Shown: one piece after another, positions 1-34,865 of the stretch
Layout: the number at the start of each line of letters is the position of its first letter
How positions within the stretch are numbered: position 1 is the stretch's first letter
Assembly (NCBI GenBank): GCA_016283195.1
Contig: JAEEML010000162.1
Location: forward strand, 1 to 34,865
Direction: 5' to 3'
Source of the DNA: Deltaproteobacteria bacterium
GTDB lineage: Bacteria > JAEEML01
DNA length: 34,865 nt
Position numbers and translations under genes: made by a program
Notes under the pieces: model-generated
Databases searched by the model: none
The model's input: the letters and a program-made list of their open reading frames with translations, nothing else
Told to the model about the DNA's origin: nothing

Positions 1-2
1 AT

Positions 3-266
3 TTAAAACAGCAGCTTGATACCGCCAGCAGCCGCCTGGCCGATTATACTTCTGCTTTGACCGATGCTTCCAACAATATGAATATTCTAAACGGCCAATT
101 GGCTGAGTATCAGGAAGCCATCAACAAGCGGGATAACGACTACCGCCAGCTCTATGACGAATACAATGCTTTGCACAATCAATATCAAACTGTTTTGGCC
201 GAAAAAGAGGCTTTGGAAGCCAGCGTTCGCCAGGAAATAAACGCTCTCAACAACGACATTAATTAA
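3..266 (+). CDS. C-terminal end of a coiled-coil protein (partial)
   Basis: The reading frame is open from the window edge to a TAA at 264-266, so only the last 87 residues or so of a larger protein are visible. The visible part is rich in Q, E, A, L, N and Y, with heptad-like spacing and no Gly or Pro. This fits a long alpha-helical coiled coil. An internal TTG at 57 is not needed as a start, because the frame continues upstream to the edge. No catalytic motif can be seen and no family is assigned. The gene ends about 120 bases before recA, and recA has its own promoter, so the two are probably separate units. No hairpin terminator is visible between them. Confidence 0.7.
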   Translation, partial: LKQQLDTASSRLADYTSALTDASNNMNILNGQLAEYQEAINKRDNDYRQLYDEYNALHNQYQTVLAEKEALEASVRQEINALNNDIN

Positions 267-312
267 TTTTCAAAAAAACTGCCGTTTCTGCATTAAAAAG
301 ACATTCGCAGCC

Positions 313-341
313 TTGACATAAAGCAAAAATAAAGGTCTACT
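313..341 (+). promoter_or_regulatory. recA promoter (sigma-70 type)
   Basis: A perfect -35 hexamer TTGACA (313-318) is followed after 17 bases by TCTACT (336-341), a four-of-six match to the -10 consensus. Transcription would start near 348, giving a leader of about 40 bases before the recA ATG. The spacing is ideal and the position is directly upstream of recA. Confidence 0.6.
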
Positions 342-353
342 ACGGGCGTTTTT

Positions 354-376
354 TGTGTATAAATTTCATATACACA
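354..376 (+). promoter_or_regulatory. Palindromic candidate operator upstream of recA
   Basis: Two perfect 8-base inverted arms, TGTGTATA (354-361) and TATACACA (369-376), flank a 7-base centre. The site lies just downstream of the predicted transcription start and 13 bases before the ATG. Genes for recA are commonly repressed by LexA, so this is a natural candidate SOS box. It does not match the E. coli, Bacillus or alphaproteobacterial consensus. It could also fold as an RNA hairpin just before the ribosome binding site at 380-383. Confidence 0.45.
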
Positions 377-389
377 TACGGAGTAAATT

Positions 390-1493
390 ATGGTTGATAT
401 TCAAGAACGAGATAAAGCTTTAAATCTCGCTATTTCCACTATTGAGAAACAATTCGGCAAGGGCTCTATCATGCGCCTTGGCAGCACCGAGGAAATTGCT
501 AAAGGCGTGCCGGTTATCCCCACCGGTTCCATCGGCCTCGATATCGCTCTGGGTATCGGGGGCGTTCCGCGCGGGCGTATTATTGAAATTTATGGGCCGG
601 AATCCAGCGGTAAAACCACCTTGGCCCTGCAAATTATTGCCGAAGTGCACAAAATGGGCGGACTTGCCGCCTTTGTTGACGCCGAGCATGCTCTGGATCG
701 CAAGTATGCCGCCAATCTCGGCGTAAAAATCGAGGATCTTTTAATCAGCCAGCCTGATACCGGTGAGCAAGCTTTGGAAATAACCGAAACTTTGGTGCGC
801 TCCGGTGCTCTCGATGTTATTGTCATTGATTCTGTGGCCGCCCTCACCCCCAGAGCCGAAATTGAAGGCGAAATGGGAGATTCCCATGTTGGTCTGCAAG
901 CACGCCTCATGAGTCAGGCGCTACGCAAGTTAACAGCCATTATCTCCAAAACCAATACCTGCGTTATTTTCATCAACCAAATCCGCATGAAAATCGGCGT
1001 TATGTATGGTAATCCGGAAACAACCACCGGCGGTAATGCTCTCAAATTTTATGCTTCTATGCGCCTGGAAATTCGTCGCGGCTCCGCCATTAAAAACGGT
1101 GAGCAAATCATTGGTTCGCGCACCAAGGTGAAAGTTGTAAAGAACAAACTGGCTCCGCCCTTTACCGAGCAGGAATTTGATGTTCTATACGGCACAGGTA
1201 TAAGCAAAGAAGGCGATATTTTAGACCAAGCGACAGCCCTCGATATTCTGGAAAAGAGCGGTTCGTGGTACAGTTACCAAGGCGAGCGCCTTGGCCAAGG
1301 CCGGGATGCCGTAAGGCAGATTTTGGTTGAGCGTCCAGAGTTAACTAATGAATTAGAAAACAAAATTCGTGCTCACTATGGTCTTGCGGAAGTAGCATTG
1401 CCGGTAGCCGATAATAGCGCAAGCGATGACAGCGGCGAGAAAAAGAGTGTCCGTCAGCGCAAAGGAAAAACAGATTCAATCGATGAAGGCTAA
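390..1493 (+). CDS. recA: Recombinase A
   Basis: RecA coats single-stranded DNA, drives homologous strand exchange, and stimulates LexA self-cleavage in the SOS response. The 367-residue length is typical. The P-loop GPESSGKT is at residues 69-76, the Walker B strand [10 protein letters not shown] lies near 142-151, and the conserved N-terminal stretch [14 protein letters not shown] is intact. The C-terminal tail is charged and rich in Ser, Lys and Asp, as usual. The ATG is preceded by GGAG at 380-383. The gene has its own promoter and a 23-base palindrome in the leader. The RNase Y homologue begins 28 bases after the stop codon, so the two may be co-transcribed. Confidence 0.98.
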
Positions 1494-1520
1494 AAGCCCG
1501 CTCATCAATAAGGTATTTTT

Positions 1521-3176
1521 GTGTTCACCACTTTACAAGCATTACTTATTTGTTTCGGCTCCGGAGCTCTGGCGCTTTTGATTGGAGCGATTTGCGGTTT
1601 TCGGCTTTTGCACAAACAAAAACAAGCTGCCCTCTTGGAGGCCGAAGAAATAAAAAAAGGCGCCACCACCAAGACCGAAGAAATAATGACCTTAAACCGT
1701 CAAAAAGATATTGATAAAATACAAAAACTTCGTGAGGCACTTGATCAGGAAGCGTTAGAAAACACCACAGCGCAAACAGAATTGGAAGAAGAGCTGGAAA
1801 AACGGCAGGAAAGTGTAAATCGTTATGAAAATGCTCTGGAATCCATTGAAGCAGAGCTCGCCTTAAGAGAAGAGGATATAGCCGCAAAAGAGGCCAAAAA
1901 CAACGAAAACCGGGCCCAGGTAGCGGCTTTAGAAGCCTCAATTCAGCCCAAACTCGCCGAACATGCCGGCATGACCGAAGAAGAAGCTCATGCTTACCTG
2001 GTAAACGACAAAATAGAACGCGCCAGACACATAATTAAAAAGCGGGAATTTCAAGCCGAAGCCCAGTTGGAAAGCGAAGCGCAAAACAGCGCCAGACACA
2101 TCTTTGACATCACTTGCGACCGCTTTTCCGGCATTCCGGAACCGGAAAAATGGAACAACTCCATTCAAGTTGAAAGTAAGCCCCTGCTTGAGCTTTTACT
2201 TAATCCGGAAAGCGAGCTGATGCAAACGCTGGTCTCAGCTCTGGAATGCGAAATTTGGGCCGATAGCGAAAGTAGCTCAGTGCACATAAAAGCGGAGTCT
2301 CCCCTAGTGCGTGAACGGGCTCGCCGGGTAGTTAAAGATGTGGTGCAATATGATATCAGGGCACCGCATTTACTGTCGCGCCTCATATCGCGAGTGCAAA
2401 CACAACTTGATGAGGATGTTATTAGAGCCGGAAAGGCCGCCCTGGCCTCTCTGGGCATAAAAGATATGGCCCCGGAAATGGTAAATCTGCTCGGTCAGTT
2501 GCGCTTCCGTTTGAGCTATTCGCAAAATCAATGGCACCATGTTTTGGAATCAGCCACTTTGGCCGGCCTCGTGGCTGCCGAAATGGGGATTGATGTAGAA
2601 AAAGCCAAACGTGCTACTATCCTGCATGATATCGGCAAAGCTATATCACACGAACAGGAAGGCTCGCATGCTTTGGTTGGCGCCAAAATTTTGGAAGAAC
2701 ACGGCGAAGACCCGGATATTATCAATGCCGTTGCCGCCCACCATGGCGATGTTCCACCCACCTCGGCAATAGCTCCTGTTGTGGCTCTTTCCGATGCTCT
2801 TTCCGGCGGGCGCCCTGGAGCCAGGCGCGAAATGGTCACCGCTTATATGAATCGTATTCAAGAACTGGAGGAAGTTGTTACTAATTTTGAGGAAGTACGC
2901 CGCATTGATGTCATGCATGCCGGACGTGAAGTTCGCGTGTTTGTCGGTGAGGATGAAATGGAAGTGTTGCCTGGTAGCAATAAACCGGTACCGGTAAGTA
3001 CCCAAAACGATGACGGTACAATTACCTCTGCCGAAGTTGTGCCCATCCCATCAGACGACAAATTGCAACCATTAGCCCGTAAAATTGCCGACTCTATTGA
3101 AGAAAAAATGGAATTTCCAGGCCAAATAAAAGTGACGGTAATTCGTGAGACAAGAATGGTAGCTTACGCCCGTTAA
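1521..3176 (+). CDS. rny: RNase Y-type endoribonuclease with a degenerate KH domain
   Basis: RNase Y is a membrane-anchored endonuclease that starts mRNA decay. The protein starts at GTG and has 551 residues, slightly longer than the usual 510-530. In order it has an N-terminal membrane helix (about residues 5-28), a long charged coiled coil (about 30-200), a KH-like region (about 215-285) and an HD domain (about 335-430) with HDIGK near residue 370 and AHHGD further on. The HD metal ligands look intact. In the KH region, family members carry a GRIIGREGRN-type loop. Here the corresponding place reads LLELLLNPESELMQ, so the GxxG nucleic-acid loop is gone, although the following VHIKAESPLVRERARRVV segment is recognisable. 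Family assignment is firm from the overall architecture. RNA binding through KH is doubtful. Confidence 0.9.
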   Translation: MFTTLQALLICFGSGALALLIGAICGFRLLHKQKQAALLEAEEIKKGATTKTEEIMTLNRQKDIDKIQKLREALDQEALENTTAQTELEEELEKRQESVNRYENALESIEAELALREEDIAAKEAKNNENRAQVAALEASIQPKLAEHAGMTEEEAHAYLVNDKIERARHIIKKREFQAEAQLESEAQNSARHIFDITCDRFSGIPEPEKWNNSIQVESKPLLELLLNPESELMQTLVSALECEIWADSESSSVHIKAESPLVRERARRVVKDVVQYDIRAPHLLSRLISRVQTQLDEDVIRAGKAALASLGIKDMAPEMVNLLGQLRFRLSYSQNQWHHVLESATLAGLVAAEMGIDVEKAKRATILHDIGKAISHEQEGSHALVGAKILEEHGEDPDIINAVAAHHGDVPPTSAIAPVVALSDALSGGRPGARREMVTAYMNRIQELEEVVTNFEEVRRIDVMHAGREVRVFVGEDEMEVLPGSNKPVPVSTQNDDGTITSAEVVPIPSDDKLQPLARKIADSIEEKMEFPGQIKVTVIRETRMVAYAR

Positions 3177-3203
3177 CTTTTACTGCTTTATTGGGGGAAG
3201 GCA

Positions 3204-3974
3204 ATGATTTTATATTTTACAGGAACAGGCAACAGCAAGTTTGTAGCAGACGCTTTGGCTGATTTGCTTGAAGATGAAGTCGTTTCCCTGAATGTTATTT
3301 TAAAAAGTGGAGCGCCACTCATTTTTGAATCATCAAAGCCATTTATTGTTGTTGCCCCCATCTATGCCTGGGGTCTCCCCAAAGTTGTCAATGAAATGAT
3401 TAGGAATGCCACCTTTAAGGGAGCAAAAAGCATCTATTTTGTTCCCACAATGGGCGGAAATTCCGGCACCACACACAAGCGCTGTTATGCCTTAGCACAA
3501 CAATGCGGCCTCGAATTCCGCGGCTTTCGCGGAGTTATAATGCCTCCGAATTATATTGTACTTTTTAACCTGCCTACCGAAGAAAGAATCGTCGAAATAC
3601 TAAAATCAGCACTTGTTAGCGTCAAAGAAATAGCGAAAATTATTAAAGATAATGATTTCCTACTGAAGCAGGATCACACTTTTCTTTCGCACTTAAAATC
3701 CGGAGCAATAAATTCCGGCTTTGGCCGCTATATGCAAAGCAGCAGGAGCTTTAAAATCAGCGAAAGTTGCACCGGCTGTGGTATATGCGCCGAGAACTGT
3801 GCTACTAACAATATCGAAATTAAAGATGGCCGCCCAACCTTTGCCGATAAGTGCATAAATTGCTTTTCCTGTGTCCACCGCTGTCCGCAAAAAGCCATAA
3901 ATGTAAATGCTAAAACCGAGCAGCGCGGGCGCTATGTCTGCCCTGAATACCGGGATTTTATTAAAAATCACTAA
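3204..3974 (+). CDS. EFR1-type flavodoxin/2x[4Fe-4S] ferredoxin protein
   Basis: The protein has 256 residues. It begins with a flavodoxin-like fold carrying the phosphate loop FTGTGNS at residues 5-11, which would bind FMN. It ends with a bacterial-type double ferredoxin domain. The clusters are CTGCGICAENC and CINCFSCVHRCP, each with the CxxCxxC...C spacing of a [4Fe-4S] site. This matches the EFR1 family of predicted cytoplasmic electron carriers common in anaerobes. The redox partner is unknown. A purine-rich GGGGGAAGG precedes the ATG. The next gene, a flavin-binding pyridoxamine-oxidase-like protein, starts 16 bases after the stop codon, suggesting a redox pair in one transcript. A C-terminal CPEY remains after the ferredoxin domain. 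Confidence 0.85.
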   Translation: MILYFTGTGNSKFVADALADLLEDEVVSLNVILKSGAPLIFESSKPFIVVAPIYAWGLPKVVNEMIRNATFKGAKSIYFVPTMGGNSGTTHKRCYALAQQCGLEFRGFRGVIMPPNYIVLFNLPTEERIVEILKSALVSVKEIAKIIKDNDFLLKQDHTFLSHLKSGAINSGFGRYMQSSRSFKISESCTGCGICAENCATNNIEIKDGRPTFADKCINCFSCVHRCPQKAINVNAKTEQRGRYVCPEYRDFIKNH

Positions 3975-3990
3975 GAGAGGAGATTAGACC

Positions 3991-4482
3991 ATGCTTAAAA
4001 TTTCTAAACAGCTAAGCGGCATTTTTTTCGTTTTTATTACTCTGGCAACTATGGTAGCCTCGGCTGCCAAAAAGGAGGGTTCTGCGCCCATGCAAGAAGT
4101 TTTTGATTTTCTTAAACAAACCGGCACTTACTACATTGCAACAGTTGAAGGCAACCAGCCGCGGGTGCGCCCTTTCGGCACCGTTAATATTTTTAACGGC
4201 AAGTTATACATTCAGTCCGGCAAGAAAAAGAATGTAGCCAAACAAATAGCCGCTAATCCCAAAGTGGAAATATGCGCTTTTGATGGGAAAAAATGGCTAC
4301 GCGTCGCTGCGGAACTTGTGGCTGATGAAAATATCGAAGCCCAAAAATCCATGCTGGCCGCCTACCCCAGCTTGCAAAAAATGTATCAACCTGGCGATGG
4401 CAACAATATTGTTTATTATCTTAAAAATGCCAAAGCCACTTTTAGCTCCTTTGGCGAACCCGAAAGAGTAATCAGCTTCTAA
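3991..4482 (+). CDS. Pyridoxamine 5'-phosphate oxidase-like flavin protein with N-terminal signal peptide
   Basis: From about residue 34 onward the protein reads as a small split-barrel FMN-binding domain of the pyridoxamine 5'-phosphate oxidase-like superfamily. Visible elements are FLKQTGTYYIATVEGNQPRV, then RPFGTVNIFNGKLYI and a KKKNVAKQIAANPKVEIC stretch. In this superfamily such proteins are usually cytoplasmic and start just before the MQEVFDFL segment. Here a hydrophobic leader (FFVFITLATMVASAA) precedes it, with a plausible signal-peptidase site after ASA. The upstream ATG (3991) has a clear AGAGGAG site. An internal ATG at 4090 also has a strong AAAGGAGGG (4071-4079) about 10 bases upstream. 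Both an exported and a cytoplasmic form are therefore possible. Substrate is unknown. It is probably in one operon with the EFR1 protein. Confidence 0.8.
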   Translation: MLKISKQLSGIFFVFITLATMVASAAKKEGSAPMQEVFDFLKQTGTYYIATVEGNQPRVRPFGTVNIFNGKLYIQSGKKKNVAKQIAANPKVEICAFDGKKWLRVAAELVADENIEAQKSMLAAYPSLQKMYQPGDGNNIVYYLKNAKATFSSFGEPERVISF

Positions 4483-4546
4483 TAGTTCAATTTTATTATA
4501 AATTATTTAAGTCTTCAAAACTATTTGGCTACTTGCTGCTTTAATT

Positions 4547-6100
4547 TTACTTATTTGTTATGGCGAATTCTTTTTCCTCGGCCCAGCCCGGTAACTCCTG
4601 GAGCAAAGCTCTATAGGCAAAAAGAAAGCTTTGCGGATCAAAATCAGCCAAAACCTCACCTATAAAAAGCGGCGAGTGCAACTTATAGCCATTTTCGGCC
4701 GCCGGTGCGGCAAAATTGCTTAGCGGATTCTCGGCTATGACCTTTCTGCTTTTGCCCACTGTGCCGGCTATTATAGCCAGTGAAGCGCCAATATCGCGGC
4801 CGGCCAGAATAATATTTTTTCCGCTAACTTCGCACTGCCCGTCACCATCAAAATCGCCGGCCAATTCCGGCAAGCCATCGCCATTAAAATCATAAGGCAT
4901 ATTGGATGCGCAATTTAATTTGCCCAAGGTGCGCTCCAACTGCAAAATATGATAAGCGGCATTAAGCCACTTATTTTTAAGCTCTTTTAAATCACCATCA
5001 GCCTGTGGTTTGGGCACATCAAGCGCTATAACAGCTACAGAATAGCCACTTGCTAAATACCCAAGAGCCGGAATAAGAGCCACCTCAAACGAAATGTCAC
5101 TTGTCACCGGATAAATAACAGCGGCATTTTCTTTTGGTTGCTCAGTAGCAATCGGGACAAATAAAAAATATGGAATATCAATATGTTTTATCGTTTCAAG
5201 ATATGGGGATAAAATAAGCGGTTCCTTTTTATAATAATCTCCCAAAGCCCCCATGAGTTCCATGCTATCCAGTGTGGCAGCCAAGCGGCGAACTTTAACC
5301 TCCCGGCCATCACCAAGTGTATATTGCACCGTCTCCGGCGCCTTAAAGCGCAAGCGTGCCGGCTGATGATTCTCCAAAGTTTCTAAATTGCCGTTGCCAT
5401 AAATACCTTTAGCGGCATCGAAAAGCTCACGATAAACTCGGCGCACAGTAAAAGACCACATAAAAGCTATTTCTTCCGGCAAAAGCGCCCGTTTTCCCAT
5501 AAGCTTCTTATCAAAAAGCACTTTCAGCTCTTCATTTTGGGGCGGATAATTTATCCAGCTTAGCGGAGAAGCGGCCATATTGCCGGATTTATCCTTTAAA
5601 TCACGCCAAACAATAACAGCATAAGTAGCACCGGCCGCAAGCGGTTCCAAAGGCTCTAAAAATAAATGGGCAGCATCGGAATAAGCGGCCACTTTGTACG
5701 GCACACTTTGGCCTAAAGATGGGCTTTCCGGCGAAATATTAATCAGGCGAATAAGAGCTTCACTACCGCCATCGAGATTCTCCCAGCCAGCACCCAGCTC
5801 AGCCGAAAATGGCAAATAAACCGGAGCCAGCGGGGAGAAAAAACGTTCAGCGGCTAAAAGATCGGCATAATAGGCCGCGTCCGCCAGCGTGTGCAATTCT
5901 ATATATCCAGAATCATTAATAAAAGCATTATTAGGAAACGGTTTTTGCGGCAAGCTGCCCTGCCATTCATCATTCCACAGCGGATAAAAATCCCCGCTGT
6001 CAGGAGCTAAAAACAGCCCCTCTTCAGCCTGTTGGCAGGCCGGCAGAAGAAGCAGCAACAAGGGCCGGAGAAGATTTTTAAGCAGATTTTTTCTCGTCAC
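4547..6100 (-). CDS. Lipoprotein with N-terminal bacterial-lipase-type domain and alpha/beta-hydrolase-like C-terminus
   Basis: The 517-residue protein starts at GTG (6100) and overlaps the end of clpX by 23 bases. A leucine-rich signal ends in the lipobox LLPAC, so a lipid-anchored envelope protein is predicted. The region to about residue 180 contains the features of lipase-like lipoproteins: [13 protein letters not shown] and then [21 protein letters not shown] with the typical Ig-like rhythm. The C-terminal half looks like an alpha/beta hydrolase. Two calcium-loop-like motifs (DFNGDGLPE and DFDGDGQCE) precede the presumed nucleophile elbow, which reads GRDIG instead of GxSxG. The catalytic Ser therefore appears to be Asp or lost. 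Enzymatic function is uncertain. No clear ribosome site precedes the GTG, so translation may be coupled to clpX. Confidence 0.65.
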
Positions 6101-7322
6101 GATAAACTAGGCGCGGAGCCGCTCCGCCGGATACAACATCTTTATCCACAATCACTTCGGCAATATTTTTATCTTTCGGTGCCTCATACATAATATCAAG
6201 CAAAATGCTCTCCATAATTGACCTGAGGCCACGCGCACCGGTATCCTGCTTTTGAGCCCGCTCAGCAACCGCTTTTAGAGCCTCGTCGGTAAAAGTCAGT
6301 TTAATGCCATCCATTCTAAAAAGCTTTTGGTATTGCTTTAAAAGCGCATTTTTGGGCACCGTTAAAATATGCACTAAATCATCGAGGCTCAAATCATTTA
6401 AAGAAGTTATAACCGGCAAGCGCCCAACAAATTCGGGAATAAGGCCAAATTTCAAAAGATCTTCTTCTTGAACACTGGCTAAAACCTCACCCAAACGCCG
6501 TTCGGTCTTTTGCTGTAAAGAGGCACCAAACCCCATTCCTTTGTGGCCAATACGCTGCTCAATTATCTTTTCCAAGCCATTAAAAGCTCCGCCGCAAATA
6601 AAAAGAATATTGGAGGTATCTATGTGAATCATCTCCTGTTGCGGGTGCTTGCGCCCACCTTTTGGGGGAACTGCGGCTACAGTGCCTTCGATAATTTTCA
6701 GGAGCGACTGCTGCACGCCCTCACCGGAGACATCACGGGTAATGGAGGTATTCTCGCCTTTGCGGGAAATTTTATCTATCTCGTCCACATAAATAATACC
6801 GCGCCGCGCCGCCGCTATATCATAATCGGCACTTTGCAGGAGGCGCACAATAATGTTTTCTACATCTTCGCCCACATAACCGGCCTCGGTAAGGGAGGTG
6901 GCATCGGCAATACAAAAAGGCACCTCCAAAATGCGAGCCAGCGTTTGAGCTAAAAGCGTCTTGCCGCTACCTGTAGGCCCAATAAGCAAAATGTTGGATT
7001 TTTGCAGTTCAACATCTGCGTTTCCTGGGTTATCAATGCGTTTATAGTGGTTATGTACCCCAACGGCGAGCACCTTTTTGGCTCGTTCCTGGCCAATTAC
7101 ATATTGATCAAGAATAGCTTTAATCTCTGCCGGCCTGGGAATATGTTTTATGCGCTTTTTGCTATGCTCGTCCGGCAATTCTTGGGAAATAATTTCGTCG
7201 CACAGTTCAATGCACTCATCACAAATATAATCGTACGGCCCGGCGATAAGTTTGCGCACTTCATTTTGGCTCTTGCCACAAAAGGAACAATGGAGCCCTT
7301 TATTTTTGCCTTCTTGCACCAA
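6078..7322 (-). CDS. clpX: ATP-dependent Clp protease ATP-binding subunit ClpX
   Basis: ClpX is a hexameric AAA+ unfoldase that feeds substrates to ClpP. The 414-residue length is normal. The N-terminal zinc-binding domain has CSFC and CDEC pairs (residues 12-41). The Walker A is GPTGSGKT, the pore-loop region [10 protein letters not shown] follows, Walker B is VDEID, and the sensor/arginine region EFVGRLPVI is present. The ClpP-docking loop, usually IGF or LGF, reads MGF in KGMGFGA. The start is either TTG (7322) or GTG (7319), both behind an AGGAG at about 6-9 bases. I chose TTG. No clpP or lon gene accompanies it, and the next gene downstream is an overlapping lipoprotein. Confidence 0.97.
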
Positions 7323-7413
7323 GATAAACTCCTAGCAGCCATAAACGGCCTACTATTGATACAGGCAAAACACCTTTTTTGGCAAGATTTTTAAACTAGG
7401 TTGAAAAAAGTTC

Positions 7414-7442
7414 TTGACAACTAACAGGTGGTTTACTATAAG
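7414..7442 (+). promoter_or_regulatory. Promoter of the tRNA-Lys gene
   Basis: A perfect TTGACA (7414-7419) is followed after 17 bases by TATAAG (7437-7442). The predicted start is about 10 bases before the tRNA. It is the strongest promoter in the window by sequence, as expected for a stable RNA gene. Confidence 0.8.
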
Positions 7443-7457
7443 CCACTATCGGCCGGT

Positions 7458-7533
7458 GGGTGTATAGCTCAGTTGGTAGAGCAGCGGATTCTTAATCCGC
7501 GGGCCGTGGGTTCGAGTCCCTCTGCGCCTACCA
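7458..7533 (+). tRNA. tRNA-Lys (anticodon CUU)
   Basis: The gene folds into a full cloverleaf. The acceptor stem pairs 7458-7464 with 7523-7529, including three G-U pairs. The D arm is GCTC/GAGC around AGTTGGTA. The anticodon stem GCGGA/TCCGC encloses the loop TTCTTAA, so the anticodon is CTT at 7491-7493 (lysine, AAG codons). The T arm has the loop TTCGAGT. CCA is encoded at 7531-7533. The second T-stem pair (7507/7521) is a T-T mismatch. The gene has its own promoter and terminator, so it is a single-gene unit. Confidence 0.96.
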
Positions 7534-7545
7534 TCGGAAATTCTG

Positions 7546-7580
7546 GGCCCCGGGAGTTGCAAGATTCCCGGGGCCTTTTT
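7546..7580 (+). terminator. Intrinsic terminator of the tRNA-Lys unit
   Basis: A perfect 10-base GC-rich stem pairs GGCCCCGGGA (7546-7555) with TCCCGGGGCC (7566-7575), extended by one G-U pair, and is followed directly by five T (7576-7580). It lies 12 bases after the tRNA CCA end. Confidence 0.93.
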
Positions 7581-7679
7581 GTTTCAAAAAGCACGTCTAG
7601 TTTTTCCTTCCCCCATTTTGCCTCAGTATGCTATTTTGGCAGTCGGTTTTGATTTGGGGAGTTTAATATTGGAGTCAGC

Positions 7680-8238
7680 ATGAAAGATATCTATAAGATT
7701 CTCGCCTTTGTTGTTGGCACTTTTATAAGCTGCTCTGATCCGCAACCTAGTAACAACGGACGGCAAATTCTGGCTGGGGGCCAATATGGCTTATGACACC
7801 GGCACACATTATAATCCCGGTAGCGGAACCAGCGAAAGTGCCAATACCGACAATGTTGCCACTTATGGCTTCCTATATGATTGGGATACCGCCGCAAATA
7901 AGGTATGCCCCGCTGATGACGGCTGGCGTTTACCAACAAAAGATGAACTAACTGCTTTAATAAGCTTAGGCGCCGAGAATCTGCGAGCAACCGGTTTTGC
8001 CAGCGGAACTGATACTTACGGCTTTGGAGCTCTTCCCGCCGGCTACTACGAATATGGTGATTACACCTATTTTGAAGAGGACGCCGCCTTCTGGTCGTCA
8101 GATACAGATAATACCAGCGATTTCTCTAATCCTAAAGCATATTACATGACTTTAGGAAAAAAGAATAACTATGCAAACATACACTCTGACTCTGTAACGC
8201 TCGGCATCTCGGTACGTTGCCTCAAGGCCAAAGACTAA
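7680..8238 (+). pseudogene. Frameshifted FISUMP-domain lipoprotein
   Basis: An ATG at 7680 with GGAG five bases upstream starts a lipoprotein signal (KILAFVVGTFISC), but this frame stops after about 39 residues. The following frame (+1) is open from 7729 to TAA at 8236-8238 and encodes one FISUMP domain (Fibrobacter succinogenes major paralogous domain). Its landmarks are DGKFWLGANMAY, YGFLYDWDTA, VCPADDGWRLPTKDEL, ENLRATGF, GFGALPAGYY, AFWSSDTD and a final SVRCLKAKD. The two halves belong together, so a one-base shift lies between about 7731 and 7782. An ATG at 7786 exists, but it falls inside the domain and lacks a ribosome site. This may be a genuine pseudogene or a sequencing error. A related three-domain protein is encoded at 21782-23527. 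Confidence 0.75.
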
Positions 8239-8258
8239 CACTACCGCCTAGCGCTGTT

Positions 8259-9032
8259 TCAGCGTGCTTCTATACTGTTTTGTAATTCTAAAAAGCGGTA
8301 ATTAAGGTCAAATTTAAGAGCCAGCTCCTGCCCCAGCGCCATAACGCCAAAACGCTCGGTTTGATAATGGCCGGCAGCGATAATATTCATTCCCAGATGG
8401 CGGGCGGCCAAAAGTTCTTCATAAACTACTTCGCCGGTAAGATAGGCCTCACAGCACAAATTTTTGGCTTCAATAAGCCAATCTTCGCTAACTCCGCGCC
8501 CGGAGACAATAGCCAAACGGCTGACGGTATCTGCCCCATAAGCATAAATACGCGGCTCCGCGCCGCCCGCCAGCGGTGCCACGGCGGCGGCCAGCGCCGG
8601 CAGTGACATAGTAGCCGGCAGAGTGCCGCAAAAGCCCATTTTTACCCGCCCATAGGCAGCAAAAGGCACAATATCGGCAAGGGTCAGCTCTTTGGCTAAT
8701 AGGGCATTATTGCCCACCTCGGGATGAGCATCGAGCGGCAAATGATAAGCGAGTAGCGATATATCGTGCATCACCAAAGAGCGCACAATTTCCCCTACTC
8801 TGCCGGTAAGCGGAATGGGATTCTTGCCCCAAAACAGGCCATGGTGCACGAGCAAAAGTTCGGCACCGGCGCTGGCCGCCGCCTCTACAGCCTCCATAGT
8901 GGCATCTACAGCGGCGCATATAGTGGCTACCGGCCGCACACCTTCATATTGCAAGCCGTTTAGTGAGTAATCATTTATGGAATCAGAGAGCCGTTCCCGG
9001 CAATATTCGGCCAGCTGAGTGGCATAAGCCAT
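8259..9032 (-). CDS. Nif3-like dinuclear metal centre protein
   Basis: The protein has 257 residues, close to E. coli YbgI (247). Family members form a hexameric toroid with a two-metal site. GTP cyclohydrolase I type 2 has been proposed for the family, but the function is not settled. The metal-binding residues are visible: HHG at 63-65, YHLPLD (His97 and Asp101) with NN following, and the C-terminal GHYQTERFG. The ATG has AAGGAG eight bases upstream, and that site overlaps the stop codon of the cpaF-like gene 12 bases away. The gene is therefore the last of a tightly packed operon. It has no obvious functional link to pilus or secretion genes. Confidence 0.92.
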   Translation of the reverse strand: MAYATQLAEYCRERLSDSINDYSLNGLQYEGVRPVATICAAVDATMEAVEAAASAGAELLLVHHGLFWGKNPIPLTGRVGEIVRSLVMHDISLLAYHLPLDAHPEVGNNALLAKELTLADIVPFAAYGRVKMGFCGTLPATMSLPALAAAVAPLAGGAEPRIYAYGADTVSRLAIVSGRGVSEDWLIEAKNLCCEAYLTGEVVYEELLAARHLGMNIIAAGHYQTERFGVMALGQELALKFDLNYRFLELQNSIEAR

Positions 9033-9044
9033 TAAAAAGCTCCT

Positions 9045-11258
9045 TTAGAAATCTTCTTCGGCACCTTTACGGAAGACATTGAAATCGGCTTTAATACCGC
9101 GATGTTCCAAATCTTCATAGAATTTCGGCACAAAGCCTGTCGGCACATGGCGCCCAACCACTTTGCCCTTTTCGTTGTAGCCGTCTTGTTTAAAGACGAA
9201 AATATCCTGCATGGTGATAACATCACCTTCCATGCCGGTAACCTCTGTAATGTGAGTAATACGGCGCGAACCATCAGGGAAACGGCTCTGTTGCACAATA
9301 AGGTCAACAGCACCGGCAATTTGATCGCGAATAGCCTTAATGGGGAGTTCCATACCACTCATAAGCACCATGGTTTCAAGACGCGATAAGCAATCGCGCG
9401 GAGTATTGGCGTGCAAAGTGGTAAGTGAGCCATCGTGACCGGTATTCATGGCCTGAAGCATATCGAGAGTTTCTCCGCCACGACATTCACCAACAACAAT
9501 GCGGTCAGGACGCATACGGAGACAGTTTTTCACCAAATCGCGAATAGTCACTGCGCCCTTGCCTTCAATATTGGGCGGGCGGCTTTCCAGGCTGACAACG
9601 TGCGGCTGCGCCAAACGAAGTTCGGCGGCATCTTCAACGGTAACAATACGCTCAGTCTCGGGAATAAAAGAAGAGAGGACATTGAGCGTCGTAGTTTTAC
9701 CGGAACCAGTACCACCGCTAATAACAATATTTTTGCGAGCTACAACAGCAATTTCAATAAAGTTGGCCATTTCCGGGGTCAAAGAGCCAAAACCGACCAA
9801 ATCTTTAACTTGCAAGGGGTCATGCTTAAATTTACGAATGGTCAGACAAGGTCCTTTAAGAGCCAGCGGCGGAATAATGGCATTAACACGGGAACCATCT
9901 TTAAGACGGGCATCAACCATCGGGGAACTTTCATCAATACGCCGGCCCAAAGGAGCTACGATACGCTCAATAACACCCATAACAGCTTCGGCAGAAGAAA
10001 AAGTACAGCTGGAAAGTTGCAATTTACCCTTCTTTTCAATGTAAATCTGATCGGGCCTGTTAACCATAATTTCGCTGATATCATCATCGGCAATAAGCGC
10101 TTCGAGCGGCCCCAGGCCCAAGGATTCATTGATAACATCATTTATCAATTGATCCACATCTAGGCCTTCCGGGAGCTCGCCGTTCATATCCATCTGATCA
10201 ACTATTTCTTCAATAGCATCACGAGAACGCGCTTTAAGTTCTTCTTCACCCATGGATTGTACATCCACGCGGCGCAAATCAAGAGCCTGCACCAAGCGCT
10301 CTTGCACAACAGCCAGCGCTTTAGCGTAATCATCAATATTTTCCGGTGCTTGAGCTGCTACCGGTGCCGGACGCGGTGCCGGTGCCGGACGCGGTGCCGG
10401 TGCCGGAGCAGGAGCCGGGCGGGCTGCCGGAGGTTGCGGTCTGGACACTGGCGGCGGTGTCACTTCTTCTTCTTCAAAATCATCTTCAAATTCTTCTTCA
10501 AACGGCTCCTCTTCGAAATCATCGGCCGGTGGCGGCGGCGGAACAGGAGCAGCAACAGGAGCAGGTGCATGAGGTGCGCCTTTGCCGGGAAGTGGTGCTC
10601 CACCAACAGGCGGCGGCGTCACTTCATCAAATTCATCATCATCGTCATCATCAATAGGCGGCGGCGGTGGCAAAGGACGGCGCACAGCCCCCGGGCTGGC
10701 CACAGGTTCAGCCGCACTAATAATATTGTTGAGCTCTTCTTGGCTTACACGTGGTCGCCCGCCTGCCCCTTTTGGGGCTTCGCTTACCGGCTGACCGGCA
10801 CTGTTAATGAGATCATCGAGATTAAAATCATCATCCTGCCCACCGGCAGCCGGTGCTTCCTCTTCTTCTTCCCATTCATCGCCCCAGTCATCAGAGCCGA
10901 GATTCATCTCTTCAACATCCCACTGAGCACTACCGTTTTCTTCGCCAACATCAACCGGTGAAGGCTGTTCCTGGCCCTCTATTTCAATTATGAAATTACC
11001 GCATTGAATTTTGTCGTTTAAACCGACTTGCATGCTGCCAGTAACTTTGTGGCCATTTAAAAAAGTACCGTTGGTGGAATTCATATCATTGATAAGATAA
11101 TCATTGCCGCGCTTAATAATTTGCGCATGGTGCTTGGATATATTATTCTTGGGCAGAATAATATCATTGCCTTGCACCCGGCCGATAGTTACCTGATCTT
11201 GGTCAAACTCCTGAACAACTGTCTCGCCGCCTTTTTCAGTAATTTTCAGAGTAATCAT
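9045..11258 (-). CDS. cpaF: FHA-domain CpaF/TadA-type secretion ATPase
   Basis: This 737-residue fusion has three parts. Residues 1-95 form an FHA phosphothreonine-binding domain with GR at 26-27, SKHH at 41-44 and STNGTFLNG at 61-69. About 95-310 is a disordered linker rich in Pro, Asp, Glu and Ala with two acidic blocks. About 310-737 is the CpaF/TadA ATPase that powers Tad pilus assembly. It has Walker A GGTGSGKTT near 514, the VEDAAELRL and LRMRPDRIVVGE segments, and TLHANTPRDCLSRLE. All ATPase motifs look intact. The FHA domain suggests control by a Ser/Thr kinase not encoded here. The gene lies 51 bases after the secretin gene. TadB/C, a pilin and a prepilin peptidase are absent from the window. 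The ATG is preceded by GGAG. Confidence 0.93.
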   Translation of the reverse strand: MITLKITEKGGETVVQEFDQDQVTIGRVQGNDIILPKNNISKHHAQIIKRGNDYLINDMNSTNGTFLNGHKVTGSMQVGLNDKIQCGNFIIEIEGQEQPSPVDVGEENGSAQWDVEEMNLGSDDWGDEWEEEEEAPAAGGQDDDFNLDDLINSAGQPVSEAPKGAGGRPRVSQEELNNIISAAEPVASPGAVRRPLPPPPPIDDDDDDEFDEVTPPPVGGAPLPGKGAPHAPAPVAAPVPPPPPADDFEEEPFEEEFEDDFEEEEVTPPPVSRPQPPAARPAPAPAPAPRPAPAPRPAPVAAQAPENIDDYAKALAVVQERLVQALDLRRVDVQSMGEEELKARSRDAIEEIVDQMDMNGELPEGLDVDQLINDVINESLGLGPLEALIADDDISEIMVNRPDQIYIEKKGKLQLSSCTFSSAEAVMGVIERIVAPLGRRIDESSPMVDARLKDGSRVNAIIPPLALKGPCLTIRKFKHDPLQVKDLVGFGSLTPEMANFIEIAVVARKNIVISGGTGSGKTTTLNVLSSFIPETERIVTVEDAAELRLAQPHVVSLESRPPNIEGKGAVTIRDLVKNCLRMRPDRIVVGECRGGETLDMLQAMNTGHDGSLTTLHANTPRDCLSRLETMVLMSGMELPIKAIRDQIAGAVDLIVQQSRFPDGSRRITHITEVTGMEGDVITMQDIFVFKQDGYNEKGKVVGRHVPTGFVPKFYEDLEHRGIKADFNVFRKGAEEDF

Positions 11259-11309
11259 AAAATATCTCCAGTTTAAATATATCTGATATTGCTAATAAAA
11301 TTTTATTTT

Positions 11310-12773
11310 TCAGTCAAAGATACTGAACTTAACTTCCGATTCGCCCATTTGATACCTTTTGGTAATACCAGTAATAGTTTTCTTTACCAAATCACTGGTA
11401 GGATCGATGAGGCGCGGAGTAACAAAAATAACCAAATCAGTTTTCTCTTCGCGGAAATTACGTGATTTAAAAAGCTCGCCCAAAATCGGAATATGGCCAA
11501 GGAGGCCGAGCTTGGCAACATCTTTGCCCTCTTTGCGCTGTACCAGGCCGCCCAGGACAATTGTCTCACCATCGCGCACGGTAACTGTGGTTTTAACACG
11601 GCGGGTAGAAAAACCGGGCACATCCATTACTGAAACAGATTGATCAACCGCACTAACTTCAGCCAAAATATCTGCCTGAATAGAATTTACATCCACATAA
11701 GGTGTGAGATTAAGTCTAACGCCGTATTCTTTAAACTCAATATTTACGCCATCAGCCGTTTTAATAACTATCGGCACTTCGCCTCCGACCAGAAATTCAG
11801 CTTTTTGCCCGGAAGCGGCAACCAAAGTCGGGCGAGCTAAAACACGAGTAGCACCATCATTAAAAGCCAGCGAGAGACCAAAAGAAAGATCGGACATACT
11901 ACCGCTATGAGTAAGACTATTTGGTGCTGTATTGGCATGTCCCACACCGGCCACCAAATTTGTTGTGGCTGACCAACCAACACTAACGGAGCCCACATAA
12001 TTCTGCGGCCAGGTAAAGCCGTAATTGCTGGTGCTATTTAAGGCCAATTCCACAAATTCTACTTCGGCCTGCACCATTTTTGAGGGGCCGATGCGCAGGA
12101 CACTCTGAACATTGCTGGAAATACTCTTAACCAAAATTTCCGCTTTTTTCATATCGCCTTCGCTGTTGACCGAGCCTTCCAAAAACACAGTTGAGCCAAC
12201 AACGGTAGCTTTGGCGTTATCCACACCGGCAGAGGAGAGCACTTTATTGATTTGCTGGGCAATAAGCGCATGAGCAGAAGGATCAAGTTTAACCAGGCTA
12301 CGCACTATCGGGCTATACAAGTTGGCCACTTCTTCAGCCCGCTCAATATCTTCAAGAGTGAGTGCTTTGCCATCAATATAAATGCGCTGGCCGCTGGTGC
12401 GCACATTAATGCCTTCGCGTTTGCCCAAAAGGCGGCTAACCTCGCGAGCCAGTTTAGGGATATCTACATCGGAAACATTAACAGAATATTTGGTTGTTTT
12501 GGTGCCGCGCCAAATGGTGAGTTCGGTAACACCGTTACTCACAGCAGTAATGATAATTTCACCGTTTTTGGTGGTTTTAACATTAATAACCGAGGAATTA
12601 CCAACAGAAACCCTTGTAACACCGCTCAAATTGAGCACCCGTTGCTGGCCGACAACCATGCTGATTGTCTCTTCGACATCGGCGCTTTGAGCCCAGGCAC
12701 TATGGCCGCTTATAGTAAATAACAAAGCCACTAACACAGCCATTTTTTTGGAAAAACTCAATTTTGTAAACAT
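11310..12773 (-). CDS. cpaC: CpaC/RcpA-type outer-membrane secretin
   Basis: This protein forms the outer-membrane channel of Tad-type pilus systems. It has 487 residues. The signal peptide has a cleavage site after SAWA (about residue 28). An N-terminal domain of the CpaC type follows (VGQQRVLNLSGVTRVSVGNS). A BON-like segment covers about 110-215, and the type II/III secretin domain about 220-470. Secretin landmarks include ARPTLVAASGQKAEFLVGGE, GLVQRKEGKDVAKLGLLG, HIPILGELFKS and TDLVIFVTPRLI. The start has GAGAGGAG upstream. A minus-strand TTGACA lies at 12848-12853 in the 98-base gap after the DUF2135 gene, but no good -10 follows. It could therefore share the upstream operon or have its own weak promoter. 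Confidence 0.93.
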   Translation of the reverse strand: MFTKLSFSKKMAVLVALLFTISGHSAWAQSADVEETISMVVGQQRVLNLSGVTRVSVGNSSVINVKTTKNGEIIITAVSNGVTELTIWRGTKTTKYSVNVSDVDIPKLAREVSRLLGKREGINVRTSGQRIYIDGKALTLEDIERAEEVANLYSPIVRSLVKLDPSAHALIAQQINKVLSSAGVDNAKATVVGSTVFLEGSVNSEGDMKKAEILVKSISSNVQSVLRIGPSKMVQAEVEFVELALNSTSNYGFTWPQNYVGSVSVGWSATTNLVAGVGHANTAPNSLTHSGSMSDLSFGLSLAFNDGATRVLARPTLVAASGQKAEFLVGGEVPIVIKTADGVNIEFKEYGVRLNLTPYVDVNSIQADILAEVSAVDQSVSVMDVPGFSTRRVKTTVTVRDGETIVLGGLVQRKEGKDVAKLGLLGHIPILGELFKSRNFREEKTDLVIFVTPRLIDPTSDLVKKTITGITKRYQMGESEVKFSIFD

Positions 12774-12871
12774 GGTAGCACTCCTCTCTCGCCTTCCACT
12801 TTTACAGCCAAAGACTAGCTTTCTTTTTCACAAAATTAGAGGGCTTTTGTCAATGAAAATGAAAAGGGACA

Positions 12872-13567
12872 TCACTCTTTAACGGCAAGCCGCCCACTTT
12901 CGGTTACGGTGAATTTACCAAGAGTAACTTTATCGCCGGTTTTAGTGAGCATCTTTTCAAATGTAGCACGTGATTCCCGCGCCGTCCCGGGATAGAGAAT
13001 TACATCCCCCACCGCGAGGCTTTGCGGATAGCCATTATCACTGAAGTATTGCCCAAAAACTTCATAATCACCTCTGGGGGCGCTGGCTAAAGTATAAACT
13101 TCCGGGCCATAGCCATCAACATCATCGACATCCAGCATACCGCCGCTTTGTGTTTCTCTGTGACCATAAAAACACTCTTCGGCACTTGGCTCAACAACGT
13201 GTAAATCAACATCTGTGCCGTTGGTATCCCAATAAAGCAATACCTGGAGATCCAAATTGGGAACAATGGCATAAAAGTTAGTACTCGCCTTAACTACATC
13301 GCCATTTTTGCCCTTTACTTGCACTTCCACAAAATTGCGCCCTGGGCTGGCCATAAAAACAGCACTAAAAGCGCCATCGGAGTTAATTTGCAACGGGCGC
13401 TCGGTGCCGTTTATCACCAACATGGCGCTGGCGGCGTTTTTGGTGGTGCCGGTTACTTTGTTAATACGGGCAGAGGAATAGCCCCCGATAGGAGCGGTGA
13501 GCTTTACCTCCGGCGCTTTTTGCGGGGCCGTCAAAATCAAAGCTATCATAGTCGCTGTCAGTAACAT
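12872..13567 (-). CDS. DUF2135 (YfaP-like) protein of the alpha-2-macroglobulin cluster
   Basis: The 231-residue protein has a short hydrophobic N-terminus that could export it. An Ig/big-like region (about 20-100) is followed by a DUF2135 core. The core shows LLYWDTNGTDVDLHVVEPS, then GGMLDVDDVDGYGPEVYTL and GDYEVFGQYFSD. This is the YfaP pattern, in which an aspartate-rich WDTNxTDVDLHV segment is diagnostic. The gene starts 11 bases after the stop of the macroglobulin gene, with AAGGAG six bases before the ATG. In E. coli and Pseudomonas the family is encoded with a YfaS/MagD-type macroglobulin, and an envelope complex containing macroglobulin is known for the Pseudomonas Mag proteins. The same role is inferred here. 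Its precise biochemical function is unknown. Confidence 0.88.
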   Translation of the reverse strand: MLLTATMIALILTAPQKAPEVKLTAPIGGYSSARINKVTGTTKNAASAMLVINGTERPLQINSDGAFSAVFMASPGRNFVEVQVKGKNGDVVKASTNFYAIVPNLDLQVLLYWDTNGTDVDLHVVEPSAEECFYGHRETQSGGMLDVDDVDGYGPEVYTLASAPRGDYEVFGQYFSDNGYPQSLAVGDVILYPGTARESRATFEKMLTKTGDKVTLGKFTVTESGRLAVKE

Positions 13568-13578
13568 AACTTACTCCT

Positions 13579-16500
13579 TTACTTCACAATAGTGATTTTC
13601 TGGCTGGCGGAATAGCCCTGCTGTTTGGGGAAATACATGAGCGAGGCTTTGGCCGGCATAGCGGTATATTCACCGGCAAAAACGGCACGCACCAAATAGC
13701 GCATATTCATGGTGCCGCTTACTCTGGTTTTAAAGTAAGCTACTTTATCAGCCCTTATTTCGCGATGAATTTCATCCTGATTCAAAAGATTGCCGTTAAT
13801 GGTAATGCCATTATCCTGATCCATCACCTCCACACCTGCCGGAAGCGGATCTTCAACCATTACATAATCAAGCGCTTTGCCTTCTCCGGCGCTTGGGGTA
13901 ACTGTAAGCTCCACCATATAGAGCTTGCCGGCTTTAAATTCTGTGACTTTGGAGCCGGCTTCGTAGCTGCTACCACTGGTATTAACTTCATAATAATCGC
14001 GACTTACCTTAAAGGTTTTGCTCATGGCCGGCACCGGGGCACTACCATAGAAAACGAGCTCACTATTAAATACCACATCGCCGCCGCGCCCGCTTATGGA
14101 TATTTGGTTATCCTGCTTTACATCAGGCACCTTGGCTGTAATATCCAAAGCATCCTTTTTGAAAATTTCGTTACCTTTAAGGGCGACATTACCTAATGCT
14201 TTATCGTTTAGTTTGGCGGAGATAGCTATTTCCGGCATATTATCGCCAAATTTGCCGAGATAATCAGCCATGAGGTAAACAACCGCCGCTGTATCTCTGG
14301 TACTTTGCCAATAGGCACCCTGTTTTTGAGCCATAAGCCAGCGCATAATAGCCTTAATTTGAGCTTCATTGTCACCGCCGGCGGCTATAAGCGCCCGGCC
14401 GACAGCAGCTGTAGTTTCTATCGGATCTCTAAACCAGTCATATACTTCGGCTTCCGGGTCACCAAAGTAGAGCATATCATTCTCTTCGTCCTGGCGGGCA
14501 CTACCCATAATATCGGAAATAGCGGCCAGGGCCTCCTGTTTCATGCCTAAGCGGCTATAGGTAAGAGATATAAGAGCCTTGCCGTAAACAGTGAGGCCGC
14601 CGTTACCGGACAATTTGCGCACTTGCGATTTAACGGCGGCATCGTTGGTCAGCGAGAGAGCATATAGCGCATAAGCCATGACATTGGGATTATCCCGCCC
14701 ATTAGCCACTAAGTCTTTAAGCGCCTGCTGGCCATTGCGGTACATCTCGGCAGGTACTTGCACTTTAGCCCTTTTAGCCATAGAGAGTCCGTATATAACA
14801 TGAGCTGTCATAAAGGTATTGCCTTGCGGATCATTTTGCCACCAGCCCCAGGAGCCGTTCCAAAGTTGCATAGAAGCCAAACGGCTAAGACCGGCTGTGA
14901 TATATTCATTAAGGCGGCTCGCCAGCGGTTTATCGTCAATTTTGAGTTGTTGCATAGTCTGGTGGGCTATGACATCCGGCAAGAATCCGCTCATAGTCTG
15001 TTCAACACAGCCATAAGGATAAGTTGTAAGATAATCCAGAGCCTCCACCATAGTGCCCAAAATGGCGCTGCCGGCGGTCAAATGCAAACTGGCGGTAGAT
15101 AAATCGGTGCCATCAGGGAAAGCCATATTAAAGCTATAATCAAGGTCACCCTCACCTTGCGGTTTCAGCCAACCACCTTGATATTTCACCTGCTCCATAC
15201 CGTTTGGCAAAACAGGAATGGCGATTTCCATAGCATCGCTCACCGCACCGCTGGCGGCTGCCGTTAAAGTCGCCGCGCCTTGGGACGCCGCTGAGAGAGT
15301 GTAGGTATTTACATCCTGCGCCGCCGCAGCCACTTTGGCCTCCTTGGCACTGCCGGAAAGGTCGCCATTTTTAGCATCAAGAGAGATTTTGAGCGCCGCT
15401 TCTTTTTCCAGATTATTGCGCGCCACAACCTGATAAGTGGTTTTATCGCCGGCCACCAGGTAAGCCGGGCCGGAGAGCATAACTTCCACATCTTTAGCTG
15501 TCACTAAAGAGCCTTTACCCTTACCGAGAGCTGTATCTTGAGTAATGGCCCAAGCTGTCACTCGCCAGCTAGTGAGATTATCCGGCAATTTGAACTTCAC
15601 CACTGCTTTGCCGTTTTTATTTGTATTTACAATACCTTGCCAGAAAGCGGTATCTTTAAATTCTTTGCGTACTTTGGAGGCTAAGATTTTCTCGGCGCCA
15701 AATGAGTGCGGCGGCAAAGTGCGCCCCAGAGCCAAAGCCACATCTTCGGAATAGCCATAGAAGCGGAAGAGCTGGCTAAAAGTGGTGCGGATATTATTGC
15801 GTTTTTTCTCATAGAAAAACTCTTCCAATGTCAAATTAAGCTCGGGCGTAATGTCATAAACGGCCTCATCAACCACAGCCACAGCCAGTTCAGCCGCCAC
15901 CGGTTTGCCGTTTACATCATTTACCGTTATTTCAACAGTAGCTTCATCTTGCGGTAAATATTTATCTTTTTGTGCTTTTACGCCAATATTCAGGAATTTA
16001 TCAACCGGCGGCACGATAACCGAGCGATTACTCTTGAAGAGCTCACCTTTATAAACAGTAGCTGCCGCCACTTGGAAGTTGGGCACCTCAGCCACACTCA
16101 CCGGCACTTCATAATATGCGGTGTTGTTTTTAACAGGAATCACTTTGGCATCAAAAAGCTTGGAGCCCTCACTGGAAGCCAAAACATAACCTTCGGCAAA
16201 CGGAGCCACAATAAGAGCTTTTACTTTGTCGCCCTGTTTATAGCTAAGACGGTCCACAACAACTTGTAATTGTTCAGGAATATATTTTAAATTATCGTTC
16301 CCTGTGCTCACCATAATGAGCTGCTCTGCTTTAACTTCTTCATCGGAGCTCCTAGCTACAGCTTGGATTTTGTACACACCGGGTTCCGCCACAGTAAAGG
16401 CGATTTTGGCATTACCATGCTCATCGGTAACCGCTTTCTCGGTTTGGACTACTTTGTCATCGCTATTGGAAAGCAGTTTAACTTCTACATTTTGGCCTTT

Positions 16501-18180
16501 AAGTCCATCCTGGCCGTAATCGGCGGCGGTAACCGTTACTTCATATTTCTCACCCGGAGCCACCAAAAGGCGTTCGCTCAAAAGACGCAAATAAAATTCA
16601 CCGACCGTCACTTTGAAATTTTTGCGCCCGACAATTGGCCTATCTTGATTATCGGTCACTGTGGCCACTATCTCATAGGTGTAATCGCCATCGCCGGGAT
16701 TTAATTGATATTCAAAGGGAAGTTGGCCGTTTTTATCTAAAGCGCCGCTACCCTCACCCATTTTTTCTCTGATGCTGTTATAAGCTTCTGTATCGTTGTA
16801 ATACCATTTATAATCAGCATTTACCCACCAGGGAATATAGAACTTGGTGCGGAAAATTTCATATTCAACTTTAGCTCCGGCCAAAGCACCGCCGGAGAAA
16901 TAAGCGCCGGTGATGGTACCGGAAACAGTGTCATTTTGGTGATAAGCTTTTTTAGAGGTGGATACAGTAACTCTATATGTCGGTTTTACATAAGCTTTTA
17001 CAGTAAATTCACCGCTATAATCAGCATTATTATAAGTGGCAATCAGGCGGTGGACACCAAAAGTAACAGTTTCCGGGAGAGTTATAGAGCCATCAAAAGT
17101 GCCGTTTTTAGAAAGTGTTAGAGTCTGTGCTTGGCCCTTATTGCCCTTGGGGTCAACAGAAACAACAGTAACTTTGGAGCCGCTGGGCACACCATAACCT
17201 TTATCGGTAAGATTGCGCACCATGCCTTTAAAATGAAGCTCCTGGCCGGGTTTATAAACCGGGCGCTCGGTGAAAATATAGAGGCGCTCGCCGCTGGTTT
17301 GGCTAGCAGGATAAAAACGCGGATCGGCCAAAGCCACATCATCTCCGGCGACGGCATAAACCAGGGAATTGGCCGGCACAGCGGCTAGACGCACCAAACC
17401 GTTGGCATCGGAAATACCGCTGGCCAATTCTTTTTTGCTATTATCATAAATAGTAACTTTGGCTTCGGCAACCGGGGCACCGCTATCCGCTTTGGTAACA
17501 TAAACCAGAGTCTCCAGGCCATCCTGTTTAACTACCATGGAAATATCGGAAATAATAACAACAGTATGGGCGACTTTGCCGGCAGCTGCTTCAACCAGAT
17601 AAGCACCGCGCTCTTTTATGGGGAGAGGAATAGAGCGATAAGTCCAGCCGTATGGCTCGCTAATATCAATAATTTCGCGGTATATAAGAGGATTTTTTTC
17701 CAAAGGCGGCACAGATTTTACCACCGGCTCGCTAAGGCTATGGCGAATACGGCCACTCTTGGTTTGCACCACAGCCGAGGCTACACGCCGGCCTTCGTAG
17801 TTAAATTCGTCCTGAAGCGAATAATAGCTTTTGAGCAAAAGCTGGCGATAAATATCAGCCATGATATCGGCACCATCAAAGCGCCGTTTGCCATTTAGCA
17901 ATTTTGGGCGGTGCGGATCGGCCAGGGTTTGCAGGTAAGAAAGCGGCTCATCCAAGCGGTAAACACGCATTTCCATGCGTTCCACACCGGTTGTTTCGAG
18001 TTCTACCTGGGCCTTTTCATTAGGCTGAAAAACCTTCTTGGTTGACAGATAAAACTTGGGATTTAGCGGCATTGGCTCATCCATTTGTGCCAAACCGCTC
18101 AGCGGATACAACATAACAGCCAAAGCCATTAGGTATTTCGCCTGGCAAAGACGCCTTGTCCACACTCTTGTTTCTTTCAT
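13579..18180 (-). CDS. Bacterial alpha-2-macroglobulin (YfaS/MagD type) with thioester motif
   Basis: Bacterial alpha-2-macroglobulins are large periplasmic protease traps. The ATG at 18180 is chosen because GGAGAGG stands just upstream. A TTG at 18192 is the only longer option. The protein has 1533 residues with a signal peptide ending near SGLAQ (about residue 30). Several macroglobulin (MG) repeats follow, including IFTERPVYKPGQELHFKGMV and a KAYVKPTYRVTVS segment. The A2M domain lies near 835-880 (RKEFKDTAFWQGIV, FKLPDNLTSWRVTAWA). The alpha-helical thioester domain carries PYGCVEQ, with the Cys near residue 1058. That C-x-E-Q is the thioester that traps proteases covalently. A bait region cannot be assigned by eye. 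Neighbours match the yfa cluster order. Confidence 0.95.
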   Translation of the reverse strand: MKETRVWTRRLCQAKYLMALAVMLYPLSGLAQMDEPMPLNPKFYLSTKKVFQPNEKAQVELETTGVERMEMRVYRLDEPLSYLQTLADPHRPKLLNGKRRFDGADIMADIYRQLLLKSYYSLQDEFNYEGRRVASAVVQTKSGRIRHSLSEPVVKSVPPLEKNPLIYREIIDISEPYGWTYRSIPLPIKERGAYLVEAAAGKVAHTVVIISDISMVVKQDGLETLVYVTKADSGAPVAEAKVTIYDNSKKELASGISDANGLVRLAAVPANSLVYAVAGDDVALADPRFYPASQTSGERLYIFTERPVYKPGQELHFKGMVRNLTDKGYGVPSGSKVTVVSVDPKGNKGQAQTLTLSKNGTFDGSITLPETVTFGVHRLIATYNNADYSGEFTVKAYVKPTYRVTVSTSKKAYHQNDTVSGTITGAYFSGGALAGAKVEYEIFRTKFYIPWWVNADYKWYYNDTEAYNSIREKMGEGSGALDKNGQLPFEYQLNPGDGDYTYEIVATVTDNQDRPIVGRKNFKVTVGEFYLRLLSERLLVAPGEKYEVTVTAADYGQDGLKGQNVEVKLLSNSDDKVVQTEKAVTDEHGNAKIAFTVAEPGVYKIQAVARSSDEEVKAEQLIMVSTGNDNLKYIPEQLQVVVDRLSYKQGDKVKALIVAPFAEGYVLASSEGSKLFDAKVIPVKNNTAYYEVPVSVAEVPNFQVAAATVYKGELFKSNRSVIVPPVDKFLNIGVKAQKDKYLPQDEATVEITVNDVNGKPVAAELAVAVVDEAVYDITPELNLTLEEFFYEKKRNNIRTTFSQLFRFYGYSEDVALALGRTLPPHSFGAEKILASKVRKEFKDTAFWQGIVNTNKNGKAVVKFKLPDNLTSWRVTAWAITQDTALGKGKGSLVTAKDVEVMLSGPAYLVAGDKTTYQVVARNNLEKEAALKISLDAKNGDLSGSAKEAKVAAAAQDVNTYTLSAASQGAATLTAAASGAVSDAMEIAIPVLPNGMEQVKYQGGWLKPQGEGDLDYSFNMAFPDGTDLSTASLHLTAGSAILGTMVEALDYLTTYPYGCVEQTMSGFLPDVIAHQTMQQLKIDDKPLASRLNEYITAGLSRLASMQLWNGSWGWWQNDPQGNTFMTAHVIYGLSMAKRAKVQVPAEMYRNGQQALKDLVANGRDNPNVMAYALYALSLTNDAAVKSQVRKLSGNGGLTVYGKALISLTYSRLGMKQEALAAISDIMGSARQDEENDMLYFGDPEAEVYDWFRDPIETTAAVGRALIAAGGDNEAQIKAIMRWLMAQKQGAYWQSTRDTAAVVYLMADYLGKFGDNMPEIAISAKLNDKALGNVALKGNEIFKKDALDITAKVPDVKQDNQISISGRGGDVVFNSELVFYGSAPVPAMSKTFKVSRDYYEVNTSGSSYEAGSKVTEFKAGKLYMVELTVTPSAGEGKALDYVMVEDPLPAGVEVMDQDNGITINGNLLNQDEIHREIRADKVAYFKTRVSGTMNMRYLVRAVFAGEYTAMPAKASLMYFPKQQGYSASQKITIVK

Positions 18181-18192
18181 TTCCCTCTCCAA

Positions 18193-19209
18193 TCAGTATA
18201 CCAATTTCCAGCGATAAAATCCGCGGAAATATTGATTATTTTTTACAGGATGCCAGCTCATATCCGGGTGATTCATGAGCTCGCTGAAAAGTACTTTACG
18301 CACCTCACCGGAGCCATCGGGGATGTTTGTTCCCCGCGGACCAGTGTGGTACACCACATAAGCCTCGTCGTATTGCTCGGGGGCCAGATAAATCATCGAA
18401 TGCCAACTGCCGGCAGTTTCATCAGGCGGGCGCTCGTAAAAAAGCAAATCGCCGTTTGCCAGGCTTTCCGGTTCGTAGCCCAAAAATTTTGTATTGTGCT
18501 TCATTAAAGTTTCGGCATCGGCAAAGGGGCCAAAAGTATGCGCACTGTCGCCTTGTAAAAAGAGATTTGTCCCGAGTTCCGGCACACTGGGATAATTGAA
18601 AGCCGTAACATCAGGGCCGATAAGGCGTGCTCTTATTTTGTGCTCTTTATGCCACGCTTTGTCGTGTTTTTTCAGCGCTTCGACATAGGAGTAGCGCAAG
18701 AGCCCGGCGCAATCTTGATTTTTTGGATAAAAATCAAATGATTTAGCCACATATTGGCTTTCGGCTATAGCCGCAAACCAATTGGCAAAAGCCTGCCTAT
18801 CGCCCTCGGAAGTAAGCTCAGCCACATCAGGATAGCCATCCTTATCGGCATCACCTTCCGGAGCAACTATGGATATTTTAACAGGAATTTTGCTCTCACC
18901 ATAAGTAATTTCCAGCTTAGCCTCGCCGGTTTTTCCCAAAGAAGTCAAAAGGTAGCCCTCGCTACTTGGGACAATTTTGACAAGTTCACCGCCAGAGAGC
19001 GGTTTTAAGGTATAATCACTTATGGCCATAACTTCACTATGCAAAGCAGAAACTTTCAGAAGGCGCACAAGGCCACTTTTATTGCTACCGCGCAGAGAAA
19101 GAGTCTGGGGCTGCACATCCGCTACCAGGCGGCTGTAACTTAGAGCCAAAACTCCAAAGGCCGCCAGCAGGAGCGTGCCGGCTATCCCTATAATTGCCCT
19201 TCTCCGCAC
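18193..19209 (-). CDS. DUF1175 (YfaT-like) protein of the alpha-2-macroglobulin cluster
   Basis: The 338-residue protein starts at GTG with GAGAGG eight bases upstream. An N-terminal hydrophobic segment (about residues 5-25) looks like a signal anchor. An Ig-like region follows to about residue 115, with EGDADKDGYPDVAEL after it. The C-terminal part is DUF1175, with FANWFAAIAESQY, then QDCAGLLRYSYVEALKKHD and WHSMIYL. The Cys (near 167) and His (near 268) are the likely pair of an NlpC/P60-like fold, and both are present. Hydrolase activity has not been shown to my knowledge. The stop codon lies 12 bases before the macroglobulin ATG, the same order as yfaT-yfaS in E. coli. The Ig-like extension is larger than in the enterobacterial protein. 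Confidence 0.88.
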   Translation of the reverse strand: MRRRAIIGIAGTLLLAAFGVLALSYSRLVADVQPQTLSLRGSNKSGLVRLLKVSALHSEVMAISDYTLKPLSGGELVKIVPSSEGYLLTSLGKTGEAKLEITYGESKIPVKISIVAPEGDADKDGYPDVAELTSEGDRQAFANWFAAIAESQYVAKSFDFYPKNQDCAGLLRYSYVEALKKHDKAWHKEHKIRARLIGPDVTAFNYPSVPELGTNLFLQGDSAHTFGPFADAETLMKHNTKFLGYEPESLANGDLLFYERPPDETAGSWHSMIYLAPEQYDEAYVVYHTGPRGTNIPDGSGEVRKVLFSELMNHPDMSWHPVKNNQYFRGFYRWKLVY

Positions 19210-19220
19210 TCTTTTGCCTC

Positions 19221-20792
19221 TCAGAGCGTTAAAAGTTCACCGGTTAAAAGGCCATTAGATTCTTCCAAAGTGAGCTCAAGACCGCCAAGTTGGGCCAAAG
19301 CGGCTGCAAAGGGGTCCATAACTTCTTTGCCTTCAGCAGGAGCCAAAAGTTTTAAATCACCGGCCACTTTGGCCATATCCAAAACGGCGGTAAAGCGGCT
19401 CTTACCGCCAAGTTTTTCCGGCAATTCTTTACGATCGCCAAGTTCGGCCACCCGGCCGCCCATAGTGCCGAGAGCCCGGCGCACTGCCCCTTTATAACCA
19501 ACGATAAGGGCTTTATCGGTTAAAGCATAACAGCGGACATCACCACTTTCGCTGCCTTTAAAAGGCGAACATTCCATAACTTTTGCCGGGCTTTCCGGAG
19601 AAGCTTCTTTAGCAATTCCCTGGGTTAAAATGTTTTCGCCGATTTGGTGCAATTTGGCTTCCAAAGCGGCTTTATCAGCGCCTTCTTTTAGGCCAAAAGC
19701 AAATACCATAGAAGAATCCCACTCCACATCTTCACGCGTGGGCTTGCCGAAAAAGCCATCAAAAAACCAAGCCAGTTCGCCATTTAAAGAAGGCAAAACA
19801 GCTGCGCTCATATCAACACCGCCGATAAGAGCAATGCTGTTATTCTCTGAGCGGGAAGCCAAAGCTTTAAAAATAGCATCCAAATTCCAACCGCTGGTAA
19901 TTACAGCCATTCTGCCTGTTTCCGGCAACATGGAGGTAAGTTCAAATTTACCGCCGTTTGCCCACATACCGGCTTTGGGCTGAAACTGTATGGTAGCCAC
20001 ATTTTTAGCTGTTGCTTTGCTTAGAGCAAAAACCAATCTGTCAAAAGGTTCCAAAACCATGAGGCGGGCTGTCGGCAGAATTGAGCTATTTAAGGCCGGC
20101 ACGTCAACCTCCACCAAAAGCTCCGAGTCCACTTCTTTCAAAATGGCGGGAACCACCACATCGCGCGGAGTGGCGGCAAATTGCAAAGACTCTTCAACCA
20201 ATTTTGTGGTACCGAAAATAAGGCTGTCACCATTTATAATAAAGCTGATTTCACCGCCCTCGGTGAGGGGGAGCACCACAGCTTGGCCGGAAGAATCACC
20301 GGCTGCTTTTTGCCAGAGTTCCAATACTTTTTTGGCAATGGTAACCGGCCCTTTAAGGGGCTTAACCACAAGAATTTGCGCTTTTGTCGGTGAAGTTCCT
20401 TTGAATTCATCGCTATTTTCCGGCCAGCTGACGGCACCGCAAGTTTCACCGCTCAAAAGGCCTTCCATAATCTCCGCACTAAAGGGCACACCGGCCTTGG
20501 AAGCCAATTTATCAGCCAAAAGCTGCGGATCCAACACCGGCATTTGCACTGCTAAATCTTTCCACATTTCGGTGTCGCGGACATTTTTAAAAGCCGCATT
20601 GCCAACGTAGCGTTTATAGACCGCTTGCAAATCACTGCTGTAAAAAGTAATGCCAGAGGCACTTTGGGGAATACGCCCCAAGCAGCTTTTTACCACCGAG
20701 GGATCGGCCACTTTTACATCGTCCTTCTTACAAGCCGGGAGCAGCGTCATGGCTGCCAGGGAAAAGAGCAACACTTTCTTTAGACTTCGCAC
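19221..20792 (-). CDS. Lipoprotein in the DUF2138 (YfaA) position of the alpha-2-macroglobulin cluster
   Basis: The GTG at 20792 is chosen because GAGGAGG stands five bases upstream. A longer frame reaches 20852 without such a site. The 523-residue product begins with a lipoprotein signal ending in TLLPAC, so it should be lipid-anchored. The body alternates beta-like and helical segments, with KAGVPFSAEIMEGLLSG, SFIINGDSLIFGTT, FDRLVFALSK and VMECSPFKGSE. It resembles DUF2138/DUF3352-type envelope proteins, but the match by eye is weak. The stronger argument is position. It is first in the operon, 11 bases before the DUF1175 gene, exactly where E. coli has yfaA. The YfaA of E. coli is similar in length (about 560 residues). 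Function is unknown. Confidence 0.7.
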   Translation of the reverse strand: MRSLKKVLLFSLAAMTLLPACKKDDVKVADPSVVKSCLGRIPQSASGITFYSSDLQAVYKRYVGNAAFKNVRDTEMWKDLAVQMPVLDPQLLADKLASKAGVPFSAEIMEGLLSGETCGAVSWPENSDEFKGTSPTKAQILVVKPLKGPVTIAKKVLELWQKAAGDSSGQAVVLPLTEGGEISFIINGDSLIFGTTKLVEESLQFAATPRDVVVPAILKEVDSELLVEVDVPALNSSILPTARLMVLEPFDRLVFALSKATAKNVATIQFQPKAGMWANGGKFELTSMLPETGRMAVITSGWNLDAIFKALASRSENNSIALIGGVDMSAAVLPSLNGELAWFFDGFFGKPTREDVEWDSSMVFAFGLKEGADKAALEAKLHQIGENILTQGIAKEASPESPAKVMECSPFKGSESGDVRCYALTDKALIVGYKGAVRRALGTMGGRVAELGDRKELPEKLGGKSRFTAVLDMAKVAGDLKLLAPAEGKEVMDPFAAALAQLGGLELTLEESNGLLTGELLTL

Positions 20793-20900
20793 GATAGCCT
20801 CCTCAAAAAAAGACGCCTCTTTATACCCAACTGAAACTGAAAGATAAAGCACTATTTTTTAAGTTTCTCTTTTCATTAGTTTTCGGGCGTGCCAGATATT

Positions 20901-20929
20901 TTGCCTCCCGGCAATGAGTTGGATATAAC
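20901..20929 (+). promoter_or_regulatory. Candidate ttcA promoter
   Basis: TTGCCT (20901-20906) is followed after 17 bases by TATAAC (20924-20929). Transcription would start near 20936, about 62 bases before the ttcA start. A perfect TATAAT at 20981-20986 is closer to the gene, but it has no -35 and would leave almost no leader. Confidence 0.5.
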
Positions 20930-20942
20930 TCGGCTGGCAAAG

Positions 20943-20959
20943 AGCTTAATAATTAAGCT
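20943..20959. promoter_or_regulatory. Perfect palindrome in the divergent yfa/ttcA promoter region
   Basis: AGCTTAATAATTAAGCT is a perfect 8-1-8 inverted repeat. It lies just downstream of the predicted ttcA start point and between two divergently transcribed units. The position and symmetry fit a dimeric repressor operator. No regulator gene is next to it. Confidence 0.4.
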
Positions 20960-20997
20960 ATTGCATAAATTGTAATTCACTATAATTAGGAGATATT

Positions 20998-21798
20998 TTG
21001 AAAAGCGCAGAAGAAAAAGCTCTCGAACTCTTGCGGCGCAAGCTCTTGCGTGCCATGGGGGAGGCCATCCACAATTACGATCTCATCCACGAAGGCGAGC
21101 GCATTATGGTGGCCGTCTCGGCCGGTAAAGACAGTCTCACCCTACTCCACCTTTTAGACTGGCTGCAAAAGCGCTCGCCGGTCCACTTTGAGCTTATTGC
21201 CGCCCACATCGACCCCGGCTATGGCACCGGGCCCAAAATGGAGCACTATTTTAAGGAACTGGGTGTAAATCATGCCGTGATAGAGCGCCCCTTTATCCGC
21301 ATGGTGGAGAAAAAAGAGGCCGACCCCACGCGCCGCTGCAATCTCTGCGCTCGCTTTCGCCGCGCCGCTCTTTACGACCTCGCTACCCGTGAGGGCTGCT
21401 CTACCATTGCGCTCGGCCACCATGCCGATGATCTTATCGAAACTCTCTTAATGAGCATCCTCTTTTCCGGCCAGATAAAATCCATGCCGGCGCGGCTTAT
21501 TTCCGATAGCGGCGAGCACATAGTCATTCGCCCTTTGTGCCTGGCTTGGGAAAAGGATATTATTCAATATGCCAAGCTTTGCGCTCTGCCGGTGGTGGAA
21601 AATATTGTCTGCAATCAGCAGCTCGATACACGCCGCCGCTGGACCAAGGAATTTTTGGCTAATATGCAAGCCGAATCACACCACATCAAGGGCAATGTGC
21701 TGCACTCGCTACAAAGGGTAGTAAAAAGTCATCTTTTGGCTTTTAATAAAGTGGAAGAAGAAAATGACGCCACAAGCCTGCTCACGGAGAGTCTTTAA
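20998..21798 (+). CDS. ttcA: tRNA 2-thiocytidine(32) synthetase TtcA family
   Basis: TtcA thiolates cytidine 32 of certain tRNAs using ATP and a [4Fe-4S] cluster. The start is TTG with TAGGAG upstream. The 266-residue protein is a little shorter than E. coli TtcA (311). The PP-loop reads SAGKDS at 41-46, a variant of SGGKDS. The first cluster motif CNLC is at 114-117, followed by ARFRR, and HHADD is at 141-145. A third cysteine stands near 205 in VENIVCNQQLD, where E. coli TtcA has its third cluster ligand. The family is clear, but other TtcA/TtuA-like tRNA thiolases are possible. The last 17 bases overlap the end of the convergent FISUMP gene. The tRNA-Lys gene in the window is not a known TtcA substrate. 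Confidence 0.85.
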   Translation: MKSAEEKALELLRRKLLRAMGEAIHNYDLIHEGERIMVAVSAGKDSLTLLHLLDWLQKRSPVHFELIAAHIDPGYGTGPKMEHYFKELGVNHAVIERPFIRMVEKKEADPTRRCNLCARFRRAALYDLATREGCSTIALGHHADDLIETLLMSILFSGQIKSMPARLISDSGEHIVIRPLCLAWEKDIIQYAKLCALPVVENIVCNQQLDTRRRWTKEFLANMQAESHHIKGNVLHSLQRVVKSHLLAFNKVEEENDATSLLTESL

Positions 21799-23527
21799 GG
21801 CAGCGCACCGAAAAGGCGCCGGTTTTAGCACCGCTTCCCAAATAAACACTGCGTTTTTCTATACTTAGGCCATAGGCATTGGAGCTGTCTTCCTCTGTAC
21901 TTGACCAGAAGCCGGCATCTTCGCCAAAATTGTAATAATCACCGGCCAGATAGAGGCCGGCCGGAAGCGCCCCAAAGCCTGTCATCTCCTTACCGCTCTG
22001 GTCATCGGCATAGCTCCAGATAGTGGCTCTTAAATTCTCGGCGCCGGTTTTATTATCGCCGCCAACATAGTCTATCAGGTCTTCAAAATCTTCTTCACTC
22101 GGTAAATGCCAGCCGACGGGGCAAGCCTGTTTGGCCTCTTGCCACTCATAAAGGAAACCATACACAGCATCGTTTTTACTGTCGCCATCCACCGAATAAT
22201 GTTTTACCCCGCTATAGCGCAGATTTTCCGCCATCCAGGTTTGCTCTTCAATTTGCATTATTTTGTATTTATGGCCATCGCGCGAATCGGTAAAAAATCC
22301 CTCTGCCGCCTTTGGTTCACTTGCTACCTGGGAAGCAGCATTATTGTTTTTAGACTGAACAGGATCTTTGGCGGCCGTACTTTGGAGAGCAGCGTTACTA
22401 AGTGGCGATTTTTCCGGCTCCTCATTATTTGTGTCTTTTATGCAGCGCACCGATAAATAGCTGGCACTTTTACCGCTATTGACTATTGTTTTGCCGGCAT
22501 CCACATAGAGGCCATAGGCATTCTTTTTATTTTGTTCCGTGCTGGACCAAAAATAAGCTGCTACCTCGGCCGATGAACAGCCTTTCTTCTCACATTTGCC
22601 CGCCGGTAGCGCCCCAAAACCGGATACATTTTTTCCTTTATCCCATTTTCTGTGTCTTAAATTGTCAGAACCTGTTTCCTCTTTGCCAACACTGGTTAAA
22701 AGGCGGTCAAATTCTACTCTTGAGGGCAGATGCCAGCCACTAGGGCAGACTTTTTTAGCATCGTCAAATTTATACAAATAGCCGTATTCATTTGGCTTTT
22801 TCGTTGATTTGTAATCTATTCCGTCAGCAATATACTTCATATTTTCGGCCAGCCAAATTTGATTGCCGATTTCTACTGTCTTATATTTATTGCCATCGCG
22901 GCGGTCAGTAAAAATATTCAGTTTACCACTTTCTTCGGCGTCTTTAATACAACGCACCGAAAGAAAATCTGTGCCCTCACTGTTGCAGCTTTTGGCCGAA
23001 ACGCTACCTTGCGCTATGGTCATGGAGTAGGCGTCATTATTTCCCTCTTTGCTGCACTTGCTAACCGTCCAAAAGTAGGCTGCTGAGCCAAAAGAAGCAA
23101 AGTTATCAGCTTTAAAAGCGCCGGCCGGCAGAGCCGAAAAACCGGAGCCGTTTTTGCCGCCTTTCCAGCTACTGGCCCGGAGATTTTCGGAGCCTTCCTG
23201 CCCTTCGCCGACATGGACTAGAAGACGGCTAAATTCCACTTTCGAGGGCAAATGAAAGCCAGCGGGGCACACTTTTTGGGCATCGGCCCAGCTATATAGG
23301 CAGCCATAATTCTTTACGGAAGCGCCATGTTTGGCGTCCGAGCGGCAAGCTATATCATCGGCAATGTACTTTACATTTTCGGCAAACCAAATCTGGTTAC
23401 CTATTTGCACGGTTTTGTAGGTCGTGCCGTCGCGACTATCAGTAAATGAGCCGTATTCCTGGGCCAAGGCCGGCGATGCCGTTAGCAGTAAAAGAAAGAC
23501 AGCTGATTTTAACCACAAATGATACAT
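21782..23527 (-). CDS. Secreted protein with three FISUMP domains
   Basis: The ATG at 23527 is chosen because AAGGAGGG stands a few bases upstream. The reading frame extends to 23602 but without such a site. The 581-residue product has a signal peptide ending near ASPALAQ (about residue 22). Three FISUMP domains follow. Each starts with DSRDG or DRRDG, then Y-K and a Q-x-W-x-AEN segment. Each has VCP-x-GWHLPS (ACPVGWHLPS in the third), GFGALPAG and an SVRC end. The first two end in SVRCIKD and the third in SVRCLKD. The linker after domain two is rich in Ser, Ala, Asn and Lys. Function of FISUMP is unknown. It is abundant in Fibrobacter surface proteins. The gene ends inside the last 17 bases of ttcA on the other strand. 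Confidence 0.85.
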   Translation of the reverse strand: MYHLWLKSAVFLLLLTASPALAQEYGSFTDSRDGTTYKTVQIGNQIWFAENVKYIADDIACRSDAKHGASVKNYGCLYSWADAQKVCPAGFHLPSKVEFSRLLVHVGEGQEGSENLRASSWKGGKNGSGFSALPAGAFKADNFASFGSAAYFWTVSKCSKEGNNDAYSMTIAQGSVSAKSCNSEGTDFLSVRCIKDAEESGKLNIFTDRRDGNKYKTVEIGNQIWLAENMKYIADGIDYKSTKKPNEYGYLYKFDDAKKVCPSGWHLPSRVEFDRLLTSVGKEETGSDNLRHRKWDKGKNVSGFGALPAGKCEKKGCSSAEVAAYFWSSTEQNKKNAYGLYVDAGKTIVNSGKSASYLSVRCIKDTNNEEPEKSPLSNAALQSTAAKDPVQSKNNNAASQVASEPKAAEGFFTDSRDGHKYKIMQIEEQTWMAENLRYSGVKHYSVDGDSKNDAVYGFLYEWQEAKQACPVGWHLPSEEDFEDLIDYVGGDNKTGAENLRATIWSYADDQSGKEMTGFGALPAGLYLAGDYYNFGEDAGFWSSTEEDSSNAYGLSIEKRSVYLGSGAKTGAFSVRCLKDSP

Positions 23528-23564
23528 ATAACCCTCCTTACAGAATATAAATAAACGCAGCAGC

Positions 23565-23603
23565 GATGCGATTAAACAGTGTAAAGATGCGCTGAATCGC
23601 ATC
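23565..23603. repeat. GATGCG repeat cluster in the leader of the three-FISUMP gene
   Basis: GATGCGATT (23565-23573) is a perfect inverted match to AATCGCATC (23595-23603). A second GATGCG at 23586-23591 also pairs with the same CGCATC (23598-23603). The two stems exclude each other because they share one arm. They sit 38-76 bases upstream of the chosen start on the minus strand. This could be an operator or a switching RNA leader. No T run follows. Confidence 0.4.
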
Positions 23604-23659
23604 CTCCCGTGCGTTAATATATTGGCAAATAATTTTCAAGGCATTTGACATAAAATTGC

Positions 23660-24500
23660 CTAGGGCAGACACTTTATCTCCTGATCTAAAGCGGGCGTAA
23701 GGTCGTAACCAAGTTTTTCCGAGAGCTTATTGGCATCTTTCTTAATACGCTCTGCCAACTTATCCAAGCTCTCTGCCCCATCTTTGGCGGCAATAACAAT
23801 CACATTGGTGCTCTCTTTTGCATGAAAGCAGCGAGCCTCACTAAAAGCTACCAAAAGTTCGCGCCTTAGCTCGCGATCTTCCTCCGCCGAGTTGCCGGCA
23901 ATATTAGCCACTAAAAGGCCGCCCGCCGCCAGGTCATTTTTCACCAGAGCAAAAAAGTCCGCTCCTCTTAGAGCCGCCGGAATACCTTCGGCATCGTAGG
24001 CATCAATGGCAATCAGCTTATAGCGCCCGCTATTTTCCGGCCGCTCTATGGTACGGCGGCCGTCCTCTTCCAGGGCAATTAGGCGGCTATCACGCGGCAA
24101 AAAAAAAGTATTTATAAGCCAGCGTAATTACCTGGCCATCTATATCCACGGCAAAAATTTGCGCTTTGGGAAAAGTGCGCCACAAAAGGCGCGGATAGGC
24201 CCCGCCGCCCAGGCCGATAACTAAAAAGCTGCTCCCGTCTTCGGGCTCTAAAAGCGGCAACGCCAGCCCCATCAGGCGGATATATTCCATGGGCACAGCG
24301 TCGGGATTTTTGGGGTCTATCATGCTCTGGTCATCGCCATTTAAGGTGCCAAAGCGCAAATAGCGATAGCCGCCGTCATCGATAACAAAGATTCGCTCGT
24401 TATATTTTGAGGGCACATCAGCCAGTATTTTGGTCTTTTGCGAGCAGGAAGTTCCGGCAAGACATAGCAAAAGTGCTAATAAAATGCGAAATAACGACAT
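23660..24500 (-). pseudogene. Spermidine-synthase-like lipoprotein, frameshifted at a homopolymer
   Basis: The upstream part (from ATG 24500, or 24530 if the longer start is used) has a lipoprotein-like signal (SLFRILLALLLCLAGTSC). It continues as a methyltransferase/spermidine-synthase-like fold with YRYLRFGT, the glycine-rich VIGLGGGAYPRLLWR and the acidic FAVDID. The frame ends soon after LAYKYFFFAA. The downstream frame (from about 24100) continues YFFLPRDSRLIALEEDGR naturally. It keeps the family's DAYDAEGIPAAL segment, where the related enzymes have D-x-F/Y. The junction is a run of nine T on the coding strand (24099-24107), and eight T would restore one frame of 279 residues. The polyamine-pocket residues are not obviously complete, and the lipoprotein signal is unusual for this fold. 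It may be a true pseudogene, a sequencing error or slippage. Confidence 0.75.
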
Positions 24501-24546
24501 GTTACTTTCTCTATTCTCAAAAATTACCATGCGGCCGTTTTTTCAC

Positions 24547-25200
24547 TTAATTATCTGTCAGCGGTTCCAGCCGCAGTTCCGCAGCTTCCAATTCCTCGGC
24601 ATGCTTTTTAGTGTGGGTAGCCATAATAATGCCAATTCCCTTGGCAGTAAGTTTTTGCAGCATGGTAATTAAACGGGCCTCGTTTTGGCTATCCAGCGCT
24701 GTTGCCGGCTCATCAAGCAAGAGAAAATCCGGCTCTTGCAGGAGAGCGCGGGCTAAAAGCATCATGCGCTGCTCACCGCCGCTGAGCGCAGTACACTCTT
24801 TTTTAGCCAGGTGTTTTATATCCAACTCATCAATCACGGCGGCGAGACGTTTTATATCTTCTCCGGTAGGCCAGCGCCATAATGGCACATAGGGTGCCCG
24901 GCCCATCAAAATGCTCTCCTCCACGGTAAAAGGCAAAAACGGAGCATAGAGTTGGGGCATATAACAAAGATGCTGCGCCCGCTCACGCACCGAAAAAGCC
25001 GCAAGATCTCGCCCATCAAGAGCCATCTGTCCGGAGAGCGGCGTAAGGAGCCCCATGAGAGTCTTTAAAAGTGTGCTTTTGCCCACTCCGTTGGGCCCCA
25101 TAAGAGCCACTATTTTACCTTTTTGCAAAGAAAAGCTAATATTTTCCTGAACTTTGCGCTCGCCATAGCCTATAGAAAGATTTTTTATACTAAGTTCCAT
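24547..25200 (-). CDS. FecE/BtuD-type ABC transporter ATPase
   Basis: The protein has 217 residues. Walker A is GPNGVGKST at 35-43, the signature is LSGGEQ near 139, Walker B is FLLLDEPATALD near 157-168, and the switch His is in MATHT. The sequence YMPQLYAPFLPFTVEESILMGRAPY is typical of ATPases for iron-siderophore, haem and vitamin B12 importers. Such ATPases normally sit next to a FecCD-type permease gene and a binding-protein gene. Here the neighbours are tyrS upstream (66-base gap) and the broken spermidine-synthase-like gene downstream. The ATPase is therefore an orphan in this window. At 217 residues it is shorter than the usual 250 or more. No clear ribosome site precedes the ATG. 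Confidence 0.88.
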   Translation of the reverse strand: MELSIKNLSIGYGERKVQENISFSLQKGKIVALMGPNGVGKSTLLKTLMGLLTPLSGQMALDGRDLAAFSVRERAQHLCYMPQLYAPFLPFTVEESILMGRAPYVPLWRWPTGEDIKRLAAVIDELDIKHLAKKECTALSGGEQRMMLLARALLQEPDFLLLDEPATALDSQNEARLITMLQKLTAKGIGIIMATHTKKHAEELEAAELRLEPLTDN

Positions 25201-25266
25201 CTTTTATGCACCCACCCTATAAATTCGAGCCGGTGGGAGGGCCGTCGGGGCGCTGCCAGACAATAA

Positions 25267-26535
25267 TCACTTAATAATAATGCGTTGATGTTTTTTCTTG
25301 CCGGCCCGTAAAATAATCTCACCGCCTAAAATATCGGCGGAAAGCGGCGCTAGGCCGTCTTCAATGCGCTCTTCGTTGATATAAGCACCGCCGCCCTGAA
25401 TGAGGCGCCGGGCCGCACCCTTGGATTCACAGAGGCCGGCCAGCACAAAGAGATCAACAGCGTTTAACTCGGCAGCAAGATCCGCTTTACTTAGCTCGGT
25501 AGTGGGAATTTGCGCCTGCCCGGCACTGGCATCGCGCGGGATATTCGAGCTCGGCAAAATATCGGCCGGAATACTCCGCGCGCCAAAGGCCTGCCAAGTG
25601 GCAAAGAGAGCCTCTTTGGCCTTTTCGTAGCCGTGAATAAAGGCGGTGGCTTCATAAGCCAAAATGGTTTTCACCGGGTTCAGCTGCTCGGCGGTGAGCT
25701 TTTCGCAAGCTTCAATTTCCTCAATGGGTAAATAGGTAAAGAGCTTGGTATAACGCAGCACATCGCGATCATCGGAATTTACCCAGTATTGGAAATAATC
25801 ATAAGGCGAGGTGCGGTTTTCATCCAGCCAGAGCGCCCCGGCCACCGTCTTGCCCATTTTTTGCCCGGTGGCGGTGGTGATGAGCTTAAAGGTCATGCCG
25901 TAGCCCTGCTTATCTTCCAGGCGGTGAATGAGGTCGATACCGGCCACAATGTTGCCCCATTGGTCGGCGCCGCCCATTTGCAACTGACAATTGTGATTTT
26001 TAAAGAGATACCAAAAATCATAAGCCTGCAAAAGCTGGTAATTAAACTCGATAAAGGAGAGCCCGCGCTCGAGGCGCATTTTGTAAGACTCGGCGGTGAG
26101 CATGCGGTTGACACTGAAATGGCGACCGATATCGCGCAAAAAGTCGATATATTTTAGGCCGTTGAGCCAGTCGCCGTTGGCCAGGATTTTTACTTCACCT
26201 TTGCCATCTAAAAGGCGGTGCAACTGCTTGCCGATGCCGTCTATATTTTTTTGCAAGCTTTCATCATCGAGCATTTTCCGCATCTCGGTTTTGCCGGAAG
26301 GGTCGCCAACCCGAGCGGTAGCCGAACCAATAAGAGCCACCGGGGCAAAACCGGCCTTCATAAAGTGGCCAAGAGCCATAATGGGAATAAGATGCCCGGC
26401 GTGCAAACTGTCGGCAGTTGGGTCAAAGCCGACATAAAGTGAGGTCTTACCAGCTGCTAAAAGCTCTTTAATGGCCTCTTCATCGGTAACGGCGTCTATA
26501 AAACCACGGCGGGTAAGTTCGTCAAACAGCATCAT
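25267..26535 (-). CDS. tyrS: Tyrosyl-tRNA synthetase
   Basis: The 422-residue protein is a class I synthetase that charges tRNA-Tyr. The HIGH-type signature reads HAGH at residues 45-48, after YVGFDPTADSL. The KMSKS-type loop reads KMGKT near residue 230, within TGQKMGKTVAGALWLDE, as in many bacterial TyrRS. AGIDLIHRL and YQLLQAYDF segments are conserved. The C-terminal S4-like RNA-binding domain contains AARRLIQGGGAYINEERI and KKKHQRIII. Two adjacent ATG codons mark the start at 26535. The gene has its own promoter (26604-26631) and an odd triple TTAGG repeat in the leader. Confidence 0.97.
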   Translation of the reverse strand: MMLFDELTRRGFIDAVTDEEAIKELLAAGKTSLYVGFDPTADSLHAGHLIPIMALGHFMKAGFAPVALIGSATARVGDPSGKTEMRKMLDDESLQKNIDGIGKQLHRLLDGKGEVKILANGDWLNGLKYIDFLRDIGRHFSVNRMLTAESYKMRLERGLSFIEFNYQLLQAYDFWYLFKNHNCQLQMGGADQWGNIVAGIDLIHRLEDKQGYGMTFKLITTATGQKMGKTVAGALWLDENRTSPYDYFQYWVNSDDRDVLRYTKLFTYLPIEEIEACEKLTAEQLNPVKTILAYEATAFIHGYEKAKEALFATWQAFGARSIPADILPSSNIPRDASAGQAQIPTTELSKADLAAELNAVDLFVLAGLCESKGAARRLIQGGGAYINEERIEDGLAPLSADILGGEIILRAGKKKHQRIIIK

Positions 26536-26557
26536 CTGATTATAATTCCTCTTGGCC

Positions 26558-26592
26558 TTAGGCAGCCAAAACTTAGGGCCTAGTAATTTAGG
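26558..26592. repeat. Triple TTAGG repeat with 15-base period in the tyrS leader
   Basis: TTAGG occurs at 26558-26562, 26573-26577 and 26588-26592, exactly 15 bases apart. On the coding strand they read CCTAA. They lie between the predicted -10 and the start codon. They could be tandem binding sites or chance. No T-box-like stem can be recognised. Confidence 0.35.
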
Positions 26593-26603
26593 CGAGGCAG
26601 GAG

Positions 26604-26631
26604 TTTATATAATTTTCACTAAACTTGACAA
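26604..26631 (-). promoter_or_regulatory. tyrS promoter
   Basis: On the minus strand TTGTCA (26631-26626) is followed after 16 bases by TATAAA (26609-26604). Transcription would start near 26597, giving a leader of about 60 bases that carries the three CCTAA repeats. Confidence 0.6.
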
Positions 26632-26677
26632 GAGGCTTATTCATGTGGATAGTTATGGCCGGAGTTTGGGATAGCAA

Positions 26678-27430
26678 ATGAAACTAACCTGCTTACATTG
26701 CGGAAAACAATTGGAACTGGCCACCGGCACGGCTAATGGCGCGGTTGTGTGCGATTGTACGCGAAATATTACTATTCCCAACCTAAAGAAAACCGCTATA
26801 CGCCCAAATGCCAGAGCGGCTGAAAGGGCTCTGCGGCGCGCATTTTTATCGGCCGGCATGATTAATAATCGCTGGCAAATTGCCTTATTCCTGGCTGTTG
26901 CCACTATTTTTGTGCCTCCGCTAGCAATTGCTTCTATTGCCGTTGCAATTGCCGTATTACGCGATAAAGCCGGTTCCTTGGCCCGCTATGCCGGCCATCG
27001 CCAGGCTTTAATAGCCATTTTTCTGGCAATTTTTAATGCCATTCTTTCTTTATCCGGCGCTTATTATTTTTATAATGATCAGGTAATGAAAAATCGCCAG
27101 TATGTGCAAAAATCAGCCGCTCGCGATTTGCGAGCCCTGGCAGCAAGTGAAAATTCTTTTTATAGCAGCCACGGCCATTTTGGCACTTTTGATGAGATTT
27201 CCTTTATGGCCCCGGAGGGTCTTTATACTCTCTGCCTGGCCGATGAAATAAAAAAACCGCGCTCTGCTCTTCTAAAAACTGTTAATAACTGCCCGGATGA
27301 AAGTCTCCTTGAAGATGATCACTTCACAGCCGTGGCTGTAGCCAATCTCGATGGCGATGACACACTGGATATTTGGGCTGTAAACGAAGACGGCGTGGTA
27401 ACCAACCTGCAAAACGATCTGGAAGATTAG
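26678..27430 (+). CDS. Zinc-ribbon, two-helix membrane protein with a type IV pilin-like head
   Basis: The 250-residue protein starts with a short zinc ribbon (C5, C8, C25, C27). Two membrane helices follow (about residues 66-88 and 107-130). The last 110 residues read as a soluble type IV pilin-like domain. They contain ARDLRALAASENSFYSSHG, an FDEISFMAPEGLYTL segment and FTAVAVANLDGDDTLDIWAV. That last part resembles the A-x-G-N-x-D-x-D-x-x-x-D-x-W element of deltaproteobacterial type IV pilins. It lacks the pilin leader, so it is not a normal pilin subunit. The domain probably faces the periplasm. Function is unknown. The stop codon is three bases from the end of the convergent M23 gene. 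The ATG follows an in-frame stop at 26672-26674, which fixes the start. Confidence 0.7.
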   Translation: MKLTCLHCGKQLELATGTANGAVVCDCTRNITIPNLKKTAIRPNARAAERALRRAFLSAGMINNRWQIALFLAVATIFVPPLAIASIAVAIAVLRDKAGSLARYAGHRQALIAIFLAIFNAILSLSGAYYFYNDQVMKNRQYVQKSAARDLRALAASENSFYSSHGHFGTFDEISFMAPEGLYTLCLADEIKKPRSALLKTVNNCPDESLLEDDHFTAVAVANLDGDDTLDIWAVNEDGVVTNLQNDLED

Positions 27431-27433
27431 CTT

Positions 27434-28342
27434 TTATTTCAGCAATATTGGTATTTCCATAATATCAAGTGGGTCAATAGCTTTGCCGTTATAATGCACT
27501 TCAAAATGCAGGTGTGGACCGGTTGAACGCCCGGTTGAACCAATAAGGCCAACGGTGCTCCCCTCCTCCAGCTGTTCACCGGAATTAACAAAAATAGCCG
27601 ATAAATGGGAATATACCGTTGTATAACCGCCAATGTGCTCTATGGCCACCGACTGTCCATGTCCGCGAAACCAGCCGGCTCGCACAACCTTACCGGGGGC
27701 AGCGGCACAAACAATTCGCCCACTGGGCGCGGCCAAATCCATACCACGATGAAAAGTTATACGCCCGGTAAAAGGATCTTCACGATAGCCAAAAAAAGAA
27801 CTGATACGCCAAACGGCCACAGGCCATTCCAAAAAAAGCTGCTTTTCTTTTGCCACAGGCAGAGCAAGCTTTTTTAACTTATCGTGTATATTATTTAAGA
27901 TAAGTCGCTCTGTATGCAAAACCTTGAGTTCCGGCAAACCATATTCACTGATAACATACTGAAATTCCGCCTCAATAGTAAGCCGCAGGCGATGTAATGT
28001 TGCCACACTTAGGGGTAATGAGCTTTTTAGTGTTTTATCGACATAATTAAGGAAGCTTAACCAGTAATTATCCATATACCGCGCAGCTGTCGGTTCTTTC
28101 GCCAAACGCCTGACAGCTTTTTGAAAACGCTGTAATTCATCAAGAAAAACGTTTTCGCTCTCTGCGCCCCAGCTAGGCACTGAAGGCAAGCGGCTAATAG
28201 CAACTTCGCTGGCGCCATCTAAAGCAGCTACCTCTAAAGAAGGCAATGGCGAGAGGGAAAGTTCAAGGCGCCCCGCATGATAACGATTGGCTGCACATGA
28301 TGGTAAAATAAGGAGCAGAAAAAGGAGTAAGAAACGCGGCAT
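27434..28342 (-). CDS. M23 (LytM-type) peptidase lipoprotein
   Basis: The 302-residue protein has a leucine-rich signal and the lipobox LPSC at residues 13-16, predicting an envelope lipoprotein. The C-terminal M23 domain is complete. HRGMD supplies the first His and Asp, YSHL the middle His, and GPHLHFEVHYNG the final HxH zinc ligands. Such domains cut peptidoglycan peptide bridges or act as regulators when degenerate; this one looks catalytically intact. About 150 residues between signal and domain are helical and hydrophilic and may place the domain. The start lies nine bases after the stop of the outer-membrane beta-barrel gene, with no visible ribosome site. Translation is therefore probably coupled to that gene. 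Confidence 0.9.
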   Translation of the reverse strand: MPRFLLLFLLLILPSCAANRYHAGRLELSLSPLPSLEVAALDGASEVAISRLPSVPSWGAESENVFLDELQRFQKAVRRLAKEPTAARYMDNYWLSFLNYVDKTLKSSLPLSVATLHRLRLTIEAEFQYVISEYGLPELKVLHTERLILNNIHDKLKKLALPVAKEKQLFLEWPVAVWRISSFFGYREDPFTGRITFHRGMDLAAPSGRIVCAAAPGKVVRAGWFRGHGQSVAIEHIGGYTTVYSHLSAIFVNSGEQLEEGSTVGLIGSTGRSTGPHLHFEVHYNGKAIDPLDIMEIPILLK

Positions 28343-28351
28343 CAGCAGCTT

Positions 28352-29110
28352 TTAGAAAGTGTATCTAAGGTGCGGCAGAATTTGGATATTCATATTAAAC
28401 GGAGTAAAAAGAAAAGCTAAATCAACATCAACGCCAATAGAAAAATGGCGCAGCTTGGTATAATACTCAAAGCTATAAAGCACATCAGCAGTAAGCGAAT
28501 AGGGATAAGGAATAACCATGGCGTCATCAAGCCAGGTTGCTCCAAAACCGGCACCGACTTGCATGTAAATATTAGTATTGTGCCACACTGTGAAAAGTAT
28601 AGCCAGGCGCAAGCCCAAGGTGGTTAAATCATTAACCAATACGTCTTCGCGCTTGCCGCTTTGATCTTCACTGTTAAGGCCATGATAAGCGCCAAAGTAA
28701 GTTTGTAGTTGCAAGGAAATAAGATTGTTTATGTCATACCCCAAATTGAGGCCGAAAGTTCCGCCCGGAGCATAACGATAGCTCAAGGTGCTCTCACCCG
28801 GAGCCAGGCGCATGGGGAAAATAGAAAGCCCGCCCTGAAGCCCCATATAAAAACCACGTTGTACAGGATTCAAGCCGGCGCGTACATCTCTGCCGGAAAG
28901 GCGGCGTTGTTTTTTAGTTTGCTCTTTGTCAGCTTCAGCAGCAGCGCTACTATCGGTAGCAGCAGCGGATTCATCATTGGTAACCTGACCTTCCGCCTGA
29001 GCCGCTGCCGGCTCTTCCTCTGCCGCCCAAACAGTTGGCGCAAAAGCTGTTGTCAGTAACAAAGCACCGGAAAAAAGAGAGAAGAAATAAGACCGCCTTT
29101 TACAAGTCAT
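28352..29110 (-). CDS. Outer-membrane beta-barrel protein
   Basis: The ATG at 29110 is chosen because GAGG lies about nine bases upstream and the sequence then opens with a classical signal peptide. A longer frame reaches 29167 without support. The 252-residue product has a cleavage site after VWA (about residue 29). An Ala/Glu/Ala-rich linker follows (about 30-60). The rest is a beta-barrel pattern, with GFYMGLQGGLSIFP, GTFGLNLGYDI, QLQTYFGAYHG and LRLAILFTV. The C-terminus is LRYTF, and a terminal Phe is the usual BAM recognition signal. It resembles generic outer-membrane beta-barrel families of about 8-10 strands. The M23 lipoprotein gene follows after nine bases, suggesting an outer-membrane/cell-wall pair. 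Function is unknown. Confidence 0.75.
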   Translation of the reverse strand: MTCKRRSYFFSLFSGALLLTTAFAPTVWAAEEEPAAAQAEGQVTNDESAAATDSSAAAEADKEQTKKQRRLSGRDVRAGLNPVQRGFYMGLQGGLSIFPMRLAPGESTLSYRYAPGGTFGLNLGYDINNLISLQLQTYFGAYHGLNSEDQSGKREDVLVNDLTTLGLRLAILFTVWHNTNIYMQVGAGFGATWLDDAMVIPYPYSLTADVLYSFEYYTKLRHFSIGVDVDLAFLFTPFNMNIQILPHLRYTF

Positions 29111-29228
29111 TGTTAACATCCTCATTATATGCCACCCGGTAACCGCATTGGTTCCAAGTGTGCTCAACAGATTTACCCGTTATTGGCCCGCGGTGCAAGC
29201 CATTTGTGCTACATTTCATTTATTATCG

Positions 29229-31085
29229 TTATATTAAACTCTCCATAGCCTCCTCGTTTGCTTTAAGGAGCAGAGAGACCTCCAAACTATTTTCGAGATT
29301 TTTACTAATATTTACAGCAAGTTGAGCCTTTTTCAGCTTTACAAGGCCAGGTGCCAAAATAATAAGTGCAAGTGAGAGCGGATTTTCACTCGGCACGTTA
29401 ATAGAGCTATATTTAACGTTAAAAGATATATTTGTATTTTCATTATCGGTAGTTACAAGAGAAGTATCCACGGTTACTAATGTGGGTGCCAGGGCTGCCG
29501 ATAGCTCCTTGCTTAAAAGAACAAAAAAATCGCTCACAATCTGTCTCGGAGCTTTTACCGGCGGAAGCGCTTCGTTTATTTTCACTTTAACCTTGCCGCC
29601 ATCATCATTGGGCCAGCACTCGCGCAGAAGGTCATTAGCTTGCCAGATTGTTGGCTCGGCGGCTGGCGAATCGGGTAGCCCATTTTTTTGCAAATAGCCG
29701 ATTATCACCTCTTTGGCGTAGGCGGTGCTAATTTTTTGTGCCTGAGCAAATTTTTGCAATTCAGTGCTTAAAAAGCCCATTAGCTTTTGCCAAAGTTCAA
29801 GCTCCTCGGATGAATAATTTCTCGATGATTTTATTAGGAAAATTCCTTCTAGCTTATCTTCGGTGAGCAGCGGACAGATTAAGGTGGCATCGAGAGCCGA
29901 CATACTAGCAATAAGTTGTGATATCTCCGATAGTTCCTGAGTGATATTTATGTCATCTGCCGCGTGAATAGTCAGTAATTCGGCCCGTTTTTGCAAAAAA
30001 GGCCCGTTAATAATTTCCTGCTGGGCCCAAATTTTAGCCAAAATAGCGGCACCATTTTGTTCTGTAATGGCCGGCGGATATTCACCACCGCTGCTTTCAA
30101 GTAACGAAAATGCATGTGAATCATCATCACTTATAACATAAAAAGCCGTCTTTTCCGCAACTTGCAACGCCGTGAGCTCATGGGACAAAGCAGCGATAAA
30201 TTCCCGCGGCTCGTTTATGCCTTGCAGCTTGTCTTTGCAATTTGCTATTTTATCTTTAAAATCAACAAGCTCCGGGCTTAGAAGGTTGGAAATAAAACTT
30301 TCCAGCCAAGGGCGGATACTCTCAAAACAAAGCACGGTTACAAAACTGGCCGACAAAGCGTAAAAAAACCATTTGCCAAAAGGAATACCGGCCCATAATA
30401 TGGCCAGCGAGTAAATGAGATTGATTATAAGAGCTATAGCGAGAATAGAAATAGCCCGTGGCAACCAGCTTTTAAAATCCACCTGCCACGATTTCTGCAC
30501 GGCAATATACAAAACATAAGAATAGAGAGCCAAAAGGACAGCCATAAGGGCCCAAAAACCATCTCCCAATGGCATGGAAAGCAAAATAGCGCAAATAGCA
30601 AAAAGCACAGTAGCGAGGCAAAATAGATGCACAGTATTGCGGCTATAAGAATTGGAAAGCGCGGCATGATATCTAAAGAGGTGCAAAATATACCCCACAG
30701 CCACCAAAGCTAAAAGAGCCGCCGCCAAATAAAAAGCCGCATATTCTTTGAGCGGAGTAGTTAGCAAAACAGCAAACAAAACCGCGCCGCCGGCATCGGC
30801 CGCCAGCAATCTAAGACGCTCCTTTTGTGAAGCAAAACCAAATAAATTCAAAAAGGTAAAATGTAATGACAAAGGCAGAAACAGAGAAGCGCCAAAAGCA
30901 AAAACACCTAAAGATTCATCGGAAAGAAGGTCATAAAAACGCCCGCCGGCATAAAGAGCCATATTGAGCATAAAAAGAGAAAAACCGGCTCTGCGCTTGG
31001 TTTGAATGCCATGAATTGCCACATTAAGTCCAAAAACAATAGATAATATGGCTAACAGCAAAATCATGACAGAACTGAGCGTCAT
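29229..31085 (-). CDS. Multi-TM sensor-like protein with GAF domain and degenerate kinase-like C-terminus
   Basis: The 618-residue protein begins with about seven to eight membrane helices (residues 1-270), similar to the 7TM input part of some histidine kinases. A GAF-like region follows (about 290-440; AALSHELTALQVAEKTAFYV, DATLICPLLTEDKLEGIFLI). The last 150 residues look like an HATPase domain that has lost its ATP-binding boxes. The stretch INEALPPVKAPRQIVSDFFVLLSKEL stands where kinases have the N-box, but the Asn is missing. No DxGxG or GxGL is present, and no phospho-acceptor His motif is found. A pseudokinase or a protein-binding scaffold is a reasonable inference. The ATG has GGAGG nearby and lies 24 bases after the Cys-rich lipoprotein gene. 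Confidence 0.65.
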   Translation of the reverse strand: MTLSSVMILLLAILSIVFGLNVAIHGIQTKRRAGFSLFMLNMALYAGGRFYDLLSDESLGVFAFGASLFLPLSLHFTFLNLFGFASQKERLRLLAADAGGAVLFAVLLTTPLKEYAAFYLAAALLALVAVGYILHLFRYHAALSNSYSRNTVHLFCLATVLFAICAILLSMPLGDGFWALMAVLLALYSYVLYIAVQKSWQVDFKSWLPRAISILAIALIINLIYSLAILWAGIPFGKWFFYALSASFVTVLCFESIRPWLESFISNLLSPELVDFKDKIANCKDKLQGINEPREFIAALSHELTALQVAEKTAFYVISDDDSHAFSLLESSGGEYPPAITEQNGAAILAKIWAQQEIINGPFLQKRAELLTIHAADDINITQELSEISQLIASMSALDATLICPLLTEDKLEGIFLIKSSRNYSSEELELWQKLMGFLSTELQKFAQAQKISTAYAKEVIIGYLQKNGLPDSPAAEPTIWQANDLLRECWPNDDGGKVKVKINEALPPVKAPRQIVSDFFVLLSKELSAALAPTLVTVDTSLVTTDNENTNISFNVKYSSINVPSENPLSLALIILAPGLVKLKKAQLAVNISKNLENSLEVSLLLKANEEAMESLI

Positions 31086-31109
31086 TATATAACCTCCGAG
31101 AATATATAG

Positions 31110-32978
31110 TTATTTGGCCTGCATTGTCACACTGTATTTAATTGTTTTTATGTGTGAGCACTGCCAATTGCCAGTGGCTATTTTTATATGAAAATTGCAG
31201 TAGAGTCCACCACATTTCAGGTAGCGCGAAAGCTGGGTGGTTTTGTAATATGTCCATGATTTCTCGTTGGTTACACTTCCGCTTTGCAAATCGTAAGCGG
31301 CAGTTTGCCAATTATAAAAATAAATTTGCGCTCCTTCGGCTCCCACCCCGTAACAACTGTCGTAGCCGTAAACCGCCAATTCCAAAGAGGCGGCACAATC
31401 ATATAACACATTGTTAATATTGAAACTTGCCTCTAAAGCACCGGAAGTTAAAACAGTTGGCCCCAAAAGGATCCAACCTTCTCCTTCGGCTTCATCAGGT
31501 AATTCGATGGAACCGCTGGTCTTAAGCTCTGAGCTGTCGCCGCTATAATAGCCACCGGAGATAGTATAATTTGAGCAGAGCTCTTTACCCACATCCGGAT
31601 CGGCCCAAGGCCCGGAAGTCGGGCACCACTCATCAACAAAGCCATCACGCCTACAAGCCTGCTTATTGGGTGAACATTCAGAATCGCAGTAGCAATTAAT
31701 ATTGGCGGCAGAAGGAGACGGGCAGCCGCTGGCACCGGCAAAATTACAGCCGGCATCGCAAAAAAGTGTGTAATCACATTCACATTCATCAGCGCAATCA
31801 GGGTCAACTCCGGGAACACACCAACCGTCGCAATAACTATCGGCCATACACATTTGCTGTGTTTTGCAATCGGCATCGCAGGCACATTTTTCGGCACTTT
31901 GATGAGCTGCCGGCTCACAAACATTGGGCACATAATCACATGAGCAAACGCACTCTCCTTCTATACATTCAAAATTCGGCTCACAAGCTTGCGCCGGGCC
32001 TAAATCAGCGCATTTATCAATGTCATATTGCCCACATTCCTGATAATGGCGCCCATCGGCCGTGCAAGTTTTGGTCTGGCACTCATCCGTGCAAAGGTCG
32101 AGTGGAGCACATTCACCCAGAGAGCAACTTTCATCAAGTGGGCATGGATTATAAGACCAATCCAGACAAGGGTCGCTATCGACATTGGCACAAATGCGAA
32201 AGCCGTTGTTATAACACTCGCGCTGCCCTTCTACACTGCATTCATTGACACATTCCGGATCACAGCGGCCGTTGCTGCAATATTCGCCGTAGGGGCAATA
32301 GATTATCGGCCCAAATTCCGAGCAGGGGTCGTTATCATACTGCCCACAAACACGGTAACCGTTACCTTCACAAATAGCTTGATCCGAAAAGCAGTCATCA
32401 TAGCATTTTTCCGGCAAAGTACAGCTGGAGCCGCTACAAACTGTATTGCCAACACAGGGCTGGCTTTCCTGCCATTCCAGACAACCGTTTTCCTTATTTA
32501 CAAGACACATCTCCACACTGTTGGAAGTTGGGGAGCAACGCTTGGAACCGGCAGTACATTTATCCTGACAATCAGCACACTCGCCGCCCCTACAGTAGGT
32601 GCCGGCTTTGCATGGGGTAACGCTCCCCCATTTTAAAACAGTATCCACATATTCGCAGACTTCATAACCGTTAACTTCGGTATCACAACGTTTTTTTCCC
32701 CTTTTACAGGCATCATCGCCGGTGCCCAGGCAATAGCCTTCGGAACAGGCACTGCCTTCCGGACAGGAAGTTGCCTCTTTAGGCCACTCCAGACAAATAT
32801 CATCGTTGTAATTATCGCATATAATATAGCCATTAGTATTATCAACACACTTACGCTCACCGGCATAACATTCATCCCGGCAAGAGAGAGCAACCTCCTC
32901 ATCGCAAGCGGTGAAAAACGGCATAGCAAGCAGCAAAAATGCGGTAAGCCATGCTATCTTGTATATTCTACCAAACAT
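31110..32978 (-). CDS. Cys-rich repeat lipoprotein
   Basis: The 622-residue protein has a lipoprotein signal ending in FFTAC. Residues about 33-350 carry six repeats of about 45-50 residues. Each has the pattern C-x3-C ... C-x7-9-Y-x2-C ... D-x-C-x-W ... C-x4-C-x3-x-C, for example NGYIICDNYNDDICLEW and YGEYCSNGRC. Repeat two lacks one Cys pair. A second Cys-rich part without the regular unit follows to about residue 470. The last 150 residues have few Cys and look like a beta-sandwich. It is probably a large disulfide-bonded surface protein. Similar repeats are known in myxobacterial surface proteins, but no function is established. It has a strong promoter (33023-33051) and is followed by the multi-TM sensor-like gene. 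Confidence 0.8.
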   Translation of the reverse strand: MFGRIYKIAWLTAFLLLAMPFFTACDEEVALSCRDECYAGERKCVDNTNGYIICDNYNDDICLEWPKEATSCPEGSACSEGYCLGTGDDACKRGKKRCDTEVNGYEVCEYVDTVLKWGSVTPCKAGTYCRGGECADCQDKCTAGSKRCSPTSNSVEMCLVNKENGCLEWQESQPCVGNTVCSGSSCTLPEKCYDDCFSDQAICEGNGYRVCGQYDNDPCSEFGPIIYCPYGEYCSNGRCDPECVNECSVEGQRECYNNGFRICANVDSDPCLDWSYNPCPLDESCSLGECAPLDLCTDECQTKTCTADGRHYQECGQYDIDKCADLGPAQACEPNFECIEGECVCSCDYVPNVCEPAAHQSAEKCACDADCKTQQMCMADSYCDGWCVPGVDPDCADECECDYTLFCDAGCNFAGASGCPSPSAANINCYCDSECSPNKQACRRDGFVDEWCPTSGPWADPDVGKELCSNYTISGGYYSGDSSELKTSGSIELPDEAEGEGWILLGPTVLTSGALEASFNINNVLYDCAASLELAVYGYDSCYGVGAEGAQIYFYNWQTAAYDLQSGSVTNEKSWTYYKTTQLSRYLKCGGLYCNFHIKIATGNWQCSHIKTIKYSVTMQAK

Positions 32979-33022
32979 TTTATCATCCCATGGTTACACC
33001 CTAGGCACAAAAAACCGCTCCG

Positions 33023-33051
33023 ATTATATGTGCTTTTCCCAGATTTGACAA
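33023..33051 (-). promoter_or_regulatory. Promoter of the Cys-rich lipoprotein gene
   Basis: On the minus strand TTGTCA (33051-33046) is followed after 17 bases by a perfect TATAAT (33028-33023). Transcription would start near 33016, about 38 bases before the ATG. Confidence 0.7.
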
Positions 33052-33189
33052 TATTAGCAGACAAATTTACTCTTTTGCAGACTATTTAATAGCCGTTAGC
33101 TTGACAGCTTTTGCCAATGAATGTTACAGAAAAGGTTGGTTTAGTGGCGCTACAGGCTGTTTCCTGGCGCAAGCTCTAAGGAGTAGAAC

Positions 33190-33507
33190 ATGAAAATTCG
33201 GCTAAACACCGCAAAATTATTAACAGTATTTAGTCTTGGCGGTGCTTTTCTGGCTTCTTCCTGCGGACCGGTGGCCAGTCTCTCATATATGAGCAAGGCC
33301 AACGTGAGTATTGAACTGGCCAAAAGTGCCGGCGCCGATACGCTGGCTATTTATGAGTACACCACGGCTGTTGCGTACTATCAAAAGGCCCAGGAAGAAA
33401 ATGGTTATTCGGATTTTGTAGCGGCGGAAAAATACGCCAAAATTGCCCATGAACAGGCCATGGTGGCCAGAGAGAGAGCCGAGGCTCTTTCAACAATTCC
33501 TAATTAA
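33190..33507 (+). CDS. DUF4398 lipoprotein
   Basis: The 105-residue protein has a signal ending in LASSC at residue 25, predicting a small lipoprotein. The rest is alpha-helical, with YEYTTAVAYYQKAQEENGYSDF and AAEKYAKIAHEQAMVARERAE. That A-E-x-Y-x-x-A-E/Q tail is the DUF4398 signature seen in outer-membrane-associated proteins. It probably forms a two-helix hairpin. A possible promoter is TTGACA (33101-33106) with TACAGA (33125-33130), an 18-base spacing. The OmpA gene follows, and its N-terminal region carries the same kind of helical pair. The two probably act together in outer-membrane-to-peptidoglycan attachment. Confidence 0.8.
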   Translation: MKIRLNTAKLLTVFSLGGAFLASSCGPVASLSYMSKANVSIELAKSAGADTLAIYEYTTAVAYYQKAQEENGYSDFVAAEKYAKIAHEQAMVARERAEALSTIPN

Positions 33508-33540
33508 TTAACTTCTTTCATGGAATAAGCGATGGAATAC

Positions 33541-34865
33541 ATGAAGAACAAACTTGCAATTCTTATGAGTGTGGCCATCACGGCGCTTTTAGCGACTGCT
33601 TGCTCTACCAGCGGCCAAATGCAGGGAACTATTCCGGCCATAGAAAAAAAGATTTCCCAAGCCCGCGAGCGCGGTTCATATCGCTGCGCCCCGCGTGAAC
33701 TGGCTATGGCCGAAGCACACCTCGAATTTATGAAATATGAGATGAAGGCCGGCGATTTCGTGCGTGCCACTACACACATGAATGAATCTTCGGCCGCTAT
33801 TGACCGGGCACTTGAAATTACCGACCCGGACAAATGCGTTGATAAGACCGTCACAATTCATCGCCCGCAAAAAACGGTGGTGGCCGATACTGATGGTGAC
33901 GGCATTTTGGATGATATTGATGTTTGCCCCGATGATCCCGAAGATCCCGATGGCTTCCAAGATGATGACGGTTGTCCCGACCTGGATAACGATGTTGATG
34001 CCATTCTCGATGAAGAGGATGCCTGCCCGATTGAAGTCGGCGTGCCCAATAAAGACCCGGCTAAACATGGTTGCCCGATTCGCGATAGCGATGGTGACGG
34101 TATGCTCGATGATGTCGATAAATGCCCGGACGATCCCGAAGATCATGATGGCTTCCAAGATGAAGACGGTTGTCCCGATCCCGATAACGATGGCGATGGC
34201 GTTTCCGATGTCAACGACAAGTGCCCGAACGATCCCGAAGACAAAGACGGCTTCAGCGATGAAGACGGCTGTCCCGATCCCGATAATGATCAAGACGGCG
34301 TGCCGGATAAAGATGATAAGTGCCCGATTGAAGCCGGCCCGGCCTCTAACCTCGGTTGCCCGATTACCGATAAAGATAACGATGGCGTACCCGATGCTAT
34401 AGATGCCTGCCCGGATGTGCCAGGTATTCCGTCACCTGTGGCTTCCAAAAATGGTTGTCCGCGGCGCGTCTTGGTTATCAAGACCAAAGATAAGATTGAA
34501 ATTAAACAGCAAATTCAGTTTGCTACCGGTAGCGCCAAGATCATCGGCAATATCTCCTTCGAGATTATCCGCCAGGTTAACGAAGTGCTGAAGGCCAACC
34601 CGGAGATCAAGGTAGTCATCGAAGGCCATACCGATAACCGTGGCAATGCTGAGTTTAACCGCAAACTCTCCGATCAGCGCGCCAATGCCATCATGAAGAA
34701 ACTGATACAAGACGGCGTTGATCCGGCGAGACTCAGTGCTATCGGTTATGGTAAGACAAAACCGATTAAGTCCAACAACACTGCCGCCGGCCGTGCTGCC
34801 AACCGCCGTGTTGAGTTCAAGATTGTGGACGAAGACGGTTCAAATGCTACCCCTCAAGATTTCCC
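33541..34865 (+). CDS. DUF4398-TSP3-OmpA outer-membrane lipoprotein (partial)
   Basis: The frame runs off the window end, so only about 441 residues are seen. The start is ATG 33541 (another in-frame ATG is at 33532). The signal ends in LLATAC, a lipobox, so this is probably a lipoprotein. A DUF4398-like helical region (about 30-95) follows. Then come several thrombospondin type 3 calcium repeats rich in D-x-D-G-D-G and C-P-x-D-P-E-D-x-D-G, each with a Cys (about 110-300). The OmpA-like peptidoglycan-binding domain begins near residue 315. It shows FATGSAKI, then GHTDNRGNAEFNRKLSDQRA and AANRRVEFKI. The peptidoglycan-contacting Asp and Arg are intact. After the domain, NATPQDFP continues and the stop is not reached. 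Confidence 0.92.
   Translation, partial: MKNKLAILMSVAITALLATACSTSGQMQGTIPAIEKKISQARERGSYRCAPRELAMAEAHLEFMKYEMKAGDFVRATTHMNESSAAIDRALEITDPDKCVDKTVTIHRPQKTVVADTDGDGILDDIDVCPDDPEDPDGFQDDDGCPDLDNDVDAILDEEDACPIEVGVPNKDPAKHGCPIRDSDGDGMLDDVDKCPDDPEDHDGFQDEDGCPDPDNDGDGVSDVNDKCPNDPEDKDGFSDEDGCPDPDNDQDGVPDKDDKCPIEAGPASNLGCPITDKDNDGVPDAIDACPDVPGIPSPVASKNGCPRRVLVIKTKDKIEIKQQIQFATGSAKIIGNISFEIIRQVNEVLKANPEIKVVIEGHTDNRGNAEFNRKLSDQRANAIMKKLIQDGVDPARLSAIGYGKTKPIKSNNTAAGRAANRRVEFKIVDEDGSNATPQDF

Follow-up and report, generated by a model that had tools for sequence, protein, structure and literature searches.

A pilin-like head without a prepilin leader on a predicted zinc-ribbon membrane protein of a deltaproteobacterium

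What is a pilin head doing on a protein that begins with a zinc ribbon and lacks a prepilin leader? The question is raised by a gene in a 34,865-nucleotide stretch of DNA from Deltaproteobacteria bacterium (contig JAEEML010000162.1 of assembly GCA_016283195.1); we call the whole stretch the window and the product of this gene the window protein. A preliminary description of the sequence had likened its C-terminal domain to deltaproteobacterial type IV pilin heads and had proposed a cytoplasmic zinc ribbon and two helices in place of the leader. Pfam and NCBIfam searches with the window protein gave no match above cut-off, the only pilin hint being a sub-threshold Myxococcus PilA model (E 1.5 for the whole protein, 0.54 for the head). 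PHROGs and plasmid records held no match to the protein, and a PDB sequence search with it alone found nothing. DUF4190 (PF13828) was unlisted for the window protein at a maximum E of 10, a setting at which HMMER's filters remove the majority of matches weaker than about 0.1, and was not seen at E 0.01 in the one orthologue scanned. The structure of the window protein, as set out below, is well supported, and its function is what we infer.

A full-protein profile searched at E 1e-20 over 195 genomes of one phylum matched seven of them, six of which hold an orthologue, complete in G572, G573, G574, G577 and G579 and cut by the contig end in G578; the match in G548 and a second match in G579 look, by eye, like the DUF4190 type. 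We name the phylum Myxococcota-like because of the source records of three orthologues: MGST01000296 (Deltaproteobacteria bacterium RIFOXYA12_FULL_58_15), JACRCV010000087 (Deltaproteobacteria bacterium isolate NC_groundwater_1655) and JALHOP010000001 (Myxococcota bacterium isolate bin.157). The nearest relatives of the window genome itself, among the 98 and 386 genomes compared, are only at the level of the same domain. A close-relative search with the single protein returned 139 pattern stretches, none confirmed; a single-protein search of 98 genomes matched four, its own included, the other three being head-only matches; and a locus search with the family alignment gave three orthologues and one head-only protein. 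Over its full length the window protein is 31–39% identical to the five complete members, with the four ribbon cysteines kept (alignment A3). In all 15 pairs, conservation is higher over the first 105 alignment columns than over the remainder (for example 44 versus 35%, and 72 versus 50%), which would fit a conserved cytoplasmic partner.

The resemblance of the head to pilins is real and goes beyond chance. Pilin-head proteins were collected across public genomes, and 94 reading frames that carry a prepilin leader, none of them from the window family, went into a profile. This profile matched residues 136–250 of the window protein at E 1.2e-10 (Z = 100,000) and the five complete orthologues at E 1e-9 to 4e-15 (database of 100,000), and a profile restricted to the globular part matched residues 165–250 at E 8.8e-9. 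Four hundred shuffled sequences gave best E values of 32 and 23 with the two profiles, which rules out a chance resemblance. The N-terminal half (residues 1–135) was unlisted at E 1000 with the pilin profiles. In the reverse direction, a profile from the six family heads recovered 64 of the 94 pilins at E 0.001 (78 when the threshold is relaxed to E 1), together with the major pilin of the window genome (G000:C189) at E 3.4e-5, a protein that a single-sequence search with the window protein reaches at E 0.08 only. The head signature listed in Table 1 is present in all six family members, 51 of 94 leader-bearing pilins and 29 of the 34 other leaderless heads described below. Matches of a further profile, A2, to the genome's own PilA and to 8tj2 were discarded as independent support: A2 contains true pilins, this PilA among them, and the strong score of the latter is by construction.

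AlphaFold2 models were built from window-family sequences alone. Structure prediction and fold search of the head, the check suggested in the preliminary description and run here on residues 103–250, gave a pilin fold and not an unrelated one. In the head model (mean pLDDT 81.4) a helix spans model residues 3–63, the membrane helix and the pilin spine forming one 61-residue helix. When Foldseek's 1000 best chains were re-aligned, the best 11 structures were all pilins or pseudopilins, headed by Myxococcus xanthus PilA (Z 10.4, rmsd 3.0, 139 residues, 23% identity), which Foldseek itself also placed first (E 6e-3, probability 1.00). The whole-protein model (mean pLDDT 70.6) has a single helix at residues 107–165 followed by strands, and a weak ribbon with short strands at 2–4, 11–13, 22–24 and 30–32 of low confidence. 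Here too M. xanthus PilA ranks first (Z 10.0 over 117 residues); between the pilins stand unrelated helical proteins with Z up to 7.6 that match the anchor helices, and these were not used. Foldseek with the whole-protein model gave no match at E 0.001 and ranked unrelated proteasome chains highest, which we attribute to the weakly modelled N-terminal half. Structure Z values of 8–10 are moderate, and the sequence evidence for pilin homology is independent of the fold. The proposed pilin-like head is thus borne out by leader-bearing pilin profiles, the reverse profile, the shuffled controls and the fold.

The other end of the molecule departs from a pilin. With the prepilin model PF07963, eight sites are detected across the window genome, none of them at the gene of the window protein. 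In the structure alignments that reach it, residue 1 of mature pilins falls at residues 107–112 of the window protein (M. xanthus PilA residue 1 aligns with residue 108, residue 6 of the head model), so Gly106 sits approximately at the place of the prepilin Gly(−1). Taking Gly106 as −1, residue +1 in the six members is H/R/F/R/R/R, non-hydrophobic in five and Phe in L130, and residue +5 is L/I/L/I/M/V. Glu5, which is required for pilus assembly, is present in none of the six. The kink at pilin Pro22 is also gone in all six members, so the family spine may no longer fit a filament or an assembly platform. As judged from these residues, the lack of a leader and of Glu5 argues against assembly of the window protein into a filament.

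The four-cysteine ribbon is present as described, Cys5, Cys8, Cys25 and Cys27 being invariant in the six aligned members, and we take it to bind zinc. Behind it lies a linker with five to seven Lys/Arg against one or two Asp/Glu in each member, taken as cytoplasmic. Kyte–Doolittle windows find two hydrophobic segments, the first of which is 31 residues long with an invariant central proline, positive flanks and, in all six members, a complete lack of acidic residues. AlphaFold2 breaks this stretch at residues 76–80 into helices 65–75 and 81–96. It is probably a hairpin that starts and finishes on the cytoplasmic side, giving a predicted total of three membrane segments, and the third membrane helix, from residue 107, is predicted to lead outward into the pilin spine and head. 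Two crossings only would place ribbon and head on the same side of the membrane; with the hairpin there are three, and the ribbon would be inside and the head outside. Charge pattern and model agree with this predicted topology of three membrane helices, N terminus in and C-terminal domain periplasmic. Of the suggestion that two helices replace the leader, the absence of the leader stands (PF07963, Glu5); the two helices are probably a short hairpin plus the spine helix at 107–165.

Table 1. Features of the window protein gene (positions in the window)
Feature	Position	Strand	Basis
Coding sequence, complete, 250 aa, stop included	26678..27430	+	Aligned start M/V-R/K-L-T-C in six family members
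Ribbon, residues 1-34, CxxC...CxC (Cys5, Cys8, Cys25, Cys27)	26678..26779	+	Cys invariant 6/6
Positively charged linker, residues 40-64	26795..26869	+	Charge count; helix 45-63 predicted
Probable membrane hairpin, residues 65-95, invariant Pro81	26870..26962	+	Acidic residues 0 in 6/6; positive flanks; model helices
Positive loop, residues 96-108, invariant Gly106	26963..27001	+	2-4 Lys/Arg versus 0-1 Asp/Glu
Predicted third membrane helix running into pilin alpha1 spine, residues 107-165	26996..27172	+	One helix in models
Pilin globular head, residues 166-250	27173..27427	+	Profiles, model, structure comparison
Pilin head signature N-x-D-x-D-x-x-x-D-x-W, residues 223-233	27344..27376	+	Motif count

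The window gene is flanked by a divergent gene at 25267–26535, presumably a tyrosyl-tRNA synthetase-like gene, and by a convergent M23 peptidase gene (Pfam) at 27434–28342. In all six orthologues outside the window genome, a gene with a DnaJ domain and HTH_25 (a RodZ-type HTH) lies directly upstream, preceded in five of the six by a MinD-like ATPase gene (in G572, at the end of another contig). The gap between the DnaJ/HTH_25 gene and the family gene is 0–6 bases in four of the five junctions read and about 195 in L158. Where the contig continues downstream (G572, G573, G574 and G577), genes for an 88-residue protein and an RluA-type synthase follow, with about 0.6 kb between in G574; the one member of the 88-residue protein that was scanned had no Pfam or NCBIfam match. 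A conserved cluster of HNH nuclease, MinD-like ATPase, DnaJ/HTH_25, 88-residue protein and RluA synthase is found at L158, L160, L170, L172 and L252 and in other genomes. Because the same cluster occurs without the family gene in other genomes of the phylum (L234, L235, L244, L246 and L250), an older operon must either have gained this gene or have lost it. In the window genome a MinD-like gene lies on contig C41 with no DnaJ/HTH_25 neighbour, and a DnaJ/HTH_25 profile run over that genome yielded no match at E 1e-8.

Seven cluster profiles and inspection of frame starts revealed no pilus gene next to the window gene or its orthologues. Pilus parts with which the protein could interact are found elsewhere in the carrier genomes. 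The window genome encodes a leader-bearing PilA on C189, whose head is recognised by the family profile, and leader-bearing minor-pilin-like genes with a PilY1-type protein on C104; what we take, by its appearance, to be a type II secretion cluster is on C103. Leader-bearing pilins with the same head occur in all six orthologue genomes (G572, G573, G574, G577, G578 and G579), and head matches at E 1e-8 are common across the phylum, with 134 of 195 genomes positive.

Three further features of the window and its genome are recorded here. An FHA-T2SSE (CpaF-like) ATPase adjoins a pilus-type secretin with a BON domain at 9045–12773; it is perhaps a Tad-like fragment, and no pilin was recognised near it. 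Proteins at 7786–8238 and 21782–23602 of the window and at G000:C41:1–705, the last adjoining the MinD-like gene, carry what we assume to be FISUMP-like domains. At 23660–24530, two overlapping minus-strand frames look, by eye, like one spermidine-synthase-like gene split over frames.

We asked how widely pilin heads occur without a leader. Among 136 head-bearing frames in the retrieved loci, 42 have no leader at the right distance: two artefacts, L020 and L065, due to a broken frame and to a start at a contig edge, the six of the window family and 34 others from 24 genomes. The resulting 40 of 134 is not a frequency, since loci were picked partly for long frames; the leaderless frames are counted from the upstream stop and not from a start codon. 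The other leaderless heads have varied anchors, often joined near pilin residue 14 (as in L100, L024, L148, L088, L097, L102, L125, L143 and L153). L100 combines zinc ribbon, DUF4190 and pilin in a single chain, all three above their Pfam cut-offs, whereas L024 and L148 pass the cut-offs for ribbon and DUF4190 only, Pilin_PilA scoring below its own. These three share with the window protein the order of ribbon, hydrophobic region and pilin helix with head, and likewise have no leader; they differ in keeping the pilin from about residue 14, Pro22 included, whereas the window family has lost Pro22 and has no Pfam match above cut-off. Elsewhere the head is joined to two GYF_2 domains (L072), to lipoprotein-like proteins with a lipobox recognised by eye (L090, L091 and L118), or sits in the middle of a 668-residue protein with two C-terminal hydrophobic segments (L025, G099:C1). 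In L138 (G522:C315, 247–1365, minus strand) it accompanies an SLFN_AlbA_2 domain with no predicted membrane segment, and there the head is perhaps cytoplasmic. A proline near position 22 is kept in 27 of the 34 other leaderless heads versus 89 of 94 leader pilins, and the Gly14–Pro22 spacing in 21 of 34 versus 90 of 94.

A head tree was reconstructed from 117 sequences (79 leader, 6 window family and 32 other leaderless), heads with a summed domain score below 45 being omitted. The window family forms one group (100/99), and no supported group joins it with the heads of L100, L024 and L148. The leaderless label changes 9–10 times on the tree, and at least five changes are forced by well-supported branches; a single ancient leaderless family is rejected to that extent. 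Together with the varied anchors, these changes indicate that head and leader have been uncoupled repeatedly. The order of events is unsure because the tree is built on 132 columns, leaves 34 of 112 inner branches open and has an unsettled bootstrap. Some leaderless heads group with the pilin of their own genome, as in G032 (99/84), G099/G098 (100/99) and one G040 protein (99/72); others do not, namely L018 and L025 of G099, the L005 pair of G040 and the Myxococcota-like ones, the window family included.

Based on these observations, the reading that we prefer, and to which we give about an even chance, is that the window protein is a membrane-captive pilin, its leader swapped for a cytoplasmic zinc ribbon and a hairpin, that serves the pilus as a non-polymerising adaptor or sensor in the inner membrane. 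It would be a pilin paralogue that retained the pilin helix and head. Prepilin peptidase would leave it uncut and it would not enter the filament; because a zinc-binding anchor replaces the cleavable leader, it probably stays in the membrane, outside the pilus. From there its pilin surface could make contact with major or minor pilins or with the assembly platform, in an adaptor or sensor role of the kind proposed for the three-helix TfpY in Pseudomonas, and ribbon and linker might relay a signal to cytoplasmic partners. The better conservation of the N-terminal part, together with the operon, suggests that such a partner exists; that it is the MinD/DnaJ pair is a guess. The earlier proposal of a fixed mimic or a pilus-assembly contact is our best guess at function. 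Counting against the captive pilin are the lack of a recognised adjacent pilus gene, the position of the window gene outside the MinD operon, the loss of Pro22 in the family, the Phe at +1 in L130, the weak ribbon of the whole-protein model, the head being the less conserved part, and its failure to group with the pilin of its own genome.

Several of these points serve the main alternative, which we regard as possible and on balance improbable: the head is a mere periplasmic binding domain and the window protein an envelope sensor or scaffold with no pilus role. No pilus gene is recognised next to the gene; Pro22 is lost in the family, whose heads stand apart from the pilins of their own genomes; and the lipoprotein-like, GYF_2, SLFN_AlbA_2 and 668-residue proteins show that the head is widely used. 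Leader-bearing pilins with the same head nevertheless accompany the family in seven of seven genomes, although head matches are common in the phylum, and the leaderless heads of G032, G099/G098 and G040 that group with their own pilin suggest matching to the pilin there.

The gene order raises a different idea, that the protein links pilus proteins outside to a MinD-like/RodZ-type positioning system inside and helps to place or time pili. The family gene sits directly behind DnaJ/HTH_25 in six of six cases, mostly with tight junctions and with the MinD-like gene ahead in five, and conservation is strongest in the presumed cytoplasmic and hairpin part. The clusters that lack the family gene, however, allow a plain insertion into an older operon, and the window genome has a MinD-like gene but no DnaJ/HTH_25 match; we consider a positioning role unlikely. 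Very unlikely, in our view, is a protein with two crossings whose ribbon and head are both cytoplasmic and whose head binds a cytoplasmic target. The plain hydropathy count and the L138 protein are consistent with it, but the length of the first stretch, its invariant proline, its positive flanks and its two modelled helices speak against it.

A wider extension of the captive-pilin reading, which we rate as unlikely, would make the captured pilin the outer half of a membrane-spanning receptor, through which the state of the pilus (pilin pool, assembly, position) is coupled to the MinD-like ATPase and the DnaJ/RodZ-type adaptor inside the cell. Captive pilins would then have arisen independently several times in Myxococcota-like bacteria and their neighbours, the window family among them, each having exchanged its assembly-competent N terminus for a signalling module of the cytoplasm or membrane, often near pilin residue 14. 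To our knowledge, how the level of pilin is sensed, and how the place and time at which a pilus starts are chosen, are largely open questions. The window family is a concrete candidate for such functions, with its pilin surface, probable inability to polymerise, conserved ribbon half and MinD-like operon. That pilins have repeatedly lost the leader and kept everything else suggests that their heads work outside filaments more often than annotations reveal. In the open-access literature we found no paper on captive or leaderless pilins, on pilin–DUF4190 or pilin–zinc-ribbon fusions, or on MinD/RodZ–pilus links.

Among known systems, M. xanthus PilA shares its head and full spine helix with the window protein; a pilin of this type has a leader and a single membrane helix and polymerises, whereas the window protein places a ribbon and hairpin first and has neither Glu5 nor Pro22. 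In Geobacter, PilA-C is a pilin head encoded apart from the leader-bearing helix and pairs with the short pilin PilA-N; it is not known to have a ribbon or hairpin. CpaL of Caulobacter resembles the window protein in joining a pilin fold to an extra domain and in its proposed sensing role, and differs in its vWA domain, its predicted place at the pilus tip and its Tad pilus (PMC12607857). The closest likeness in layout is with TfpY/FimB-like proteins, described in the accessible sections of their source as having a short cytoplasmic N terminus, three membrane helices and a periplasmic C-terminal domain, as we predict for the window protein (PMC11841053). In Pseudomonas, two-hybrid tests gave signals of TfpY with both PilA and minor pilins, and TfpY was undetected in pili; a priming role was proposed, exerted on pilins in the inner membrane without entry into the pilus, the authors urging caution over the weak two-hybrid signals (PMC11841053). 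Those sections describe no pilin fold or zinc ribbon, report that HHpred gave no known domain, and place the homologues in Pseudomonadota, in pilin-accessory gene cassettes (PMC11841053). At most, then, the window protein may work like TfpY, to which we liken it by description and not as a member of its family.
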